In this document: piece after piece, positions 1-64,000 of the stretch
How the letters are laid out: every line of letters starts with the position of its first letter
How positions within the stretch are numbered: position 1 is the stretch's first letter
Source: Sinomicrobium weinanense
GTDB taxonomy: Bacteria; Bacteroidota; Bacteroidia; Flavobacteriales; Flavobacteriaceae
Direction of reading: 5' to 3'
Assembly (NCBI RefSeq): GCF_018863395.1
Contig: NZ_JAHKRR010000009.1
Span: forward strand, 62,001-126,000
DNA: 64,000 bases
Translations under genes and position numbers: made by a program
The notes under the pieces: generated by a model
Databases searched by the model: none
The model's input: the letters and a program-made list of their open reading frames with translations, nothing else
What the model was told of the DNA's origin: nothing

Positions 1-929
1 GCATCGTCTGAAGTCACCATTTTTTGCCGGTATTCCTTAAAGTGGGGAATGCCTTTGAAATAATTTGTGTAGTGTCTCCGGGTTTCAAATACACCCAGTT
101 TTTCCCCTTTCCAGTCCATAGCCATCTGAAGGTGCCTCCGGGCTGCTTCTACCCTTTCTTCCATCGTGGGCGGAGCCAGGTGTTCACCTGTTTTGAAAAA
201 GTGCTTGACCTCTTTAAAAAACCATGGATTTCCAATACTTGCCCTGCCTATCATGGCACCGTCCAGCCCAAATTTATCGCGCATTTCCACAGCTTTTTCC
301 GGTGTGTCCACATCGCCATTGCCAAAGACGGGAATATGCATCCTGGGATTGTTCTTTACCGCTGCAATAGGGCGCCAGTCAGCCTCTCCCTTGTACATCT
401 GCACCCGGGTACGTCCGTGAATGGATATGGCCTGTATACCAACATCCTGCAGGCGTTCGGCTACCTCTACTATTTTTATGGAATCGCTGTCCCACCCCAG
501 GCGTGTCTTTACGGTAACGGGCAGGTTGGTACGTTTTACCATAGCTTCCGTGAGCTTTATCATCAGCGGTATATCGCGAAGTATCCCGGAACCCGCATTC
601 TTGCATACCACCTTTTTTACCGGGCAGCCGTAATTGATGTCTATGATATCCGGTTGGGACTGTTCTACAATATCCACAGCCTGTAACATGGAGTCGAGTT
701 CCGCGCCGAAGATCTGAATGCCTACGGGACGCTCCTTTTCGTAAATATCCAGCTTCTGGACACTTTTGGCAGCATCCCGTATCAAACCTTCCGAAGAGAT
801 AAACTCGGTATATACCACATCCGCCCCCTGTTCCTTGCAAAGCGCCCGGAAGGGAGGATCGCTCACATCTTCCATCGGCGCCAGCAACAGGGGAAACGCT
901 CCAACTTCTATGTTACCTATCTTAACCAC
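1..929 (-). CDS. dusB: tRNA-dihydrouridine synthase, DusB family (3' end outside window)
   Basis: Flavoenzyme that reduces specific uridines in the tRNA D-loop, using FMN and NADPH. Reading the minus strand gives a start resembling VKIGNIEVGAFPLLLAPMED, then the family blocks DINYGCPVKK (catalytic Cys), VKTRLGWD, SIHGRTR and IPVFGNGDV..GAMIGRASIGNPWFF, which are FMN and substrate-binding motifs. The start is taken as GTG at 929: no in-frame ATG lies upstream, and starting there leaves the conserved N-terminus complete. About 309 codons are present; the C-terminal end runs off position 1. Its promoter box lies about 20 bases upstream. The family is clear; the assignment to DusB rather than another Dus class is by resemblance. 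Confidence 0.9.
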   Translation of the reverse strand, partial: MVKIGNIEVGAFPLLLAPMEDVSDPPFRALCKEQGADVVYTEFISSEGLIRDAAKSVQKLDIYEKERPVGIQIFGAELDSMLQAVDIVEQSQPDIIDINYGCPVKKVVCKNAGSGILRDIPLMIKLTEAMVKRTNLPVTVKTRLGWDSDSIKIVEVAERLQDVGIQAISIHGRTRVQMYKGEADWRPIAAVKNNPRMHIPVFGNGDVDTPEKAVEMRDKFGLDGAMIGRASIGNPWFFKEVKHFFKTGEHLAPPTMEERVEAARRHLQMAMDWKGEKLGVFETRRHYTNYFKGIPHFKEYRQKMVTSDD

Positions 930-950
930 AGTGCTTTAATTTATTGCGGT

Positions 951-959
951 GCAAAGATA
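951..959 (-). promoter_or_regulatory. Bacteroidota -7 promoter box for dusB
   Basis: On the minus strand the bases read TATCTTTGC, a full match to the TAnnTTTG(C) box used by the Bacteroidota primary sigma factor. It sits 21 bases before the GTG start of dusB. No clear TTTG -33 element is visible at the usual spacing. Confidence 0.6.
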
Positions 960-1017
960 AAGCAAAATTTAAGAATGTATCATTAGCTTTAGTACATGTC
1001 AAAAAATTATCAGTTAT

Positions 1018-1215
1018 GACGTAAGACTGCAGGACGTAAGACATAGGACTTTAAAATACACATATAGACCGTCACGGCCAGAACTAACATTTTGGCAACC
1101 ACATAAATTTATAATGACACCCTCTGTCACCCCGAGCCCTTCGACACTTCGACAAGTGATATACTGAGTTTATCGAAGTGCTCAGTGCAGGCGAGCTCAG
1201 TGCAGGCTTTACCTC
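1018..1215. repeat. Intergenic repeats: ACGTAAGAC direct repeat and a dispersed palindromic element
   Basis: This gene-free stretch between dusB and the sulfatase holds ACGTAAGAC twice within about 35 bases. It then holds a segment (about 1081-1146) that recurs imperfectly near 54395-54460, sharing CCTCTGTCACCCCGAGCCC and the bases before it. The following part (TTTATCGAAGTGCTCAG) is related to the CTGAG/TTCGATAAACTCAG repeats at 51.3 and 62.35 kb. No gene is supported here. Confidence 0.7.
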
Positions 1216-1350
1216 CATTCGGTCGGTTCCTGGCAAAGACGCTTTTCCGGTCCTTCCTTCTTTTCAACCAGGTTTCAAAACATTTTCCAGCTAAAAACAC
1301 GGCAAAAACCCCTTTTATTTATTATTTTACCCAACCAAAACTTTAATAAA

Positions 1351-2793
1351 ATGTTTAAGAGAATTTTACTTTTTACGGCGGTTTCGATTGCTATGTTATC
1401 GTGCACAGAAAAGAAAAAACAGGAAACCGGTAATACTACTCCTCCGACTCCACCCAATGTGATCATTATTTTTACCGACGACCAGGGTTATGAAGACGTA
1501 GGCTGTTTCGGCTCGACCGACATTAAAACGCCTCACCTCGACGAGATGGCCCGGGAAGGGATAAAACTCACCAATTTCTACGCCGCGCAGGCGGTATGTT
1601 CGGCTTCCCGGGCTGCGCTTCTCACAGGATGCTATCCCAACAGAATAGGTATTCACAATGCCCTGATGCCCCAGTCTAAAATCGGTTTGAACCCGGATGA
1701 AACCACCCTGGCCGATATGCTCAAAACCAAAGGTTACAGCACTGCTTTGTATGGCAAGTGGCACCTTGGCGACCATCCGGATTTTATGCCCAACAAACAG
1801 GGCTTTGACGATTATTTCGGCATCCTTTTTTCGGGCGATATGTGGCCGCACCACCCGCAACAGGGACCGGTTTTTAATTTCGACCCCTTGCTGTTGTACG
1901 AAAATGAAAAGGTCATCGATACCCTGGACGACCAGTCCATGCTGACCACACAGATCACGGAAAAGGCCGTCAGTTTTATCGAGAATAACAAGGAAAAACC
2001 GTTCTTTCTGTATGTCGCCCATCCACAACCCCATGTGCCGTTGTTTGTTTCCGACAAATTCAAAGGAAAATCGGAAAGAGGGCTTTACGGCGACGTGATC
2101 ATGGAGATCGACTGGTCCGTAGGGCAAATACTCCAATCGCTCGAGGACAATCAACTGGATGAGAACACCCTGGTGATCTTTACTTCCGACAACGGCCCCT
2201 GGCTCGCTTATGGCGACCACGCCGGCTCGGCATATCCTTTCCGGGAAGGGAAGGGGACAGCCTGGGAAGGCGGCCAGCGCGAACCCTTTATCGCCAGGTT
2301 CCCGGGAAAACTGCCCGAAAACAAGACCATAAACACCCCGGTGATGGCCATAGACCTGCTACCCACCATAGCTTCCCTGACCAACAGCGCATTACCGGAA
2401 CAGAAGATCGACGGAAAAAACATATGGGATATCCTCGCAGGCGAAACCAAAGAAAACCCGCATGAAGCCTATTATTTTTACTATAAAGTGAACGAACTCC
2501 AGGGCGTGCGTTACCAGGACTGGAAACTCTATTTCCCTCATACCTACAGAACCATGGAAGGACAGGAACCCGGCAAGGGAGGACAGCCCGGGGAATACAA
2601 ACAGATCGCCCTCGAAGAGATTGAATTATACAACCTGTCTGTCGATTCCACAGAAACTCACAATGTAGCGGAAAAACATCCCGAAGTTGTCGAAAAAATA
2701 GTAGCCCTGGCCAATAAAAAGAGGCAGGAGCTGGGCGATAATCTCCTGGATATAAAAGGCAATGAAAACCGGGAGCCGGGAAAAGTGGAATAG
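1351..2793 (+). CDS. Lipoprotein sulfatase, arylsulfatase type (family S1)
   Basis: Formylglycine-dependent sulfatase that would cleave sulfate esters, most likely from polysaccharides. A lipoprotein signal peptide ends at MLS-C18, so the enzyme is anchored in a membrane facing the periplasm or cell surface. The metal-binding start FTDDQGYEDVG is at about residues 41-51. The sulfatase signature CSASR begins at C83, the cysteine that anaerobic or aerobic maturases convert to formylglycine. GKWHLGD and the later TSDNGP block are also typical. Length is 480 residues, normal for the family. No SusC/SusD pair or glycoside hydrolase is adjacent, so it does not sit in a polysaccharide utilization locus here and its substrate cannot be told. 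No maturase is seen in the window. Confidence 0.9.
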   Translation: MFKRILLFTAVSIAMLSCTEKKKQETGNTTPPTPPNVIIIFTDDQGYEDVGCFGSTDIKTPHLDEMAREGIKLTNFYAAQAVCSASRAALLTGCYPNRIGIHNALMPQSKIGLNPDETTLADMLKTKGYSTALYGKWHLGDHPDFMPNKQGFDDYFGILFSGDMWPHHPQQGPVFNFDPLLLYENEKVIDTLDDQSMLTTQITEKAVSFIENNKEKPFFLYVAHPQPHVPLFVSDKFKGKSERGLYGDVIMEIDWSVGQILQSLEDNQLDENTLVIFTSDNGPWLAYGDHAGSAYPFREGKGTAWEGGQREPFIARFPGKLPENKTINTPVMAIDLLPTIASLTNSALPEQKIDGKNIWDILAGETKENPHEAYYFYYKVNELQGVRYQDWKLYFPHTYRTMEGQEPGKGGQPGEYKQIALEEIELYNLSVDSTETHNVAEKHPEVVEKIVALANKKRQELGDNLLDIKGNENREPGKVE

Positions 2794-2859
2794 CTTTTTC
2801 AAGGGGAAAATTTCTCTTCCCGCTACGCGATTTACAACATAAAATCATCAAAATAAACC

Positions 2860-2868
2860 TATATTTGC
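2860..2868 (+). promoter_or_regulatory. -7 promoter box for lepA
   Basis: TATATTTGC fits TAnnTTTGC exactly. It lies 66 bases before the chosen lepA ATG, predicting a leader of about 60 bases. Confidence 0.6.
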
Positions 2869-2890
2869 AAATTGAACCTATCCTTATCCG

Positions 2891-2909
2891 GCCCGGCTTT
2901 AAACCGGGC
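2891..2909 (+). promoter_or_regulatory. GC-rich hairpin in the lepA leader
   Basis: GCCCGG and CCGGGC pair around a 7-base loop, inside the predicted leader between the promoter box and the ATG at 2935. There is no T-run after it, so it is not an intrinsic terminator. A role in translation or RNA stability is possible but unproven. Confidence 0.45.
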
Positions 2910-2934
2910 TGGAGACGGACATATAACGTTTGCT

Positions 2935-4731
2935 ATGAAGCACATCCGGAATTTTTGCATTATTGCCCATATAGACCACGGTAAAAGTACCCTGGCCGAC
3001 AGGCTGCTGGACTACACCGGATCGGTAACGGAGCGGGAAAAGCAAGACCAGTTACTCGACAATATGGACCTGGAAAGGGAGCGGGGGATCACCATAAAAT
3101 CCCACGCCATCCAGATGGAATACATATACAACGGCGAACAGTATACCCTTAACCTGATAGACACTCCCGGACATGTGGATTTCTCCTATGAGGTATCGCG
3201 GTCCATAGCCGCCTGTGAAGGGGCACTGCTCATCGTGGACGCCGCACAGAGCATACAGGCACAGACCATTTCCAACCTGTACCTGGCCCTGGAAAATGAC
3301 CTGGAGATCATCCCTGTACTCAACAAGATAGACCTCCCCAGCGCCAACCCGGAAGAAGTCACCGACGATATTGTGGACCTGCTGGGCTGTGATCCGGAAG
3401 AAGTTATCCCCGCCAGCGGAAAGACCGGGCTTGGTGTGGACAAGATCCTGGAAGCCATCATAGAACGCGTACCCCCGCCTAAAGGAAATAAGGAAGAACC
3501 CTTACAGGCCATGATCTTCGACTCGGTCTATAACCCGTTCCGGGGTGTTGAAGTTATTTTCCGGGTGATGAATGGTGAGATCACCAAGGGCCAGAAGATA
3601 AAATTCATGGCCACCCAAAAAGAATATTTCGCCGATGAAATAGGCACCCTGAAACTGACCCAGGTTCCGAAAAATACAATTAAAACCGGGGATGTGGGTT
3701 ATCTTATATCCGGGATCAAGGAAGCCCGGGAAGTCAAGGTAGGGGATACCATCACCGATGCCAGGACACCCACACAAAACATGATCGCCGGCTTTGAAAA
3801 TGTCAAGCCTATGGTATTTGCAGGGATCTACCCCGTGGATACCGAAGATTACGAAGAATTGCGGGCCTCTATGGAAAAGCTCCAACTGAATGATGCTTCG
3901 CTGGTCTTCACCCCGGAAAGCTCCGCCGCACTCGGTTTCGGTTTCCGTTGCGGGTTCCTCGGCATGCTTCACATGGAGATCATACAGGAACGCCTGGAAC
4001 GCGAGTTTGACATGACCGTCATCACCACGGTCCCCAACGTATCCTACCTCGCCTATACCAAAAAAGATCCGGAAACGGCTGTCATCGTAAATAACCCGTC
4101 AGACCTTCCCGAACCGTCCAAACTGGACAGGGTAGAGGAACCCTACATCAAGGCTACGATCATTACCAAAGCCGATTATGTAGGCCCCGTGATGAGCCTT
4201 TGTATAGAAAAACGCGGACAGATCACCAATCAGACCTACCTTACTACTGAAAGGGTGGAACTCAACTTTGACATTCCGCTCGCAGAGATCGTATTCGACT
4301 TTTACGACAGGTTAAAGACCGTTTCCAAAGGATATGCTTCGTTCGACTATTCGCCCATAGGCATGCGGGTATCCAAACTGGTCAAAGTGGATATTCTCCT
4401 CAACGGCCAGTCCGTAGATGCACTTTCAGCACTGATACATGCCGATAATGCCTATAATATCGGGAAAAAGATGTGCGAGAAGCTCAAGGAGCTGATCCCG
4501 AGACAGCAATTCGACATCCCGATACAGGCAGCGACAGGGGCAAAGATCATTTCGCGCGAAACCATCAAGGCCCTACGGAAAGACGTGACGGCCAAATGTT
4601 ACGGGGGAGATATTTCCCGTAAACGAAAACTGTTGGAAAAACAGAAAAAAGGTAAAAAACGTATGCGCCAGGTAGGTAATGTGGAGATCCCTCAGCAGGC
4701 GTTTATGGCTGTCTTAAAATTGAATGATTAA
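2935..4731 (+). CDS. lepA: Elongation factor 4 (ribosomal back-translocase LepA)
   Basis: Translational GTPase that acts on stalled or mistranslocated ribosomes. The start at 2935 gives [19 protein letters not shown], the canonical N-terminus and P-loop, and a 598-residue protein, the usual length. The frame stays open for 21 codons upstream, but those codons include the leader hairpin and are not family sequence. G-domain motifs seen: AHIDHGKST (G1), RERGITI (G2), DTPGHVDF (G3) and NKID (G4). The C-terminal LepA-specific domain ends in [17 protein letters not shown] and a typical [11 protein letters not shown] tail. Transcribed alone, with repeat DNA after it. Confidence 0.97.
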
Positions 4732-4755
4732 GTTTATAGACTAAATGTAAATCGT

Positions 4756-4780
4756 TACCCTGAAACAAGTTCAGGGTGAC
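4756..4780. repeat. Short palindromic intergenic repeat (ACCCTGAA/TTCAGGGT)
   Basis: ACCCTGAA and TTCAGGGT form a hairpin with a 5-base loop just after lepA. No T-run follows. It belongs to the same CACCCTGA-type repeat family found near 49.76 kb. Confidence 0.5.
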
Positions 4781-4839
4781 GAAAAGACCATTTTCAGACA
4801 TCTCCTAACCTGAATACAATATCATTCTCTTGAAGAAAA

Positions 4840-5628
4840 ATGCCGGTTTTTGAAGGAATTGTTATCTTTATTCAAAACTCAGCATTGGAAATTCCTTTTT
4901 CCTTTAACCTGTTCGGTTATTCCATAAACATCCACCTGGTATTGGAATACCTGGCCTTTTTTGTTGCTTTCCGGTACTATCTGTTTCTGAGGAAAAGAAG
5001 TAACGATACCATCAGCAACACCAACAGGCTATCCATTATACTCGGGGCAGCCATCGGGGCATTCCTGGGCTCCCGGATTGTTGGAGCCTTGGAAAATCCT
5101 TTTTTTATCATCAATGAGATCTCTTTTATTCAACTGCTGAATGTCAAGACCATTATGGGCGGTTTGTTTGGCGGTTTGCTGGGTGTTGAAATTGCTAAAA
5201 AGATCATTGGCGAAACCCGGTCCTCGGGCGATCTGTTCGTATTTCCCATTATTTCCGGCATTTTTATCGGCAGGATCGGTTGTTTTTTATCGGGTATAGA
5301 TGAATTTACCTATGGAAAAGAAACCTCGTTCTTCCTGGGGATGGACCTGGGTGACGGACTGCTCCGGCATCCGCTGGCCCTTTATGAATTGTTGTTTCTG
5401 CTGATCCTCTTCACCGGATTGAAATACATAAAGACCCATATAATACTCCAATCCGGAGAACTCTTTAAATACTTTATGATCGCCTATTTCGGTTTCCGTT
5501 TTTTTATGGAATTTTTAAAACCCAACCTGTTTTTTGTGTTGGGCCTGAGCTCTGTTCAATGGCTTTGTATTGTTTGTTTGCTATATTATCGAAAAATCTT
5601 TTTAAAACCTCTTCTTTATGCCCGTTAG
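4840..5628 (+). CDS. Divergent Lgt-family membrane protein
   Basis: A 262-residue integral membrane protein related to prolipoprotein diacylglyceryl transferase (COG0682), which moves diacylglycerol from phosphatidylglycerol to lipoprotein cysteines. Family traits are about seven hydrophobic segments, MGGLFGGLLG, GRIGCFLSG and RHPLALYE near the C-terminus. It departs from true Lgt at key points. The glycine-rich segment reads TIMGG where functional Lgt has a conserved His (HGG), and the GRxxNFxN signature reads GRIGCFLS, with Cys and Ser replacing Asn residues. It is therefore probably a paralogue acting on another lipid or glycerophosphate substrate. Its stop overlaps the start of the radical SAM gene by 11 bases, so the two are translationally coupled. 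The housekeeping lgt is not in this window. Confidence 0.75.
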   Translation: MPVFEGIVIFIQNSALEIPFSFNLFGYSINIHLVLEYLAFFVAFRYYLFLRKRSNDTISNTNRLSIILGAAIGAFLGSRIVGALENPFFIINEISFIQLLNVKTIMGGLFGGLLGVEIAKKIIGETRSSGDLFVFPIISGIFIGRIGCFLSGIDEFTYGKETSFFLGMDLGDGLLRHPLALYELLFLLILFTGLKYIKTHIILQSGELFKYFMIAYFGFRFFMEFLKPNLFFVLGLSSVQWLCIVCLLYYRKIFLKPLLYAR

Positions 5629-7009
5629 AAAGTACAATTACTACGATTTTACCTTAAGCCTGTGCCCGGAATGCCTGAGGCGTATCGATGCGAAGATCGT
5701 TTTTGAGGACAATAATGTCTTTATGCTGAAAAGGTGCCCCGAACACGGAAACTCCAGGGTGTTGATAGCCGATGATGTGGTGTATTACAAGAACATACGC
5801 AACTACAACAAACCTTCCGAAATGCCGTATACTTTCAATACCAAAACGCATTATGGCTGCCCGTACGATTGCGGATTGTGTCCCGATCACGAACAGCATT
5901 CCTGCCTGACTATCGTTGAGATCACCGACCGCTGCAATTTAACATGCCCGACCTGTTATGCAGAATCATCACCACATTACGGAAGGCACCGCTCTTTTGA
6001 AGAGGTAAAAAAAATGCTGGATACCATTGTTAAAAATGAAAAAGAACCCGATGTGGTGCAGATCAGTGGTGGCGAGCCTACCGTACACCCCGATTTTTTC
6101 AGGATACTGGATTATGCCAAAACCCTGCCGATAAGGCATTTAATGGTAAACACCAACGGAATTAAAATTGCCAAAGACAAAGCCTATGCCGAAAGGCTGA
6201 AAAGTTACACCCCCGATTTTGAGCTTTACCTTCAGTTTGATTCTTTCGAAAAAGAATCGCTCCATACGCTGCGGGGGGCCGACCTCACCAGGATCAGGGA
6301 ACAGGCCATTGAAAACCTCAACGAGGTCAATCTGTCAACCACACTGGTCGTTACTTTACAAAAAGGGCTGAACGATCACGAAATGGGAAAGATCATAGAC
6401 TACGGGCTTCAACAGAAATGTGTTCGCGGAGTTACCTTCCAACCTACACAAATAGCCGGACGTACAGAACATTTCGATGCCGGGCTAAACAGGATCACGC
6501 TTACCGAGACCCGGAGGAAAATACTGGAACAAACCGATGTTTTTAACGAAGACGACCTTATTCCCGTTCCCTGCAACCCCGATGCCCTGGTCATGGGATA
6601 CGCGCTTAAACTCGGCGGAAGTGTCTTTCCGTTGACCCGCTATATCAATCCCGCAGACCTGTTGGACAACAGTAAAAATACCATTGTATATGAACAGGAT
6701 GAAAACCTCCAGGGCAAAATGATAGAACTTTTCAGTACGGGAAATTCGGTAGAATCTGCTGAAAACAATTTAAAATCGATCATGTGTTGCCTGCCCGGTA
6801 TCGATGCCCCGGATTTAGGTTACGACAATCTGTTCCGGGTGATCATCATGCAATTCATCGATGCTTATAATTTTGATGTAAGGGCCATTAAAAAATCTTG
6901 TGTGCATATTGTAAACAAAGACTACAAGATCATCCCGTTCGAGACCATGAACCTGTTTTACAGGGATGACAAACAAACACTTTTAGAAGAACTGAGAAAC
7001 ACTATCTGA
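5618..7009 (+). CDS. Radical SAM enzyme resembling archaeal tetraether synthase (MJ0619/Tes-like)
   Basis: 463 residues. The N-terminus has a zinc-ribbon-like Cys cluster (C16, C19, C40). A second block, CPYDCGLC (C81, C85, C88) followed by C96, leads into the radical SAM motif CNLTCPTC (C106, C110, C113) that binds the SAM-cleaving 4Fe-4S cluster. SGGEPTVHPDF is the SAM-binding GGE motif. The spacing CPxDCGLCPxH, then EITDRCNLTCPTCYA, matches my recall of the MJ0619 family, whose archaeal members join isoprenoid chains into membrane-spanning tetraethers. Bacterial homologues exist with unproven roles. Coupling to an Lgt-like membrane protein and two tiny membrane proteins supports a lipid or lipoprotein substrate. 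The exact reaction is unknown; other methyl- or C-C-forming radical SAM activities are possible. Confidence 0.75.
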   Translation: MPVRKYNYYDFTLSLCPECLRRIDAKIVFEDNNVFMLKRCPEHGNSRVLIADDVVYYKNIRNYNKPSEMPYTFNTKTHYGCPYDCGLCPDHEQHSCLTIVEITDRCNLTCPTCYAESSPHYGRHRSFEEVKKMLDTIVKNEKEPDVVQISGGEPTVHPDFFRILDYAKTLPIRHLMVNTNGIKIAKDKAYAERLKSYTPDFELYLQFDSFEKESLHTLRGADLTRIREQAIENLNEVNLSTTLVVTLQKGLNDHEMGKIIDYGLQQKCVRGVTFQPTQIAGRTEHFDAGLNRITLTETRRKILEQTDVFNEDDLIPVPCNPDALVMGYALKLGGSVFPLTRYINPADLLDNSKNTIVYEQDENLQGKMIELFSTGNSVESAENNLKSIMCCLPGIDAPDLGYDNLFRVIIMQFIDAYNFDVRAIKKSCVHIVNKDYKIIPFETMNLFYRDDKQTLLEELRNTI

Positions 7010-7011
7010 TT

Positions 7012-7218
7012 ATGCAAAACTTAATATTAACCGTAAACGGAGAAGGCTTTGAGATGCTCTTATATTTTATTCTGGCCATTATGTTCGGCCCGCCCGTTCT
7101 GTTTGCCATTATCGGTATCCTCTTCAGAAAACGTAAAACAGTGGCAAAAGTCTTTTACATTCTTGCCGCTGTATACCTGGTTATTGGTTTGGGTTTATGC
7201 GGATCCATGATGCTGTGA
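7012..7218 (+). CDS. Small membrane protein (68 aa), radical SAM operon
   Basis: Starts 2 bases after the radical SAM stop, so it is in the same operon. Two hydrophobic helices (about residues 14-36 and 45-66) flank a basic turn, FRKRKTVAK, suggesting a hairpin in the inner membrane with the loop in the cytoplasm. No family recognised. Confidence 0.65.
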   Translation: MQNLILTVNGEGFEMLLYFILAIMFGPPVLFAIIGILFRKRKTVAKVFYILAAVYLVIGLGLCGSMML

Positions 7219-7277
7219 TTTATTGTTTTTAAGTCAGAAGGCTTGTCAGAACTTTAAGTTTTTATATATTTAACTTA

Positions 7278-7457
7278 ATGAAAAACAAGTTTTTAAAATT
7301 ATCAGGCATCCTTATCTTTATGTTCGGGATCATCGCTTCTACCGTCTACCATACGACCACAAGAGAAGATATCCTGTGGCTGGACTTTGTGCTGGGCACC
7401 ATAACCGGAGTAGGCATCGGCCTTACCATTGCACTGATACGAAAAGCAACTTCATAG
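7278..7457 (+). CDS. Small membrane protein (59 aa)
   Basis: ATG at 7278 opens a 59-codon frame ending TAG at 7457. The product starts MKNKFLKLSG, then has a hydrophobic segment (about 9-22), a polar middle (TTTREDILW) and a second hydrophobic segment (about 37-54) with glycines, ending RKATS. Basic N-terminus and two helices look like a real two-pass protein rather than chance. It lies 60 bases after the previous small membrane gene, same strand, so it is a likely fourth member of that locus. No family recognised. Confidence 0.55.
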   Translation: MKNKFLKLSGILIFMFGIIASTVYHTTTREDILWLDFVLGTITGVGIGLTIALIRKATS

Positions 7458-7614
7458 TAAGGTTTACCGGCCTTCTTTCCATTTCTTATTTTAACACCCC
7501 GGTATTGCATAATTTTCTTAACTTGAACTTCTGATGTATTCCGGTACAGATCGGGTTCCGATATACATGCTCTTAGTACCACAAAATTTTTGTACCACCC
7601 TAAATTTTAAACCT

Positions 7615-8730
7615 ATGCAACTCTCGTACTGGGAAAAAACAGAATGGCTATCTGGTATTGATTTTACCATTATCGGCAGCGGTATAACAGGGCTCAACTG
7701 CGCCCTTGCCCTTCGTGAAAAACACCCGAAATCCCGAATACTGGTCCTGGAAAAAGGCATCCTTCCACAGGGTGCCAGCACCAAAAACGCCGGATTTGCC
7801 TGTTTTGGCAGCATTTCCGAGCTTCTGGACGATCTGAACACCTCTACCGAAGAAGACATGGTAAAACTCGTAGAAAAGCGCTGGAAAGGCCTTCAATTGC
7901 TCCGAAAGAATTTAGGAGATAAGAAGATGGACTATCGGCAATACGGGGGACAGGAATTGTTTCTCAAAGGCAATCCCCAATTTTTTGAAGCCTGTCTGGA
8001 GAACATCGACCGGATCAACGGCCTGTTGCAACCGGTATTCAATGAAGATGTCTTTACGGTCAAAAAAAACATATTCGGTTTCCAGGGCATACAGGACCGC
8101 TATATTTTTACTCCTTTTGAAGGGCAGATAAACACGGGGAAAATGATGCAGGCCCTCTTAAAACTATGCTCCCGTAAGGACATCCGTATACTCAATGCCA
8201 CCGAGGTACTGGATTTCAAAGATACGGGCAATAAAGTGGCCGTAAAGACCGATCGCTTTGAGTTTTCTACCGAAAAACTGTTTATTGCCACCAACGGTTT
8301 TGCATCCAACCTGTTAAAGGAAGATGTTCTCCCTGCCAGGGCGCAGGTACTCGTTACCAAACCTCTTAAAAATCTGAAAATAAAAGGAACTTTTCACCTG
8401 GAAAAAGGATATTATTATTTCCGCAACATACAGGACAGAATACTGTTTGGCGGTGGCAGGAACCTCGATATCAGCGGGGAGACCACCATAGAATTCGGGG
8501 AGACCAGGATTATCCAGGACAGGTTGGAAGAGATCCTGAAAACCGTTATATTGCCTGGCACATCCTATGAAATAGACCAAAGGTGGAGTGGTATCATGGG
8601 TGTGGGAAAACACAAGGACCCTATTGTAAAGCCACTTTCCGGCAACGTGTACTGCGGAGTGCGACTGGGAGGAATAGGCATTGCCATAGGCACGTGGACT
8701 GGAAAAGAACTGGCGGCATTGGCCGATTGA
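7615..8730 (+). CDS. FAD-dependent oxidoreductase, DAO (glycine oxidase/amino-acid dehydrogenase) family
   Basis: 371 residues from the ATG at 7615. The frame is open for 27 codons upstream, but homologues start close to the FAD-binding strand and the upstream codons are unlike a protein start. The Rossmann dinucleotide motif IIGSGITGLNCAL is at about residues 19-32. It is followed by LVLEKG, GASTKNAGFACFGS (FAD contact) and a C-terminal GVRLGGIGIAIGTWTGKELA typical of DAO enzymes. Probably oxidises an amine or amino acid. It is followed after 2 bases by mtgA and may share a transcript, but no functional link is obvious. Confidence 0.8.
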   Translation: MQLSYWEKTEWLSGIDFTIIGSGITGLNCALALREKHPKSRILVLEKGILPQGASTKNAGFACFGSISELLDDLNTSTEEDMVKLVEKRWKGLQLLRKNLGDKKMDYRQYGGQELFLKGNPQFFEACLENIDRINGLLQPVFNEDVFTVKKNIFGFQGIQDRYIFTPFEGQINTGKMMQALLKLCSRKDIRILNATEVLDFKDTGNKVAVKTDRFEFSTEKLFIATNGFASNLLKEDVLPARAQVLVTKPLKNLKIKGTFHLEKGYYYFRNIQDRILFGGGRNLDISGETTIEFGETRIIQDRLEEILKTVILPGTSYEIDQRWSGIMGVGKHKDPIVKPLSGNVYCGVRLGGIGIAIGTWTGKELAALAD

Positions 8731-8732
8731 TT

Positions 8733-9416
8733 ATGATAAAAAGAATAGTAAAATTTACCGCAAAATGCATCTTCGGATTCGTACTCGTATCCTTTTTAAT
8801 AGTGCTCCTTCTAAAGTGGTGCCCGGTGTATATTACACCGCTCATGGCAATACGGAGTATAGAACAGAAACAAGAGGGGAGGAGCGTGGTGATAAAACAC
8901 GATTGGATCCCCTTAAAAAAAATATCCGAAAACCTGCAACTGGCCGTTATTTGCAGTGAAGATCAGAATTTTACAACACACAGTGGTTTTGACCTCAAAG
9001 CCATTGAAAAAGCATATGAGAACAATAAAAAGGGAAAACATTTAAGAGGTGCGAGCACCATAAGCCAGCAAACAGCGAAAAATGTGTTCCTCTGGCCGAA
9101 ACGAAGCTGGCTGCGAAAAGGGCTGGAAGCCTATTTTACGTTCCTGATAGAATTGTTATGGAGCAAGGAACGCATTCTCGAGGTATATCTTAATTCGGTA
9201 GAAATGGGCGATGGTATATACGGAGCAGAAGCAGCCGCTATACACTGGTTCAATATGCCTGCCGAAAGCCTGAATAAAAGACAGGCCGCAGCCATAGCCG
9301 CCATTTTGCCCAGCCCGCGAAATTATATAGCCAATCCGCCATCGGGCTATATCCAGGGAAGGATAAACTGGATCACCCGGCAGATGCGTTATTACGGAAG
9401 ACTGGAATTTCCTTAA
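8733..9416 (+). CDS. mtgA: Monofunctional peptidoglycan glycosyltransferase
   Basis: GT51 enzyme that polymerises lipid II into glycan strands at the outer face of the inner membrane. The ATG at 8733, 2 bases after the oxidoreductase stop, gives 227 residues: an N-terminal transmembrane anchor (about 10-29), then the GT51 domain. Catalytic Glu is in CSEDQNFTTHSGFD (E76). RGASTISQQTAKNVFL, RKGLEAYFTFLIE and KERILEVYLNSVEMG are the other conserved blocks. No transpeptidase domain follows, hence monofunctional. A candidate NamZ-type muramidase comes 26 bases downstream, so synthesis and recycling genes sit together. Confidence 0.93.
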   Translation: MIKRIVKFTAKCIFGFVLVSFLIVLLLKWCPVYITPLMAIRSIEQKQEGRSVVIKHDWIPLKKISENLQLAVICSEDQNFTTHSGFDLKAIEKAYENNKKGKHLRGASTISQQTAKNVFLWPKRSWLRKGLEAYFTFLIELLWSKERILEVYLNSVEMGDGIYGAEAAAIHWFNMPAESLNKRQAAAIAAILPSPRNYIANPPSGYIQGRINWITRQMRYYGRLEFP

Positions 9417-9442
9417 AATAAACAGATCAACAATCAAGGAGT

Positions 9443-10645
9443 ATGAAAAAAATAATAGTATTGCTAATTGCCTGTTTATCGATCGGTCACTCTTCATTCG
9501 GCCAGATCAGATATGCCAATGACCAGATAAAGACCGGTGCGGAACAGACCGAAAAATATCTCCCCCGCTTAAAAGGAAAAAGGGTTGCCATAGTAGCCAA
9601 CCCCACCAGCATAATCGGAAATACCCACCTGGTGGACAGTCTTTTAAAATTAAATATAAATGTTGTCAAAGTATTTGGCCTGGAGCATGGGTTTCGCGGA
9701 AATGCCAGCAACGGAACTCCGGTTAAGGACGAAATAGATCCTATGGGATTCCATATCATATCTTTATACGGAAAGAAGAGGAAACCTTCTGCAGAAGACC
9801 TTTCGGATGTAGACATCGTTATTTTTGATATACAGGATGTGGGATGCCGTTTTTATACCAACATCAATGCCATGCGCAATGTAATGGAATCCTGCGCCAG
9901 GAACAATAAAGAGTTCCTGATCCTGGACAGGCCCAACCCGAATGCCTATTTAGTGGACGGCCCCATACTCGATATGCGGTTAAAATCCGGTATAGGCCAG
10001 TTCCCTGTTCCGATTGCCCACGGACTGACAATGGCGGAATTTGCCCAAATGATCAATGGAGAACAATGGCTCCCAAACGGGTTAAAATGCAAATTATCCA
10101 TTGTCAAGGTAAAAAATTACAACCACGATATGCTGTATAAGCTACCGGTGAACCCGTCCCCGAACCTGAATACCGAGGCCAGTATCCTGCTTTATCCGTC
10201 TACTTGTCTCTTTGAGGGTGTTGCGCTTAATCATGGCAGGGGAACGGATTACCCGTTTACAGTAATCGGCGGCCCTAATCTGAAGGGCATATACTCCTTT
10301 TCTTTTACACCGGTAAGCAAGAAAGGAATGAGCGAAAGGCCACTGTATATGAATGAAGTCTGTTATGGTATAGACCTGCGAAATACTGATCTGAAGAAGT
10401 TGGTAAAAAGCAAAAAGATAGAATTGAAATGGATTATTGAACTCTATAAAAACCATCCTGATAAAGCACATTTTTTCGATCGCTCCATAAGTGACCAGAT
10501 CGGTAATATAGATTATTTGGCGGGTAATTACGAGTTCAGAAAACAAATCGAAAATGCTGTTCCTGAAAAAGAAATACGAAAGTCCTGGGAGGCAGGACTT
10601 GAAAAATATAAAGAAATGAGAAAGAATTACCTGCTTTATCCCTAG
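9443..10645 (+). CDS. DUF1343 protein, NamZ-like exo-beta-N-acetylmuramidase (GH171)
   Basis: 400 residues with a Sec signal peptide (MKKIIVLLIACLSIGHSSFG, probably cut before Q21), so periplasmic or exported. Conserved DUF1343 blocks are VANPTS, GLEHGFRG (E81-H82, active-site region in NamZ), DVDIVIFDIQDVGCRFYT, LDRPNP, LEGVALNHGRGTDYPF-like and a GGP motif. The characterised family member releases terminal N-acetylmuramic acid from peptidoglycan fragments, feeding muropeptide recycling, which many Bacteroidota rely on. Position directly after mtgA fits. Substrate is inferred from family. Confidence 0.85.
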   Translation: MKKIIVLLIACLSIGHSSFGQIRYANDQIKTGAEQTEKYLPRLKGKRVAIVANPTSIIGNTHLVDSLLKLNINVVKVFGLEHGFRGNASNGTPVKDEIDPMGFHIISLYGKKRKPSAEDLSDVDIVIFDIQDVGCRFYTNINAMRNVMESCARNNKEFLILDRPNPNAYLVDGPILDMRLKSGIGQFPVPIAHGLTMAEFAQMINGEQWLPNGLKCKLSIVKVKNYNHDMLYKLPVNPSPNLNTEASILLYPSTCLFEGVALNHGRGTDYPFTVIGGPNLKGIYSFSFTPVSKKGMSERPLYMNEVCYGIDLRNTDLKKLVKSKKIELKWIIELYKNHPDKAHFFDRSISDQIGNIDYLAGNYEFRKQIENAVPEKEIRKSWEAGLEKYKEMRKNYLLYP

Positions 10646-10684
10646 CAATTGAGGTGATTTGAACTCTTTTAAACGATCTGGGGT

Positions 10685-11143
10685 CTAAACAACGTTCAAG
10701 GCATCCCTTATCATGCCAATATGTGGGATGCCGTCTTCAAGATATTCCTCCCCGACCTGGACAAAACCGTGTTTTTCATAGAAACGGATCAGGTATTTCT
10801 GAGCGGATATTTTTATCCGGTACTCTTTAAAATGGTCCCCGATAGCCGCTATGGATGCTTTTATGATGTCGTGCCCGTAACCGTATTTCCGTTCTTCTTC
10901 CTTTACCACAACACGGCCTATACTGGCTTCGTCAAAATAACCGCCACCCGGGAACAGACGGGTATAAGCAACTACTTTTCCCTGCTTTTTACCGATAAGG
11001 TGAAGCGCTTTCCGGTCTTTTCCGTCGATATCCTGATATACACAATCCTGTTCCACTACAAAAACTTCCGATCGGAGTTGCAGCATATCATATAATTCCC
11101 CGGTAGTAAGTTCATCAAATGTCTTTATAAAAATAGAAAGCAT
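10685..11143 (-). CDS. GNAT acetyltransferase, ElaA-like
   Basis: 152 residues with the ElaA family start LRSEVFVVEQDCVYQDIDGKD, an acetyl-CoA binding region around GRVVVKEEERKYGYGHDI and FYEKHGFVQVGEEYLEDGIPHIGM at the C-terminus. Substrate of this family is not established. Transcribed towards the left, downstream of rpiB with a 52-base gap, possibly co-transcribed. Confidence 0.85.
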   Translation of the reverse strand: MLSIFIKTFDELTTGELYDMLQLRSEVFVVEQDCVYQDIDGKDRKALHLIGKKQGKVVAYTRLFPGGGYFDEASIGRVVVKEEERKYGYGHDIIKASIAAIGDHFKEYRIKISAQKYLIRFYEKHGFVQVGEEYLEDGIPHIGMIRDALNVV

Positions 11144-11195
11144 AAGAAAACTATAAACGATTATGTTCTACAAAACCAAATAAATAAAAGAGTTA

Positions 11196-11630
11196 TTAAC
11201 AAGATACCGGTATCTTGTTAATCCTGTTCTCATGCCTTCCGCCTTCGAACTTTGTATTCAAAAAGGTTTTCACCATATCCAGGGCCTGCGGAAGTGAAGT
11301 AAAGCGGGCAGGTATGCTCAAAATATTGGCATTGTTGTGTTCCCTGGCCAGCTGTGTTATTTCTTTGGTCCAGCACAGGGCTGCTCTTATTCCCTGGTGT
11401 TTGTTTGCAGTCATGGATGCCCCGTTTCCGCTGCCACAAATAATAATACCAAAATCTACCAAAGATTTTTCAACATCATCTGCCACAGGATGTACAAAAT
11501 CAGGGTAATCCACACTGGAACTCTCATTTGTCCCGTGGTTTATTACCTCTATGCCCATCTCTTCCAGGAGTTCTTTCACGGCAAATTTATATTCCGTGCC
11601 TGCGTGGTCGTTCCCTATGGATATTTTCAT
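11196..11630 (-). CDS. rpiB: Ribose-5-phosphate isomerase B
   Basis: Interconverts ribose 5-phosphate and ribulose 5-phosphate in the pentose phosphate pathway. 144 residues starting MKISIGNDHAGTEYK, with the active-site region GIIICGSGNGASMTANK (C65) and HNNANILSIPAR, all typical of the RpiB/LacAB fold. The promoter box lies 30 bases upstream, and beyond it is the AT-rich gap proposed as the replication origin. Confidence 0.93.
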   Translation of the reverse strand: MKISIGNDHAGTEYKFAVKELLEEMGIEVINHGTNESSSVDYPDFVHPVADDVEKSLVDFGIIICGSGNGASMTANKHQGIRAALCWTKEITQLAREHNNANILSIPARFTSLPQALDMVKTFLNTKFEGGRHENRINKIPVSC

Positions 11631-11659
11631 CGTATCAAATGTTTTATTATTACAGTATA

Positions 11660-11667
11660 CAAAGGTA
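11660..11667 (-). promoter_or_regulatory. -7 promoter box for rpiB
   Basis: The minus strand reads TACCTTTG, an exact TAnnTTTG match, 30 bases upstream of the rpiB ATG. No confident -33 element. Confidence 0.55.
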
Positions 11668-12024
11668 CTAAATAAGCTATCTTTATATCGAGGTCATTTA
11701 AACTTTTCTCACCAAAAGTACCCCGACAAGCTGACAAAAGCTCCCACAACTTTATCTATAAACACCCTTGTTAATTCAATTTTATAATTTATTAATTTTC
11801 AGTTCATTGTAATTTAACATAGATTGTTGATATTTATAGACTATTTAGGAATAAAATAATTTGCATATATCGATTTATATTGCAATACAATTTACATATG
11901 AAAGAATGCAAAGTAATTCTTTTAATTTTTCTTCCCCGGTTATTAAGTTTCAATAGTGGGTTATCAACAACTATTAACAACTCAACTTATCAAAAAGAAC
12001 ACACTGTTCACAGTTGTTGACAAC

Positions 12025-12038
12025 TGTTAATTACTTTA
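12025..12038 (+). repeat. 14-base direct repeat TGTTAATTACTTTA, copy 1
   Basis: Identical to 12219-12232; both copies flank the inverted repeat in the candidate origin. Confidence 0.7.
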
Positions 12039-12073
12039 TACTTCTCCGTATAAATTAATCCTTTACATCTTTA

Positions 12074-12161
12074 ATAGGCTGTTAATTTCCGGGGATATTT
12101 TTTAATAAACCCCAAAGTCAAGTTTTACCTTAAAATTTTACGCTACAAATTAACAGCCTAT
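12074..12161. repeat. 15-bp perfect inverted repeat in the candidate origin
   Basis: ATAGGCTGTTAATTT at 12074-12088 is matched by its exact reverse complement at 12147-12161, with 58 bases between. Each arm contains the TGTTAATT octamer. Without a T-run it is not a terminator; it may be a protein-binding arrangement. Confidence 0.7.
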
Positions 12162-12218
12162 AATAACCTCCAAAAAATATTTTTTTAAAAAAGAATTTAT
12201 AGTGATTATTATAAGTAT

Positions 12219-12232
12219 TGTTAATTACTTTA
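12219..12232 (+). repeat. 14-base direct repeat TGTTAATTACTTTA, copy 2
   Basis: Second copy of the repeat at 12025-12038, at the right edge of the A/T-only stretch. Confidence 0.7.
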
Positions 12233-12279
12233 GAAAAACCCTGGTGTGAAGAATGGGGAAATGGAAAAGTAAAACGAAA

Positions 12280-12316
12280 GTCAGGGGGCGTTTTCTTCAT
12301 ATGATAAAACCCTGAC
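12280..12316 (-). terminator. Intrinsic terminator of the DUF2007 gene
   Basis: On the minus strand GTCAGGG pairs with CCCTGAC (extended by GTTTT/AAAAC with a bulge), followed by a T-rich tract. It starts 13 bases after the DUF2007 stop and would insulate the candidate origin from that gene. Confidence 0.6.
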
Positions 12317-12328
12317 AGTCTCTTAATA

Positions 12329-12568
12329 TCAGACGATGCGCAGAGAATTGTTATTGTCCAGTTTTTTCAGGATAGCGATAACAGCTTCGGCGTCTTCACG
12401 GTGAACTTTGAGTTTTATACCGCCGAGGGCATTAGAGTAGAAAGGCGTGATGTTAACTATGGTCTCGTTCTCAAAAACGTGCGGAATACCCTCTTCATCA
12501 AGAAGGTGCTGCAGTATTGTATATTCGTGCGGGTAAGTAAAGATCGCTACCACTACAAAATCTTCCAT
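12329..12568 (-). CDS. DUF2007 domain protein
   Basis: 79 residues forming one small alpha/beta domain: FTYPHEYTILQHLLDEEGIPHVFENE, then GGIKLKVHREDAEAVIAILKK. DUF2007 is a PII-like/ACT-like fold annotated as putative signal transducing; its ligand and partners are not known. No membrane segment. Convergent with nothing; a small minus-strand gene lies just upstream. Confidence 0.8.
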   Translation of the reverse strand: MEDFVVVAIFTYPHEYTILQHLLDEEGIPHVFENETIVNITPFYSNALGGIKLKVHREDAEAVIAILKKLDNNNSLRIV

Positions 12569-12623
12569 ACAAAACCATTTGTCGGTTAATCTTTATAAAA
12601 TTAAAAAAATAGACGGATATTTG

Positions 12624-12785
12624 CTAAAATATTTTAGTGTAGTAAGCTGGGATTTCCCGGGTAACAGGTACTTCCTTTACAGCTCCTTTTTCATCCAGGG
12701 AACGGTCGATATAGTGCATAAAAGACAGTACACCCGTGATGAGGATGAGTATAAAAACAGCTATTATTTTGTAAACTTTTCTCAA
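12624..12785 (-). CDS. Possible small single-pass membrane protein (53 aa, TTG start)
   Basis: The minus strand reads a 53-codon frame from TTG at 12785 to TAG at 12624. The product begins with a basic stretch (LRKVYK), then an uninterrupted hydrophobic helix (IIAVFILILITGVLSFM), then a polar tail rich in K, E and R. This is a classic membrane-anchor pattern and more protein-like than the overlapping plus-strand frame. No ATG is available, and no ribosome site is visible, so it is moderate at best. No family recognised. It lies upstream of DUF2007 on the same strand. Confidence 0.45.
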   Translation of the reverse strand: MRKVYKIIAVFILILITGVLSFMHYIDRSLDEKGAVKEVPVTREIPAYYTKIF

Positions 12786-12922
12786 AAGTCTGTGGCTTTT
12801 ACTTATATAGACGAAGATATGGACGAATTGTTACACTGATTTTAATATAATTTTAACTTTCCTTTTCCTGGGAACTACTTCAATTATTATTCGTATTTTT
12901 CAGCTTTAATAGAAACGATTAT

Positions 12923-15118
12923 ATGTCAAGAAAGAAAAAACGTACAGAAAAACAGAAAAAGAGTGAAATTACGAAAGGCATTTTTTCTGTACTGGAGAAA
13001 GATCCTAAATCATCTTTTAATTATAAACAAATAGCTTCCAAACTGGGTATAACCGATACGAACGGGAGAAACCTGCTTATAAAAAGACTGGGAGAATTAA
13101 AACAAAAGAAAAAGATAGAAGAAGTGGAACGCGGCAGGTACCGCGTTATACCTTCACTGAACTATTTTACCGGAACCGTGGATATTACGGGCAGGGGAAA
13201 TGCTTACGTGATATGCGACGACCTGGATAATGATGTGTTTGTACCTTCAAACCTGTTGAACAAAGCCCTGCACGGCGACGAAGTGGAGGTTTATGTCTTC
13301 CCCAGGCGGCGAAGGAACGGTAAAAAGTTGGAAGGAGAGGTCACCAGGGTCATTTCCAGGAAGAAAACAGCTTTTGTCGGGATCGTACAGATGCAGAAAA
13401 ACTTCGCTTTTGTATTGCCTACCGATTTCCGTATGTATACCGATATTTTTGTGGCTAAAAACAAGATCAACGATGCGGAAAACGGGGATAAGGTCCTGGT
13501 GGAGATCACAGAATGGCCGGATAAAGCCGATTCACCTTACGGAAGGATCGTGGAGGTCTTCGGAAAACCAGGCGAACACGATACGGAGATCCACGCTATT
13601 CTGGCAGAATACGGACTTCCCTATACCTTCCCGGAAGAAGTAGAACACTTTGCCAATCAGCTCGATACCTCCATTACTCCAGAGGAAATCAAAAAACGCC
13701 GTGATATGCGCGATGTGCTCACCTTTACCATCGACCCTAAGGATGCGAAGGATTTTGATGATGCATTGTCATTCCGGGTACTGGACAACGGCAATTATGA
13801 GGTAGGTATACACATAGCCGACGTATCCCATTATGTGGTTCCCGGAAGTATGCTCGACGAAGAAGCGTATAACAGGGCCACTTCTGTTTACCTGGTGGAC
13901 CGGGTGGTGCCCATGCTGCCCGAAATACTTTCCAACAATGCCTGTTCCCTGCGTCCTAACGAAGAGAAATACACGTTTTCCGCGGTTTTTGAAATAAATG
14001 AAAAGGCCGAGGTTTTAAAGCAATGGTTCGGACGTACCGTTACTTATTCCGATCGCAGGTTTGCCTATGAAGAAGCACAGGCTATGCTGGAGAGCGAAAG
14101 CAATGAAGTACCGAAGGAGGTATCGCTTACAGGCAAGGCATACAAGGTGGAGCAGGAAGTTGCAGATGCCGTACTTATCCTGAACAAACTGGCTAAAATA
14201 ATGCGGACCAAACGGATGAGTATGGGAGCCATATCATTTGACAAGGTTGAAGTGAAATTTAATCTGGACGAAGCGTATGTCCCTACCGGGGTTTATTTCA
14301 AGGAAGCGAAGGACGCCAATAAGCTGATAGAAGAATTTATGTTGCTTGCCAATCGGAAAGTAGCAGAGTTTATCGGCAGGAAAAAACCGGAAAAGACATT
14401 CGTCTACCGGGTACACGACGACCCTGATGAGGAAAAATTAATGCAGTTACAGGGTGTTATTTCCAAGTTTGGATACTCCCTTGACATGAAGAGCAAAAAA
14501 ACCATTACAAGTTCTCTGAACAGCTTATTGGAAGAAGTACAGGGCAGGAAAGAACAAAACCTGGTCGATACCCTGGCCATCAGAACCATGAGCAAAGCAG
14601 AATACACTACGCACAACATTGGCCATTACGGGCTGGCATTTGATTATTACACCCACTTCACTTCACCGATACGAAGGTACCCCGATGTCATGGTACACCG
14701 CCTGTTGCAGCAATATCTCGACGGTGGTGATTCTGCAAAAGAAGAAGAGTACGAAGAGCGGTGCCGCCATTCGTCCAATATGGAAAACCTTGCTGTCAAT
14801 GCAGAAAGGAGTTCTATAAAATATATGCAGATCAAGTTTATGGAAGATCGCAGGGACCAGGAATTTGTAGGCGTGATCTCCGGTGTTACCGAGTGGGGTA
14901 TCTATGTGGAGATCATCGAGAACAAATGTGAAGGGATGATACGGATCAGGGATATCCGGGACGATTATTATGTCTTTGATGAAAAACAATATGCCCTGGT
15001 CGGGGAAGTTACCAAAAACATGTATCAGCTCGGTGATGAGGTCGTGGTAAAAGTAAAGAGTACCGACCCTATAAAGAGGCATCTGGACTTTGAATTGCTC
15101 GGAAAAGCGGAAGAATAG
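12923..15118 (+). CDS. rnr: Ribonuclease R
   Basis: Processive 3'-5' exoribonuclease that degrades structured RNA. 731 residues: basic N-terminus, winged helix (about 15-75), cold-shock/OB domains with GTVDITGRGNAYVICDD and GIVQMQKNFAFVLPTD, the RNB catalytic domain with DPKDAKDFDDALSF (metal-binding aspartates, about 271-281) and HIADVSHYV, SPIRRYPDVMVHRLL, and a C-terminal S1 domain (about 640-725, FVGVISGVTEWGIYVEI). Complete and of normal length. Upstream 80 bases are AT-rich with no exact promoter box. Confidence 0.97.
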   Translation: MSRKKKRTEKQKKSEITKGIFSVLEKDPKSSFNYKQIASKLGITDTNGRNLLIKRLGELKQKKKIEEVERGRYRVIPSLNYFTGTVDITGRGNAYVICDDLDNDVFVPSNLLNKALHGDEVEVYVFPRRRRNGKKLEGEVTRVISRKKTAFVGIVQMQKNFAFVLPTDFRMYTDIFVAKNKINDAENGDKVLVEITEWPDKADSPYGRIVEVFGKPGEHDTEIHAILAEYGLPYTFPEEVEHFANQLDTSITPEEIKKRRDMRDVLTFTIDPKDAKDFDDALSFRVLDNGNYEVGIHIADVSHYVVPGSMLDEEAYNRATSVYLVDRVVPMLPEILSNNACSLRPNEEKYTFSAVFEINEKAEVLKQWFGRTVTYSDRRFAYEEAQAMLESESNEVPKEVSLTGKAYKVEQEVADAVLILNKLAKIMRTKRMSMGAISFDKVEVKFNLDEAYVPTGVYFKEAKDANKLIEEFMLLANRKVAEFIGRKKPEKTFVYRVHDDPDEEKLMQLQGVISKFGYSLDMKSKKTITSSLNSLLEEVQGRKEQNLVDTLAIRTMSKAEYTTHNIGHYGLAFDYYTHFTSPIRRYPDVMVHRLLQQYLDGGDSAKEEEYEERCRHSSNMENLAVNAERSSIKYMQIKFMEDRRDQEFVGVISGVTEWGIYVEIIENKCEGMIRIRDIRDDYYVFDEKQYALVGEVTKNMYQLGDEVVVKVKSTDPIKRHLDFELLGKAEE

Positions 15119-15152
15119 CGGGTTTTGGAATACTTATTGTTTATGAATGCAT

Positions 15153-15160
15153 TAATTTTG
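15153..15160 (+). promoter_or_regulatory. -7 promoter box for the DUF2807 gene
   Basis: TAATTTTG fits TAnnTTTG and lies 32 bases before the preferred ATG at 15185 (24 before the alternative at 15176). Confidence 0.5.
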
Positions 15161-15184
15161 TATCACAATTAAAAAATGAATGCT

Positions 15185-15859
15185 ATGAAGCGGGTATGTT
15201 TTCTTGTTTTGGTTTTTGTAACTGCTACCGGTTTTTCCCAGGAAAAGATCACAAAGGAAACCGGTAAATTCGATGTGGTAAAGGTTTTTGACGGTATTTC
15301 TGCCCAACTTATACCTTCTGACGAAAACAAGGTCATTGTTTCCGGGGAAGATGCTTCCGAGGTAGAGGTGGTCAATAATAACGGTAACCTGAAGATACGG
15401 ATGAAACTGAAAAAGACCTTCAACGGTCACAAAACCTATGCGGAAATACATTTTAAACAGAAACTGAGTGTTATAGACGTCAATGAAAATGCCTTTATTT
15501 CCTCGCCGAAAACCTTTAAACAGATCAACCTGGAACTCAAGGCACAGGAAGGCGGGGAGATCGATATTACTGTAGACCTTGAAAAGCTGAATACAAAGGT
15601 CACTACCGGCGGGATACTGGATGTAAAAGGAACTGCCAAGAACCAGGATACACATATCAGTACAGGCGGACAATATGAAGGGGACAAGTTAAAAACAGAA
15701 CAAACCACGGTAAAGGTCAATGCCGGGGGAAGGGCTTATATCAATGCTTCGGAATATGTAGAAGCCAAAGTGAGGGCAGGAGGTACGATCAGGATATACG
15801 GCAATCCCAAAGTCATAGACAAGCAGACCTTTCTCGGCGGAAAGATCGTGGAACAATAA
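15185..15859 (+). CDS. Secreted head-GIN domain protein (DUF2807)
   Basis: 224 residues from the ATG at 15185; a second ATG three codons earlier is equally possible. The signal peptide MKRVCFLVLVFVTATGFS is followed by Q, a common Bacteroidota cleavage pattern. The rest is a beta-helix of short repeats with glycine turns (ENAFISS, AQEGGEIDI, TTGGILDVKG, STGGQYEG, NAGGRAYI, RAGGTIRIYGNPK), the hallmark of the putative autotransporter adhesin head domain. Function is unknown; secretion to the periplasm or surface is inferred. Confidence 0.8.
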   Translation: MKRVCFLVLVFVTATGFSQEKITKETGKFDVVKVFDGISAQLIPSDENKVIVSGEDASEVEVVNNNGNLKIRMKLKKTFNGHKTYAEIHFKQKLSVIDVNENAFISSPKTFKQINLELKAQEGGEIDITVDLEKLNTKVTTGGILDVKGTAKNQDTHISTGGQYEGDKLKTEQTTVKVNAGGRAYINASEYVEAKVRAGGTIRIYGNPKVIDKQTFLGGKIVEQ

Positions 15860-15871
15860 AATATTGTTTTG

Positions 15872-16555
15872 ATGACGGAGGATATACTCGCGGCAATACC
15901 CTGGGGAATATTACTGGCCTTTACCATAGGTCCTGTGTTTTTCGTACTCCTGGAAACCAGCGCGCTCAAGGGGTTCAGGGCCGGGATATCTTTTGATCTC
16001 GGCGTGGTTACCAGCGATATTTTCTTTATTCTCATAGCTTATTTCAGTACCAGTCAGATCCTGGAAAAACTCAAGGACGACCCTGCACTTTTTATTTTCG
16101 GAGGTGCCCTGCTGTTGTGTTACGGGATCATTTCGTTTATAAAGATCAAAAGGGATTTTAAGAAAAATGGGGACAATATGGAAGATTTTGTCATCCCGAA
16201 AAAGAACTATATCGCTCTTTATATCAAAGGTTTTCTGCTTAATTTTATCAACATTGGAGTACTTGGGTTCTGGCTTGGGATCATTATTGTTTTCGGGCCT
16301 AAGCTGGATATGGAACCCAACAGGATCACCACCTTTTTCGGGACGATCATCGTCGTTTATCTCTTTATTGATTGTATAAAGATCCTGCTTGCCAAACAAC
16401 TGAGGGGAAAACTCACACCCTGGCGTATATACAGAGTAAAACGCGTTATAAGCGTGGTGCTGATGGTATTTGGCATTGCCCTGGTGATCCAGGGATTGTT
16501 TCCCAGCGAAAAAGAAAAGATCAAGGAGGCCATAGAAGATATCCGCAGCAAGTAA
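15872..16555 (+). CDS. LysE-type amino-acid exporter
   Basis: 227 residues, five to six transmembrane helices. The N-terminal IPWGILLAFTIGPVFFVLLETSALKGFRAG carries the LysE/RhtB family GP motif, and DLGVVTSDIFFILIAYF is the second conserved helix. A basic cytoplasmic linker (KIKRDFKKNGDN) sits mid-protein, and the C-terminus is a charged helix. Starts 12 bases after the DUF2807 stop, so probably co-transcribed. The transported compound is unknown. Confidence 0.85.
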   Translation: MTEDILAAIPWGILLAFTIGPVFFVLLETSALKGFRAGISFDLGVVTSDIFFILIAYFSTSQILEKLKDDPALFIFGGALLLCYGIISFIKIKRDFKKNGDNMEDFVIPKKNYIALYIKGFLLNFINIGVLGFWLGIIIVFGPKLDMEPNRITTFFGTIIVVYLFIDCIKILLAKQLRGKLTPWRIYRVKRVISVVLMVFGIALVIQGLFPSEKEKIKEAIEDIRSK

Positions 16556-16585
16556 GTAACAAAGCGGTTTTTTGGGTTGAACGTT

Positions 16586-16613
16586 GTTGAGACGCACGGC
16601 CGTGCGTCTCAAC
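16586..16613. repeat. 28-base perfect palindrome
   Basis: A 28-base perfect palindrome with the core GACGCACGGCCGTGCGTC lies 30 bases after the LysE stop. No loop, and no T-run follows. It may be a short mobile palindrome or act as a stem that protects the mRNA end; its GC-rich composition differs from the surroundings. Confidence 0.8.
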
Positions 16614-16633
16614 GAGGTCCGTGGAAGACCGCA

Positions 16634-16666
16634 TAAAAAAAGCACCCTGTTTACGGAGGATGCTTT
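16634..16666 (-). terminator. Intrinsic terminator of tRNA-Cys
   Basis: On the minus strand AAAGCATCC pairs with GGGTGCTTT (one G-T pair) around a 10-base loop and ends in seven T residues, just after the tRNA 3' end. Confidence 0.8.
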
Positions 16667-16673
16667 AAAGAAG

Positions 16674-16744
16674 AGGCACCGAGCGGATTCGAACCGCTGT
16701 ACAAGGTTTTGCAGACCTCTGCCTAGCCACTCGGCCACGGTGCC
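16674..16744 (-). tRNA. tRNA-Cys (anticodon GCA)
   Basis: Minus-strand cloverleaf: acceptor stem GGCACCG/CGGTGCC, D-arm region GCCGAGTGGCTAGGC, anticodon loop CTGCAAA with GCA, and T-arm GCGGTTCGAATCCGC. The discriminator base is U, as tRNA-Cys requires. CCA is not encoded. It has its own promoter and terminator, so it is a single-gene unit. Confidence 0.97.
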
Positions 16745-16757
16745 ATACTTACGGACG

Positions 16758-16788
16758 GCAAATCTACTAATTTATTTTTTAAAACAAA
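16758..16788 (-). promoter_or_regulatory. Full consensus promoter of tRNA-Cys
   Basis: The minus strand reads TTTG, 18 bases, TAGATTTGC: a complete Bacteroidota -33/-7 promoter, 14 bases upstream of the tRNA. It is the best promoter in the window and calibrates the other -7 boxes. Confidence 0.85.
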
Positions 16789-16932
16789 TAAATTCTTCCG
16801 GGGAATTCCGGGATGAATGTAGCTTAATTTTGAGTATTCGGGTGTTCGGGTATTCGAGTATAAGAATGGGACATTAACAACCAGTATAATGAAAATCCAA
16901 ACCTTAAACCTCGAACCTGCAACCCTGGAATA

Positions 16933-17316
16933 TTACAATTCCGATTGTTGTTTATGGTTGTGCCGGTGCAGGGTCATTTCTATGGTCACCATTTCCACAT
17001 TACCCCCGATCGGAGGGTTGATCTTGGATACTTCTACCGTAGCTTCCTCCGCTATGGGGATCTCGTTAAAAATACGGTCCAGGATACGCTTGGAGACATG
17101 CTCCAGCAATTTGGACCGGATGGCCATTTCTTCTTTTACGATACGGTTTATATGTACATAATCTACAGTATCCTTTAAATTGTCGGTTCCTGCGGAAGGT
17201 TGCAGGTTGGCCTTCACAGAGACATCCACGCGGTAGTCACTGCCTATTTTTCCCTCTTCAACCAGGCACCCGTGGTATGCATAGACCCGGATATTTGTCA
17301 ACTTGATGATTCCCAT
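16933..17316 (-). CDS. folB: Dihydroneopterin aldolase
   Basis: Folate pathway enzyme that cleaves 7,8-dihydroneopterin to 6-hydroxymethyl-dihydropterin and glycolaldehyde. 127 residues: IKLTNIRVYAYHGCLVEEGKIGSDY (active-site Tyr/His/Glu region), DTVDYVHINRIV, LLEHVSKRI and the C-terminal VSKINPPIGGNVEMVTIEM, all typical. Lies divergent to glnS with a large inverted repeat between them. Confidence 0.93.
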   Translation of the reverse strand: MGIIKLTNIRVYAYHGCLVEEGKIGSDYRVDVSVKANLQPSAGTDNLKDTVDYVHINRIVKEEMAIRSKLLEHVSKRILDRIFNEIPIAEEATVEVSKINPPIGGNVEMVTIEMTLHRHNHKQQSEL

Positions 17317-17381
17317 TGTCTTTTAATCAAAGTGCAAAAGTAGTTCTATTAATAATAAACACAAAGCGATGTTGATCTGTT

Positions 17382-17468
17382 AACACCCCCCTGGCCCCCC
17401 TCAAGGGGGGAACTTTATCTGTTTTAAAAGAATTTTATTTCCCCCTTGAGGGGGGCCAGGGGGGTGTT
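17382..17468. repeat. GC-rich inverted-repeat element, copy 1
   Basis: Two arms of about 31 bases (17382-17412 and 17438-17468) begin AACACCCCCCTGGCCCCCC and are near-perfect reverse complements around an AT-rich loop of 25 bases. Each arm also contains its own small C-run/G-run hairpin. A second copy lies at 34821-34906. Both sit between divergent genes, so it is not a terminator for either; a non-autonomous mobile element is plausible. Confidence 0.85.
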
Positions 17469-17547
17469 CTCCCATCAAACCATAATTTTAAAATCTGTCA
17501 CCTTCATTTTTTATCTTCTAACGCTTTAACCCCTAAACTCTTTAGCT

Positions 17548-17556
17548 TATTTTTGC
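17548..17556 (+). promoter_or_regulatory. -7 promoter box for glnS
   Basis: TATTTTTGC matches TAnnTTTGC and lies 22 bases before the glnS ATG. Confidence 0.6.
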
Positions 17557-17577
17557 AACAAAAGAACAGGAAGCACC

Positions 17578-19263
17578 ATGTCGGAAAAAGAAAGATCACT
17601 CAATTTTTTAGAGCACATTATCGAGGAAGACATCAGGGAAGGTTTCCCCAAGGACAACCTCCGGTTTCGTTTTCCTCCGGAACCCAACGGATACCTGCAC
17701 ATAGGGCACGCCAGCTCCATATGCCTCAATTTCGGGCTTGGGCAGGAATATAATGCCCCTGTAAACCTTCGGTTCGACGATACCAATCCCGCAAAGGAAG
17801 AACAGGAATATGTGGATGCCATAAAAAGGGATGTGGAATGGCTCGGGTATAAGTGGGACACAGAATGTTATGCTTCCGATTATTTTCAGCAATTGTATAA
17901 CTGGGCTGTGGAACTCATCAAAAATGGGAAAGCCTATGTAGATAGCCAGACCTCCGAAGAGATCGCCGCACAAAAAGGAACTCCGACCAAAGCAGGAGAG
18001 GAAAGCCCTTACCGCAATCGTTCGGTAGAGGAGAACCTGGAACTTTTTGAACGCATGCGCAAGGGTGAGTTCGAATCCGGTACACATGTACTGAGGGCTA
18101 AGATAGACATGGCCTCTTCCAACATGCTGATGCGCGACCCGATAATGTATCGTATACTGCACAAAAAACATCACAGAACAAATAATGACTGGCCCATATA
18201 CCCGATGTATGACTGGACACATGGCGAAAGCGATTATATCGAAGGTGTATCCCACTCGTTCTGTACCCTCGAATTTGCCATGCACAGGGAGCTCTACGAG
18301 TGGTTCCTGGACAATGTATATGAAAACGGCAGGGTAAAGCCGAAACAACGCGAGTTTGCCCGGAGGAACCTGAGCCATACTGTGGTTAGTAAACGAAAGT
18401 TGTTGCAACTCGTAAAAGAAGGCGTGGTCAACGGTTGGGACGACCCGAGGATGCCCACCATTTCCGGTTTGCGGAGAAGGGGGTATACCGCAGAGTCCAT
18501 ACGCAATTTTGCAAAGACCATAGGAATAGCAAAACGGGAAAACCTTATCGATGTTTCCCTGCTTGAATTTCACGTCAGGGAAGACCTGAACAAAAAAGCA
18601 CCCCGGGTAATGGCTGTACTTGATCCGGTTAAAGTGGTCATCACCAATTATCCCGAAGACCAGGAAGAATGGCTGGATGCCGAAAACAACCCGGAGGATG
18701 AGAGTGCCGGGCATAGAAAGGTGCCGTTTTCCAGGGAAATTTACATCGAAAGGGAAGATTTCCGGGAAGAGGCCAACAGGAAGTTTTTCCGCCTGAAATT
18801 GGGTGGAGAAGTGCGGCTTAAAAATGCTTATATCATCAAGGCCGAAGACTGTGTTAAGGACAGTGAAGGCCATATCACCGAAATACACTGCACCTACGAT
18901 CCGTTGAGCAAAAGCGGCAGCGGAACGGAAGAAAGCATGCGAAAGGTAAAGGGAACGCTCCACTGGGTGTCCGTAAAGCATGCCATAGAAGCCGAAGTAC
19001 GCATATATGACAGGTTGTTTACCGACCCTGAACCCGATGCCCACAAGGACAGGGACTTTATGGAATTTGTAAATCCGGATTCCCTGGAGGTGAGCAAAGG
19101 ATACCTGGAACCATCGTTAAAAGATGCCGGAGTAGAGGAGCGATATCAGTTTCAACGGATCGGCTATTTTTGTGTGGATAAGGATTCTGAACCCGGAAAA
19201 CTGGTGTTTAACAAAACCGTGGGACTACGGGATACCTGGGCGAAGTTAGAGGATAAAAAGTAG
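17578..19263 (+). CDS. glnS: Glutaminyl-tRNA synthetase
   Basis: Class I synthetase that charges tRNA-Gln directly. 561 residues with RFPPEPNGYLHIGHASSICLNFG (HIGH at 41-44), RFDDTNPAKE, VVSKRKLLQL (KMSKS equivalent) and a C-terminal beta-barrel anticodon-binding region. RFDDTNP, rather than the RIEDTD of GluRS, confirms glutaminyl type. gltX is also in the window, so both enzymes are present and the indirect GatCAB route is not required for Gln. Confidence 0.97.
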   Translation: MSEKERSLNFLEHIIEEDIREGFPKDNLRFRFPPEPNGYLHIGHASSICLNFGLGQEYNAPVNLRFDDTNPAKEEQEYVDAIKRDVEWLGYKWDTECYASDYFQQLYNWAVELIKNGKAYVDSQTSEEIAAQKGTPTKAGEESPYRNRSVEENLELFERMRKGEFESGTHVLRAKIDMASSNMLMRDPIMYRILHKKHHRTNNDWPIYPMYDWTHGESDYIEGVSHSFCTLEFAMHRELYEWFLDNVYENGRVKPKQREFARRNLSHTVVSKRKLLQLVKEGVVNGWDDPRMPTISGLRRRGYTAESIRNFAKTIGIAKRENLIDVSLLEFHVREDLNKKAPRVMAVLDPVKVVITNYPEDQEEWLDAENNPEDESAGHRKVPFSREIYIEREDFREEANRKFFRLKLGGEVRLKNAYIIKAEDCVKDSEGHITEIHCTYDPLSKSGSGTEESMRKVKGTLHWVSVKHAIEAEVRIYDRLFTDPEPDAHKDRDFMEFVNPDSLEVSKGYLEPSLKDAGVEERYQFQRIGYFCVDKDSEPGKLVFNKTVGLRDTWAKLEDKK

Positions 19264-19281
19264 GTGAGTTACCCCTTAAAT

Positions 19282-19701
19282 TTAAATAGAAACAATTTTC
19301 TCCATAATAAGTTCGGATTGCGTCGTAGTACGGAATCCGAACTTTTTGTATAATCCGTGGGCATCGAGTGTTTTTAATCCCCATTTTTCTACGTCGCGGA
19401 GTTCCTGATGCTGCATAATGTGTTCCATGAGCAACCTGCTCAGTCCTTTTTTTCGGTACCCGTGAATGATAAATACATCCATGACCCAGGCAAATACCGC
19501 ATAGTCTGTTACAATGCGGGCAAAACCAACCTGTTTGCCTTCCGGAGTATAGACACCAAAGCAGAGGGAGTTGGCAATAGATTTTTCGACAATGTTGCGA
19601 TCCCTGCCTTTGGCCCAGTATGATTTGTTTTTCAGAAAATCTTCAATAAGATCGATGTCCAGTTTGGATTTGTCCGTAGAAACTGAAAAGGAACTTTGCA
19701 T
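19282..19701 (-). CDS. GNAT acetyltransferase
   Basis: 139 residues with the GNAT acetyl-CoA loop HGYRKKGLSRLLMEHIM and VGFARIVTDYAVFAWVMDVFI before it. The C-terminal GLYKKFGFRTTTQSELIMEK is the typical last strand. This arrangement (short, N-terminal SYWAKGRDR) resembles small acetyltransferases of unknown substrate. Convergent with glnS with 18 bases between stops. Confidence 0.85.
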   Translation of the reverse strand: MQSSFSVSTDKSKLDIDLIEDFLKNKSYWAKGRDRNIVEKSIANSLCFGVYTPEGKQVGFARIVTDYAVFAWVMDVFIIHGYRKKGLSRLLMEHIMQHQELRDVEKWGLKTLDAHGLYKKFGFRTTTQSELIMEKIVSI

Positions 19702-19923
19702 GACAATAGGGTATTTAAAAGGTTTATGGTCTTATGGAAAAGTATATAGATTTCTTATTATATATAAAAATTATGATTTGCAGATACTGTATCACTATTT
19801 ATAATCAAAAACGACCTTTTCAGAACGCGTATAAGAAAAGATCGTTTTTTGATAGGAGTAAGATACCTTTTTTTATCCGAAAAGGCAGGAGAGGCTTTTA
19901 TTTTAACGTTTTGCTATGGTTTA
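19702..19923. other. Intergenic gap with one terminator
   Basis: AT-rich 222 bases between the GNAT start and the SPFH stop. Apart from the hairpin at 19808-19848 I see nothing that supports a gene. Confidence 0.5.
19808..19848 (-). terminator. Terminator of the SPFH gene (hairpin usable on both strands)
   Basis: Arms AAAACGACCTTTTC and GAAAAGATCGTTTT pair with one mismatch around a 13-base loop. T-runs follow on both strands. It lies 76 bases beyond the SPFH stop, and no plus-strand gene ends nearby. Confidence 0.6.
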
Positions 19924-20865
19924 TCAGGAATTCCCTGATTTGTCGTCTCCTTTTTTCCGTGACTGCTTTTTCATGGCCTCTCCAAGTTGATTGCTGGTGG
20001 TAAAGGCGGCCACCATATTGTTGAGCATATCCGTTCCTGCCTGTGGCGAATTGGGTAGGAGAATAAGATTGCTGTTGGTTTCTTCTCCTATCGATTGTAA
20101 AGTGTCGTAATGTTGTGTTACCACAATTAAGGCAGAAGCCTCCTGGGAGTTTATACCTACCTTGTTAAGGACTTCCACAGATTCTTCCAGTCCGCGGGCA
20201 ATTTCCCTTCGTTGGTCGGCAATACCCTGTCCCTGTAATCGCTTGCTTTCGGCTTCGGCCTTGGCCTTTTCCACGATACGGATACGTTCGGCATCACCGT
20301 CGAACTGGGCGGCGATCTTTTCGCGTTCTGCAGCGTTGATACGGTTCATGGCAGCTTTTACCTGTGCGTCGGGGTCAATGTCGGTAACCAGGGTTTTGAT
20401 GATGTCATAACCGTAATCCAGCATGGCTTCCTGTAATTCTCCTTTTACGGCTATGGCGATGTCGTCTTTTTTTACGAAAACATCGTCGAGCTTCATCTTC
20501 GGAACTTCGGCCCGGACCACATCAAAGACATAGCTTGTGATCTGGTCGTGGGGATATTCCAGTTTATAGAAGGCTTCATAAACCTTGTCGCGTATTACCA
20601 CATATTGTACGGATACCTTCAGTTTTACAAAAACATCGTCGAGGGTTTTGGTCTCCACAATAACGTCGAGCTGTTGTATCTTCAGGCTCAGTCTTCCCGA
20701 GATCCGGTCTACTATCGGAATTTTTAATTGAAAACCGGAGTGTCGTATGCTGTTAAACCGGCCAAAACGTTCCACAACGGCCGCAGTCTGTTGTTTCACT
20801 ATAAAAATAGCCGAGATAAGGATGATCAGCCCAAAAAAGATCACCGGGTAAATAATGTAACTCAT
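19924..20865 (-). CDS. SPFH/band-7 membrane protein (stomatin/paraslipin type)
   Basis: 313 residues. One N-terminal transmembrane helix (about 4-23), then the SPFH domain beginning VKQQTAAVVERFGRF and running through LDDVFVKLKVSVQYVV and DDIAIAVKGELQEAMLDYGYDI. A charged alanine/glutamate helix (INAAEREKIAAQFDGDAERIRIVEKAKAEAESKR) follows, the oligomerising coiled coil. These proteins form rings at the membrane, often supporting proteases; no NfeD or FtsH gene is adjacent. The C-terminal tail is basic and disordered. Confidence 0.88.
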   Translation of the reverse strand: MSYIIYPVIFFGLIILISAIFIVKQQTAAVVERFGRFNSIRHSGFQLKIPIVDRISGRLSLKIQQLDVIVETKTLDDVFVKLKVSVQYVVIRDKVYEAFYKLEYPHDQITSYVFDVVRAEVPKMKLDDVFVKKDDIAIAVKGELQEAMLDYGYDIIKTLVTDIDPDAQVKAAMNRINAAEREKIAAQFDGDAERIRIVEKAKAEAESKRLQGQGIADQRREIARGLEESVEVLNKVGINSQEASALIVVTQHYDTLQSIGEETNSNLILLPNSPQAGTDMLNNMVAAFTTSNQLGEAMKKQSRKKGDDKSGNS

Positions 20866-20907
20866 AGGATTTGCTTTTTAACAGGTTAATTGTTTGGTGA
20901 ATATACG

Positions 20908-20944
20908 TAAAAAAACCTCATAGGTTTTTAGACCTGTGAGGTTT
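20908..20944 (-). terminator. Intrinsic terminator of gltX
   Basis: Minus strand: AAACCTCA pairs with TGAGGTTT, with an inner AGGT/ACCT stem, and is followed by seven T residues. It lies 30 bases beyond the gltX stop. Confidence 0.8.
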
Positions 20945-20973
20945 ATAAAAGTAAAATATGTTAAAAATAGTTT

Positions 20974-22494
20974 TTAATGCTGTTCGAGAATTTTTACAGC
21001 CTTTTCTATACGGTTCACAGTTTCTTCCCTGCCCAGGATCTCGGTGATATCAAAAATATGCGGCCCTTTCATTTCACCAACGAGTGCCAGTCGCAACGGA
21101 GGCATAATCTGTCCGAAGCCCAGTTCATTGTCTGCTATCCATGTTTTTACGGATTCCTCGGTTTTGGAAGATGAAAAGTCGGTGACTTTTTCCAGGATTT
21201 CAATGAGCTGTCTCATAAGATCGGCCGTATTTTCCTTCCATTGTTTCTTGGCTGCTTTTTCGTTATAGGATACCGGCGCTTCAAAAAAGAAGGAAGCCTG
21301 CTCCCACAGATCGCTGACAAATGTGGCTCGTTCCTTGACCAGCGAAACAATACGGGGCAGGGGCAAAGAGGTATTGATACCTTTGGATTGCAATAACGCT
21401 GCAAAAGCACTGCTCAGGGAAGCATCGTCTTTTTGCTGCAGATAATGATGGTTGAACCATTTGATCTTTTCCGGGTCGAACCTGGCACCGGATTTATTGA
21501 CCCGTTCCACCTCAAAAGACCGGATAAGCTCTTCCTTGCTGAATATTTCCTGTTCCGTACCCGGGTTCCATCCCAGGAGTGCCAGGAAGTTTATCATGGC
21601 TTCCGGGAAATAACCGTCTTCGCGGTATCCACGTGAAACATCCCCGCTTTTGGGGTCTTTCCATTCCAACGGGAAAACCGGGAATCCCAGCTTGTCGCCG
21701 TCCCTTTTGCTCAGCTTTCCTTTTCCGGTGGGTTTGAGGATCAGGGGTAAATGGGCAAATTCAGGAGCATCCCATCCGAACGCCCGGTAGAGGAGAACAT
21801 GGAGTGCCAGGGAAGGCAGCCACTCTTCCCCGCGGATCACATGGGTGATCTCCATCAGGTGGTCATCCACGATATTGGCAAGGTGGTAGGTAGGCATACC
21901 ATCGCCTTTAAAAAGCACCTTGTCGTCGAGGATATTAGTATCTACCGCAATTTCACCGCGGACCATATCTTTCAGCTTCAGGGTTTCGTCCTGGGGAGAT
22001 TTAAACCGTATGACAAAGTTTTCCCCCGATCCGATCCTCGATTGTACTTCTTCCGGAGAAAGAGAGAGCGAGTTTTTCAACTGCCGGCGGTTCTGCCAGT
22101 TATAGATAAATGTTTTACCTTCTGCTTCGCACGCTTTTCTTTGGGAGTCGAGCTCTTCGGCCGTGTCAAAGGCATAGTAGGCCATACCGCTATCAATGAG
22201 CTGCTCCGCATAACTTTTGTAAAGGTGCTTGCGTTCGCTCTGGCGATAGGGGCCAAACCCCTTGTCCCTGCCTATACCTTCGTCAAAAGGTATTCCACAC
22301 CAGTTCAGGGATTCAACGATATAATCTTCCGCGCCTTCGACATAACGGTTCTGGTCGGTGTCCTCGATCCTGAGAATAAAATCACCACCGTGTTTTTTGG
22401 CAAAGAGGTAATTGAACAATGCGGTGCGGACACCTCCTATATGTAAGGGCCCTGTGGGACTGGGCGCAAAACGTACGCGAACTTTTTTTGTCAT
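20974..22494 (-). CDS. gltX: Glutamyl-tRNA synthetase
   Basis: Charges tRNA-Glu; needed for translation and tetrapyrrole synthesis. 506 residues: VRVRFAPSPTGPLHIGGVRTALFNYLFA (HIGH variant HIGG at 18-21), RIEDTDQNRYVEGA, GKLSKRDGDK (KMSKS loop) and a C-terminal helical anticodon-binding domain. Normal length. Followed by its terminator, so transcribed alone. Confidence 0.97.
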   Translation of the reverse strand: MTKKVRVRFAPSPTGPLHIGGVRTALFNYLFAKKHGGDFILRIEDTDQNRYVEGAEDYIVESLNWCGIPFDEGIGRDKGFGPYRQSERKHLYKSYAEQLIDSGMAYYAFDTAEELDSQRKACEAEGKTFIYNWQNRRQLKNSLSLSPEEVQSRIGSGENFVIRFKSPQDETLKLKDMVRGEIAVDTNILDDKVLFKGDGMPTYHLANIVDDHLMEITHVIRGEEWLPSLALHVLLYRAFGWDAPEFAHLPLILKPTGKGKLSKRDGDKLGFPVFPLEWKDPKSGDVSRGYREDGYFPEAMINFLALLGWNPGTEQEIFSKEELIRSFEVERVNKSGARFDPEKIKWFNHHYLQQKDDASLSSAFAALLQSKGINTSLPLPRIVSLVKERATFVSDLWEQASFFFEAPVSYNEKAAKKQWKENTADLMRQLIEILEKVTDFSSSKTEESVKTWIADNELGFGQIMPPLRLALVGEMKGPHIFDITEILGREETVNRIEKAVKILEQH

Positions 22495-22876
22495 TTTTTC
22501 TACTTTATCTGAATTAAATATACAGGCTGTTGGGCCGGAGCAAATGCATTAAAATGGAGTAATTCAAAGATTCAAGGTTCAAAGTTTCAGGTTATGTATT
22601 TGAAAACCCAACCGGAAAACTGGCAACGGGCAACTGGTCCCTGAGCGGGCAGGTTTTATCCGGTCTTCGGTTTGTTTTGTTATTGCGGGTTACCTGTTTA
22701 TCCTCAAACCCCAAAATTCCCACACCTTCTCACTTTCTCGCACTACCTTCAATCATGCCATGGGTTTGGTCCCGCAAATTTAAGGGTTTCTCCACAAGCG
22801 GCAAATCGCTGTTTGAGAATCGGAAAAAATTGTAACTTTATAAGTTATAATCAAAGGAAATATAAAGGAAGAGGAT
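22495..22876. other. Gene-free gap with TTCAAAG-type low-complexity repeats
   Basis: The 382 bases between gltX and the DUF4175 gene contain repeated TTCAAAG/GGTTCAA words (about 22563-22595), a CAACGGGCAACTGG stretch, and AACTT..AAGTT symmetry near 22831. I see no convincing gene. Similar words occur near 16.9 and 51.3-51.4 kb. Confidence 0.5.
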
Positions 22877-25800
22877 ATGCAACCGCAGCGCGAAAAAGAG
22901 AAGATACAAGGGTTTGGTATCATAAGGCAGAAGCTGGAAACATTCATTAGAAGGTATTATGTCAACGAACTGATCAAGGGAGCCCTGCTGTTTACGGCTA
23001 TCGGGTTGCTGTACCTGATATTTACGTTACTCGTGGAACATTTCCTGTGGCTGGGCCGGGGAGGCCGCGCTGTATTATTCTGGCTGTTTTTTGGAGTGGC
23101 TGTTTTTCTTTTGTATCGCTTTATCGCCGTTCCCCTGTTTAAATTGTTTCGTATTCAAAAGGGGATCAGTCATGAAGAAGCCTCCCGAATTATCGGAAAC
23201 CATTTTCCTGAAGTAGGGGATAAACTGTTGAATGTACTCCAGCTTTCCGGCAATAGTTCCGAAGAAAATAAGAATGAATTGCTCGTTGCAAGTATAGAGC
23301 AGAAATCGGCAGAATTGCAGCCATTTCCGTTTCATATCGCTGTTGATATAAAAAAGAACCTTCACTACGCAAAGTATGCGCTTATCCCCATAGTTATCAT
23401 TTTGTTGGTATGGGTAAGCGGAAATATTAATTGGTTTTCAGATAGTTATAATCGTGTGGTACATTATCAGTCCGCATTTGAACCTCCCGCACCTTTTCAG
23501 TTTTTTGTGGTCAACAATACGTTGAGCGCTATCGAAGGAAAACCGTTCGAAATACAGGTAAGGACAACGGGTGATGTGGTTCCGGAAGATGTAGAGATAC
23601 ATTACGGAGAAGAAACCTATTTTATGCAAAAGGAGGGCCCCGGGAATTTCAACTACGTTTTTAAACGACCTGATAAAAGTGTTGATTTTTATTTGTCCGC
23701 AAATGATGTGCAATCCCGCCCTTATCGACTGGAAATTGTAAACGCCCCCGCCATGACCGGTTTTGAAATGTACCTGAATTACCCGGCCTATCTGAAAATG
23801 AGTCCTGATACACTCACAGGGACAGGAAATGCCACAGTACCGGAGGGAACAAAGATCACCTGGAAGCTCAATACCGAAAACGCAGAAAAAGTAAACTGGA
23901 TCTCCAAAGACTCAGCCGCATCGTTTAAAGAGATCAGCCGTAATGGAAAAGAGGCCGGGTTTGAATGGTCCGCAAGGGTGTACCGGGACACCGATTATGA
24001 AATAAGCACAGGCAGTACCGATCTGCCCGATTATGAATCCCTGGGTTTTGGTATTGTTGTGATCAAGGATGAATATCCGGAAATAGAAGTAAAGGAAGTC
24101 CGGGATTCCCTTTCGGTCTCCTCAACCAATTTCGCAGGCCAGATTTCGGATGATAACGGGTTTTACGGCCTTAAAATGGTCTATTATCCGGAGAACAAGG
24201 AAGAGCAGAGATCTGAAAAAAAGATCAATATCAATACTTCGGGAAACGTAGACCGGTTTATAGATATCTTTCCAGGCAAGCTCTCTTTGGAAGAAGGGCT
24301 GAGTTATACCGTCTTTTTTGAAGTAACGGACAATGACGCATTGAGAGGAGGGAAGTCCGCAAGGTCCGGCTTGTTTACTTATCGGGTGCGTACCGGGGAA
24401 GAAATAGAACGGGAGCAGTTGCAACAGCAAAAGGGAGCGATCCGTTCGCTCGAAAGATCCCTGGGAAATATGGAAGAACAGCGAAGGGAATTGAACCAGA
24501 TCAATACCCTGAACATGGAGAAAGAAGAGAAGACTTTTAACGACCGCCAGAAGATAGATAATTTCCTGGAGCGACAATTACAACAGGAAAAGACCATGCA
24601 GAAATTCACCAAGGAGTTAAGCGATCATCTGAAGAAATCTCCCGGGGATAAAGAAGATGAAGCGCAGAAAAAATTACTGGAAGAAAGGCTGGAAAGGCAG
24701 AAAGAAGAGATCGATAAAAATGAAAAATTGCTGGAAGAATTAAAAGAACTGACCGATAAACTGAAGCGGGAGGACATGGCCAAACGACTGGAAAAACTGT
24801 CAAAGTCCCAGCAAAACAACAAACGGAACCTGGAGCAGGTGCTGGAACTCACAAAGCGGTATTACGTAACCCAAAAAGCCGAAAAGTTGAGCAGGGAAAT
24901 GGAAAAATTGGGGGAGGAGCAGGAGAAACTATCCGGAGAAAAAAGTGAAAACAGTAGTGAAAAACAGGAAGAACTGAATGAGAAGTTCGATCAATTGAAA
25001 AAAGAATCGGAAGAACTTGAAAAGGAAAACAGCGAACTGAAAAAGCCCATGGAGCTTGGCCGGGATGAGAAAAAAGAACAATCTGTTTCTGAAGAACAGC
25101 AGAAAGCCCTGGAAAACCTGCAAAATGAAAACACCGAAAAAGCCAAGCAGCAACAGCGAAATGCCGGGCAGAAAATGAAACAAATGGCCGGAAAAATGAA
25201 ATCGGCCATGCAATCCGGTTCCGCTTCGGATGATATGGAAGACGCCACCGTGCTACGGCAGATATTAAAAAATGTGGTGGCTTTTTCTTTTGAACAGGAA
25301 GACCTCATGAAGAAGGTAAATGAAATGCGTGAAGACCATCCCTCTTATTCCGTAACGATAAGAAAACAACACGACCTTAAGGAGGCTTTTGAACATATAG
25401 ACGACAGTATTTTTGCCCTGTCATTAAGAAGGCCTGAACTCTCTGAAATGGTAAACAAGGAGATCACTGACGCCCATTTTCATATCGATAAGGCGATCGA
25501 AAGGCTTTCGGAAAATGAGGTTTACAGGGGAGCGTCCAGTCAGCAGTATGCCTTTACCGCTGCCAATAATCTGGCGGCCCTGCTTGGAAATATACTGGAC
25601 AATTTGCAGCAGAATATGGGAATGGGAAAAGGAGACGGAGAGAATGAGATACAATTGCCCGATATTATACAGAGCCAGGAGCAACTGAATCAACAAATGA
25701 AAGACGCTATGGAGAATACCGAAAAGAAGGGTGAAGAAGGAAAGAAAAATGAAGATGAAAAAACAAATGAAAAAGATGGAGAAGGGCAATCTGAAGAATT

Positions 25801-26203
25801 ATATGAGATCTACAAACAACAGCAAATGCTCAGGCAGGCGATCGAAAAACAACTATCGGATAAATCCGGTGATGGGAACCGGGGAAAAAAGGACAAGCTG
25901 TTGAAGGAAATGGAACAGGTCGAGGATGAGTTATTGAGGGATGGATTTAATGAAAGCACCCTTAAAAAAATGTTGAACTTAAGGCATGAGCTGTTGAAAT
26001 TACAGGATGCCGCCATGGAGCAGGGAGAAGAGAACAGGCGGGAAAGCCATACTAATGAAAAGGGATTTCAGGGAAAGCAGGGCGAGCTTAATCCGGAATT
26101 GGAGGAATATCTGCGTGGGATAGAGATATTAAACAGACAAGTATTACCTTTGCGCCAAATTTATAAAAAGAAGGTAAAAGAATATTTTAAAAAGGATGAT
26201 TAG
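22877..26203 (+). CDS. Large DUF4175 membrane coiled-coil protein
   Basis: 1108 residues. The N-terminal 170 residues hold three hydrophobic helices (about 35-56, 65-87 and 168-186). A beta-rich, Ig-like extracytoplasmic section follows (about 200-510, with VVNNTLSAIEGKPFEIQVRTTGD). From about 515 to 1000 the protein is almost entirely charged coiled coil (QQQKGAIRSLERSL and many E/K/Q heptads). The family DUF4175 is widespread in Bacteroidota and its role is not known; membrane-anchored structural or envelope function is an inference. Its stop overlaps ybeY by 8 bases, so the two are translationally coupled. Confidence 0.85.
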   Translation: MQPQREKEKIQGFGIIRQKLETFIRRYYVNELIKGALLFTAIGLLYLIFTLLVEHFLWLGRGGRAVLFWLFFGVAVFLLYRFIAVPLFKLFRIQKGISHEEASRIIGNHFPEVGDKLLNVLQLSGNSSEENKNELLVASIEQKSAELQPFPFHIAVDIKKNLHYAKYALIPIVIILLVWVSGNINWFSDSYNRVVHYQSAFEPPAPFQFFVVNNTLSAIEGKPFEIQVRTTGDVVPEDVEIHYGEETYFMQKEGPGNFNYVFKRPDKSVDFYLSANDVQSRPYRLEIVNAPAMTGFEMYLNYPAYLKMSPDTLTGTGNATVPEGTKITWKLNTENAEKVNWISKDSAASFKEISRNGKEAGFEWSARVYRDTDYEISTGSTDLPDYESLGFGIVVIKDEYPEIEVKEVRDSLSVSSTNFAGQISDDNGFYGLKMVYYPENKEEQRSEKKININTSGNVDRFIDIFPGKLSLEEGLSYTVFFEVTDNDALRGGKSARSGLFTYRVRTGEEIEREQLQQQKGAIRSLERSLGNMEEQRRELNQINTLNMEKEEKTFNDRQKIDNFLERQLQQEKTMQKFTKELSDHLKKSPGDKEDEAQKKLLEERLERQKEEIDKNEKLLEELKELTDKLKREDMAKRLEKLSKSQQNNKRNLEQVLELTKRYYVTQKAEKLSREMEKLGEEQEKLSGEKSENSSEKQEELNEKFDQLKKESEELEKENSELKKPMELGRDEKKEQSVSEEQQKALENLQNENTEKAKQQQRNAGQKMKQMAGKMKSAMQSGSASDDMEDATVLRQILKNVVAFSFEQEDLMKKVNEMREDHPSYSVTIRKQHDLKEAFEHIDDSIFALSLRRPELSEMVNKEITDAHFHIDKAIERLSENEVYRGASSQQYAFTAANNLAALLGNILDNLQQNMGMGKGDGENEIQLPDIIQSQEQLNQQMKDAMENTEKKGEEGKKNEDEKTNEKDGEGQSEELYEIYKQQQMLRQAIEKQLSDKSGDGNRGKKDKLLKEMEQVEDELLRDGFNESTLKKMLNLRHELLKLQDAAMEQGEENRRESHTNEKGFQGKQGELNPELEEYLRGIEILNRQVLPLRQIYKKKVKEYFKKDD

Positions 26204-26660
26204 CTTTCACTACGAACTCGATTTCCGGTTGGAGGATGAGGATAAATATGCAGACTGGATAGAAAGGGTGATCACCTCCGAAGGAAAAGAAACAGGCGGG
26301 GTGAGTTATATCTTTTGCGACGATGAATACCTGTACAGCCTCAACACAAAATACCTGGATCACGACACCCTGACCGATATTATCAGTTTTGATTATACCG
26401 AGGGTAAGCGTATACATGGAGATGTATATATTTCTGTGGAAAGGGTCAGAGACAATGCCGGTGATTTCGGAGTTGATTTTGAAGAAGAATTAAAAAGAGT
26501 GATGGTGCACGGCATATTGCACTACTGTGGATACAAGGATAAATCTGAAGAGGAGGCCGCCGGAATGCGGGCTAAGGAAGAAGAAAAAATGAAAATGTTC
26601 CACGTGGAACATTTCCCTCGGCTCCGTTCGGGAACCGGAAAAGGGGAAGAGGAAAATTAA
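26196..26660 (+). CDS. ybeY: Endoribonuclease YbeY (rRNA maturation)
   Basis: Zinc endoribonuclease needed for 16S rRNA 3'-end processing. 154 residues; metal motif HGILHYCGYKD (H105, H109, with D115 as third ligand where other bacteria have His). The core ends near residue 132. The last 20 residues are odd: FHVEH (135-139) is encoded by a parS site, and PRLRSGTG (141-148) by a copy of the intergenic CTCGGCTCCG..CGGGAACCGG repeat. The C-terminal extension thus appears to have been made from DNA-level elements and is unlikely to be needed for catalysis. Starts inside the end of the DUF4175 gene. Confidence 0.93.
   Translation: MISFHYELDFRLEDEDKYADWIERVITSEGKETGGVSYIFCDDEYLYSLNTKYLDHDTLTDIISFDYTEGKRIHGDVYISVERVRDNAGDFGVDFEEELKRVMVHGILHYCGYKDKSEEEAAGMRAKEEEKMKMFHVEHFPRLRSGTGKGEEEN
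26596..26611. other. parS: parS-like ParB-binding site 1
   Basis: TGTTCCACGTGGAACA, a perfect 16-base palindrome matching the parS consensus TGTTNCACGTGNAACA. It lies in the ybeY coding end. Confidence 0.85.
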
Positions 26661-26705
26661 AATAGTTCTTGGTTACTGAGATGAATTAAAGCGGGTATTT
26701 TATAT

Positions 26706-26721
26706 TGTTCCACGTGGAACA
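26706..26721. other. parS: parS-like ParB-binding site 2
   Basis: A second perfect TGTTCCACGTGGAACA, 110 bases from site 1, in the ybeY-mnmG gap. Confidence 0.87.
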
Positions 26722-26732
26722 TATCTCGTTAG

Positions 26733-26773
26733 AGTCACACAGCTTGTCCCGGTATGTCGGGAGTCGTGCGACT
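26733..26773 (+). promoter_or_regulatory. Hairpin in the mnmG leader
   Basis: TCCCG/CGGGA with an outer AGTC/GACT and CAC/GTG pairing forms a long stem upstream of mnmG. No T-run follows, so it is not a clear terminator; it could shape the leader. Confidence 0.4.
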
Positions 26774-26816
26774 AAAGAATCAATATTATTAAGGAGACAA
26801 TTTTAAAGATACAGGC

Positions 26817-28688
26817 ATGTTTGACAGAACGTATGATGTAATTGTTGTAGGAGCGGGCCATGCCGGTTCGGAGGCTGCCGCAGCGGCAGCCAATATGGGA
26901 TCGAAAACCCTGTTGATCACCATGAATTTGCAGAACATCGCCCAGATGTCCTGTAATCCTGCCATGGGTGGGATTGCCAAAGGACAGATCGTCCGGGAGA
27001 TCGATGCCATGGGAGGGTATAGTGGTATTGTCAGCGATAAAACCGCGATTCAGTTTAAGATGCTCAACAAATCAAAAGGACCGGCCATGTGGAGCCCCAG
27101 GGTGCAGTCCGACCGGATGCGTTTTGCAGAAGAATGGAGGCTGATGCTGGAACAAACCCCAAACCTGGATTTCTACCAGGAAATGGTGTCGGGCCTTATT
27201 GTGGAAAATGGTAAGATCGCCGGAGTAAAAACCTCGCTGGGGATCGAAGTGAAAGCCAAAGCCGTGGTGCTGACCAATGGTACTTTCCTGAACGGGCTTA
27301 TCCATATCGGAGAAAAACAATTTGGTGGCGGTAGGGCAGGCGAGCGAGCTGCTACCGGAATTACCGAAGAGCTGATAGCACTCGGGTTTAATGCCGGAAG
27401 AATGAAAACCGGAACCCCGCCCCGGGTGGACGGACGCTCTCTCGATTACAGCAAAATGCAGGAGCAACCCGGGGATGAGATCCCGGAAAAGTTTTCCTAT
27501 TCCGGTGAGACAAAGCCGTTGGAAAAACAGCGTTCCTGTCATATGACCTATACCAGCCCCATAGTACACGACCTGCTCCGGGAAGGCTTTGACCGTTCGC
27601 CGATGTTCAACGGACGGATAAAGAGTATAGGGCCGAGATATTGCCCTTCCATAGAAGACAAGATAAACCGCTTTGCAGATAAAGACAGGCACCAGATATT
27701 CGTAGAACCCGAAGGGTGGCATACCGTAGAAGTATATGTTAACGGGTTCTCTACTTCGCTGCCGGAAGATGTACAATTTAATGCGCTTCGCACCGTAGTC
27801 GGATTTGAAAATGTGAAGTTTTTCCGTCCCGGTTATGCTATCGAATACGATTATTTTCCGCCTACACAACTCAAACATACCCTCGAGACAAAGCTGGTGG
27901 AAAACCTCTTTTTTGCCGGACAGATCAATGGTACTACCGGTTATGAAGAAGCAGCTTCTCAGGGGCTCATGGCCGGGATAAACGCACACCTCAAGGTTTG
28001 TGAAAAAGAGCCTTTTATTTTAAAGCGCAATGAAGCCTATATAGGTGTTCTTATCGACGACCTTATTACCAAGGGAACAGAAGAGCCCTATCGCATGTTT
28101 ACTTCACGGGCCGAATACAGGACGCTTTTGCGGCAGGACAATGCCGATTTCAGGCTTACTCCAAGATCAAATGCCATAGGATTGGCTTCGGACGAAAGGC
28201 TTCATCGCATGGAAAAGAAAAAGGACAATGCCGATGCGTTCATCCATTTTTTTAAAGAAACCAGTGTCGATCCGGAGGAAATGAACCCCATTCTTGAGGA
28301 GAAAAAATCATCCCCGATGAAACAATCCGGTAAAATGTACAAGGTGTTTTCCAGGCCGAATATCACCATGCAGGATATGCTTCGGGTAGGAGAGGTGAAG
28401 GATTATGTGGAAAAAAACGGACTGGACAGTGAGGTGATGGATCAGGCGGAGATACAGGTAAAATATTCCGGCTATATCGAAAAAGAGAAAAACAATGCCG
28501 ACAAACTGAACCGCCTGGAAGATATTACCATTCCCGCTAATTTCGATTACGACAAACTGAAGTCCCTCTCATTTGAAGCCCGGGAAAAATTAAAAGATAT
28601 ACGCCCCGCAACACTTTCACAGGCATCGCGGATAAGTGGAGTATCGCCCAGTGATATCAGTGTAATGCTGGTGTATATGGGAAGGTAA
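26817..28688 (+). CDS. mnmG: tRNA uridine-5-carboxymethylaminomethyl modification enzyme MnmG
   Basis: FAD-dependent partner of MnmE that modifies the wobble U34 of several tRNAs. 623 residues: YDVIVVGAGHAGSEAAAAAANMG (FAD motif), CNPAMGGIAKGQIVREIDAMGG, GTFLNGLIHIG, GRAGERAA, GMKTGTPPRVDGRS-type block, FFAGQINGTTGYEEAASQG and the C-terminal MnmE-contacting helical domain ending LSQASRISGVSPSDISVMLVYM. Complete. The gene (gidA) sits near the origin in many bacteria, which fits the surrounding parS sites. Confidence 0.97.
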   Translation: MFDRTYDVIVVGAGHAGSEAAAAAANMGSKTLLITMNLQNIAQMSCNPAMGGIAKGQIVREIDAMGGYSGIVSDKTAIQFKMLNKSKGPAMWSPRVQSDRMRFAEEWRLMLEQTPNLDFYQEMVSGLIVENGKIAGVKTSLGIEVKAKAVVLTNGTFLNGLIHIGEKQFGGGRAGERAATGITEELIALGFNAGRMKTGTPPRVDGRSLDYSKMQEQPGDEIPEKFSYSGETKPLEKQRSCHMTYTSPIVHDLLREGFDRSPMFNGRIKSIGPRYCPSIEDKINRFADKDRHQIFVEPEGWHTVEVYVNGFSTSLPEDVQFNALRTVVGFENVKFFRPGYAIEYDYFPPTQLKHTLETKLVENLFFAGQINGTTGYEEAASQGLMAGINAHLKVCEKEPFILKRNEAYIGVLIDDLITKGTEEPYRMFTSRAEYRTLLRQDNADFRLTPRSNAIGLASDERLHRMEKKKDNADAFIHFFKETSVDPEEMNPILEEKKSSPMKQSGKMYKVFSRPNITMQDMLRVGEVKDYVEKNGLDSEVMDQAEIQVKYSGYIEKEKNNADKLNRLEDITIPANFDYDKLKSLSFEAREKLKDIRPATLSQASRISGVSPSDISVMLVYMGR

Positions 28689-28780
28689 CCCCTCGCCCCT
28701 CCGCTCCGCTCGGGGACCGGGAGAGATAAATCGTAAAAACGATATGCCCAGGCTCCCGAGTGGAGCCGAGCGACATAAAA
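28683..28780. repeat. Two short palindromic repeat pieces after mnmG
   Basis: CCGCTCCGCTCGGGGACCGG and, further on, GGCTCCCGAGTGGAGCCGAG belong to the same repeat family as 26612-26640 and 33121-33150. The first begins at the mnmG stop codon. Confidence 0.6.
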
Positions 28781-28790
28781 ACAAAACCCG

Positions 28791-29300
28791 ATGTTCCACG
28801 TGAAACTATGTTCAAAACCCCTTTGTTTGCTATGGTCTGTTGTTCTGACACACGGATGTATTCCCGTAAAACAAGCTCCGCGTATTAGTGAATATCGAAT
28901 TGAAAGGGGAGTGGATATCGATAAGAGTATAAAGACAAAAAAGAATATCTTCATATTTCAGAACCGGAAAAGAGCACCACATTTTTTTAATTTCATTTCC
29001 GGAAAATACAAGCTAAAACCCCATGGAGGCGGAAAGAGATTTTCAGTGAATTTAAACGATACGGATTTTGATATTTTTGTCTTTGCTCCGCAGATCAGTG
29101 ATGCCTATCTGGATTTTACCGGACTTACAGATGAGGATGAAAATGATCCCGGCTATAATTCCGGTGATGCCTATCATTATATTGCCATGCGGGTTTCGTC
29201 GGAATACGAAGAGGATTGTTTGTCTTTAAATTCACTGCAGCACAATGTCGTTGTAAATTATCTGAAAGAACTAAAAACCGAATATTTAAGCTCCCTTTAA
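28791..29300 (+). CDS. Putative lipoprotein of unknown function; start overlaps parS
   Basis: 169 residues from ATG 28791. The N-terminus MFHVKLCSKPLCLLWSVVL ends at a lipobox-like THG-C, giving a lipoprotein anchored in a membrane. GTG at 28800 would give a neater signal peptide (MKLCSKPLCLLW...) and is an alternative. The first codons are the parS-like site 3 itself. The mature part is mixed alpha/beta with an acidic TDEDENDPGYNSGDAYHY section; no family recognised. Its stop overlaps the next ATG (TAATG), so it is coupled to the methyltransferase. Confidence 0.6.
   Translation: MFHVKLCSKPLCLLWSVVLTHGCIPVKQAPRISEYRIERGVDIDKSIKTKKNIFIFQNRKRAPHFFNFISGKYKLKPHGGGKRFSVNLNDTDFDIFVFAPQISDAYLDFTGLTDEDENDPGYNSGDAYHYIAMRVSSEYEEDCLSLNSLQHNVVVNYLKELKTEYLSSL
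28792..28807. other. parS: parS-like ParB-binding site 3
   Basis: TGTTCCACGTGAAACT matches TGTTNCACGTGAAACA at 15 of 16 positions, counting N as a match. It overlaps the start codon of the lipoprotein gene. Confidence 0.75.
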
Positions 29301-30166
29301 TGGATAAAACAGAAGATACCGTTTATCTGAAATGCAAGGACCATACCGTTAGCGGAAAGTCTTTTTCGTTGGTTCCGGACGAAAACCACAAGATGCTTCG
29401 CACCAGTCCCGCACCGGGGGTAGAAGAACTCCCCGAATATTACAAAAGCGAGGATTATATTTCACATACCGATGCCAGGCGGAGCTGGTTTGAGAAAATA
29501 TACCACCTCGTAAAAAACTATGCCCTGAAACAAAAATTAAAATATATCAATGCGGAAAATCCCGAAAAAGGAATGTTGCTGGACATTGGTGCAGGGACCG
29601 GAGATTTTCTCACGGTAGCAAAAAACGACGGATGGAAGGTCAGCGGAACAGAACCGAATGCATCCGCGAGGAAAAGGGCAGGGGAAAAAGGAGTTTCATT
29701 GATCGAAAAAACGGATGCTTCTTTTGTGCGCAAACATATATCGTCCTATGATGTCATTACCATGTGGCACGTATTGGAACATGTACCCAACCTTGAAGAA
29801 CAGTTACAGGAATTAAAGGAATTGTTGAAAAAGAGCGGAACACTTTTTATTGCCGTTCCCAATTTTCGTGCATACGATGCAAAACATTACGGAGCGTATT
29901 GGGCAGCCTATGACGTGCCCAGGCACCTGTGGCATTTTTCTGCCGATGCTATCAGATCGCTTTTTTCGGAAAAGGGAATGAAAGTGGTCCGAACTATCCC
30001 CATGAAATTCGACGCATTTTATGTAAGCCTCCTTTCGGAAAAATACAAAAACGGGAAAATGAATTTTTTCCGGGCCTTATGGACAGGATGGCTTTCCAAT
30101 CGTAAGGCGGCACGTACCGGGGAGTACTCCTCCCTGATTTATGTCATTAAACATCAAAATAATTAG
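29300..30166 (+). CDS. Class I SAM-dependent methyltransferase
   Basis: 288 residues. The ATG at 29300 overlaps the previous stop; the frame is open further upstream, but only inside the previous gene. N-terminal segment LKCKDHTVSGKSFSLV is followed by the SAM-binding motif MLLDIGAGTGDFL, acidic motif II region SGTEPNAS, and VITMWHVLEHVPNLEEQL (post-I). The later FIAVPNFRAYDAKHYG and PRHLWHFSADAIRSL are typical of Methyltransf_23 enzymes such as those acting in surface polysaccharide loci. Substrate unknown. Confidence 0.85.
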   Translation: MDKTEDTVYLKCKDHTVSGKSFSLVPDENHKMLRTSPAPGVEELPEYYKSEDYISHTDARRSWFEKIYHLVKNYALKQKLKYINAENPEKGMLLDIGAGTGDFLTVAKNDGWKVSGTEPNASARKRAGEKGVSLIEKTDASFVRKHISSYDVITMWHVLEHVPNLEEQLQELKELLKKSGTLFIAVPNFRAYDAKHYGAYWAAYDVPRHLWHFSADAIRSLFSEKGMKVVRTIPMKFDAFYVSLLSEKYKNGKMNFFRALWTGWLSNRKAARTGEYSSLIYVIKHQNN

Positions 30167-30413
30167 AATAAGAAGGTTTTAAAGGCTTTTAACGGATATT
30201 CCTGGTCTATCCCTGCCTTTGTTTTAAAAGCGCCTTAAATCGCATTTATTGAAGGGGTTTTTAATAGTTTCTAGTTATTTTTCATAGAAGATGCATAAGT
30301 GTTGACTATAAAATGTTTTTCGATGTGTTTTTATGTTTTGGTTATGGGAATGGAGCTGGAGAAGAAAACAGAAAATTAAATAAGTCCCGAATAGGCTAGT
30401 TTGAAAACTTTTC
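30167..30413. other. Gap after the methyltransferase with an imperfect inverted repeat
   Basis: About 30178-30240 holds an imperfect inverted repeat of the type TTTAAAGGC-TTTTAA that may end transcription. Nothing else is apparent before the Skp promoter. Confidence 0.35.
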
Positions 30414-30422
30414 TATTTTTGC
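30414..30422 (+). promoter_or_regulatory. -7 promoter box for the Skp gene
   Basis: TATTTTTGC matches TAnnTTTGC, 23 bases before the ATG at 30445. Confidence 0.6.
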
Positions 30423-30444
30423 GTATAAACAAATTTGTAAAGAG

Positions 30445-30960
30445 ATGAAGAAAATTGTTATAGCCGGAGTAGCTTTATTGGGATTGCTTTCCTGTCAGCA
30501 GAACAAGATCGCCTTTGTGGATAATACCACACTTATCAATGACTACCAGGAAAAGAAGGACGTAGAATCGAAATTCCAGGTGAAACTGGATTCCTTTCAG
30601 AAGAAAACGGATAGCCTCTCCCAGGCACTGCAGGCCGAAGCACAGCAATTTCAGGCCGAAGCCTCAAAAATGGCACAAAGCAAGGCCGAGAAGAGGTATG
30701 GCGAATTGATGCAGAAAAGGCAACAGATCCAGCAACAGGTGCAGCAGGAAGAAATGCAGTTGCAACAAGACAGCCAGGGCCAGATAGATTCTCTCGTAAA
30801 AAAAGTACGCAATTTTATCAAGGAATACGGGAAAAACAATGGCTATACCTATATTCTCGGAGCCAATGAAGCAGGGAGTGTGCTGTATGGAGAGGAGACC
30901 AAAGACATTACTGAAGAGCTCCTGAAAGCCCTCAACGATAAATACAAGGAAGAAAAATAG
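30445..30960 (+). CDS. OmpH/Skp-family periplasmic chaperone lipoprotein
   Basis: 171 residues. Lipobox LLS-C17 gives a lipid-anchored protein, a common form in Bacteroidota. IAFVDNTTLINDY is the Skp N-terminal strand, and residues 40-120 form long amphipathic helices rich in Gln (QQIQQQVQQEEMQLQQDSQ), the tentacle-like coiled coil that holds unfolded outer-membrane proteins. C-terminal YTYILGANEAGSVLYG closes the body domain. A strong terminator follows. Periplasmic chaperone role is by family. Confidence 0.88.
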   Translation: MKKIVIAGVALLGLLSCQQNKIAFVDNTTLINDYQEKKDVESKFQVKLDSFQKKTDSLSQALQAEAQQFQAEASKMAQSKAEKRYGELMQKRQQIQQQVQQEEMQLQQDSQGQIDSLVKKVRNFIKEYGKNNGYTYILGANEAGSVLYGEETKDITEELLKALNDKYKEEK

Positions 30961-31030
30961 TATTTCCCTGCCAGTAATATGGAGGAAATCGTATTGTTCT
31001 TCCGGTAAAAAATATTCTTACAATAGGCCC

Positions 31031-31059
31031 GGCCCGGTGTAATGCACCGGGCTTTTTTT
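31031..31059 (+). terminator. Intrinsic terminator of the Skp gene
   Basis: GCCCGGTG pairs with CACCGGGC around a 5-base loop, then seven T residues: a textbook intrinsic terminator. Confidence 0.9.
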
Positions 31060-31104
31060 GTTTAATATGTTTATAATCAGTATGTTGATATTTAATATCT
31101 TGCT

Positions 31105-31120
31105 GGTTCCACATGGAACA
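31105..31120. other. parS: Degenerate parS-like site 4
   Basis: GGTTCCACATGGAACA differs from the perfect sites at two positions. It lies in the S9 peptidase promoter region. Confidence 0.55.
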
Positions 31121-31200
31121 AAAACAAATAGATAAAAAAATGTAACTTTTAAGCATATTAACGGTCAGATAGTTACAATAACCAATTAAAAACAGATCAT

Positions 31201-33105
31201 ATGAAAACCATCTTTTTTTTACTGGCTGTTTCTCTTGTGTTATCCTGTAATACGGAAAAAAAAGAAGAAACAAGGGAAGTCAAACAATACACCATAGAGC
31301 AGTTTTACGGTAACAGCCGTATTGGCGGGGGCGCCTTTTCTTCCGATGAGTCCGCATTGTTGGTGAGCAGTGACGAATCCGGAATATTCAACCTTTATGA
31401 AATAGATATTCAGAATGGTACGAAAAAGCAGTTGACCCATTCTGAAGAAGAGTCCTTTTTTGCGATAGACTACGTGCCCGGAACCGGTGAAATACTCTAT
31501 TCCGCAGATAAAGGGGGCAATGAAATAAATCACATATATCTGCTGAAAGAGGATGGGACTACTACGGACCTTACTCCGGATGAAAAAGCTAAATCCAGTT
31601 TTGGAGGTTGGAGTGAAGACAAAAAATCGATGTACTATCTCTCCAACAAAAGAGATCCGAAGTATTTTGATATGTATAAGATGAACATGTCTGACAAGAC
31701 TTCGGAAATGCTTTATGAAAACGAAGAGGGCTTTAGTATTTCCGGGATGTCCCCGGATGAAAATATGCTGGCTCTTCGACAATCCATAACAACGAGCGAA
31801 AACCGGCTTTTTCTATACAACAGGAAGACAGAAAAAACCACGGAGGTATCCGATCCGGACAATCCCGGAAACTATTCCGCCTCCGGTTTCGGCAAAGACG
31901 GAAAACATTTCTTTTATACCAGCAATAAAGGTGCGGAATTTCAATATCTCATGAAGTATGAAATAGAAAGCGGTAAAAGTAGCGTGCTCTATAAAACCGA
32001 TTGGGATGTAATGTACAGCTATGTTAGTGAAAATGAAAAATACAGGGTCATAGCCATTAATAAAGACGGGAAAAACGTTCTGGTGGTATTGGACAATGCC
32101 TCCGGGAAAGAAATAGAATTCCCGCAGGTCCCCGGTGGGGATATCGTAGCCGTGAGTATCTCGGAAAGCGAAGAAAAAATGCGGCTTACCGTAGGTACTT
32201 CCAGGTCGCCGAACAATCTCTATGTATATCATTTCGATACGGGGGAGATCAAGAAACTCACCGAAACCCTCAACCCGGAAATAAACAGGGAAGAACTGGT
32301 ATCGGCAAAGGTGGTGCGTTTTAAATCTTTTGACGGGCTGGAGATCCCGGCCATTTATTATAAACCCCACACCGCAACGGCCGATAACAAGGTACCCGCC
32401 CTGGTTTGGGTACACGGAGGCCCCGGGGGACAATCCCGCACAGGATATTCGTCGCTTATACAATATCTCGTAAACAACGGTTATGCTATACTGGCGGTAA
32501 ATAACAGGGGAAGCAGCGGTTACGGGAAAACCTTTTATAAAATGGACGACAAAAACCACGGCGACAAGGACCTTAAAGACTGTATATGGGGCAAGAAGTG
32601 GTTGCAGGAGCAGGAGTATATAGATACTGAAAAAATCGGTATTATTGGGGGAAGCTACGGAGGCTACATGACCATGGCCGCCATGACCTTTGAACCGGAT
32701 GAATTTAAAGTGGGCGTAAACATTTTTGGCGTCACCAACTGGCTGCGTACCCTTAAATCCATTCCGCCGTACTGGGAGTCGTTCCGCAAGGCCCTCTACG
32801 AGGAATTGGGAGATCCCAACACCGCAGATTCCGTTCGGCTCTATAATATTTCACCGCTTTTCCATGCCAACCGTATAAAAAATCCTGTAATGGTATTACA
32901 GGGGGCCAACGATCCCAGGGTGTTACAGGTGGAATCCGATGAGATTGTGGAAGCCATGCGAAAGAACGATATTCCGGTAGAATATATCGTGTTTCCCGAC
33001 GAAGGGCATGGCTTTGTAAAGAAAGAGAACGAAATTAAGGGATACGGACAAATATTAAAGTTCCTCGATACCTATCTCAAGGGAGGAAATACTGAAGAAA
33101 AATAA
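31201..33105 (+). CDS. S9 prolyl oligopeptidase-family lipoprotein
   Basis: 634 residues. Signal peptide with lipobox VLS-C16; so anchored outside the cytoplasm. Residues 40-340 form a beta-propeller with repeated segments like SADKGGNEINHIYLL and LYNRKTEKTTEVSDPDN. The catalytic alpha/beta hydrolase follows: HGGPGGQSRTGY (oxyanion region), GGSYGGYM (nucleophile S485), GANDPRV (Asp) and PDEGHGF (His). It should cleave peptides, often N-terminal to or after proline, for nutrient uptake. An upstream parS-like site lies in its promoter region. Stop is followed by a repeat and a convergent DoxX-like gene. Confidence 0.92.
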   Translation: MKTIFFLLAVSLVLSCNTEKKEETREVKQYTIEQFYGNSRIGGGAFSSDESALLVSSDESGIFNLYEIDIQNGTKKQLTHSEEESFFAIDYVPGTGEILYSADKGGNEINHIYLLKEDGTTTDLTPDEKAKSSFGGWSEDKKSMYYLSNKRDPKYFDMYKMNMSDKTSEMLYENEEGFSISGMSPDENMLALRQSITTSENRLFLYNRKTEKTTEVSDPDNPGNYSASGFGKDGKHFFYTSNKGAEFQYLMKYEIESGKSSVLYKTDWDVMYSYVSENEKYRVIAINKDGKNVLVVLDNASGKEIEFPQVPGGDIVAVSISESEEKMRLTVGTSRSPNNLYVYHFDTGEIKKLTETLNPEINREELVSAKVVRFKSFDGLEIPAIYYKPHTATADNKVPALVWVHGGPGGQSRTGYSSLIQYLVNNGYAILAVNNRGSSGYGKTFYKMDDKNHGDKDLKDCIWGKKWLQEQEYIDTEKIGIIGGSYGGYMTMAAMTFEPDEFKVGVNIFGVTNWLRTLKSIPPYWESFRKALYEELGDPNTADSVRLYNISPLFHANRIKNPVMVLQGANDPRVLQVESDEIVEAMRKNDIPVEYIVFPDEGHGFVKKENEIKGYGQILKFLDTYLKGGNTEEK

Positions 33106-33120
33106 CATTTTACCTCCTGT

Positions 33121-33150
33121 CCGGGTTCCCGAGCGGAACCGAGGGGTTAT
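33121..33150. repeat. Palindromic repeat (CCGGGTTCCCGAGCGGAACC)
   Basis: Same family as 26612-26640, here on the opposite strand. It lies between two convergent stop codons and supplies the stop codon of the DoxX-like gene. Confidence 0.6.
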
Positions 33151-33542
33151 TGCAGGAGAAGAACCCCCAGCACAGCCGGAATAAAATAAACCACAATAGT
33201 CCTGGCTCCTTCGTAGTCCTTGGCCACGCGTTGCCCGAAAAGCAGGATCAGCAGTGTGAGGCAGGAAAGGATCGATCCGTAAAGGCCGGTCAACCTGTCA
33301 CCGTCGATGAGCAGCCGGATGATGCCCAGCAGGCAGAGCATGCCTGTGATGATCTCCAGGACCAGTACGATCGCCACGGACTGGGGCACCATATCCTTCA
33401 TAAAGGTTTTTGCAAAATGTTCCCGGAGCCAGGAAATATTGCCTTTCCAATCGGTTATTTTGTCCAGGCCACTCTGTAAAAAAGTGATCACGAGCAGCAG
33501 GAGGATCAGAATTTCAGCGGCGTTATTTTGCAGGTTTTCCAT
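33147..33542 (-). CDS. DoxX-like integral membrane protein
   Basis: 131 residues with four hydrophobic helices (about 9-24, 54-72, 87-103 and 113-130). LILLLLVITFLQSGLDKITDWKGNISWLREHF is the DoxX-type start (glycine and Lys after helix 1). Family members associate with quinol or redox functions, but substrate here is unknown. Its C-terminus LGVLLLQ ends at a TAA formed by the repeat. Confidence 0.8.
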   Translation of the reverse strand: MENLQNNAAEILILLLLVITFLQSGLDKITDWKGNISWLREHFAKTFMKDMVPQSVAIVLVLEIITGMLCLLGIIRLLIDGDRLTGLYGSILSCLTLLILLFGQRVAKDYEGARTIVVYFIPAVLGVLLLQ

Positions 33543-33609
33543 AATAAACTGTTTTTGGGTTGATGTAATATTACTGGCAAAGGTCGTTTTTTATCTCCTC
33601 ATCACAAGC

Positions 33610-34755
33610 TCAATATTTATGCAGCAGGCGGGTGAGCTTAATGGAAAGATCCGTGAGTACGATCTTGGCATTGCCGTTCCGCTCTATGTGATAAATGGCA
33701 TCCTGCAGCTCCCGGGTGATCTCCGTAATGTTGTTACCACTTACAAAAGGTGCAAATTTCTCCAACCGGAAATTGTCTGCCTTAAATTCCATGTAAACCA
33801 GTGGTGTGGCATTATAGTTGATCAAAAGCGCCTGCCGGAAAACATCCAGGCAGTAGTTGAGGAACAGTTTCTGGGTTTCTCTTCCCGTGGCGGCGATCTG
33901 TTCTCCCCAGGCTATGAGATCGTGTATGGCAGCCTTGTTGCCTTTGGCCTTAAAGGCAGAACGTACCCATTGCACAAACCACGTTTCGAAAGTGAGATCG
34001 TTGCTGTCTGTGTCTGCCAGGACCATGGCCCTGTTGTAGTCCCCGTTGGCCTGGTGGGCTATTTTTGTAGCTTCGTTTTCTGCAATGCCCTCTGCTATGA
34101 GCTTTTCCTTAATGGCTAATTCCGCAAGCGGGGGGAAGTGCAATATCTGACAGCGCGAAAGAATGGTCTGTATGATCTGTTCCTCATCTTTGGCAATAAG
34201 GATAAACAAGGTTTGGTTGGGCGGCTCTTCAATGAGCTTAAGCAATTTATTGGCCGCCGAAATGTTCAGCTTTTCCGCCATCCAGATGATCATGACCTTG
34301 TGACCGCCCTCATAGGATTTCAGCGAAAGCGATTTTACGATGTCCTGGGCTTCGTCCACACCGATCTGTCCCTGTTTGTTCTCTATTCCCAGGGCCTGGT
34401 ACCATTCAAAAAGGGTTCCGTAAGGCCTTTCTTTGACAAATTGCCGCCATTCTTCCAGGAAGTTGTTGCTTACCGGATGTGACTTTACCTTGTTGTTGGC
34501 CGCCACCGGAAAGGCAAAGTGCAGGTCCGGATGGGCGAGATTGGCGAATTTCAGGTTACAGGCGTCCGCACCCGTATCGTTTTCGCCGGCCTTGTTGTTG
34601 CAGAGAATGTATTGTGCGTAAGCAATGGCCATAGGCAATACCCCGCTTCCTTCAGCCCCTACAAAAAGCTGGGCATGCGGAATCCTTTCCTGATCCGCAC
34701 TTACCGTGAGGTGTTTCTTGATGTGTTCCTGTCCCAGGATGTCTTTGAATAGCAT
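33610..34755 (-). CDS. holB: DNA polymerase III subunit delta'
   Basis: Clamp-loader subunit. 381 residues. ILGQEHIKKHLTVSADQERIPHAQLFVGAEGSG is the AAA+ start; the Walker A has lost its Lys (GAEGSGVLP), normal for delta', which does not bind ATP. IIWMAEKLNISAANKLLKLIEEPPNQTLFILIAKDEEQIIQTILSRCQ is the conserved SRC region. The C-terminal half is less conserved. Divergent to pgk. Confidence 0.92.
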   Translation of the reverse strand: MLFKDILGQEHIKKHLTVSADQERIPHAQLFVGAEGSGVLPMAIAYAQYILCNNKAGENDTGADACNLKFANLAHPDLHFAFPVAANNKVKSHPVSNNFLEEWRQFVKERPYGTLFEWYQALGIENKQGQIGVDEAQDIVKSLSLKSYEGGHKVMIIWMAEKLNISAANKLLKLIEEPPNQTLFILIAKDEEQIIQTILSRCQILHFPPLAELAIKEKLIAEGIAENEATKIAHQANGDYNRAMVLADTDSNDLTFETWFVQWVRSAFKAKGNKAAIHDLIAWGEQIAATGRETQKLFLNYCLDVFRQALLINYNATPLVYMEFKADNFRLEKFAPFVSGNNITEITRELQDAIYHIERNGNAKIVLTDLSIKLTRLLHKY

Positions 34756-34820
34756 AGGGCAAATATAAAGGTCTTTTTAGTTTTGGAGTTGGGGAGTCCC
34801 GGAGTTTTTTAGTTGAGGTT

Positions 34821-34906
34821 AACACCCCCCTGCCCCCCTCAAGGGGGGAGCCTTATTTCTTTCTAAAAGCGTTATGCTCCCCCCTTGAGGGGGGCAGGGG
34901 GGTGTT
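34821..34906. repeat. GC-rich inverted-repeat element, copy 2
   Basis: 30-base arms (34821-34850 and 34877-34906), perfect reverse complements of each other, starting AACACCCCCCTGCCCCCCTC, with a 26-base AT-rich loop. It is the same element as 17382-17468 apart from one base pair and the loop. It lies between holB and pgk, both transcribed away from it. Confidence 0.88.
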
Positions 34907-35001
34907 ACTCCTAAGCTCATTCAATATCTAAACTCCAAAACTATCCCATCAATTTAACAATATTCTAATAAAAGGGCTATTTTTACAAGTCAATATTTAT
35001 T

Positions 35002-35009
35002 TACATTTG
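35002..35009 (+). promoter_or_regulatory. -7 promoter box for pgk
   Basis: TACATTTG fits TAnnTTTG, 69 bases before the ATG at 35079. Confidence 0.5.
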
Positions 35010-35078
35010 TGCTCTGTACCTCTCATTTTTATGGAGAAAGTACAGGACCCCTTCAAAACACGTAAACACATTACTTTT

Positions 35079-36269
35079 ATGAAGACAATAGATGATTTTG
35101 ACTTTAAAGGAAAAAAAGCATTGATCCGTGTGGATTTTAACGTACCCCTGGATGGTGAATTTAATGTAACGGACACTACACGTATAGAAGCTGCCAAGCC
35201 TACGGTGATCAAAGTCCTGGAAGACGGGGGAAGTGCTGTATTGATGAGCCACCTGGGCCGCCCGAAAGGAGTGCCTCAGGAAGCCCTTTCTTTAAAGCAT
35301 ATCGTAAATGCCGTATCGGATATACTCAGTGTCAAAGTAAATTTTGTAGAAGACTGTGTAGGGAAGAAAGCCGAAGAAGCCGTAGCCAATTTAAAAAGCG
35401 GTGAAATACTGCTTCTGGAGAACCTTCGTTTTCACGCCGAAGAAGAAAAAGGAGACGAGACTTTTGCCGAACAATTATCAAAACTGGGTGATATTTATGT
35501 GAACGACGCTTTCGGAACCGCGCACAGGGCACATGCATCCACGACCATTGTGGCGAAGTTCTTCGAAGACCGCAAATGCTTCGGTTACCTGCTCGCCAAA
35601 GAAATAGAAAGTATCGACAAGGTGATGGAAACCGGTGAAAAACCGGTGACTGCCATACTGGGAGGAGCCAAGGTATCTTCCAAGATCACCATTATAGAAA
35701 ATATTCTCGACAAGATAGACCACCTTATCATCGGCGGTGGAATGACCTATACTTTTGTAAAAGCCCGGGGCGGAAAAGTCGGTGATTCCATCTGTGAAGA
35801 TGACAAACAGGAACTGGCACTCAGCATTCTGAAAAAAGCCGAAGAAAAAGGCGTAAAAGTACACCTCCCGGTCGATGTCATTGCAGCCGATGCCTTTGAT
35901 AATGATGCCAATACACAGGAAGTTGCAGTAGATACCATACCCGACGGGTGGCAGGGACTGGACGCAGGGCCAGAAACCCTTGAAGATTTCAAAGAGGTGA
36001 TCCTCCAATCCAAAACCATACTCTGGAATGGTCCGGTGGGCGTCTTTGAGATGGAAAATTTCCAGAACGGAACAAAAGCTGTGGGCTATGCCATAGAAGA
36101 AGCTACGAAGAACGGAGCGTTTTCTCTTGTGGGTGGCGGAGATTCTGTTGCTGCCGTGAAACAATTCGGTTTTGAAGATAAAGTGAGTTATGTTTCTACC
36201 GGAGGAGGTGCCATGCTGGAAAGCCTGGAAGGAAAAACACTGCCGGGAATTGCCGCAATCCTGAAATAA
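35079..36269 (+). CDS. pgk: Phosphoglycerate kinase
   Basis: Glycolytic enzyme making ATP from 1,3-bisphosphoglycerate. 396 residues from ATG 35079, which gives [23 protein letters not shown]. The frame extends 24 codons upstream, beginning within the promoter box, so that start is unlikely. [57 protein letters not shown] and the Gly-rich [14 protein letters not shown] (nucleotide site) are all present. Complete and normal length. A terminator follows. Confidence 0.97.
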
Positions 36270-36333
36270 AATTCAGACAGTTTCTAAATCAGTTCGTAAA
36301 GTAAGTTTTTGCTTTAAAAAACAGAAAGAATAC

Positions 36334-36370
36334 ATCCCTGACCGGGTTTTTCCGGGCAGGGATTTTTATT
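36334..36370 (+). terminator. Intrinsic terminator of pgk
   Basis: ATCCCTG/CAGGGAT with an inner CCGG/CCGG pairing, then TTTTTATTTT. Confidence 0.85.
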
Positions 36371-36453
36371 TTAACATGTTTTTATGTTTATTTTTTGAAT
36401 AAAAAACACGATTTTTACGGGATTTTCGTTAATTCAAAAAGAGTCTAAACCCG

Positions 36454-37998
36454 ATGAAAAGCTATTTTGCTACCCTATTCTTTGCCCTTATTGCCATAAT
36501 GGGCCACGCACAGGCAGTTGCAGAAATTGATGAGAGCCAGGAAGAAGCATCGCCTCATAGAGCAAGGATCTCCTCCCGGAACAGCGATTCTTTAGTGCCA
36601 CAGGTAACCATAGAGAAAATAGATGGAGTATACCGGTTAAAGGATAATTCCATGGCGGTCAGAATAGACAGTTTATGGTTAAAAGAACTGTACGACAATA
36701 GTTTATATGACACCATTACCCAAACCATAGCCGGTCTCAATTATGAAGGGGTAAAGTATAGTGAACTACCCACCAGCGTTCTGAAAGAACGACTGGCCAG
36801 GTTGAATCAAAAAACACCTTTCAACGTGGAGTACAACCCTGAGTTGGAAAGTGTTATCAAGAATTTCCTGAAGAACAAACGAAAATTCCTGGAGCGCACC
36901 ATGCTGAAAAGTGCGTATTACTTCCCGATGTTCGAAGAGGAGCTGGATAATTACGATATCCCGCTGGAAATAAAGTACCTGGCCATTATAGAATCGGCAC
37001 TGAACCCCAGGGCGAAATCCAGGGTAGGGGCTACCGGGATATGGCAGTTTATGTACGGTACCGGAAAAATGTACGGCCTGGAAGTGAATTCGTATATCGA
37101 CGAACGCAGTGACCCTTTAAAATCTACGGAGGCCGCCTGTAAATACCTGGCCAAGTTATATGAAATATTCGGCGACTGGGATCTTGCCCTGGCGGCATAT
37201 AATTCCGGCCCGGGTAATGTATCCAAGGCCATCCGCCGTTCGGGAGGGTATCAGAACTATTGGAACCTCAGACCCTTCCTTCCAAGGGAAACTGCGGGTT
37301 ATGTACCTTCTTTCCTCGCCATGATGTATATATTCGAATATGCGGGAGAACACGGATTTGCAGCTCAAAGACCGGAAGTGGCCCATTTCGAGACCGATAC
37401 CGTTCACGTTAAAAGGCCCGTTACTTTCGATCAGATATCGGAACTTGTCAGTGTAGATGTAGATCAGATACAGTTCCTGAACCCGTCCTATAAGCTCGAT
37501 ATCGTTCCTTATATCGAAGGAGAGGCCCACGCCCTTCGCCTGCCCGGTAAGGCCATAGGCAAGTTTGTAACCAATGAAGACGCTATCTATGCCCATATAA
37601 AGGCCGAAGAAGCTAAAAAGGAAAAACCCCTGCCGCAGTTTTTCAAAAAGAACAGCAGGATCACCTATAGGGTAAGGCGCGGGGATTACCTGGGCAGAAT
37701 AGCCAACCGCTACGGGGTTCGGGTAAGCGACCTGAAACGATGGAACGGGCTGCGGAATAACAAGCTACGTATTGGTCAGCGCCTGACCATATATTCGCGA
37801 GGATCCGGTGTGGCCAGAACATCGTCGAAAAGTGCTGTTTCGCCTTCAAAAAAAGTATATACAGTGCAAAAAGGGGACTCGCTCTGGACCATTTCTCAAA
37901 AATTCCGGGGAATTTCTGTAAAAAATATTCGAGATTGGAACGATATTAGTGGGGATAGATTAAAGCCTGGAATGAAGCTAAAACTTTGCAGCTGCTAA
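36454..37998 (+). CDS. Membrane-bound lytic transglycosylase (MltD-like) with two LysM domains
   Basis: 514 residues. Signal peptide MKSYFATLFFALIAIMGHAQA; soluble or loosely bound in the periplasm, as no lipobox Cys is present. SLT/GH23 domain at about 150-330 with catalytic E180 in AIIESALNP, ATGIWQFM and ALAAYNSGPGNV. LysM repeats at about 405-450 (YRVRRGDYLGRIANRYGVRVSDLKRWN) and 469-512 (YTVQKGDSLWTISQKFRGI) bind glycan. It cleaves peptidoglycan to 1,6-anhydro products. Together with mtgA, the NamZ-like and M23 genes the window holds several cell-wall remodelling activities. Confidence 0.93.
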   Translation: MKSYFATLFFALIAIMGHAQAVAEIDESQEEASPHRARISSRNSDSLVPQVTIEKIDGVYRLKDNSMAVRIDSLWLKELYDNSLYDTITQTIAGLNYEGVKYSELPTSVLKERLARLNQKTPFNVEYNPELESVIKNFLKNKRKFLERTMLKSAYYFPMFEEELDNYDIPLEIKYLAIIESALNPRAKSRVGATGIWQFMYGTGKMYGLEVNSYIDERSDPLKSTEAACKYLAKLYEIFGDWDLALAAYNSGPGNVSKAIRRSGGYQNYWNLRPFLPRETAGYVPSFLAMMYIFEYAGEHGFAAQRPEVAHFETDTVHVKRPVTFDQISELVSVDVDQIQFLNPSYKLDIVPYIEGEAHALRLPGKAIGKFVTNEDAIYAHIKAEEAKKEKPLPQFFKKNSRITYRVRRGDYLGRIANRYGVRVSDLKRWNGLRNNKLRIGQRLTIYSRGSGVARTSSKSAVSPSKKVYTVQKGDSLWTISQKFRGISVKNIRDWNDISGDRLKPGMKLKLCSC

Positions 37999-38021
37999 CA
38001 AACCCACTAAATCTAAACATA

Positions 38022-39101
38022 ATGATACAAAATGCGCCTGTCTGCCGCCGGGCAGACAGAAGATTGAAACATGATCAGAAAAAAAACCGTAAAGCGGGAC
38101 TTCATGTTTATCTCACCAAAGGACTTGCCTTTATTTTAACCGGAATGTTGCTGGTACTGTCTTCCTGTAAAGAAGACGAAAAAACCAGGAAAAGTTATCT
38201 CCCCGATTCTGTCGGGGCCATAAATTCCCTGGCCGTGGTCATAGATAACGAACTGTGGAAAGGAGATGTGGGAGACGAAATACGCGAATACTATGCTGCA
38301 CCGGTAGATGGGTTGCCTATGGAAGAACCCATCTTTGCCATTCATCAGATCCCCTTGTCCATCTTTAAAGGTTCTACGACCAGGAGCAGGAATATTCTGC
38401 TGGTTGAGAAAGATTCAACCACCAGTTCCGGTGTCAGCACCGATACCTTTGCCCGGCCGCAAAAAGTAGGGGTCATCAAGGCTCCGGACAGCGGGACAAT
38501 GATAGACCTTATTGCAGAAACGTCGAAAGAATATATTGAAGAATTCAAGGCGAACGATATCAAAGAAAAGCAGCACAGGTTTTACACTTCCCTGAACAAA
38601 GAAACCTATGTTCAGAAAAAGTTCGGAATATCCCTGACCATGCCATCCATCTACAAGACGAAAGAGGAAGAAGATAATTTTATCTGGATAGAAAGGGTTA
38701 TTCCAAAGGGGTCCATGCATGTTTTCGTATATGAACTCCCCCTGAATAGTATCCCTAACGATTCTACCCGGGTGGATGCCTTCATAAAAATACATGATTC
38801 CATAGGGAAGAAATACGTACCCGGACGGGAAGAAGGCATGTATATGATCACCCAGAAGGCCTACGCTCCTTATATTTTTGATATTACCCTTGCCGGAAAA
38901 CCCACCATAGAGACCAAGGGTATGTGGGAAATGAAGAACTTTGCCATGGCCGGCCCCTTTGTAAATTACATTATCAGGGATGAGGAAAACAACCGCTTGC
39001 TCGTCCTGGAAGGGCTTACATTTGCCCCGTCCGTGGACAAACGCGACTATATGTTTGAACTGGAAGCTATCCTGAAGAGTGTAGAATTTATTTCAAAATA
39101 A
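38022..39101 (+). CDS. DUF4837 lipoprotein; repeat lies in the 5' end
   Basis: 359 residues from ATG 38022. A lipobox LLVLSS-C follows a hydrophobic helix, giving a lipoprotein. The DUF4837 body includes SLNKETYVQKKFGISLTMP and the C-terminal WEMKNFAMAGPFVNYIIRDEENN. Family role is unknown. The N-terminal 30 residues (NAPVCRRADRRLKHDQKKNRK) are unusually long and basic for a signal peptide, because a palindromic repeat (38038-38059) lies in this stretch. The true start could be a later codon such as ATG 38146, which would leave too short a signal; the start is uncertain. Follows the MltD-like gene after 23 bases. Confidence 0.78.
   Translation: MIQNAPVCRRADRRLKHDQKKNRKAGLHVYLTKGLAFILTGMLLVLSSCKEDEKTRKSYLPDSVGAINSLAVVIDNELWKGDVGDEIREYYAAPVDGLPMEEPIFAIHQIPLSIFKGSTTRSRNILLVEKDSTTSSGVSTDTFARPQKVGVIKAPDSGTMIDLIAETSKEYIEEFKANDIKEKQHRFYTSLNKETYVQKKFGISLTMPSIYKTKEEEDNFIWIERVIPKGSMHVFVYELPLNSIPNDSTRVDAFIKIHDSIGKKYVPGREEGMYMITQKAYAPYIFDITLAGKPTIETKGMWEMKNFAMAGPFVNYIIRDEENNRLLVLEGLTFAPSVDKRDYMFELEAILKSVEFISK
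38038..38059. repeat. Palindrome CTGTCTGCC/GGCAGACAG
   Basis: Perfect 9-bp stem with a 4-base loop in the 5' coding end of the DUF4837 gene. Confidence 0.7.
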
Positions 39102-39177
39102 CATCCCTCTACGTTCCTAACTATACCTCCCAAACCCTCTGTTTGATATCTCAAATCTCAAGTCTAAGATCTAAGTA

Positions 39178-41304
39178 GTGAATATCTTAAATTACGTTTC
39201 CACTCATATCGACCTGCCACAAAGAAGTATTGCCAATACCCTGAAACTTTTGGAGGAAGACAGTACAGTGCCTTTTATTGCCCGTTACCGCAAGGAAATG
39301 ACCGGAAACCTCGATGAGGTACAGATCTCGGGGATACAGAAGCTGAAGAGTGCGTATGAGGAATTAGAGAAGCGAAAGGCTTCCGTTCTTAAATCCATAG
39401 AAGAGCAGGAAGAGCTCAGTCCGGAACTGAAACAGAAAATAGAGAGTGCCACGTCCCTTACCGAGGTGGAGGACCTTTACCTGCCCTACAAGAGAAAGCG
39501 GAATACCAGGGCCGGAATGGCCAGGGAAAAAGGGCTGGAGCCCCTGGCAAAGATGCTTATGGCACAGTCCGGAACAGATGTGGAGAACGCAGCTAACCGC
39601 TTTCTTAACGACAAAGTGGGCGATACCGGGGAAGCGTTGCAGGGAGCTGTGGATATCAGTGCCGAATGGATCAACGAAAACCGAAGGGTACGCCATGTAT
39701 TGCGGCGCTTGTTCAGCAGGAGTGCAACGATATCCGCATCCGTGGTAAAGGGCAGGGAAGAGGACGAACAGGCACAAAAATACCGTCAGTATTTCGATTG
39801 GAACGAGCCGTTGTACAAATGTCCTTCCCACAGATTGCTGGCCATGCTGCGGGCCGAAAAGGAAGAAGTGGTCCGGGTAAAGGTCGCGGTAGATAAGGAA
39901 CAGGCCCTGGAAGCCATAGAAAACATCGTTATACGCAATGAAAGGGCCCCGGGGATATCCTATATCCGGAAGGCTGCAAAAGAAGCCTATGAGCGGCTGT
40001 TATACCCTGCTGTATCGAACGAAATACTGAAAGAAGCCAAAGAAAAGGCAGACCATACGGCCATTCAGGTCTTTTCAGGTAATTTAAGACAGTTGCTGCT
40101 GGCGCCTCCCCTCGGGGAAAAACGTATCCTGGCCATAGACCCGGGATTTAAAAGCGGTTGCAAGGTCGTATGCCTCGACGAAAAAGGCGATCTCCTGTAC
40201 AATGAAAACATCTATCCGCACCCTCCGCAAAGAGAAGCCTCACAAGCCATAAAAAAGATACGCTCCCTGGTGAATGCATACAGGGTAGAAGCTATTGCCA
40301 TCGGTAACGGTACGGCATCCCGGGAAACCGAAGCACTGATAAAGAGAATAGCCTTCGACCGGGAAGTACAGGTTTTTGTGGTGAATGAAAGCGGGGCATC
40401 GGTATATTCTGCCTCGGGTGTGGCCAGGCAAGAATTTCCAAATTACGACGTTACGGTCAGGGGAGCAGTATCCATAGGGCGGAGGCTGGCCGACCCGCTG
40501 GCCGAGCTGGTAAAGATCGATCCGAAATCGATAGGGGTGGGGCAATACCAGCACGATGTGGACCAGGGCCGGATGAAAACCGAGCTCGATGCCGTAGTGA
40601 TGAGCTGCGTGAACAGCATAGGTGTCAATGTCAATACTGCCAGTCCCAGCCTGTTGGGATATGTATCCGGCATAGGGCCGTCACTTGCGGAGAAGATTGT
40701 GGAATACCGGAGCGAGAACGGGGAAATACGTTCCAGAAAAGAACTCCTGATGGTCCCCCGGCTCGGCAACAAGGCTTTTGAACAAAGTGCTGCCTTTCTC
40801 CGGATATTGCAGGGTAAAAACCCCCTGGACAATTCTGCCATACACCCGGAAAGCTACACTATCGTGGAAAAAATGGCCCGCGACCTGCAACTGGAAGTGG
40901 AAGAACTGATAGGGAACAAAGAGAATATCGCAAGGATAAAGCCCGAAAAATACTGTACGGACAGCGTGGGATTACCAACATTGAACGATATCCTCAGGGA
41001 ACTGGAAAAACCCGGCCTGGACCCCAGGAAAAAAGCAAAAGTCTTTGAGTTCAGTAAGGATCTGCGTACCATAGAAGATGTGAAACCCGGCATTACCGTG
41101 CCCGGTATCGTAAACAATATCACCAATTTCGGATGTTTTGTGGATATCGGTATCAAGGAAAGCGGACTGGTACATATTTCCCGCCTCAGCGACACATACG
41201 TAAGCGATGTGAACAGCGTGGTAAAACTGCATCAGCATGTCATGGTAAAGGTTATAGATGTGGACCTGAAAAGAAAGCGTATTCAGCTGTCCATGACAGA
41301 TTGA
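39178..41304 (+). CDS. tex: Tex family RNA-binding transcription accessory protein
   Basis: 708 residues. Start GTG at 39178, as no in-frame ATG lies nearby upstream and IANTLKLLEEDSTVPFIARYRKEMTGNLDEVQI is the family N-terminus at the right distance. A YqgF/RNase H-like domain follows (LAIDPGFKSGCKVV, AIAIGNGTASRETE), then a helix-hairpin-helix (NTASPSLLGYVSGIGPSLAEKIVEYR) and a C-terminal S1 domain (GITVPGIVNNITNFGCFVDIGIKESGLVH). Tex binds RNA and affects transcription; exact role in this group is unclear. Upstream 30 bases are a TCTAAG-type low-complexity stretch. Confidence 0.93.
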   Translation: MNILNYVSTHIDLPQRSIANTLKLLEEDSTVPFIARYRKEMTGNLDEVQISGIQKLKSAYEELEKRKASVLKSIEEQEELSPELKQKIESATSLTEVEDLYLPYKRKRNTRAGMAREKGLEPLAKMLMAQSGTDVENAANRFLNDKVGDTGEALQGAVDISAEWINENRRVRHVLRRLFSRSATISASVVKGREEDEQAQKYRQYFDWNEPLYKCPSHRLLAMLRAEKEEVVRVKVAVDKEQALEAIENIVIRNERAPGISYIRKAAKEAYERLLYPAVSNEILKEAKEKADHTAIQVFSGNLRQLLLAPPLGEKRILAIDPGFKSGCKVVCLDEKGDLLYNENIYPHPPQREASQAIKKIRSLVNAYRVEAIAIGNGTASRETEALIKRIAFDREVQVFVVNESGASVYSASGVARQEFPNYDVTVRGAVSIGRRLADPLAELVKIDPKSIGVGQYQHDVDQGRMKTELDAVVMSCVNSIGVNVNTASPSLLGYVSGIGPSLAEKIVEYRSENGEIRSRKELLMVPRLGNKAFEQSAAFLRILQGKNPLDNSAIHPESYTIVEKMARDLQLEVEELIGNKENIARIKPEKYCTDSVGLPTLNDILRELEKPGLDPRKKAKVFEFSKDLRTIEDVKPGITVPGIVNNITNFGCFVDIGIKESGLVHISRLSDTYVSDVNSVVKLHQHVMVKVIDVDLKRKRIQLSMTD

Positions 41305-41400
41305 TGTATTAGCGGGAGAGGAAATATTCTATTGTAAGAGGGACAAAAAAACCCTCATCCCCGAAAGAATAAAGGTTATTATCGTTATATCGGTAAAAAG

Positions 41401-41592
41401 CTATTGTTTCTTGTCGCTTTCGGGAGCAGCTTCGTCTTCCTTGGAGGCATTTTTAAATTCCTTTATACCGCTTCCAAGACCTCGCATCAGTTCAGGTATC
41501 TTCCTACCGCCGAAAAGGAGCAACAGTACGACAACGATCAATATGATCTGTGGAGCACCGATCATCCCTAAAAAAATATTCAATGACATCAT
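41401..41592 (-). CDS. tatA: Twin-arginine translocase TatA/TatE
   Basis: 63 residues: one N-terminal transmembrane helix ([19 protein letters not shown]), then the amphipathic helix [19 protein letters not shown] with the conserved F-G-G-R-K-I-P hinge, and a charged tail. Forms the pore of the Tat system for folded proteins. TatC is not adjacent. Convergent with tex. Confidence 0.93.
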
Positions 41593-41686
41593 TTTTAATT
41601 ACATTTACTGTAACAAAGGTAATAAGAAAAGTTTAATCGAGGCGTTAATTATTATAATTTTAAGAATAGCGGTATATATAGAACGC

Positions 41687-41695
41687 TATATTTGC
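41687..41695 (+). promoter_or_regulatory. -7 promoter box for the M23 gene (near-leaderless)
   Basis: TATATTTGC matches the consensus and ends only 7 bases before the ATG at 41703, predicting a transcript that begins at or just before the start codon. Confidence 0.6.
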
Positions 41696-41702
41696 AGGAA
41701 TT

Positions 41703-42587
41703 ATGTCAGAAAGCAAACCGAAAAGAAAGAAACTTGCAAAAAAGCTGTTACACAAGTATCGGCTGGTCATTCTCAATGAAGATACTTTCGAAGAGCGGCT
41801 TTCCTTTAGGCTGAACAGGCTTAATGTTTTTGTTGTAGGTACTTCCTTTGCTGTTTTTCTGATTGCCATCACCACAATGTTCATCGCTTTTACTCCTTTG
41901 CGTGAATACATCCCCGGATATTCGTCCACAGAACTGAAAAGGCAGGTAGCCGATCTTACCTTTAAGACCGATTCACTGGTGAATGTACTGGATTACAACG
42001 ACCGCTATATAGAGAATGTCAAGAGAGTACTTACCGGGGAAGTAAGCCCGGCGGATATGGATGCCGAGGCTTTGGAGGATTCCCTGACCAAAGAAAAAGA
42101 AAGGCCCGACCCTTCCGAAGTGGATCTCAGTCCCGGGAAGGAAGATCTTGCCCTACGGGAAGAAGTGGCCCTGGAAGACAAGTACAATCTGGTAGGAAAG
42201 AGCCTGTCTAAGGTGAATTTTGTACTGTTTCCCCCGGTTTCCGGCGCCATATCAAACGCGTATAACCTGGAAGAAAAACACTTTGCCGTAGATATCCCCG
42301 GAGCTTCCGGCACCCCGGTAAAGGCTGCTGCGGACGGAATTGTTATCTTTGCCGAATGGACGGTAGAAACCGGCTACGTATGTATCATAGAACATTCTTT
42401 CGGCCTTATATCAGTGTATAAGCACAACGGATCCCTGAGCAAATCGCAGGGAGAGCTTGTCAAAGCGGGAGAAGTCATCGCCACTATGGGAAATACGGGC
42501 GAACTGACTACCGGGCCACATCTGCACTTTGAATTGTGGAGCAACGGCTATCCCGTAAATCCCACGGATTATATAGATTTCGACTAA
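41703..42587 (+). CDS. M23 (LytM) peptidoglycan endopeptidase, membrane anchored
   Basis: 294 residues. Basic cytoplasmic N-terminus (KPKRKKLAKK), one transmembrane helix (about 43-62), a coiled-coil linker (about 75-150) and a LytM domain at about 190-290. Metal ligands are seen in HFAVD and GPHLHFEL, with TMGNTGELTTGPHLHFELW typical. The order N-terminal anchor, coiled coil, LytM resembles EnvC/ NlpD-type division regulators or DD-endopeptidases. tatA lies just upstream, divergently. An AbiF unit follows. Confidence 0.9.
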   Translation: MSESKPKRKKLAKKLLHKYRLVILNEDTFEERLSFRLNRLNVFVVGTSFAVFLIAITTMFIAFTPLREYIPGYSSTELKRQVADLTFKTDSLVNVLDYNDRYIENVKRVLTGEVSPADMDAEALEDSLTKEKERPDPSEVDLSPGKEDLALREEVALEDKYNLVGKSLSKVNFVLFPPVSGAISNAYNLEEKHFAVDIPGASGTPVKAAADGIVIFAEWTVETGYVCIIEHSFGLISVYKHNGSLSKSQGELVKAGEVIATMGNTGELTTGPHLHFELWSNGYPVNPTDYIDFD

Positions 42588-42624
42588 GGCTTATGAACAT
42601 GATTAAAAAGTGGTATATTTTTTG

Positions 42625-42632
42625 TACCTTTG
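42625..42632 (+). promoter_or_regulatory. -7 promoter box of the AbiF leader RNA
   Basis: TACCTTTG fits TAnnTTTG exactly and lies 38 bases after the M23 stop. Transcription would begin near 42638. No TTTG at -33 is clear. Confidence 0.55.
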
Positions 42633-42638
42633 TACTAA

Positions 42639-42750
42639 CAGTACACACCACGCTACCCATAAGAACAGCGTCCCAGGGTGTGTCTTTTGTTTTTAGAATA
42701 TCCTGATAATTAATAACTTCGTCAGACTTTGGTTTGACGGAGTTTTTTAT
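42639..42750 (+). ncRNA. Candidate abiF-type structured RNA
   Basis: About 112 bases between the promoter box and a terminator, with no ORF. ACACACC (42643-42649) pairs with GGTGTGT (42677-42683). Inside, ACGCT (42650-42654) pairs with AGCGT (42667-42671) around a 12-base loop. It ends in the terminator hairpin at 42715-42750. A conserved structured RNA upstream of abiF genes is known (the abiF RNA motif), and recent work treats AbiF with this RNA as an RNA-based toxin-antitoxin related to Cas13 ancestry. I recognise the arrangement, not a checked covariance match. Confidence 0.6.
42715..42750 (+). terminator. Intrinsic terminator between the leader RNA and the abiF gene
   Basis: AACTTCGTCA pairs with TGACGGAGTT (one mismatch) around a 10-base loop and runs into TTTTTTATTTTT. 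It ends only 10 bases before the abiF ATG, so most transcripts would stop there as free RNA and a minority would read into the gene. Confidence 0.8.
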
Positions 42751-42759
42751 TTTTAAAAG

Positions 42760-43677
42760 ATGTTTGATAAAGAAGCCACAACTATTGAAGAGCAAATAAA
42801 ATTGCTTAGAAGAAGAGGGTTGAGTATACATCCGGAAGATGATGCGGAACATTATTTATCTCATATCAGTTATTACAGATTGGGAGAGTATTGGTATGTA
42901 ATGCAATCGGATAAGGAAAAGCATATTTTTAAACCGGACAGTAAATTTTCCGATGTTATTGCTTTGTATAATTTCGACAGTGAATTACGCCTGTTACTTT
43001 TTGGAGTTATCGAAAAGTTGGAAATCAGCCTGCGGACCAAACTTATTTATCATTTGTCTCACGAATTTGATCCCTGGTGGTTTCAAAACTTCAACCTTTT
43101 CAATGACAGTATATCCCTGGTGAAAACACTGTCCGGAATAGAAGAGGAGATTACCAGGAGCAAAGATATTACCATAAAAAATCACAAAAAAAAACACAAA
43201 AATGACAAAAGGTTTCCTCCTTCGTGGAAAAGTTTGGAACAGACCAGTTTCGGAGCCTTGTCCAAACTATACGGAAACCTCAAAAATACGATTGAGTCCA
43301 AAGATATTATAGCGAAAGAATTTGGTGCGGTAAATCATACTTATCTGCCAAGTTGGTTACAGTCCATTACGCAAATTCGCAATTATTGTGCACACCATTC
43401 CCGGTTGTGGAACAAGAATTTACCCGGTGCACCGAAATTGCTATCCGATCCACCCTTTTATTGGGTGTCTAACGTCCCGAAGCAACATGAATTTCAAAAG
43501 CTGTATGTTCATTTGTGTATTATGAAATATTTACTGAATATTGTTCAACCGGGAAATACCTTCACAGAAAACCTGCACGAATTAATGCAAAAGTATTCTA
43601 ATATAGACGAGAATGCTTTGGGAATAAAGCCTGAATGGACCAAAGAGCCATTATGGCGTTACAGCAAAAAGCATTAA
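42760..43677 (+). CDS. AbiF/AbiD-family HEPN protein (Abi_2)
   Basis: 305 residues of the Abi_2 family, abortive-infection proteins. Conserved blocks: EEQIKLLRRRGLSI, YLSHISYYRLGEYWYVM, LYNFDSELRLLLFGVIEKLEISLRTKLIYHLS, and the HEPN RNase motif R207-x4-H212 in ITQIRNYCAHHSRLWNK. It is expected to cleave RNA when triggered, stopping growth during phage infection. Base composition is more A/T-rich than the flanking genes (for example the poly-A stretch near 43186-43206), and it sits between M23 and GH3-like genes, both core. The upstream RNA and terminator give the layout of an RNA antitoxin followed by its toxin. Confidence 0.88.
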   Translation: MFDKEATTIEEQIKLLRRRGLSIHPEDDAEHYLSHISYYRLGEYWYVMQSDKEKHIFKPDSKFSDVIALYNFDSELRLLLFGVIEKLEISLRTKLIYHLSHEFDPWWFQNFNLFNDSISLVKTLSGIEEEITRSKDITIKNHKKKHKNDKRFPPSWKSLEQTSFGALSKLYGNLKNTIESKDIIAKEFGAVNHTYLPSWLQSITQIRNYCAHHSRLWNKNLPGAPKLLSDPPFYWVSNVPKQHEFQKLYVHLCIMKYLLNIVQPGNTFTENLHELMQKYSNIDENALGIKPEWTKEPLWRYSKKH

Positions 43678-43743
43678 TATTCAAAATGTCTATGAAGGCC
43701 TTGACGGTTTGTATTAATTTTATCGATTTGCCAAATCAGGAAT

Positions 43744-45240
43744 ATGTCATTAAAATCCTTTGCTGCAAAAATATTTGCAAAGACCACCTGCAATAAGATT
43801 CAAAAATGGGCAGCCCGCCCCGTGGAAACCCAGGAAAAGGTATTCCGGGAACTGATCGCCTCGGCTGCACCTTCTGCATTCGGAAAAGATCACGATTTCA
43901 GCAGCATCAAAAACCATGAAGATTTCGTAAAAAGGGTCCCCGTACGCGACTATGAGGCATTGAGGCCCTATATAGACCGTATGGTGGAAGGGGAGGAAGA
44001 TGTGCTCTGGAAAGGCAAGCCCCTGTATTTTGCCAAGACCTCCGGGACGACTTCCGGGGCCAAGTACATCCCCCTCACGGCCGATTCCATGCCCTATCAT
44101 ATTCAGGCAGCGCGGAATGCCATCCTGTGCTACATCAACGAAACGGGAAATACGCGTTTTGTGGATGGTAAGATGATCTTCCTGCAGGGCAGCCCCATAC
44201 TGAATGAAAAGAACGGCATAAAGCTGGGGCGTTTATCCGGGATCGTGGCCCACTATGTCCCCAAATACCTGCAAAAGAACCGTATGCCCAGCTGGGAAAC
44301 CAACTGTATAGAAGACTGGGAAACCAAGGTCAATGCCATAGTGGAAGAAACCCTGAAAGAAGATATGACGGTGATAAGCGGCATCCCTTCCTGGGTGCAG
44401 ATGTATTTTGAAAAACTTCAGGCCAGAACAGGCAATAAGGTCGGTGATATTTTTAAGAACTTCCGGCTTTTTATTTATGGCGGAGTGAATTATGAACCCT
44501 ACCGGGCAAAGTTTGAGCAGCTTATCGGGAGAAAGGTAGACAGTATTGAACTTTTTCCTGCCAGCGAGGGATTTTTTGCCTATCAGGATTCGCAGAAAGA
44601 AAAAGGGATGTTGTTACAACTCGATTCCGGGATCTTTTACGAATTTATCAGGGCAGATGAATTTTTTGAGGAAAACCCGGAACGGCTCACCATAAAAGAT
44701 GTAAGAACCGGGGTCAATTATGTAATGATCATTTCCACCAATGCCGGGCTGTGGGCCTATAACCTGGGCGATACCGTTCAGTTTACCTCGCTTAAGCCCT
44801 ACCGGGTAGTGGTTTCGGGCAGGATAAAACATTTTACCTCTGCTTTCGGTGAGCACGTCATAGCCAAGGAAGTGGAGGAGGCCATGAGGCAGGCCATCGA
44901 AAGTTTCGGGGTCAGCATTAATGAGTTTACCGTAGCTCCCCAGACCGAGCCCGGGGAAGGCGGGCTCCCTTATCACGAATGGCTGGTAGAGTTTGAAAAG
45001 GAGCCCGAAAACCTGGCAGACTTTGCCCTGAAAATAGACCGGGCCCTGCAAGAGCAGAACAGCTACTATTACGACCTTATCGCCGGAAATATATTACAAC
45101 CCCTGAAGATCACGAAAATAAAAAAAGACGGTTTTACCGGCTATATGAAAAGCGTGGGCAAGCTGGGTGGGCAGAACAAGGTGCAACGCCTGTCCAACGA
45201 CCGTAAACTCGCCGAAGAATTATATAAATACAAAGTTTAA
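43744..45240 (+). CDS. GH3-family adenylate-forming enzyme
   Basis: 498 residues of the GH3 family, named for plant auxin-amino acid ligases. YFAKTSGTTSGAKYIPLT is the ATP-binding P-loop, FPASEGFFAYQ and VMIISTNAGLWAYNLGDTVQFTSLKPYRVVVSGRIKHFTSAFGEHV the adenylation core. Bacterial members would activate carboxylates and couple them to amines or amino acids; native substrates are not known in Bacteroidota. No signal peptide. A short AT-rich gap separates it from the AbiF unit. Confidence 0.9.
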   Translation: MSLKSFAAKIFAKTTCNKIQKWAARPVETQEKVFRELIASAAPSAFGKDHDFSSIKNHEDFVKRVPVRDYEALRPYIDRMVEGEEDVLWKGKPLYFAKTSGTTSGAKYIPLTADSMPYHIQAARNAILCYINETGNTRFVDGKMIFLQGSPILNEKNGIKLGRLSGIVAHYVPKYLQKNRMPSWETNCIEDWETKVNAIVEETLKEDMTVISGIPSWVQMYFEKLQARTGNKVGDIFKNFRLFIYGGVNYEPYRAKFEQLIGRKVDSIELFPASEGFFAYQDSQKEKGMLLQLDSGIFYEFIRADEFFEENPERLTIKDVRTGVNYVMIISTNAGLWAYNLGDTVQFTSLKPYRVVVSGRIKHFTSAFGEHVIAKEVEEAMRQAIESFGVSINEFTVAPQTEPGEGGLPYHEWLVEFEKEPENLADFALKIDRALQEQNSYYYDLIAGNILQPLKITKIKKDGFTGYMKSVGKLGGQNKVQRLSNDRKLAEELYKYKV

Positions 45241-45260
45241 CCCAAATAAATTATCAGACT

Positions 45261-45899
45261 ATGCGTACAGGATTATTGATTTTTGCATTGTTGGTTTTGC
45301 TGTTATTTCAAAGTTGTGCTTCAGGGAATATTTCTGATCATAAGATAAAGGAACCGTCAAGAATATATAATAAAGTGGCTGTTGTGTGGACAACATCGAA
45401 AAATGACATCACTAAACTCAACGATGAGACTTATAATGAGTCTTTTCGTGGAAAGTTTAACGATCTGGACGGTGCAAAGTACAGGAAACAATTAGAAAAA
45501 ACCTTTATCAGGAATATGTTTCCAACTAAAGGAATTGCTTCCGGGGATTTGTTCGATATTAACAAGGATTACGATTATAAAGAGTTTATAGATATAATAA
45601 AAACTTCCGGAGCCGAGGCCGTTTTGGTTATAAAAAGAGTGTCCTGGGAACAAACGCAGCATATAGATGGCGTAGATGGGGATATCAGTACCAGATACGA
45701 ACCCAATGCCAGGTTTCATATCTATCTTATAGACATGGCTACACTGGAAAACCAGTGGATAGCGACCTCTTCCGTAGAGGGTGATTTTTATGCAGGCTAT
45801 GGGACCGTAAATAATAATCTGGCCCGTAAGGTGATAAGAAAATTGCGCAAGGAGCGGTATATAGCAGGTAAGGAACTGAAAAGAATGATGAGTAACTAA
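45261..45899 (+). CDS. Uncharacterised lipoprotein
   Basis: 212 residues; signal peptide with lipobox FQS-C19. Mature section contains a Rossmann-like pattern (RIYNKVAVVWTTSKND ... IIKTSGAEAVLVIKRVSW) and DIST..YEPNARFHIYLIDMATLENQW, resembling the periplasmic lipoproteins that assemble near envelope complexes. No family recognised. Starts 20 bases after the GH3-like gene, so probably in one operon with it. Confidence 0.6.
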   Translation: MRTGLLIFALLVLLLFQSCASGNISDHKIKEPSRIYNKVAVVWTTSKNDITKLNDETYNESFRGKFNDLDGAKYRKQLEKTFIRNMFPTKGIASGDLFDINKDYDYKEFIDIIKTSGAEAVLVIKRVSWEQTQHIDGVDGDISTRYEPNARFHIYLIDMATLENQWIATSSVEGDFYAGYGTVNNNLARKVIRKLRKERYIAGKELKRMMSN

Positions 45900-45924
45900 T
45901 CGGTGGAGATAACATAAAATCCCG

Positions 45925-45932
45925 TATTTTTG
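45925..45932 (+). promoter_or_regulatory. -7 promoter box for the DUF6909 gene
   Basis: TATTTTTG fits TAnnTTTG, 16 bases before the ATG at 45948. Confidence 0.55.
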
Positions 45933-45947
45933 TGCGGAAAATAGAGT

Positions 45948-47657
45948 ATGAGTAAAACTAAAGGAAGAACAAGAGCACAGGAATCGACCAATGCCATTGA
46001 ACGGATGTACATCACCATGAGGCATCTGCTCAACAGGGGGTTCTATAAGCCTATGGGAGTGTCGGGGGAAACCCTCCGGCAATCGCTTTTGCTGCTGCGG
46101 CCGGAAATTTATGGCTCCGTTGCCGAAGACAAGGTAGAACTGAACGGGCTGATGTATATTCTGGACAGGCTTCCTATCGGTATTGAAGAATGCCGTTATG
46201 TGAACCTCACTTCCGATGAAGGCTATAAAAAATCGCACTTCAAACCCATCATTCCCCCGAAAAGGAGAAGGAACTGTTATCGTGTAGATGACGAGCAGAT
46301 GAACATTGAGATCACCAGGGGGCGATCGGACATTTACGATATTCTTACGCATCTTACATTCCTGTATATCGAGTCGCAAAAAATATGCAGGCGTGTTTAT
46401 ATAGACGAGACCGGAGAGACCACGCGCGACTGGTTTAAACTGGAAACCGCTGTAAAAAAGGGCAAACTTTCACAAGGCGAACGGGAGGTTGCCCTGATCC
46501 ATGTGGCCAATATCATCGGAAGGACTTTTGAGGAGGCCCTCGATGCCTATCGAACTTTTGCTACGAAACAAAAACCGGAGCGTTTTCTGCACATGGTGTA
46601 CTGGATGGGAAAACTGGCTATAGAAGAAGAACGCGACAACAATAAGAGAACCATTACGTTCAGCCCCATACTCCGCGAACGCCTGGGGCACCACATACAC
46701 GGGGAAGCCTGGGCCAATACCATTAAAAAAACACTGCAAAAGAACAATTTGCTGCAGCGGCCCATTCACATAATCAGTGCCAATATGCACAGTGTTATGA
46801 ATTCCCTGTTCGCTGAAAAGGCGCTTAAAAAGGAATTTTCCGGTAAAGAAAAACTGGAGCTTTATGAAGTACTGAGCCTGCCGGAAAACGGAGCACTCCG
46901 TGACAAAGTAAAAGCCTTTGCCCACAAAAACGGGATGATCTCCGTAGACGACACTACCGGGACCAATATAGACGTGCAGATATTCGACACGGCCAAAATA
47001 GATTTCGGCCAGATCAACTACGATTTTAACACTACCCTGCCTGAAGAGGAAAAGCCCGTGCTTTTTGTCATGGACTACGCTTTTGGTGAACAGGCTTACG
47101 AAACCATAGACGAATTTTTAAAACCCTATAAGGACAAAGCAGCAGGGAAAGAAGGAGAGAAGGGAAAATTGTATTTTCTCAATGTAGCCTCGGTATCTAT
47201 TATGGGTAAAGCCGGTATACTCGAAGGAGGCAAAGGCGATCTGATGATCCCTTCGGCACATATTTTCGAGGGTACGGCAGATAATTACCCCTTTAAAAAC
47301 GAATTGTGCAAAGAAGATTTTGAAGGGCATGGCCTCAGGGTTTTCGAAGGAACTATGATCACTGTTCTCGGAACTTCCCTGCAAAACAAGGACCTGCTTA
47401 AGTTTTTCCACGATTCTACCTGGAATGTAGTGGGACTGGAAATGGAAGGAGCCCATTATCAGAAAGCCATACAATCCGCATCCAGGATACGGAAGAGCAT
47501 AGCGAAAGATGTTGAGGTGCGCTATGCCTACTATGCTTCCGATAACCCGCTGGAAACGGGAAGCACCCTGGCTTCGGGAGGCCTTGGCGCCACGGGAGTA
47601 AAACCTACCTACCTGATCACCGAAAGAATACTTGAACAAATACTTAACAAGCGTTGA
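45948..47657 (+). CDS. DUF6909 protein with a nucleosidase-like C-terminus
   Basis: 569 residues, no signal or transmembrane helix. The N-terminal half is helical and basic (AIERMYITMRHLLNRGFYKPMGVSGETL). The C-terminal half (about 360-560) looks like the purine nucleoside phosphorylase/MTA-nucleosidase fold: VLFVMDYAFGEQAYET, MGKAGILEGGKGDLMIPSAHIFEGTADNYPF, and WNVVGLEMEGAHYQKAI, which resembles the substrate-binding MEGA motif. Catalytic Asp/Glu positions cannot be placed by eye, so enzyme activity is not proven. Family DUF6909 is found in Flavobacteriia; role unknown. Confidence 0.65.
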   Translation: MSKTKGRTRAQESTNAIERMYITMRHLLNRGFYKPMGVSGETLRQSLLLLRPEIYGSVAEDKVELNGLMYILDRLPIGIEECRYVNLTSDEGYKKSHFKPIIPPKRRRNCYRVDDEQMNIEITRGRSDIYDILTHLTFLYIESQKICRRVYIDETGETTRDWFKLETAVKKGKLSQGEREVALIHVANIIGRTFEEALDAYRTFATKQKPERFLHMVYWMGKLAIEEERDNNKRTITFSPILRERLGHHIHGEAWANTIKKTLQKNNLLQRPIHIISANMHSVMNSLFAEKALKKEFSGKEKLELYEVLSLPENGALRDKVKAFAHKNGMISVDDTTGTNIDVQIFDTAKIDFGQINYDFNTTLPEEEKPVLFVMDYAFGEQAYETIDEFLKPYKDKAAGKEGEKGKLYFLNVASVSIMGKAGILEGGKGDLMIPSAHIFEGTADNYPFKNELCKEDFEGHGLRVFEGTMITVLGTSLQNKDLLKFFHDSTWNVVGLEMEGAHYQKAIQSASRIRKSIAKDVEVRYAYYASDNPLETGSTLASGGLGATGVKPTYLITERILEQILNKR

Positions 47658-47713
47658 TTTTGAGATCGCCGGGAACAGTATCCCCATAATTCTGAAAAAC
47701 AATATTGCAGACC

Positions 47714-48700
47714 ATGAGTGATAACATCCAAAAAAACAATAACTCCGAAGAAATAGACCTTGCTGTTTTGTTTCAAAAGATCAAGGGATTTTTCAAGTGG
47801 ATCATAAAAGGCATTTATAATATTTTTCTTTTCTATAAGAGATTTGCCGTTATAGTTATCATATTGCTGGTTATTGGTTTTGTGGCGGGTTATTTTATGG
47901 ATACTACCGCATCGAAGACCTACAAGAACGAGGTCATCGTGGTACCCAATTTCGGGAGTGTGGATTATCTGTATTCCAGTGTAGAAGAACTCGAGGCCAA
48001 AAGGAGGATAGGGGATATCAGTTTTTTTAAGTCCATGGGAATAGATTCCGTATCCTATTTTTCCGGGATTGAAATAGAGCCTATTGTTGATATTTACAGC
48101 TTTCTGGGAGAAAATGAGAGCAACCTGAATGCGTTCAGGGCACTAAAGGGCGATGCATCTTCCGCAAAGGAGATGGAAACTGCCAAAAATTACAAGTTTC
48201 ACCGTATAACCATTTATACCAGGACCCGGAAGAATTCCGCGAAGGTTATTTCCAGGATCATGGATTTTCTCAATAACAACGAATATTTCAATAGCCTGAA
48301 AGACAGCCTGCGCACCAATATCGATAACAGGATAAAGGTCAACAGGCAGGTTGTCGGGTATATTAACGACATTCTGCGCATGCAGGGGAATGACAGTATA
48401 AACCGGGGCATACCCGATGATAAGCTGTTCTACTTCAGGGCCGAATCACTTACCGGATCAATGGGTGACCTGGTTAGTTCTCAACAGGAACTATTTGATG
48501 ATATTGATAAACTTACCATCAATGCCACAGATACGGATAAAGTAATAAAAGAAGTTGCCGTAAAGACCAATATTCCGAAAAAGGGAATCACTTCCACCAA
48601 GAAATGGTTGTTCCCTTTACTGCTGTTTATAGTTTTTTCCGGTGTATCCCTGTTCATATACCTTTTCAGGAGGGTGAAGGAGATCGCCACGGAAGAATAA
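47714..48700 (+). CDS. Wzz-like two-helix membrane protein
   Basis: 328 residues from ATG 47714. A short cytoplasmic section with NNNSEEIDLAVLFQKIKGFFKW is followed by transmembrane helix 1 (about 46-67), a long periplasmic part, and helix 2 (about 301-320) ending in basic residues. This two-helix plan, together with the start SEEIDLAVLFQKI, resembles polysaccharide co-polymerases (Wzz), which set chain length, but the periplasmic part is not recognised. Adjacent genes are DUF6909 and a LuxE-like synthetase, not a polysaccharide cluster. Confidence 0.6.
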   Translation: MSDNIQKNNNSEEIDLAVLFQKIKGFFKWIIKGIYNIFLFYKRFAVIVIILLVIGFVAGYFMDTTASKTYKNEVIVVPNFGSVDYLYSSVEELEAKRRIGDISFFKSMGIDSVSYFSGIEIEPIVDIYSFLGENESNLNAFRALKGDASSAKEMETAKNYKFHRITIYTRTRKNSAKVISRIMDFLNNNEYFNSLKDSLRTNIDNRIKVNRQVVGYINDILRMQGNDSINRGIPDDKLFYFRAESLTGSMGDLVSSQQELFDDIDKLTINATDTDKVIKEVAVKTNIPKKGITSTKKWLFPLLLFIVFSGVSLFIYLFRRVKEIATEE

Positions 48701-48759
48701 GCGGATGTCCTGTACATCTGTTTATCATTGGTTTTTGTAGTAATGTATAACTTCCCGTC

Positions 48760-49737
48760 ATGAATAATGATGTCATTTTTAACATAGCCAATACGGCAGA
48801 TTTCAATGCCGTGACCCTGGATGTGTTCCGGCATCAATACCGGAATAATGAGGTATACGGGAAATTTTGCGACCTTCTGAAAAGAACCCCGGAAACGGTA
48901 AAGACCGTAGAAAAGATCCCTTTTCTGCCCATTTCGTGCTTTAAGACCCATACCGTAGTAGCGTCTCCCGGCGATCCGGAAGAAGTATTTACCAGCAGCG
49001 GAACTACCGGGATGAAAGCGAGTAAACATTATGTTACGGACAGAAGCCTTTACGAAAAGAGTTTTTTAGGTGCATTTAAACGTTTCTACGGCGATATTGA
49101 GGATTATGTGGTCCTTGCCCTCCTGCCGTCCTATCTGGAGCGCCAGGGCTCTTCCCTGATCTATATGGTGGACGATCTGATAAAACGCTCCGGCAATACG
49201 GAAAGCGGTTTTTACCTTCACAATATTTCCGAATTGAGCGATAAGCTGGAAAAACTGGACAGTTCGGGTAAAAAAGTGTTGCTTATCGGGGTCTCCTTTG
49301 CCTTGCTCGATCTCGTGGAAAGCCACACGTTCCGGTTAAAGAACACCATTATCATGGAAACGGGAGGGATGAAAGGGCGGAGAAAAGAACTCATCCGCCA
49401 GGAATTGCACAAAATACTCTGCGCAGGCTTTGGCGTGTCTCATATCCACAGCGAATACGGGATGACGGAATTGTTGTCGCAGGCCTATTCTGCCGGGGAC
49501 GGCCGTTTTAAATGCCCTTCCTGGATGAAAATTGTTATAAGGGATACCGAAGATGCCCTCTCACTACAAACTGCCGGAAAGACCGGGGGAATAAACGTCA
49601 TAGACCTGGCCAATATCAATTCCTGTTCGTTCATAGCCACACAGGATCTGGGAAAAACCTATCCCGATGGTAGTTTTGAAGTGCTCGGCAGGTTCGACAA
49701 TTCCGATATCCGGGGATGTAACCTGATGGTGATGTAA
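48760..49737 (+). CDS. LuxE-like acyl-protein synthetase
   Basis: 325 residues of the adenylate-forming LuxE/PaaK type. EVFTSSGTTGMKASKH is the ATP-binding loop, METGGMKGRRKELIRQELH and HSEYGMTELLSQAYS are the core adenylation motifs, and FEVLGRFDNSDIRGCNLMV the C-terminus (GRxDNSDIRGCNLMV is typical). Activates a carboxylate, perhaps a fatty acid. No luxC/luxD partner is adjacent, so not for bioluminescence. Substrate unknown. Confidence 0.85.
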   Translation: MNNDVIFNIANTADFNAVTLDVFRHQYRNNEVYGKFCDLLKRTPETVKTVEKIPFLPISCFKTHTVVASPGDPEEVFTSSGTTGMKASKHYVTDRSLYEKSFLGAFKRFYGDIEDYVVLALLPSYLERQGSSLIYMVDDLIKRSGNTESGFYLHNISELSDKLEKLDSSGKKVLLIGVSFALLDLVESHTFRLKNTIIMETGGMKGRRKELIRQELHKILCAGFGVSHIHSEYGMTELLSQAYSAGDGRFKCPSWMKIVIRDTEDALSLQTAGKTGGINVIDLANINSCSFIATQDLGKTYPDGSFEVLGRFDNSDIRGCNLMVM

Positions 49738-49756
49738 TCGTATTTCCTATATTTAA

Positions 49757-49880
49757 CGCCGTCACCCTGAACTTGCCTGCACTGAGCACAGCCGAAGTGT
49801 CGAGGGGTTGTTTCAGGGTCTCATAGCGATTGTCCGATCAACGTGATGGGATGCTGAAACAGGTTCAGCATGACATCGTA
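49757..49880. repeat. CACCCTGA-type and TTCAGCATGAC-type palindromic repeats
   Basis: Contains CACCCTGAACTTG..GAGGGGTTGTTTCAGGGT and, further on, GCTGAAACAGGTTCAGC, two stem-forming repeats in the LuxE-tyrS gap. Both genes end here (convergent), so the stems could act as weak two-way terminators, but T-runs are absent. Confidence 0.6.
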
Positions 49881-49893
49881 ATGATCCTCTGTT

Positions 49894-51195
49894 TTAACGA
49901 GCTACCAGAACAAAATAGTTCTTCTTCCCCCTTTGCAACAATACAAACTTGTCATTGATAAGAGCTTCAGCAGTGATAGTATGTCCTTCGCTTACCTTTT
50001 CTTTGTTTACTGAAATGGAATTTTCCTTCAGCGCCCTCCTCGCTTCACCATTGGATTTCAGGAATCCGGATTTTTCGTTGAGTGCGTCGATAATGTCCAG
50101 TCCTTCTTTAAGATCGGAAACAGGTATTTCGGCCTGAGGCACCCCGTCAAACACGTCCAGGAAGGTCTGTTCGTCCAGGGCTTTCAAGTCTTCTGAAGAG
50201 CTCTTGCCAAACAGGATCTGTGATGCCTTTATGGCCTTCTCCAGTTCTTTCCTGCCGTGAATAAATATGGTGATCTCTTCGGCAAGCCTGTTCTGAAGAA
50301 CACGGGTATGCGGAGCTTCCCTGTGTTGGGCAACCAGTTCGTCTATGGTTTCCCTGTCCAGGAAGGTAAATATTTTGATATACTTTTCAGCATCCGCATC
50401 TGAAGTGTTCAGCCAGAACTGATAAAACTTGTAGGGCGATGTCTTTTCAGGGTCCAGCCATACGTTTCCGCCTTCTGTTTTGCCGAACTTCGATCCGTCG
50501 GCCTTAGTGATCAGCGGGCAGGTGAGGGCAAAGGCCTTGGCACTGTCATCGCTCATCCTGCGTATCAGTTCCGTTCCGGTGGTGATGTTTCCCCATTGGT
50601 CCGATCCGCCCATTTGCAACTGGCAGTTGTAGGTTTTGTATAAATGGTAAAAATCATATCCCTGGATAAGCTGATAGGTAAATTCTGTAAAAGACATTCC
50701 TGAACCGGAATCGGAGCTCAGGCGTTTTTTAACAGAATCTTTGGCCATCATGTAGTTGACGGTAATGCGTTTGCCCACATCGCGCGCAAAACCGATAAAG
50801 GAAAAATCCTTCATCCAGTCGTAGTTGTTTACCAGCAGGGCTGCATTGGGCTGGTCTGAATTGAAGTCCAGTAAGCCCGACAATTGCGCCTTGATCCCAT
50901 TGATGTTTTTTTGGAGGGTCTCCTCGTCCAGCAGATTGCGCTCTTCCGATTTCATGGAAGGGTCTCCGATCATCCCCGTTGCTCCGCCTACGAGAACAAT
51001 AGGGCGGTGGCCTGCAAGCTGAAAATGCCTTAGCATCATCACACCGACAAGGTGACCGATATGCAGGGAATCCGCAGTGGGATCAATACCCACATAAGCC
51101 GATGTGGATTCCTTGCTCAGTTGTTCTTCCGTACCCGGCATAACATCGTGGATCATGCCCCTCCAGCGCAGTTCTTCTACAAAATTCTTGACCAT
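49894..51195 (-). CDS. tyrS: Tyrosyl-tRNA synthetase
   Basis: Charges tRNA-Tyr. 433 residues from ATG 51195 (10 codons into the open frame; upstream codons overlap the promoter box). [17 protein letters not shown] (HIGH at 45-48), [53 protein letters not shown] (KMSKS variant KFGKT) and a C-terminal S4 RNA-binding domain ([16 protein letters not shown]). Normal length. Confidence 0.96.
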
Positions 51196-51221
51196 TATTA
51201 CTTCTTTTTTGGTAAACAAGC

Positions 51222-51230
51222 GCAAATTTA
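51222..51230 (-). promoter_or_regulatory. -7 promoter box for tyrS
   Basis: Minus strand TAAATTTGC, an exact match, 27 bases upstream of the tyrS ATG. It lies inside the open reading frame upstream of that ATG, which supports the shorter start. Confidence 0.65.
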
Positions 51231-51261
51231 CAATAAAGCGGCCAATAGAAGAAAAAAACTA

Positions 51262-51405
51262 TAACCCGGAACCAAAAACCTGGAACCTGTCCTTCGGCTC
51301 TGCTCAGGAACCAAAACCTTGAACCTTGCCCTTCGGCTTTAGTTTATCCTGAGTACTTCGATAAACTCAGTATAGTATTTAACCGAAGGGCTCAGGGACC
51401 GGGTA
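51262..51405. repeat. Intergenic repeat cluster (GGAACC words and GTTTATCCTGAG/CTCAG palindrome)
   Basis: Repeated AACCTGGAACC/CCTTGAACC words and GCCCTTCGGCTTTAGTTTATCCTGAG, with GATAAACTCAG nearby pairing back to GTTTATC. The same core occurs at about 62349-62394. No gene supported. Confidence 0.65.
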
Positions 51406-51409
51406 AAAC

Positions 51410-51442
51410 TTTGAACTTTGAACCAGAAAATACATATCTTTG
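51410..51442 (+). promoter_or_regulatory. Promoter of the epimerase gene (leaderless)
   Basis: TTTG at 51410-51413, 21 bases, then TATCTTTG at 51435-51442, which ends 5 bases before the ATG at 51448. The transcript would start at or next to the start codon. The -33 part falls in the low-complexity CTTTGAACTTTGAACC stretch. Confidence 0.6.
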
Positions 51443-51447
51443 ATCCT

Positions 51448-52482
51448 ATGATTCTAGTTACCGGAGGAACGGGGCTTATCGGGGCCCGTTTGTTGTATTC
51501 GCTAAGCCGAAAAGAAGAAAAAATACGGGCGGTTTACAGGAAGGGCAGTGATATCGACGCTGTGGCCGGGCTGTTTTCTGCCTCTGAGGAAGACCGGGCA
51601 AGGTTTGGCCGCATAGAATGGGTTGAAGCCGACATCACGGATATTCCCGCCCTTTCCAATGCTTTTGAGGGAGTGAGAAGGGTTTATCATGCTGCTGCCC
51701 TCATTTCCTTTGATCCTTCGGATTATTACCTTTTGAAAAAAACAAATACCGAAGGGACTGCCAATGTGGTGAACCTTTGTATTGCCAATGCCGTAGAAAA
51801 GCTGTGTTATGTCAGTTCAGTGGCAACACTCAGCAAAAAGGTTGGGGAGGAATTTATTACCGAGGAAGCCCAGTGGAATATGGAGGAAGAAAACAATGTG
51901 TATGCCATTTCCAAATACGGTGCGGAGATGGAAGTGTGGAGGGGCAGCCAGGAAGGGCTGGATGTGGTTATCGTAAACCCCGGGATAGTGCTGGGCGTAC
52001 CCCCGGGCATAGCGGGATGGAACAAAGGTAGCGGAAGGCTGTTCCAGGAGCTGGACAAGGGAATGAAATATTATACAGAAGGAGTTACCGGATATGTGGA
52101 TGCAGAGGACGTGGTTGCCATAATGATACGGCTTATGAACAGCGATATAAAGAACGAAAAGTATATTGCCGTATCTGAAAACCGCAGTTACAGAGAGCTA
52201 TTTGCTGCTATTGCCAGGGCCCTGGGAAAAGAAGGTCCAAAAAAAGAAGTCCCGGCATGGGCGCTGCAATGGCTGTGGCGGCTGGATTGGCTGAAGAGCC
52301 TTCTGACCGGGAGCAAGCGTAAAATTACCAGGCTCCTGGCCAGGACAATAACATCAAAAAACCTGTACAGCAGTGATAAAGTGAAGGAGGAACTGGGCCT
52401 GGAATTCCGGCCGCTTTCCGAAACCATAACCTTTGTAGGCAAAAATTATGTGTCATCAGTTAAGAAGGGAACAGGTCGGTAA
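51448..52482 (+). CDS. NAD-dependent epimerase/dehydratase (extended SDR)
   Basis: 344 residues. [20 protein letters not shown] holds the TGGTGxIG dinucleotide motif at 5-12; [10 protein letters not shown] and the catalytic YAISKYGAE (YxxxK) follow. Starts at ATG 51448, which is immediately after the promoter; the longer frame from 51418 lies across the promoter. Acts on a nucleotide sugar or hydroxysteroid-like substrate; unknown. Overlaps the 3' end of ade by 23 bases on the other strand. Confidence 0.85.
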
Positions 52483-54091
52483 ACGCAAATTTTTGTCCGT
52501 CAAACAGGCCTTTGTCACTGAGTTTAAGGTCTGGAATAACGAGCAGGGCCATAAAGCTCAGGGTCATAAAAGGCGAGTGCAGGGTAGCACCCATCATTTT
52601 GGCCATCTTGTCTATGGCAGTGTACTCCCGGGCCACTTTATAACCGTTTTCGGCAGACATAATGCCTCCAACCGGTAAGGCGAGCAGCTTTTTCTCCGTT
52701 CTGTTTACCGCAGAAATCCCTCCTTTGCTGTCAATAATGAGATTTACGGCTTCGGCAATGGCACGGTCGTCCGTACCTACCGCAATGATATTGTGTGAAT
52801 CATGTGCTACGGAAGATGCAATGGCCCCTTCTTTTAATCCGAAATTTTTAATAAAGGCAATCGCAGGCGGTGCATCCCGGTATCGGTTGATCACTGCAAT
52901 TTTAAGGATATCGTTGTCCGTATCGGAAACGGCATAACCGTTATCAGTTTTAACACCGGTTGTTTTTTCCGAGGTAATGAGTTCCCCGTCTTTGGCTTCT
53001 ATGACCCTGATCTTTTCTCCCCGGGCCTTAACGGCAAATTCCCCCGGGGATTTTCGGGAGGCGTGAAAATTGTTGATGATACGGTTTTTTGTTCCCGCGA
53101 TCAGGGATTCTCCCGCTTTCGCAACCGTTTCGCCGTCGATAAGGGTCTCCAGTACTTCAAAACTTTCCAGGTCTTTGACGAGGATGAGATCGGCCGGGTC
53201 GCCTTCGCGGAGCTTTCCTACGTTCATGTTATAGTGATCGATAGGATTCAGGCAGGCGGCTTTCAGCACCTTAAAAAGGTCTTTCCCTTTTGCAACAGCC
53301 CGGGCTGCGAGCTGGTTGATATGGCCTTCCACCAGGTTGTCCGGGTGTTTGTCGTCAGAACAGAGCATGATATGATCTGGGTACTCGTCAATAAGATCGA
53401 CCAGGGCTTCGAAATTTTTGGCCGCACTGCCTTCGCGTATGGCTATTTTCATACCGTGTTTCAACTTGTCCAGCGCTTCTTCTTTGGTAAAACACTCGTG
53501 ATCGGTAGAAATACCTGCCGAGATGTATTTTCCGGCCAGTTCTCCCTTGAGCCCCGGGGCATGACCATCGACAGGCTTACCGTATTTTTGTGCCACAGCT
53601 ATTTTTTCGAGGACTTCCGGGTCCCGGTTTATCACACCGGGCCAGTTCATCATTTCGGCCAGGTAGGTGAAATGCTCTTTTTTCAACAGGGTACCGATAT
53701 CTTTTGCAGTGATCTCTCCTCCCGCCGTTTCGAAAGGCGTGGCAGGGACACAGGAGGGAGCACCGAAATAGAATTTAAAATTTACGTTTTGCCCGTTGTC
53801 TACCATGTATTGCACCCCTTCCATACCGCAGACATTGGCTATTTCGTGAGGGTCGGACACCGTGGCCACAGTGCCGTGTACCACAGCGATCCGGGCAAAT
53901 TCTGAAGGGACCAGCATGGAAGATTCTATGTGGACATGGGCGTCGATAAACCCCGGGAGGATGTAGGCCTCCGAAGCGGTTTCCATCCTCTCAACCGATG
54001 CTATTCTCTTATCATATATGGTTATCCTGGCCGGGAATATTTCCCTATTGGGGATATCTACAAACTGGCCGGAAATGGTTTTTTTGTGCAT
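52460..54091 (-). CDS. ade: Adenine deaminase
   Basis: Amidohydrolase converting adenine to hypoxanthine for purine salvage. 543 residues: [46 protein letters not shown] is the metal-binding start (HVHIESS) of the Ade family, and [22 protein letters not shown] and [12 protein letters not shown] are later conserved blocks. The C-terminal [14 protein letters not shown] and [10 protein letters not shown] are also typical. ATG at 54091 is preferred; a GTG at 54100 would add three residues. A tiny antitoxin-like gene lies 15 bases upstream. Confidence 0.94.
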
Positions 54092-54106
54092 GGAAAACAC
54101 GTTAAA

Positions 54107-54235
54107 TTATTCAACCTTTTTATATTCATATTTTTTGATCAAGAAGGCCGTATAATCTTCTTTGTAATCGAAGTCGGAAGGGAGTTGTATAACACCACTC
54201 AAACTTTTAACTAGAGGAGTTAATTCAATATTCAT
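54107..54235 (-). CDS. Tiny antitoxin-like protein (42 aa), orphan
   Basis: ATG 54235 to TAA 54107. MNIELTPLVKSLSGVIQLPS leads to DFDYKEDYTAFLIKKYE. The pattern (short strand, SLSGVIQLP, DFDYKxxY..L..KY) resembles the small antitoxins paired with PIN-domain toxins in Bacteroidota. No toxin gene is adjacent; ade comes 15 bases downstream, so it is either an orphan or a small protein co-expressed with ade. By memory of similar sequences only. Confidence 0.5.
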   Translation of the reverse strand: MNIELTPLVKSLSGVIQLPSDFDYKEDYTAFLIKKYEYKKVE

Positions 54236-54394
54236 TGCCGATGTATTTAAACGTAAATACGTATTTAAAACAAGTATACAAAAATAGCTCTAAACAATAA
54301 ACCTGGCCTTCTCAAAAAAAATTAAATAAGCTCGATATAAATCAAAAGTGTTTATTTTGAGAATTATAATTGGAATGACTTTAAGTACGTCACT
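54236..54394. other. Gene-free AT-rich gap
   Basis: AT-rich bases upstream of the antitoxin-like gene, with AAATACGTATTTAAAA-type runs; probably its promoter region, though no exact TAnnTTTG box was found. Confidence 0.35.
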
Positions 54395-54510
54395 GTGAGA
54401 ATTAACGTTTAGGCAACGGCATAAATTGATAATGACGCCCTCTGTCACCCCGAGCCCTTCGGCTTTGCTCAGGATAAACTAAAGTCGAGGGGTGGTCAGG
54501 CCAAGGCGTC
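54395..54510. repeat. Dispersed repeat, second copy of the 1.1 kb element
   Basis: About 65 bases similar to 1081-1146 (TAATGACGCCCTCTGTCACC, CCCCGAGCCCTTCG), followed by CTCAGGATAAACTAAAGTCGA. No gene is supported. Confidence 0.7.
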
Positions 54511-54570
54511 TCGATTACACTCGACGTGAAAACTATTTCATACTTCTGCAATTCAGTTACTTACGAAACA

Positions 54571-54681
54571 CGTCATTGGTACGAAGTATGGCAGTCTCTT
54601 GGCGGATTTGCGCTTACCCTTGGAGGTATGCTGTTTACCATAGGAGATTGCCACGTCGCCTCTCGGCTCCTCGCAATGACG
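54571..54681. repeat. CGTCATTGCGAGG-type element with inverted ends
   Basis: One end reads CGTCATTGGTACGAAG..GGCAGTCTC; the other, on the opposite strand, reads CGTCATTGCGAGGAGCCGAG..GTGGCAATCTC. The inverted, diverged ends and ~44-base middle form a compact element like the CGTCATTGCGAGG repeats seen across many phyla. It lies just beyond the stop of the macroglobulin gene. Confidence 0.6.
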
Positions 54682-54709
54682 TTTTTAGTTTATGTCGAGT
54701 TAAATAACG

Positions 54710-57700
54710 CTATTGTACCACCTCAACCCACTTTCCTTTGGTCCGCACCCGATAATCATTGTCATACATGGCCTCGCACTGTATGCCGGGCAGGTAGTAT
54801 TTTCCGAGATAGGAAGCATTGACCAGTACCCTGAAGGTTTTGCTCTTGTGTGCACCGAGGTCGAAATAGAAATTGGCCCGGTCGTCCCTGAGGTCGGTAT
54901 GGGTGGCCTCATTGGCAGTGCCCTGGGCATTTCCGAAATCGGTGAAACGGGTATTGACGATCTCCCATCCGCTGGGGAAGATATGTGTCAGGGCTATGTT
55001 TTTGAGGGCATCTCCTTTCTGGTTGGTAATGGTCACCTCGGCGATAAAATTGGTGCCCTGGGTGAGGCTGGAAACATTCAGTATATTTCCGTCCCTTCCT
55101 TTGTATACTACTTTGGCCGTGAGGTTCTGCTGTTCTGTCCTTTCCTGGCCTACCGGTAAAATTCCGTTGTTCAGTACCCGGACGAACAGGGTGTTGTCCT
55201 TGTTGTTTTGCAGCTTCAGGGTATTATTTCCTTTGCTGATGTCCAGGCTTCTGTCTGCCAGGGTGTTCGGTGTATTCAGCGCAGTGGATTTTCCGTTTAC
55301 GGTATACGAGACATCAATACCTTTACCACCGATGTATTCGGCGAATTTAGCCATGGCGAGGAGGCTGTATGCGGTACTCTGTGTACTCATCCAGCGGTCT
55401 TGGCTGAGGTTTTTGGCGATGTCCCGGGCCATGTCCCGGGCTTTGACCTTCTCGTTCAGTAACAAAAGGGTTTCCAAAGCCAGTGCGCGGTTCCTTTCCG
55501 TAGAACCATAGGTGTGATAATCGTATTTCACCGGCTGAATATCGATATTGGCATTCACAAATATCTCCCGGGCGGCATTTTTCTGTCCGATCAGGGAATA
55601 GGCTGCAGCGAGTCGGAGCCTGGCTTCGTTGGATATGTCCGGCGTTTCCCTTAACCTGTTCATGGAAGAGACATCTGCATTTTCGGCCAGGGCCAGGGTA
55701 TACAGGCGGTAGGCCTGTGCCAGATCAGAACTTTTACGGGACTGCCTCCATTGTTTGGCGGCCTGTTTCTGGTAATTGATCCAGCTATTTTTAAAGCCGA
55801 TAGGGAGGACGTATCCTTTTTTCTCTGCTTCCAGTAAAAAGTGGCCTGCATATGAGGAACCCCAGTCATTGGCATAGTTCTGGCCGCTCCAGTAGGCAAA
55901 ACCGCCATTCGGAAGCTGGTAGCCGCCCAGGCGTTTTATGGCCCTTTCCACATTTTTCTGGATCTTTTGCTTTTTGTCTGCCGTAAGGTCAAAGATACCG
56001 GGAAGGAACAACTGCGGGAATGCGGCTGATGTTACCTGCTCCACACATCCGTGCGGATACCGGATGAGGTATTTCATACGGCCGTTGAAGTTCATGGGCG
56101 GAAGCGTGGAGAATTCAATGCTTGCCGTATTGCTTCCTGCAACCCCAAAGGTTTCCAGTGCCAGTTCCCGGGATTTTCCCGGCTCCAGTATAATATCCTG
56201 TACCGATGTGGTAAGCGGATTGGGATTGAGCACGTCTATTTCTACCTCATAAGACGCTTTTTCTCCATTGCCGGACGCAATAACCTCTATTTTACCGATA
56301 CCTTCAAAATCGGCGATCTCGAGTTCAAAATAAGCCATTTTTTCATCCGGCCTGTCAAAGGACACCTTTTGTGTAGCATCACCCGTTATGCGGAATGCCT
56401 TGTTGCCTTTTACCTGAACGCTTACGTTTTTCACCTTGTTTTCCATGGCAAATACGGTAACGGGCAGGGTAACTTTCTCTCCGGGGGTGATCTTTCTGGG
56501 CAGGGAAGCCAGTACCATGAGCGGTTTGCGTACCGGGGTGGTCTTTTCCGTACTTCCGTAGGCCCCGGTTTCCGGGTCTCCCGCTACAATCATGGTCCTT
56601 ACAGAACCGATATACTTGGGAATGGTAATACTGTGCGACCGGGTTTGGCCTTTATCCAGGGTAAAAGGCCCGAGATAAACCACCATAGGCTTAAAGCGGT
56701 TGGCCTTTTTGTTCTTGGCCCCGGCCAGCTCTTCGTCACCACCTATGCTGAATACCTGGTCTATCCTGCCTCCGTAGGCCCCGATAACATCGTCGTAGAT
56801 ATCCCACGTCTTTACACCCAGGGCTTCCCTGGCGAAAAACTCGTCCCAGGCATTTGGTGTTTTAAAACGGGTAAGGTCGAGCAGGCCGTCATCCACGACA
56901 GCAATGGTATAGGTCATCGGTTTACCCTGTTTTTCCTTCACTTTTACGGTGACCTTCTCTTCCGGGCGCAGCACATCGGGCATGCTTATTTCCGGTTTCA
57001 GCCTGGTGGCGGGATCTTCTACGGTAACAGGTACGACACCGTAAAGCCGGATAGGAAGGTCGTTTGCCGTGGATGCGTGTGGCTGTAACAGGGAAATATG
57101 GATATAAATATTAGGAGTGTATAAGGCGTCTATCGGCAGTTCGAACCGGGTTTCGCCTTCTTCTGCATCCACCCATAACGAGTGCAGTACTTCGGTACCG
57201 TTCTCCACGGTAACCAGGGCGCGCCCTCCCGCACTGCTGGGGAAAGTAACGATGGCTTTTTCGCCCACCCTGTAATTTTTCTTGTCGGTAGAGAAGACCA
57301 GCATGGTAGCTGAAGAAGGATCGTTTTTCCTGGATTTTCCGGCCCAGCCAGGCCAGTCGATATAAACCGTTTGGCCTGTGGCGTGGCCGCCTTCCGGGTC
57401 TTCGACATGTATGAGGTAACGGCCCCATTCGGGGTATTTCAGTTCAAAGTCAAAGGAAGCCTTGCCGTCAGCACCTGTATTGATGGTTTTGGAAAATACG
57501 TTTTCCCTGTGGTCACTGCCGCGGTAGGAAGAGAGGTTGTCTTCTGAAGTGTCCCACCACCATCGCCATTTTACTTTGTAAATATTTACCTTTAACCCTT
57601 TGGTGGCTTTGGGGTTGCCCTTTTCGTCCACAGAAACCACTTCGAAGCGGTGTTTGGTATCGGTGAGGAGCATGCCCCTGGTCTTGTCGCCTTTGGGGGG

Positions 57701-60256
57701 ATTAAGGCCTATGTAAGTATTGTATGGCGAATAGGTTTTGGTAAATACGTCGGTACTGAAATCACCTCCGGTTTCGTATACTTTGGTGATAAAGGAAGCC
57801 TTCAGCATTCCGGGCGCCTTTTTTTCCAGTTGGGGCTTCAGTGAGAACGAGGCTTTGCCTTCGGCATTGACCTTGCCGTCAAAAACGGTTTGTTCTTCAG
57901 AAGCGAAAGACCTGGAAGGGTCGTTGAAAATATAGCCCGCAAATTGTTTAAAACTGGTATTTTGCCGTTGGAACCTTGCCTGGATATCAGCCTTGAGGTT
58001 CCTGGCAATGGCACCGTGCAGCCAGGCCACTTCAAGATTTCCGTTCACCGGTTTGGAACCGGAGAGGATATCGTCTTCAAAATCGGCCTTGATCTTCAGC
58101 CGGTTGGGCTTTATGGTCTCTATGCGGATACGTTTGGTAAAGACCGCACCACCTACGGATATCTTGGCCTGCCAGTTCCCGGTAGGGGCATTCTGGTCTG
58201 TGGAGGTGGTAAAGGTATAGAAATTGTCGGTCGCGCTGGTCCTGATCTCCTTATGGGTTATTTTTCCGTAGGGGTCTTTTAATTCGAACTTTACGGGATG
58301 ACCTTTCGGCAGTTTATTAGCCTTGTCATTGAGTATAAAAGACAGGAAGAGGGTGTCTCCCGGCCGCCATACCCCGCGTTCGCCATAGAGGTATCCTTTT
58401 ATGCCCTTGTGCAGTTTAACTCCGGAAACATCGAATTTACTCACTGAAAGTGCGTTGCCATCACTGAGTTTTATATAGGTCTTTTGCTTTCCTTTTTCGG
58501 CAATGGCAAAATAGGCCGGAACGGTGGCATCGAGCATGGTAAACCCGTCCTTATCGGTAACGACTGTAGCCATTTCCTGCTGCTGGAAATTGTAAAAAGT
58601 GACTTTGATGTCGGCTTCGGGCTTTGCTGTAATAAGATTAGTGACGCTGACAAAATAGGATTCGTTATTGCCCTTTTTTATGGTAACGCCCAGATCGGAG
58701 GCGAGGACGTTTACAGCGACTTTTTTATTGCGGTAATAAGAAGTATTACAAGGGTTCTCATTTTCCTCCCAGTTATAGGTGTAATCGTAATAATAATCGT
58801 CGTAATAATATCCTTCCACATTGTCCCAGTAGCTGGATTCCTGCGCTTCGTCGTAGTTCTCTCCGGTGGTGGTTTCCTCTTCTTCGGGGAAATTGGTCTC
58901 ATCACATTTATAGGTGCTGTAAGACGGCCTGTACCGGAATTCCACCCGATAGATGGCGCCGGGATCGGGGGTGATGAGTTCCCTGAGGTCCAGGGCATAG
59001 GCGTGCCATTTGCCGTTGGCGGCACTCAGGTTGCTGTGAAGCTGAATGGTTTTTCGGGCGATGGGCCTGGCCACAGTGCGCAGGTCGCCCTCCCCGTTGA
59101 GGTCCTGGTATTGCAGGAACTGTAAAATGTTGTTCTCAAATATTTTAATGACGGATACATCGACGGCATTGAGGTTTACGGCTTCAAAATTGATCTTGAG
59201 ATTGTTGGAGGAAGGAAGTATAGTGCCACTTTGCAACAGCCTTACCTCAGGTTTTAGCTGTTCGAAGGCGATCTGTTCGGAAAAGAGCTGCTTCAGCTTA
59301 TAGTTTTCCACATTTTGTATGCCCTGGAACACTTCCAATGATTTTACTCCTTTGAGTTCGTTTTCCGGATAGACTTTAAGTACATTCCCGTCCACCAAAA
59401 ATTTCAGTGATCTGGCGTCCTGGATGCTTACCAGTCCGTCAAAGTTCTGGTTTTTCTTCAACGGGTCTGAAAAATTGATTTCCACATAAGGCTTGTCTGT
59501 TCCCACGACATTGACCTCCATGACGGTAAAGTTGTTTTTTCCGGGAATGAGAATCTCTCCTTCCCCTTTTGAATCGATATCAAAGGGCTTGCCGTTCCAT
59601 GTTACTTTTACTTTCGAATCTTCTTTCAACCGGCGGATACTGTCGATCTTAAACCGGAACTGGGTGTTGGTCTCTGCCTCCCCGTAGAATTTTACGGAGA
59701 GCTCTTTGTCTTTCTGCGAGGCCTGTACCAGTTTTTTTGCAGTTTCCGCAGCTAACTGATCGCTGCTTCTCAGTGTGCCTTCCACGTATTGCCAGTCGCG
59801 GTTATAGGATTGTATCTGGTCGGTAGTGATCTTAAATTGCTGTTTGATGGTTTTTACCTTAAAGGAAAAATCCCTTAGTTCACCGGGGATGTCCTTTACG
59901 AGATCTCCCAGTTTTAATGTAAACTCGTATTCCGTATCCTGCTTCAGGGGAGCTTCCGGTACAAAGGCCAGGGTCTGGTTGTTCAGGGCTACTACCTTAC
60001 CTTTTGTTTTCGGGGATACGCGGATGAGGTCTTCGCGAAGTTCCCGGTTGGGCTCCCATTCCGCAATGGGATCACGTAGCATTATTTTTATGCTGGAGTG
60101 AGAAGAAATGATCCCCTGGGAGACGTCAGAGATGTATTCCCGGTATTTATACAGGTTGGATATCTGTTCCTGTATTTCCTCTTCCGGGGTTTTATCCTTA
60201 CAGGAAAATAAAATAAGAAGCGCTGTAACGGGGAGGAGTAATTTTTTTAATTGCAT
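54710..60256 (-). CDS. Alpha-2-macroglobulin family lipoprotein
   Basis: 1848 residues from ATG 60256; upstream in-frame codons are not signal-like. Lipobox LLILFS-C19, so a periplasmic lipoprotein. MG1/MG2-type beta domains fill the first 900 residues, with a bait-like region mid-protein and A2M domain motifs (SIGGDEELAGAKNKKANRF). The thioester motif is present: YPHGCVEQV with C1404 and Gln two residues after Glu, so it can covalently trap proteases. A C-terminal helical (complement-like) domain follows (LPNGGFAYWSGQ). It guards the envelope against foreign proteases. In many bacteria the gene is next to pbpC; here it is not. Confidence 0.93.
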   Translation of the reverse strand: MQLKKLLLPVTALLILFSCKDKTPEEEIQEQISNLYKYREYISDVSQGIISSHSSIKIMLRDPIAEWEPNRELREDLIRVSPKTKGKVVALNNQTLAFVPEAPLKQDTEYEFTLKLGDLVKDIPGELRDFSFKVKTIKQQFKITTDQIQSYNRDWQYVEGTLRSSDQLAAETAKKLVQASQKDKELSVKFYGEAETNTQFRFKIDSIRRLKEDSKVKVTWNGKPFDIDSKGEGEILIPGKNNFTVMEVNVVGTDKPYVEINFSDPLKKNQNFDGLVSIQDARSLKFLVDGNVLKVYPENELKGVKSLEVFQGIQNVENYKLKQLFSEQIAFEQLKPEVRLLQSGTILPSSNNLKINFEAVNLNAVDVSVIKIFENNILQFLQYQDLNGEGDLRTVARPIARKTIQLHSNLSAANGKWHAYALDLRELITPDPGAIYRVEFRYRPSYSTYKCDETNFPEEEETTTGENYDEAQESSYWDNVEGYYYDDYYYDYTYNWEENENPCNTSYYRNKKVAVNVLASDLGVTIKKGNNESYFVSVTNLITAKPEADIKVTFYNFQQQEMATVVTDKDGFTMLDATVPAYFAIAEKGKQKTYIKLSDGNALSVSKFDVSGVKLHKGIKGYLYGERGVWRPGDTLFLSFILNDKANKLPKGHPVKFELKDPYGKITHKEIRTSATDNFYTFTTSTDQNAPTGNWQAKISVGGAVFTKRIRIETIKPNRLKIKADFEDDILSGSKPVNGNLEVAWLHGAIARNLKADIQARFQRQNTSFKQFAGYIFNDPSRSFASEEQTVFDGKVNAEGKASFSLKPQLEKKAPGMLKASFITKVYETGGDFSTDVFTKTYSPYNTYIGLNPPKGDKTRGMLLTDTKHRFEVVSVDEKGNPKATKGLKVNIYKVKWRWWWDTSEDNLSSYRGSDHRENVFSKTINTGADGKASFDFELKYPEWGRYLIHVEDPEGGHATGQTVYIDWPGWAGKSRKNDPSSATMLVFSTDKKNYRVGEKAIVTFPSSAGGRALVTVENGTEVLHSLWVDAEEGETRFELPIDALYTPNIYIHISLLQPHASTANDLPIRLYGVVPVTVEDPATRLKPEISMPDVLRPEEKVTVKVKEKQGKPMTYTIAVVDDGLLDLTRFKTPNAWDEFFAREALGVKTWDIYDDVIGAYGGRIDQVFSIGGDEELAGAKNKKANRFKPMVVYLGPFTLDKGQTRSHSITIPKYIGSVRTMIVAGDPETGAYGSTEKTTPVRKPLMVLASLPRKITPGEKVTLPVTVFAMENKVKNVSVQVKGNKAFRITGDATQKVSFDRPDEKMAYFELEIADFEGIGKIEVIASGNGEKASYEVEIDVLNPNPLTTSVQDIILEPGKSRELALETFGVAGSNTASIEFSTLPPMNFNGRMKYLIRYPHGCVEQVTSAAFPQLFLPGIFDLTADKKQKIQKNVERAIKRLGGYQLPNGGFAYWSGQNYANDWGSSYAGHFLLEAEKKGYVLPIGFKNSWINYQKQAAKQWRQSRKSSDLAQAYRLYTLALAENADVSSMNRLRETPDISNEARLRLAAAYSLIGQKNAAREIFVNANIDIQPVKYDYHTYGSTERNRALALETLLLLNEKVKARDMARDIAKNLSQDRWMSTQSTAYSLLAMAKFAEYIGGKGIDVSYTVNGKSTALNTPNTLADRSLDISKGNNTLKLQNNKDNTLFVRVLNNGILPVGQERTEQQNLTAKVVYKGRDGNILNVSSLTQGTNFIAEVTITNQKGDALKNIALTHIFPSGWEIVNTRFTDFGNAQGTANEATHTDLRDDRANFYFDLGAHKSKTFRVLVNASYLGKYYLPGIQCEAMYDNDYRVRTKGKWVEVVQ

Positions 60257-60349
60257 AGTGTTTTGATTAGGGTTTGGATGTCCCATACCGTTTTCCGCTT
60301 GCCGCGGGCGACGGTTTAGAAACACAAATATTAAATTAAACACTCACCG

Positions 60350-60919
60350 CTAACCGCGGGTAGCGTACGTTGTATTCTCGTTTTTTATCTGCTCAAAACT
60401 TTTTACCTCTATTTTTCCTTTGGTAGGGATCATATTTTGCCAGACCCAATTGTAATGTTCAATTACTTTTTCTGCTTTCAAATGTGGTCTTTCACCGGTT
60501 GTATGTCCGTTAGAAACAACAGTGATGTTATAATCCTTTGTCAGGGCCGATTGGATTGCAGATTCTACACAAAAGTCCGTTGCACAACCGGTAATGAACA
60601 GATCACTAACATTCAATTCATTTAATTTCGATTGCAGGGTGGTTCTATAAAAGATATCATTTGCATATTTATCAACCAAAATATCATCAGGCTCAACAAT
60701 TAACTCGTCCAGGTTTTCCCAGGCCGTTGAGTTTTTTTCAAATTGTCCGGTTCCCGTTCCGTCGTGTTGAATGAAAATTACCGGAAAAGCCAATTCCCTG
60801 AACATCGAACCGAGCTTATTTATCCTCATAACAACTCCTTCCGTATCAAACCGGGGCGTTTGGGAAGTAAAAGAACCTTTTTGCATATCGATGATTAAAA
60901 GGGCATTTCCATCTTTCAT
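60350..60919 (-). CDS. Isochorismatase-like cysteine hydrolase
   Basis: 189 residues. ALLIIDMQKGSF (catalytic Asp region), VDKYANDIFYRTTLQSKLNE (catalytic Lys) and ITGCATDFCVESA (catalytic Cys) are the triad of the family, which includes nicotinamidases and ureidoacrylate hydrolases. The specific substrate is unknown. Lies 94 bases upstream of the macroglobulin start, same strand. Confidence 0.87.
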   Translation of the reverse strand: MKDGNALLIIDMQKGSFTSQTPRFDTEGVVMRINKLGSMFRELAFPVIFIQHDGTGTGQFEKNSTAWENLDELIVEPDDILVDKYANDIFYRTTLQSKLNELNVSDLFITGCATDFCVESAIQSALTKDYNITVVSNGHTTGERPHLKAEKVIEHYNWVWQNMIPTKGKIEVKSFEQIKNENTTYATRG

Positions 60920-60966
60920 TGATATAATTTCTATGATGTTGTAAGTGGGGTGTTATTAATAATCCG

Positions 60967-62046
60967 CTATTGTTCATAAATGCCTACATAAAGCTCCCCT
61001 TCGGCATTCATGGTGGCCCTGTACATTCCTGCGGTATTGAATTCCATGACCATATTTCCCCGGTGGTCCACGGCAATGATTCCTCCGGTGCCACCCAGGT
61101 CGGGGAGTTTTTTCTGTATGACCTCCCGGGCAGCTTCCTGCAGGGAAAGGCCCTTGTATTCCATAAGTGCCGAAATATCATGAGCCACCATTCCGCGGAT
61201 AAAAAATTCACCCCATCCGGTGGAAGATACGGCACAGGTACTGTTATTGGCATAAGTCCCGGCGCCTATAATGGGGGAGTCACCGATGCGCCCCCATCGT
61301 TTGTTGGTCATTCCCCCGGTGGAGGTAGCGGCGGCCAGGTTGCCGTTTTTATCCAGTGCAACACAGCCCACAGTACCGAATTTGGAATCTTTGATCAGGG
61401 GATCATAGAAAGCGGTTTTGCCATCGTGGTCGAGTTCTGACTTTTCCCGGTCTTTAATCCGCTCAAGGGCTTTCATACGCGGTTCCGTATAAAAATAGGA
61501 GGGGTCCACGATCTCCAGCCCCTGTTCTTCGGCAAAGGATTCGGCACCCTTACGGGCCAGTATCACGTGTTCAGATTTTTCCATGACCGTGCGGGCCAGG
61601 GTTATGGGGTTCTTAACGGTTGTAACCCCGGCCACAGCCCCCGCATTCAGTGTTTTGCCATCCATGATGGAAGCGTCCAGTTCATTTTTGCCGTCATGGG
61701 TAAAAACCGCTCCTTTTCCGGCATTGAACAGGGGAGAGTCTTCCATAACGTTTACGGTTTTCTGAACGGCATCCAGGCCGGACCCACCGTCTTTGAGGAT
61801 GTCATAGCCCGTTCTTATGGCCTTTTCCAGGACTTTCCGGTATTCCGCTTCCCCTTCGGGGGTCATGTTCTTTCGCAGGATGGTGCCGGCTCCGCCGTGG
61901 ATGACTATGGCAAAAGGTTCCGTCTGCTGTTGGGAGGGCTTTTCTGCTATATCGGTTTTGGTTTCCGGGTTGTCTTTACATGAAGTGACACCACAAAGTA
62001 GCAATAGGAAGAAAATGACTGTTAGGCTAAAGATTCTTTTTATCAT
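60967..62046 (-). CDS. Isoaspartyl peptidase/L-asparaginase (Ntn hydrolase) lipoprotein
   Basis: 359 residues. Lipobox GVTS-C23. Ntn-hydrolase precursor: HGGAGTI near 50-56, SPLFNAGKGAVFTHDG, and the autocleavage site KFGT225-VGCVALDKNGNLAAATSTGGMTNKRWGRIGDSPIIGAGTYA, in which T225 becomes the nucleophile. Removes beta-aspartyl residues or hydrolyses asparagine outside the cytoplasm. Usual length plus a signal peptide. Confidence 0.93.
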   Translation of the reverse strand: MIKRIFSLTVIFFLLLLCGVTSCKDNPETKTDIAEKPSQQQTEPFAIVIHGGAGTILRKNMTPEGEAEYRKVLEKAIRTGYDILKDGGSGLDAVQKTVNVMEDSPLFNAGKGAVFTHDGKNELDASIMDGKTLNAGAVAGVTTVKNPITLARTVMEKSEHVILARKGAESFAEEQGLEIVDPSYFYTEPRMKALERIKDREKSELDHDGKTAFYDPLIKDSKFGTVGCVALDKNGNLAAATSTGGMTNKRWGRIGDSPIIGAGTYANNSTCAVSSTGWGEFFIRGMVAHDISALMEYKGLSLQEAAREVIQKKLPDLGGTGGIIAVDHRGNMVMEFNTAGMYRATMNAEGELYVGIYEQ

Positions 62047-62484
62047 TGGAATCGCTGGTTTTTTGGATATTAAAATTAATAAAAATACCGGCCCCTTTTT
62101 AAAATCATGGAGGTTTTCTTCCCGGATATCCCGGCCAGCCTGCCCGTTTGTGAACAGGAAGGCTGGCGGGATAACTGAATTAACTAATCTAAACTTGCAA
62201 AAACATCAGGATCCCTGTAATAAAGGATCGCAAGTCAAAGTTAGGTCAATAAGGAGCGATATGATATCCCTGAAAACTGGGATTTTTAGCCGGGAAGAAA
62301 AATAGGCGCACTGAATTCCGCAGAAAAGAGATAAATCCTTAACTTTATCCCTCGGCTCCAGTTTATCCTGAGCCCTTCGATAAACTCAGGACAGGCTAAA
62401 ATCGAAGAGCTCAGGAACCGACAAACCCGCACCGGTTATCGATATCCACCAAATAGAGTTTAAACAGAAAAACAAATAATTGGT
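62047..62484. other. Gene-free gap rich in palindromic repeats
   Basis: Holds CCAGCCTGCC..AAGGCTGG (about 62134-62166), an AT-rich middle, and the GTTTATCCTGAG..TTCGATAAACTCAGGA palindrome (about 62351-62382). No gene is supported. Confidence 0.5.
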
Positions 62485-63018
62485 ATGAGCATAAAAAAAC
62501 CGTTTAATCTTCAGCAGTGGATCGATGAGCACAGGGATCTTCTGAAACCTCCGGTAGGGAACAAGAACCTGTATGTAGATTCCGGAGACTATATCGTTAT
62601 GGTAGTGGCCGGGCCCAATGCCCGGAAAGACTATCATTATAACGAAACCGAGGAGTTCTTTTACCAGATAGAAGGGAATATTAAAGTGATCGTTCAGGAA
62701 GAAGGGGAGTCCAGGGAAATGGAACTCCACGAGGGGGATATGTACCTGAACCCGGCAAAAGTGCCGCATTGCCCGGTGCGGAGCGAAGGCTCCATAGGCC
62801 TGGTCATAGAGCGGAAAAGAGCGGGAAAAGGATTTACCGACGGGTTGTTGTGGTATTGTGACAACTGTAACCACAAATTGCATGAAGTCTATTTTGAGCT
62901 ACACGATATAGAAAAAGACTTTCTGCCGCATTTTAAGACCTTTTACAATTCCGAATCCCTGCGTACCTGCGACAAATGTGGTACGGTAATGGAAGCGGAC
63001 CCGAGGTTCACCGGATGA
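62485..63018 (+). CDS. nbaC: 3-hydroxyanthranilate 3,4-dioxygenase
   Basis: 177 residues; kynurenine-pathway enzyme that opens 3-hydroxyanthranilate to the quinolinate precursor. KDYHYNETEEFFYQIEG (H51, E57) and H95 (VPHCPV) bind the catalytic iron of the cupin. CDNC (125,128) and CDKC (162,165) form the rubredoxin-like second iron site of the bacterial enzyme. No other kynurenine genes are seen in the window. Stop abuts the convergent small gene. Confidence 0.94.
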   Translation: MSIKKPFNLQQWIDEHRDLLKPPVGNKNLYVDSGDYIVMVVAGPNARKDYHYNETEEFFYQIEGNIKVIVQEEGESREMELHEGDMYLNPAKVPHCPVRSEGSIGLVIERKRAGKGFTDGLLWYCDNCNHKLHEVYFELHDIEKDFLPHFKTFYNSESLRTCDKCGTVMEADPRFTG

Positions 63019-63237
63019 TCATTTGTCTTTCCGGCTGACGAGGGTTACTCCGGCAACAAGACATATCAGGGCACCTCCGATATACATATATGCTGTTTTT
63101 TTGGAAGAGGTGTCTTCCGCTTTCAGTTCCAGGTCGCCGATCTTCAGGCCGCTTTCGCTGGAATCCAGTTTGTCAATTCCGATGTAACCTGCTACCAGTG
63201 CGGCCAGGATCAGGATCAATGCAATGATCTTTTTCAT
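63019..63237 (-). CDS. Small two-pass membrane protein
   Basis: 72 residues: a hydrophobic helix (about 3-23), a polar middle (DSSESGLKIGDLELKAEDTSSKK) and a second helix (about 49-66) ending RKDK. A common small protein type in Bacteroidota; role unknown. Convergent with the dioxygenase; the stops touch. Confidence 0.7.
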   Translation of the reverse strand: MKKIIALILILAALVAGYIGIDKLDSSESGLKIGDLELKAEDTSSKKTAYMYIGGALICLVAGVTLVSRKDK

Positions 63238-63259
63238 AATTTAGGAATTTTAGCCTCAA

Positions 63260-63310
63260 TGAACTCGTTTAAACTTTTTTGATTGAAGCGAAAAAGTTTA
63301 AACGAGTTCA
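63260..63310. promoter_or_regulatory. 20-bp perfect inverted repeat between divergent genes
   Basis: GAACTCGTTTAAACTTTTT (63261-63279) and its exact complement (63291-63309), plus one more outer pair, with an 11-base loop. It lies in the shared upstream region of the small membrane gene and the dehydrogenase. A T/A-run on each side of the loop argues against a standard terminator; an operator or a strong mRNA stem is possible. Confidence 0.65.
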
Positions 63311-63425
63311 ATATAAAGTTACAAATAAAAACGAATGTCCCGGATATTTCGTATTCCTCTTTTTTGGAAAATAATTATTTGTAACTTCGTAAAAAATTTA
63401 ACAAATAACACAAAAAAAGTTATAA

Positions 63426-64000
63426 ATGTCATTAACAGCAACAGGTTCCGGCCCCTCGACTTCGCTCGGGATAGCAGGGACGCTCAAGGAATTGGGAATA
63501 AAAGATGTAAATAACGGAACTTCAACCGGAAAGGATGGCTTCGGAAGTGGCGAACTGATCGAATCTTATTCTCCGGTAGATGGTGCTTTGATAGGCAAGG
63601 TGAGTACTACAACCCGGGAAGATTATGAAAAAGTGGTCACTGCTGCCACGGAAGGTTTTAAAAAATGGCGGACCATGCCGGCTCCGCAACGGGGAGAGGT
63701 GATCAGGCAATTCAACGACGAGCTTCGCCGTTTAAAAGAGCCCCTGGGAAAACTGGTGTCCTATGAAATGGGAAAATCTTATCAGGAAGGTCTTGGCGAA
63801 GTGCAGGAAATGATAGATATCTGTGATTTTGCCGTAGGGCTTTCACGCCAGTTGCACGGGCTTACCATGCATTCCGAACGCCCGGGGCACCGCATGTACG
63901 AACAATACCATCCGCTGGGAGTTGTCGGGATCATATCCGCATTTAACTTCCCGGTAGCGGTGTGGAGCTGGAATACAGCTATTGCATGGGTCTGTGGGGA
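63426..64000 (+). CDS. Aldehyde dehydrogenase, ALDH7 type (3' end outside window)
   Basis: 191 codons visible. Resembles alpha-aminoadipic semialdehyde/piperideine-6-carboxylate dehydrogenase (lysine catabolism): [111 protein letters not shown]. Catalytic Cys and Glu lie beyond the window. The N-terminus is odd: PSTSLGIAG is encoded by a copy of the CCCCTCGACTTCGCTCGGGA intergenic repeat. Confidence 0.85.

Follow-up and report, generated by a model that had tools for sequence, protein, structure and literature searches.

A Tes-like radical SAM enzyme, a divergent Lgt paralogue and a small tail-cysteine membrane protein as a candidate lipid-modification system in Sinomicrobium weinanense

Three adjoining genes from a 64,000-nucleotide stretch of the Sinomicrobium weinanense genome (the window), coding for a divergent Lgt paralogue (lgt2), a radical SAM enzyme (rSAM) and a small membrane protein with a cysteine in its C-terminal tail (tm1), were found to be co-inherited and co-located. 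We propose, with confidence that is about evenly balanced, that they form one accessory system making a lipid-modified small membrane protein. Lipid or lipoprotein modification, as already suggested by a sequence-only reading of the window, is the best reading of the system. A literature search found no published description of the combination of lgt2, rSAM and a tail-Cys protein, and the three-gene set is apparently undescribed.

The lgt2 gene (4840..5628, + strand) codes for a PF01790 protein of 262 residues, assigned from its ORF, its Pfam/NCBIfam scores and its predicted fold, and the rSAM gene (5618..7009, + strand) for a Tes/TrsS-like protein of 463 residues, assigned from its ORF, profiles and PDB match. 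They are followed by tm1 (7012..7218, + strand), a two-TM protein of 68 residues and a candidate substrate or partner, in which Cys63 is located five residues from the C-terminus in the region ..VYLVIGLGLCGSMML, and by an ORF for a second tiny protein of 59 residues (7278..7457). An ORF check recovered all four ORFs that the sequence-only reading had reported, together with the 11-base overlap between lgt2 and rSAM. The two genes are on the same strand in 80/80 relatives and their overlap is exactly 11 bases in 50/80, which argues that the arrangement is not due to chance. The two tiny membrane proteins said to follow rSAM both exist as ORFs, but the second lies outside the unit: it was recovered at only one of the 80 relatives' loci (L079), 4 kb away from rSAM, where it directly precedes an FAD-oxidoreductase gene, as at the studied locus. 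This second protein goes with the next gene and not with the trio.

The sample from the same family comprised 249 genomes; rSAM was present in 32 of them and lgt2 in exactly those 32. Among 295 Bacteroidia, in which the lgt2 calls scored at least 275 bits and the next match 69.5 bits, rSAM was present in 18 genomes and lgt2 in the same 18 plus one without rSAM (G076). Two genomes with rSAM but no adjoining lgt2 carry lgt2 elsewhere. A strict functional link between lgt2 and rSAM is supported by these distributions. Two scans of viral contigs gave two weak rSAM matches (23-27% identity) in one case and none in the other, and the trio was rejected as a viral or prophage feature on these scans.

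The best PDB match of rSAM was 7TOL (MJ0619), both by sequence and by predicted fold, the predicted model (moderate confidence, pLDDT 70) matching 7tol with an E-value of 1.4e-32 and about 30% identity. Together with the Tes domain layout, this bears out the kinship with Tes that had been noticed from the motifs. Profile comparison showed a relative of Tes and not Tes itself, with 297.6 bits against the Tes model NF045702 (cut-off 450) and 329.1 bits, the best NCBIfam score, against the TrsS model NF045646 (cut-off 490). By the NCBIfam cut-offs rSAM is a member of the Tes/TrsS superfamily that is neither Tes nor TrsS. The motifs given for Tes in the available text of PMC9433317 (rubredoxin CX2CX20CX2H, [Fe4S4]N CX3CX2C plus His, and RS CX3CX2C) were all found, as C16-X2-C19-X20-C40-X2-H43, C81-X3-C85-X2-C88 with H91/H94, and C106-X3-C110-X2-C113, and these residues are invariant in 15/15 rSAMs; CPYDCGLC and CNLTCPTC, corresponding to the CPxDCGLC and CNLTCPTC motifs first reported, are both present. 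The C-terminal part contains C319, C390, C391, C428 and M411; four Cys of this part are invariant, and Ile and Glu stand at the positions of Tes C438 and a later Tes Cys. The same source, in the part available, states that Met439 and Tyr459 are fully conserved in 1000 archaeal homologues of Tes/GDGT-MAS; M411 aligns with Met439, and Ile431 with Tyr459. The C81/C85/C88 set is absent from the Actinobacterial rSAMs and from those of the L119 type, all of which are likewise accompanied by an Lgt-like protein. In an unrooted tree of 33 rSAMs, with long branches, Lgt-linked and other sequences are split by one branch (support 87/86). A TGA in L117, first flagged as selenocysteine, was dismissed, the sole in-frame stop being the terminal one. 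By analogy with Tes, the coupling of sp3 carbons from two lipid tails is a candidate activity of rSAM.

The lgt2 protein matched PF01790 with 79.3 bits (E 3.7e-22; gathering score 24.9) and the true Lgt equivalog TIGR00544 with 30.7 bits, below the cut-off of 118.9. Its predicted fold had 5azb as best match (E 9.7e-7); single-sequence phmmer against the PDB gave nothing useful, but a profile search succeeded. The residues listed as absolutely required in E. coli Lgt in the available text of PMC13251419 are Y26, H103, R143, N146, G154 and R239, of which R143, G154 and R239 are kept and the other three changed. In lgt2, Arg145 (E. coli R143), Arg220 (R239), Tyr216 (Y235) and Glu224 (E243) are retained, His32 stands at Tyr26, Cys148 at Asn146, and no His is found at His103 (E. 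coli numbering). The pattern is shared by 28 module-linked lgt2 paralogues, with Asn146 replaced by Cys and His103 lost in 28/28, Tyr26 replaced by His in 26/28, and equivalents of Arg143, Arg239, Glu202, Tyr235 and Gly154 retained in 28/28. The Lgt homologue is thus divergent and without the conserved His and Asn, as had been claimed. The genome holds two further, genuine lgt genes, which rules out lgt2 as the sole Lgt of the cell; the situation named in the sequence-only reading as fatal to it, a genuine Lgt with no other lgt in the genome, is therefore not the one found. Diacylglyceryl transfer to a Cys thiol is a candidate activity of lgt2, which may differ or be lost because Tyr26, His103 and Asn146 are changed. 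For M. smegmatis MSMEG_5408, with the same Y26H/N146C change, activity is described as 'presumed low' in the accessible part of PMC13251419.

A feature overlooked in the sequence-only reading is the invariant C-terminal Cys of tm1, a plausible dedicated substrate for the Lgt-like enzyme. At all 80 Flavobacteriaceae-type loci a last TM helix is followed by this Cys near the C-terminus, and a small TM protein with a tail Cys was found at 80/80 loci vs 22/330 control slots and 3/80 antisense. The Cys is the sole fully invariant column across the 80 tm1 sequences, of 60-100 residues at most loci, the tail being otherwise barely conserved; it stands 3-11 residues before the C-terminus in 80/80 and is preceded mostly by I, V or L. 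The size of these residues makes cleavage by lipoprotein signal peptidase unlikely, and tm1 has no N-terminal signal peptide and lipobox with a small residue before the Cys. The tail Cys is predicted to face the periplasm since the 12 residues preceding the last TM helix carry a net charge of +3.4; the tail itself has a net charge of about 0. A tail-Cys protein was detected in 32/34 genomes from the samples at class and phylum level, and tail-Cys trios also occur in Persicobacter, Mycobacterium (M. branderi, M. avium) and Nonomuraea, two such proteins being in tandem in L092, L096, L100, L102, L103, M. branderi and M. avium. In G320 none was found around rSAM and lgt2, and counterparts in distant trios may lack detectable sequence likeness. 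The substrate looks dedicated, as the S. weinanense genome contains one tm1-type protein only (next match, E 0.43).

We suggest that the Lgt-like enzyme would transfer a phospholipid-derived group onto the tail Cys of tm1, which is predicted to be periplasmic, where Lgt active sites lie; the two Arg residues by which Lgt handles its phosphatidylglycerol donor are both retained in lgt2. The cytosolic rSAM would perform 5'-deoxyadenosyl radical chemistry on lipid tails, in the simplest form coupling or altering the acyl chains of the donor lipid ahead of transfer, in the way that Tes acts on archaeol. Such a pathway would yield a small inner-membrane protein bearing an unusual lipid on its C-terminal tail cysteine. 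Against this stand the changes of Tyr26, His103 and Asn146 of Lgt and of Tes Tyr459 to Ile, a cytosolic rSAM with a tail Cys predicted on the periplasmic side, the rSAMs without C81/C85/C88, the G076 lgt2 without rSAM, and G320 without a nearby tail-Cys protein. A bolder form, possible but doubtful, is a novel protein lipidation in Bacteroidota and Actinomycetota, in which rSAM cross-couples or rebuilds phospholipid acyl chains and lgt2, with Cys148 in place of Asn and probably His32, moves the lipid to the tail Cys, giving a bilayer-spanning or ring-closed anchor.

The trio might instead act on free lipids, rSAM making membrane-spanning or cross-linked lipids of the diabolic-acid or brGDGT type, the Lgt-like protein moving diacylglyceryl between lipids and tm1 serving as an rSAM scaffold or membrane adaptor. 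Tes acts on free lipids according to the available text of PMC9433317, and bacterial Tes homologues are proposed as brGDGT makers in that of PMC8941075; however, a scaffold role would not require one Cys to be invariant among small proteins that otherwise differ, and a genuine Tes of the same phylum (L120, 493.8 bits vs the 450 cut-off) lacks an Lgt-like neighbour over about 6 kb, so that we regard this explanation as unlikely. Improbable, in our view, is a RiPP-like pathway in which rSAM would modify tm1 ahead of its insertion or in the course of it, for instance by forming a thioether on the tail Cys, with the Lgt-like protein for secondary lipidation or as an anchor. Dedicated, fast-changing small proteins next to rSAM, in tandem pairs at several loci, do resemble precursor peptides, and DAG-RiPPs, in the accessible text of PMC12636315, show modified peptides entering the lipoprotein pathway. 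The studied member of this rSAM superfamily nevertheless acts on lipids, the domain layout is that of Tes, and the tm1 tail is barely conserved besides its Cys.

The C-terminal Cys set of rSAM, which differs from that of Tes, and the change in lgt2 of residues essential in E. coli could also fit a redox or iron-sulfur partnership, in which tm1 would provide rSAM with electrons or with a ligand for a cluster while the Lgt-like protein binds lipid without catalysis. We judge this quite improbable: rSAM retains its own four invariant Cys in the C-terminal part, the tm1 Cys is predicted to lie across the membrane from it, and the five equivalents named above are kept in 28/28 lgt2. Ordinary lipoprotein maturation, with lgt2 a spare lgt placed by chance, is consistent with a PF01790 score above gathering and is very unlikely, given the perfect rSAM co-occurrence in the family sample, the three changed essential residues and the two genuine lgt genes.

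The finding bears on the bacterial homologues of Tes, whose hosts include bacteria from which lipids of the Tes type are not known, as the available texts of PMC8941075 and PMC9433317 put it, and which metagenome surveys, in the parts available, name as possible brGDGT producers. One large subfamily now has fixed gene partners and an obvious candidate substrate, one Cys of a small membrane protein, and should not be taken as a tetraether biomarker. Should the proposed chemistry hold, it would be a protein lipid modification not seen before, and a role is suggested for N146C Lgt paralogues such as MSMEG_5408.

Among known systems, Tes/GDGT-MAS (MJ0619, 7TOL, NF045702) resembles rSAM in domain order, predicted fold, all three Cys motifs and the Met439 equivalent, and differs in its profile score, Tyr459 and C-terminal Cys set; rSAM is bacterial and comes with both an Lgt-like gene and a tail-Cys protein. 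TrsS, a radical SAM (seleno)protein, gives the higher score, yet TrsS-like genes (L122, L123, L182-L184) adjoin a methyltransferase gene with no annotated Lgt, whereas rSAM has an Lgt-like partner. Lgt (E. coli b2828, 5AZB, TIGR00544) shares with lgt2 the predicted fold and the equivalents of Arg143, Arg239, Glu202, Tyr235, Gly142 and Gly154, the differences being at Asn146, His103 and Tyr26 and in the TIGR00544 score. In the MYXO-CTERM/myxosortase system, an invariant Cys of the C-terminal region beside a TM helix is predicted to undergo Lgt-like lipidation (PMC11980579, available text); in that system the Cys comes first, followed by the TM helix and an Arg-rich cytosolic tail, and a protease cleaves, whereas the Cys of tm1 comes after the last TM helix, its tail has almost no net charge, and no protease gene was seen within the trio. 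In DAG-RiPPs (ChrH/DybH MNIO lipopeptides), the Cys of a small modified peptide receives diacylglycerol (PMC12636315, accessible part) by way of a lipobox, the ordinary Lgt/LspA/Lnt and an MNIO enzyme, whereas the trio, with no lipobox, combines an Lgt paralogue dedicated to it with a radical SAM enzyme of the Tes-like kind.

Three tandem genes on the forward strand make up the locus: a divergent Lgt paralogue of 262 residues (lgt2, 4840-5628), a radical SAM enzyme of 463 residues (rSAM, 5618-7009) and a tiny, 68-residue membrane protein with Cys63 in its tail (tm1, 7012-7218). Judged from a reading of the translations, the trio is preceded by a gene resembling that of elongation factor 4 and followed by one resembling that of an FAD-dependent oxidoreductase. 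A tiny protein with one or two TM segments and without cysteine is encoded at 7278-7457; since its copy at another Sinomicrobium locus (L079, 10213-10392, 74% identical) again lies immediately before the FAD-oxidoreductase gene, it may be a companion of that gene.

The rSAM carries, according to Pfam, an HMPTM zinc ribbon (residues 8-51) and a radical SAM domain. Among NCBIfam models, TrsS scored best (329 bits, below the cut-off of 490), and the model of the archaeal tetraether synthase Tes reached 298 bits (below the cut-off of 450). The top PDB match of the sequence was Tes itself (MJ0619, 7TOL; E 4.2e-74, or 2.8e-81 with a profile of 15 rSAM relatives), and 7TOL also ranked first for the AlphaFold2 model (pLDDT 70, pTM 0.75), with E 1.4e-32 and a TM-score of 0.73. 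Compared with the cofactor map of this enzyme, GDGT-MAS, as far as described in the part of PMC9433317 consulted, rSAM retains the rubredoxin, N-terminal auxiliary and RS sites together with the labile Met439 (M411 in rSAM); Tyr459 is replaced by Ile431. The C-terminal cysteine set also differs from that of Tes, with Ile410 and Glu442 at two Tes cysteine positions; C319, C390, C391 and C428 were invariant in 15 of 15 aligned sequences. On these grounds the rSAM is best seen as a further subfamily beside Tes and TrsS.

The genome of the window contains three PF01790 genes, two of them strong (232 and 214 bits) and the third being lgt2 (79 bits). A structure search with the predicted lgt2 model (pLDDT 81) returned E. 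coli Lgt (5azb) as sole match (E 9.7e-7; next E 0.19). An alignment was built of 28 module-linked Lgt paralogues, drawn from Bacteroidota and Actinomycetota, together with E. coli Lgt and both genuine copies of this genome. In all 28, Asn146 (E. coli numbering) is replaced by Cys, His103 is absent and Gly142, Arg143, Gly154, His196, Pro197, Glu202, Tyr235 and Arg239 are kept; Tyr26 is replaced by His in 26. The genuine copies retain Tyr26, His103, Arg143, Asn146 and Arg239. The consulted part of PMC13251419 lists Y26, H103, R143, N146, G154 and R239 as needed by E. coli Lgt; it also describes H103 as poorly conserved, so that its loss alone means little. The second M. smegmatis Lgt, MSMEG_5408, carries Y26H and N146C in the same account, which is the signature of the module-linked paralogues.

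In the family sample of 249 genomes, rSAM (E <= 1e-100) was present in 32 and lgt2 (E <= 1e-30) in the identical 32, on separate contigs in one (G726); at these thresholds another species of the window's genus, G642, had neither. In the Bacteroidia sample, rSAM was found in 18 of 295 genomes, and lgt2 at 275 bits or more in the same 18 plus G076, all other scores being at most 69.5 bits. A few genomes belong to more than one of the samples. This patchy occurrence of the genes resembles that of an accessory trait. A non-adjacent lgt2 is encoded elsewhere in the genomes G320 (299.7 bits) and G527 (254 bits). The orphan lgt2 of G076 (L155/L167, 275 bits) has Cys at 146 and Gln at 26 and keeps Asn at 149; this genome has no rSAM at E <= 1e-30, and the gene is perhaps a decaying remnant or put to a different use.

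Two TM segments are predicted for tm1, whose C-terminal residues are ..VYLVIGLGLCGSMML. Among 80 tm1 sequences (79 loci and the window), the tail Cys, 3-11 residues from the C-terminal end, is the sole fully invariant column, several others reaching 79/80. The slot after rSAM holds a TM-plus-tail-Cys ORF in 80/80 loci, including L047, where BLAST had missed it, compared with 3/80 on the antisense strand and 22/330 after other long ORFs. The 12 residues preceding the last TM carry a mean net charge of +3.35; for the first 14 residues the mean is -1.3, and for the tail about 0. By the positive-inside rule, an outward-facing C-terminus is predicted. A tail-Cys TM protein was also found in 18/18 rSAM genomes at class level (about 2 kb away at L127) and in 14/16 further genomes at phylum level (leaving out the genuine Tes of G345), by author-set criteria (hydropathy, Cys near the end) applied partly by eye rather than as one blind rule, the control being that of the 80-locus count only. 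No such protein was seen at L109, where rSAM is at a contig end, or in G320 near rSAM or the distant lgt2. Many of these proteins had no BLAST match to tm1 and still share tm1-like ends, e.g. VLIIGFGVCMSNLK, LLQGLCALGIFVN and LLSGGMCIFLPQPL. Tail-Cys proteins are paired in tandem at some loci (L092, L096, L100, L102, L103, L125, L126), an arrangement that suggests either a heterodimer or multiple substrates.

A tblastn search of plasmids gave ten records, nine of which were examined (H6 left out). Four carry the trio, from Persicobacter, itself of the Bacteroidota, Mycobacterium branderi, M. avium and Nonomuraea. The rSAMs of the actinobacterial trios share about 31% identity with the query, and the small proteins of these trios end in ..SGGLCTGLNPADYAG, ..TVGVCTGLNPAMYTGA, ..TAGICTGLNPAMYTWR, ..SAGYCTGLNPSDYRSY and ..SAGICTGINPSLYG. 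The Nonomuraea partner (L124, 3129-4235; 368 residues) is a fusion in which the tail-Cys membrane segment follows a long N-terminal region rich in Pro and Gly. In the other five records (one Mycolicibacterium, four haloarchaea), a neighbouring gene encodes a methyltransferase and no Lgt is annotated. On haloarchaeal plasmids (L123, L182, L184), Tes/TrsS-like rSAM genes have as neighbours the genes of a methyltransferase, a DUF547 protein and a peroxiredoxin or redoxin-domain protein; this is a distinct gene context that looks undescribed.

The comparison shows three co-inherited parts: one of predicted Tes-like fold, one of predicted Lgt-like fold that keeps the donor-handling arginines of Lgt, and one bearing an invariant tail Cys. 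From established Lgt biology, the acceptor of the Lgt-like step would be the tail Cys on the periplasmic side, and from Tes, the radical enzyme would act on lipid tails. As rSAM is cytosolic, the lipid would most likely be altered before transfer. Cys148, which never varies, and His32, which rarely does, hint that the chemistry of lgt2 is changed, and we speculate that its route is perhaps covalent or via a thioester. In two distant Bacteroidota an ICMT-like membrane methyltransferase gene (PF04140; L132, 5883-6497, and L133, 4784-5377) lies between rSAM and the Lgt-like gene; at L117 and L118, which show this arrangement, the tail-Cys protein gene comes after the Lgt-like gene. This is a variant of the module in which the product may be methylated.

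Rival to transfer of an altered lipid onto the tail Cys are three other readings of the trio. In a RiPP-like system, rSAM would modify the small protein itself; the tail Cys could instead belong to a redox or Fe-S partner of the enzyme; or the genes would form a pathway acting on free lipid.

Literature searches for the gene combination and for TrsS found no description of it, with subscription journals thinly covered, so that an earlier one is possible. The two nearest ideas, as presented in the consulted parts of the sources, are MYXO-CTERM, where lipidation is by a predicted Lgt-like enzyme (PMC11980579), and the DAG-RiPPs (PMC12636315).

Follow-up and report, generated by a model that had tools for sequence, protein, structure and literature searches.

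The 64,000-nt stretch of Sinomicrobium weinanense DNA analysed here (the window) carries an abiF gene situated between the genes of an M23 peptidase and a GH3-family protein, and preceded by a leader that can be folded into hairpins. From the letters of the sequence alone this had been read as an RNA antitoxin followed by its toxin, inserted between two core genes. This raises the question of whether the leader encodes an RNA belonging to the toxin, or only a control element of the gene, and whether the two arrived together.

The protein encoded at 42760–43677

The gene, starting with the ATG at 42760 as previously assigned, covers positions 42760–43677 (+ strand) and encodes 305 amino acids. 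In Pfam it aligned with the full Abi_2 profile (PF07751, 1–184 of 184, 5.6e-54), PADLOC classified it as AbiD (1.1e-73) and the top PDB sequence match in phmmer was 8VZ6 (2.7e-54). An AlphaFold2 model with 39 homologues as input (pLDDT 92.6) superimposed on 8VZ6, the PbAbiF dimer with its ncRNA, over 293 residues (Z 29.8, rmsd 2.1 Å, 35% identity). The next family-relevant fold match, EsCas13d, was weak (Z 6.2), and PDB matches ranking under it were taken as noise. The HEPN catalytic motif RNYCAH (R207 to H212, positions 43378–43395, + strand), whose R207 and H212 had been correctly recognised in the sequence-only reading, is invariant in that R207, N208 and H212 are the same in 134 of 134 homologues. 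The equivalents of the catalytic pair are R202/H207 in AbiFCd, required for toxicity, and R210/H215 in PbAbiF, required for activity (PMC12373285). Judged by profile, motif and predicted fold, the product is a member of the AbiD/F (Abi_2) HEPN proteins and, by family, a putative ribonuclease toxin.

A conserved hairpin in the leader

Leaders of homologues, taken from genome contigs and from whole-genome searches, share one nearly fixed element, AACAGUACACACCACGCUACCCAUAAGAACAGCGUCCCAGGGUGUGUCUUUUGCUUU, whose copy in the window is located at 42637–42694 (+ strand). The two nested stems that had been proposed were borne out both by the fold (MFE z -4.1 for the leader segment 42633–42759) and by covariation, but the segment of ~112 bases first assigned to the RNA is too long; since the second hairpin and its Ts are found in just 20 of the 79 leaders, the conserved unit is taken to be one hairpin of ~58 nt. 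Its structure, as supported by fold and covariation, consists of an outer stem (42643–42649/42677–42683) and an inner stem (42650–42654/42667–42671), together with an apical loop (42655–42666), a 3' bulge with the sequence CCCAG (42672–42676) and a U-rich tail (42684–42694), all on the + strand. A pairing between the 5' AACAG and the tail, present in the MFE fold, is without conservation and is not included in this structure.

In 57 close sequences, no two of them identical, pairing over the 12 pairs of the hairpin reached 98.8% and clear double changes were seen, with one pair appearing as A-U, U-A, U-G and G-C and another replaced from A-U to G-C in 22 sequences. When the alignment was extended to 90 distinct sequences, 97.8% of the cells were paired, two-sided compensatory changes were found at 11 of the 12 base pairs and the covariation score was 0.383 versus 0.130 (sd 0.008) for shuffled alignments and at most 0.055 with the partner slid, this alignment having been fitted to the structure, which favours its score. 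Part of the covariation could stem from selection for a terminator hairpin alone. The unpaired bases (5' AACAGUAC, bulge and loop) are conserved as strongly as the stem. A covariance model built here, R1, gives the window copy 88.2 bits and recovers divergent versions of the RNA too. In twelve loci (L014, L017, L018, L033, L034, L039, L041, L049, L074, L077, L088 and L091) the apical loop carries lineage-specific extra hairpins of unlike sequence, the remaining RNA being unchanged.

Promoter box and termination

The promoter box pointed out at 42625 is present as TACCTTTG (42625–42632, + strand), a putative TAnnTTTG box of the RNA/abiF transcript proposed from its sequence and conservation. 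Of 79 distinct homologous leaders, 73 contain TAnnTTTG and 70 have it exactly 4 nt ahead of the first conserved A of the RNA, a fixed spacing from which the 5' end of the RNA is predicted at ~42636–42637. At the other end the outer stem is followed directly by CUUUUGUUUUU, for which the consensus among homologues is CUUUUGYUUUU, and most of the 79 homologous leaders have no further terminator between the RNA hairpin and the ATG; we infer that the RNA hairpin itself ends transcription. The strong intrinsic terminator described in the sequence-only reading (42715–42755, + strand) does exist, with a 13-bp stem (42715–42744), a 4-nt loop and a T-run, but must be regarded as accessory, a second hairpin followed by Ts occurring in 20 of 79 leaders, about a quarter, that of the window included. 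It was also considered as a degenerate second antitoxin motif and, for the window, rejected, as it gave 9.4 bits to the RNA model R2 and matched in the stem only.

Relation to the abiF RNA in Rfam

The check with the Rfam abiF covariance model (RF03085, gathering threshold 37 bits), suggested beforehand, revealed no match in the leader, and at E ≤ 10 the genome as a whole contained none either, while the positive controls were matched; relatives of PbAbiF (L190–L192) gave 52.7–59.8 bits and the C. difficile phage phiC2 locus (L220) 37.6 bits. Rfam matches to Yfr10, L10_leader, STnc180, SNORD38 and SmY were all far under gathering and were dismissed as chance. The RF03085 RNA resembles that of the window in its position upstream of abiF and in its topology, with an outer stem that encloses a short inner G-C stem, the loop and a 3' bulge, but differs in sequence, the leader being unmatched by its model. 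On sequence grounds the window RNA is a distinct class of similar topology, absent from Rfam and found across Bacteroidota. RF03085 used alone thus misses the AbiF systems of the clade to which the window belongs, and a second, widespread class of AbiF RNA with near-invariant bases can now be detected by a covariance model.

Distribution of RNA and toxin

The RNA is located upstream of all 85 distinct AbiFs of the R1 clade, the close relatives, that have readable upstream DNA. When the RNA class, labelled from sequence patterns (the 'Rfam' label of L218 is a pattern artefact), was mapped on a tree built from 75 AbiF proteins, it changed 15 times compared with 44.1 times when shuffled, and 0 of 200 shuffles were as low. 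With clades defined as one side of a branch, the R1 class has a support of 98 and R1c of 94, in a quick tree whose deep branching is uncertain and in which T2 and R1b, among the smaller classes, are scattered. The RNA classes largely follow the AbiF protein clades. An Abi_2 group without recognisable leader RNA also forms one side of a branch (support 100).

An Abi_2 clade with the motif RNxC(A/S)H and no recognisable leader RNA (L008, L009, L010, L011 and L116) is found in two congeners of the genome studied here as well. In four loci (L104, L208, L209 and L074), perhaps also in L067, a single abiF is preceded by a tandem of AbiF-type RNA hairpins, two in number and each of another class, which recalls the two motifs of RCd22 in C. 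difficile. Many R1-class abiF genes (L015, L016, L020, L021, L024 and others) are situated downstream of a ~1.2-kb ORF on the same strand.

A search with R1 in 397 genomes of the family and 395 of the class gave 42 places, one of which (L142, E 0.0056) was taken as a chance hit, having neither a promoter nor any trace of abiF. Among the other 41, AbiF is intact in 31 and lost or broken in 10, a proportion that is inflated and not an unbiased rate because R1 searches favour intact RNAs (the count of 85 of 85 is unaffected). Remnants of abiF were identified at seven of the ten toxin-less loci: solely the C-terminal end is left in L130 and L141 and solely the N-terminal start in L139 and L186, the gene has an internal deletion in L184 and it is frameshifted in L176 and L177, while L132, L173 and L187 have no trace of abiF beside the RNA. 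No Abi_2 gene was found anywhere in the genomes G372, G201 and G255. Promoter and hairpin are retained in L130, L132, L173 and L187; in L139 and L141 the RNA is decaying too. The sequence-only reading had held that finding this leader in genomes without abiF would argue against an RNA antitoxin. Such leaders do occur, at these ten loci, but they do not refute the antitoxin, because a toxin lost and an antitoxin kept is what a toxin-antitoxin pair predicts. The asymmetry of loss seen in these sequences, the toxin never without the RNA and the RNA sometimes without the toxin, fits that expected of an antitoxin.

In L132 (1431–1558, - strand), from a genome without an Abi_2 gene, a HigBA-like pair and hsdR flank two AbiF-type RNAs in tandem, one of the R1 class and then one of a GCCUC...GCACAC class; the promoter box of the R1 copy is kept and both hairpins look intact. 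In L012 (1767–1822, - strand) an AbiF-type RNA is located right before a fragment of ~100 aa matching the C-terminal part of AbiF alone.

Insertion and genomic context

When comparing the five other genomes of the genus, the M23 and GH3 genes were adjacent in all five, with a spacer of 56–71 bp and nothing between, and the RNA of the window was absent from each of them. The flanking genes had been named correctly and the suspected insertion is confirmed by this empty site; within its genus this genome alone has acquired the unit at the M23-GH3 junction, and the inserted segment covers approximately 42588–43724. The A/T-richness attributed to abiF was found as well, its GC content being 37.0% compared with 45.2% in the window, which puts it among the 2.5% of 918-nt windows with the least GC.

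At this locus housekeeping genes are found on either side and there is no defence island. In other genomes genes of defence or mobility are frequent neighbours of the unit: 100 neighbouring proteins of relatives, scanned with no background set, include type I R-M HsdS, Eco57I, PD-(D/E)XK, Piwi and integrase, and abiF seems often to be nested in hsd operons since 14 of the 100 were type I R-M specificity subunits. Relatives with less than 60% identity were found on plasmids and phages; the viral contigs searched contained no relatives.

Interpretation of the locus

The layout originally proposed, an RNA followed by its toxin, is supported by the identity of the toxin, by the RNA and by the gene order, and the locus is very probably a toxin-antitoxin unit of AbiF protein and RNA that was acquired horizontally. 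Against this reading speak the missing match to the Rfam abiF model and the place of the locus among housekeeping genes, outside any defence island. From homologues we infer toxicity, binding and neutralisation by the RNA, and attenuation. In such a unit a single promoter would give a short structured RNA, made in excess; most transcripts would end at the RNA's own hairpin and U-tail or at the accessory terminator and only read-through would produce the abiF mRNA. AbiF would recognise the RNA by its invariant unpaired bases (5' AACAGU, 3' bulge and loop), and the hairpin, bound to the HEPN dimer, would block the RNase site, the same hairpin restraining synthesis of the toxin in cis. If the balance is upset, by loss of the element or by some phage trigger, free AbiF may cut RNA and growth would stop, to the benefit of sister cells or of the stability of the element.

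The leader might instead be only a cis-acting attenuator, with a terminator hairpin that lowers abiF expression and no antitoxin action in trans. The hairpin is indeed followed by CUUUUGUUUUU, most homologous leaders lack another terminator before the ATG, and RCd22 works partly through premature termination (PMC12373285). Termination, however, needs none of the unpaired bases (5' AACAGUAC, bulge and loop) that are conserved like the stem, the RNA class tracks the protein clade, the window has an extra strong terminator and orphan RNAs retain promoter and hairpin with no toxin downstream, all of which makes attenuation alone an improbable explanation. Still less probable is a role of the RNA not as an inhibitor but, in the manner of Cas13, as a guide or sensor by which AbiF would be directed at specific RNAs. 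For this speak the proposal of AbiD/F as ancestor of the Cas13 HEPN domains (PMC12165695, PMC12737573), the second, weak structural match to EsCas13d (Z 6.2) and an apical loop tolerating lineage-specific hairpin insertions. Yet the RNA has no hypervariable, spacer-like segment, its sequence being nearly fixed across the R1 clade, neither repeats nor an array were found around the locus, and in the most closely related AbiFs that have been characterised the RNA inhibits the protein (PMC12373285, PMC12737573). That the insertion is degenerate or silent, an unused remnant intact in appearance, would agree with its isolated place among housekeeping genes and its acquisition in this genome alone within the genus, but is hardly to be expected of a full-length ORF with all conserved residues, an RNA scoring 88.2 bits to R1 and a promoter at canonical spacing.

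Within the reading as a toxin-antitoxin unit a wider suggestion can tentatively be made, namely that this phylum-wide AbiF antitoxin RNA, absent from Rfam, is both an inhibitor of the toxin and a terminator limiting its synthesis, and that orphans with an intact promoter, in one genome two RNA classes in tandem with no AbiF, might then by themselves confer immunity against AbiF elements entering the cell. The natural orphan and tandem copies, together with the covariance model, make the requirements of inhibition of AbiF by RNA directly testable, and likewise the action of the RNA in trans on foreign AbiF. RNA-guided Cas13 has been proposed to originate from AbiF-RNA pairs.

Comparison with known systems

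Type III toxin-antitoxin systems (ToxIN, TenpIN and CptIN) likewise have an RNA gene, a terminator and an RNase toxin on one transcript, but their toxin fold is unrelated and the window RNA has no tandem repeats; none of the repeats expected of a type III antitoxin were found in 41500–45300. Cas13 shares the HEPN RNase and is proposed to descend from AbiD/F (PMC12165695), whereas the window AbiF has a single HEPN domain and matches it weakly (Z 6.2), with no CRISPR or other repeat array in 41500–45300.

The resemblance to PbAbiF (8VZ6, from a Prevotellaceae bacterium) extends over the whole length of the protein fold and the HEPN residues, and relatives of PbAbiF (L190–L194) also have an RNA hairpin immediately ahead of abiF. 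PbAbiF is inhibited by its RNA (PMC12373285, PMC12737573), but the RNAs of its relatives are of the RF03085 type (GCCUCUUAACAAUGCUCAAAU) while the conserved sequence in the window RNA is CGCUACCCAUAAGAACAGCGUCCCAG. In AbiFCd-RCd22 of Clostridioides difficile, where experiments have demonstrated that the toxin is toxic, that the RNA rescues in cis as well as in trans and binds directly, and that termination occurs, the promoter, structured RNA, terminator and abiF follow in the same order and the catalytic R/H pair is shared (PMC12373285). The dual action of that system (PMC12373285), attenuation and neutralisation, would by analogy be expected for the window unit. RCd22 differs in having two RF03085 motifs in ~98–132 nt, compared with one hairpin of another class in the window (PMC12373285), and the protein identity is about 30% (phiC2). 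The experimentally studied examples of AbiF named in the papers cited here carry RNA of the RF03085 type, RCd22 by its Rfam match and PbAbiF by way of the relatives analysed here. AbiF-RNA pairs are already known as anti-virus or toxin-antitoxin units; what is new, relative to Rfam, is this class of RNA.
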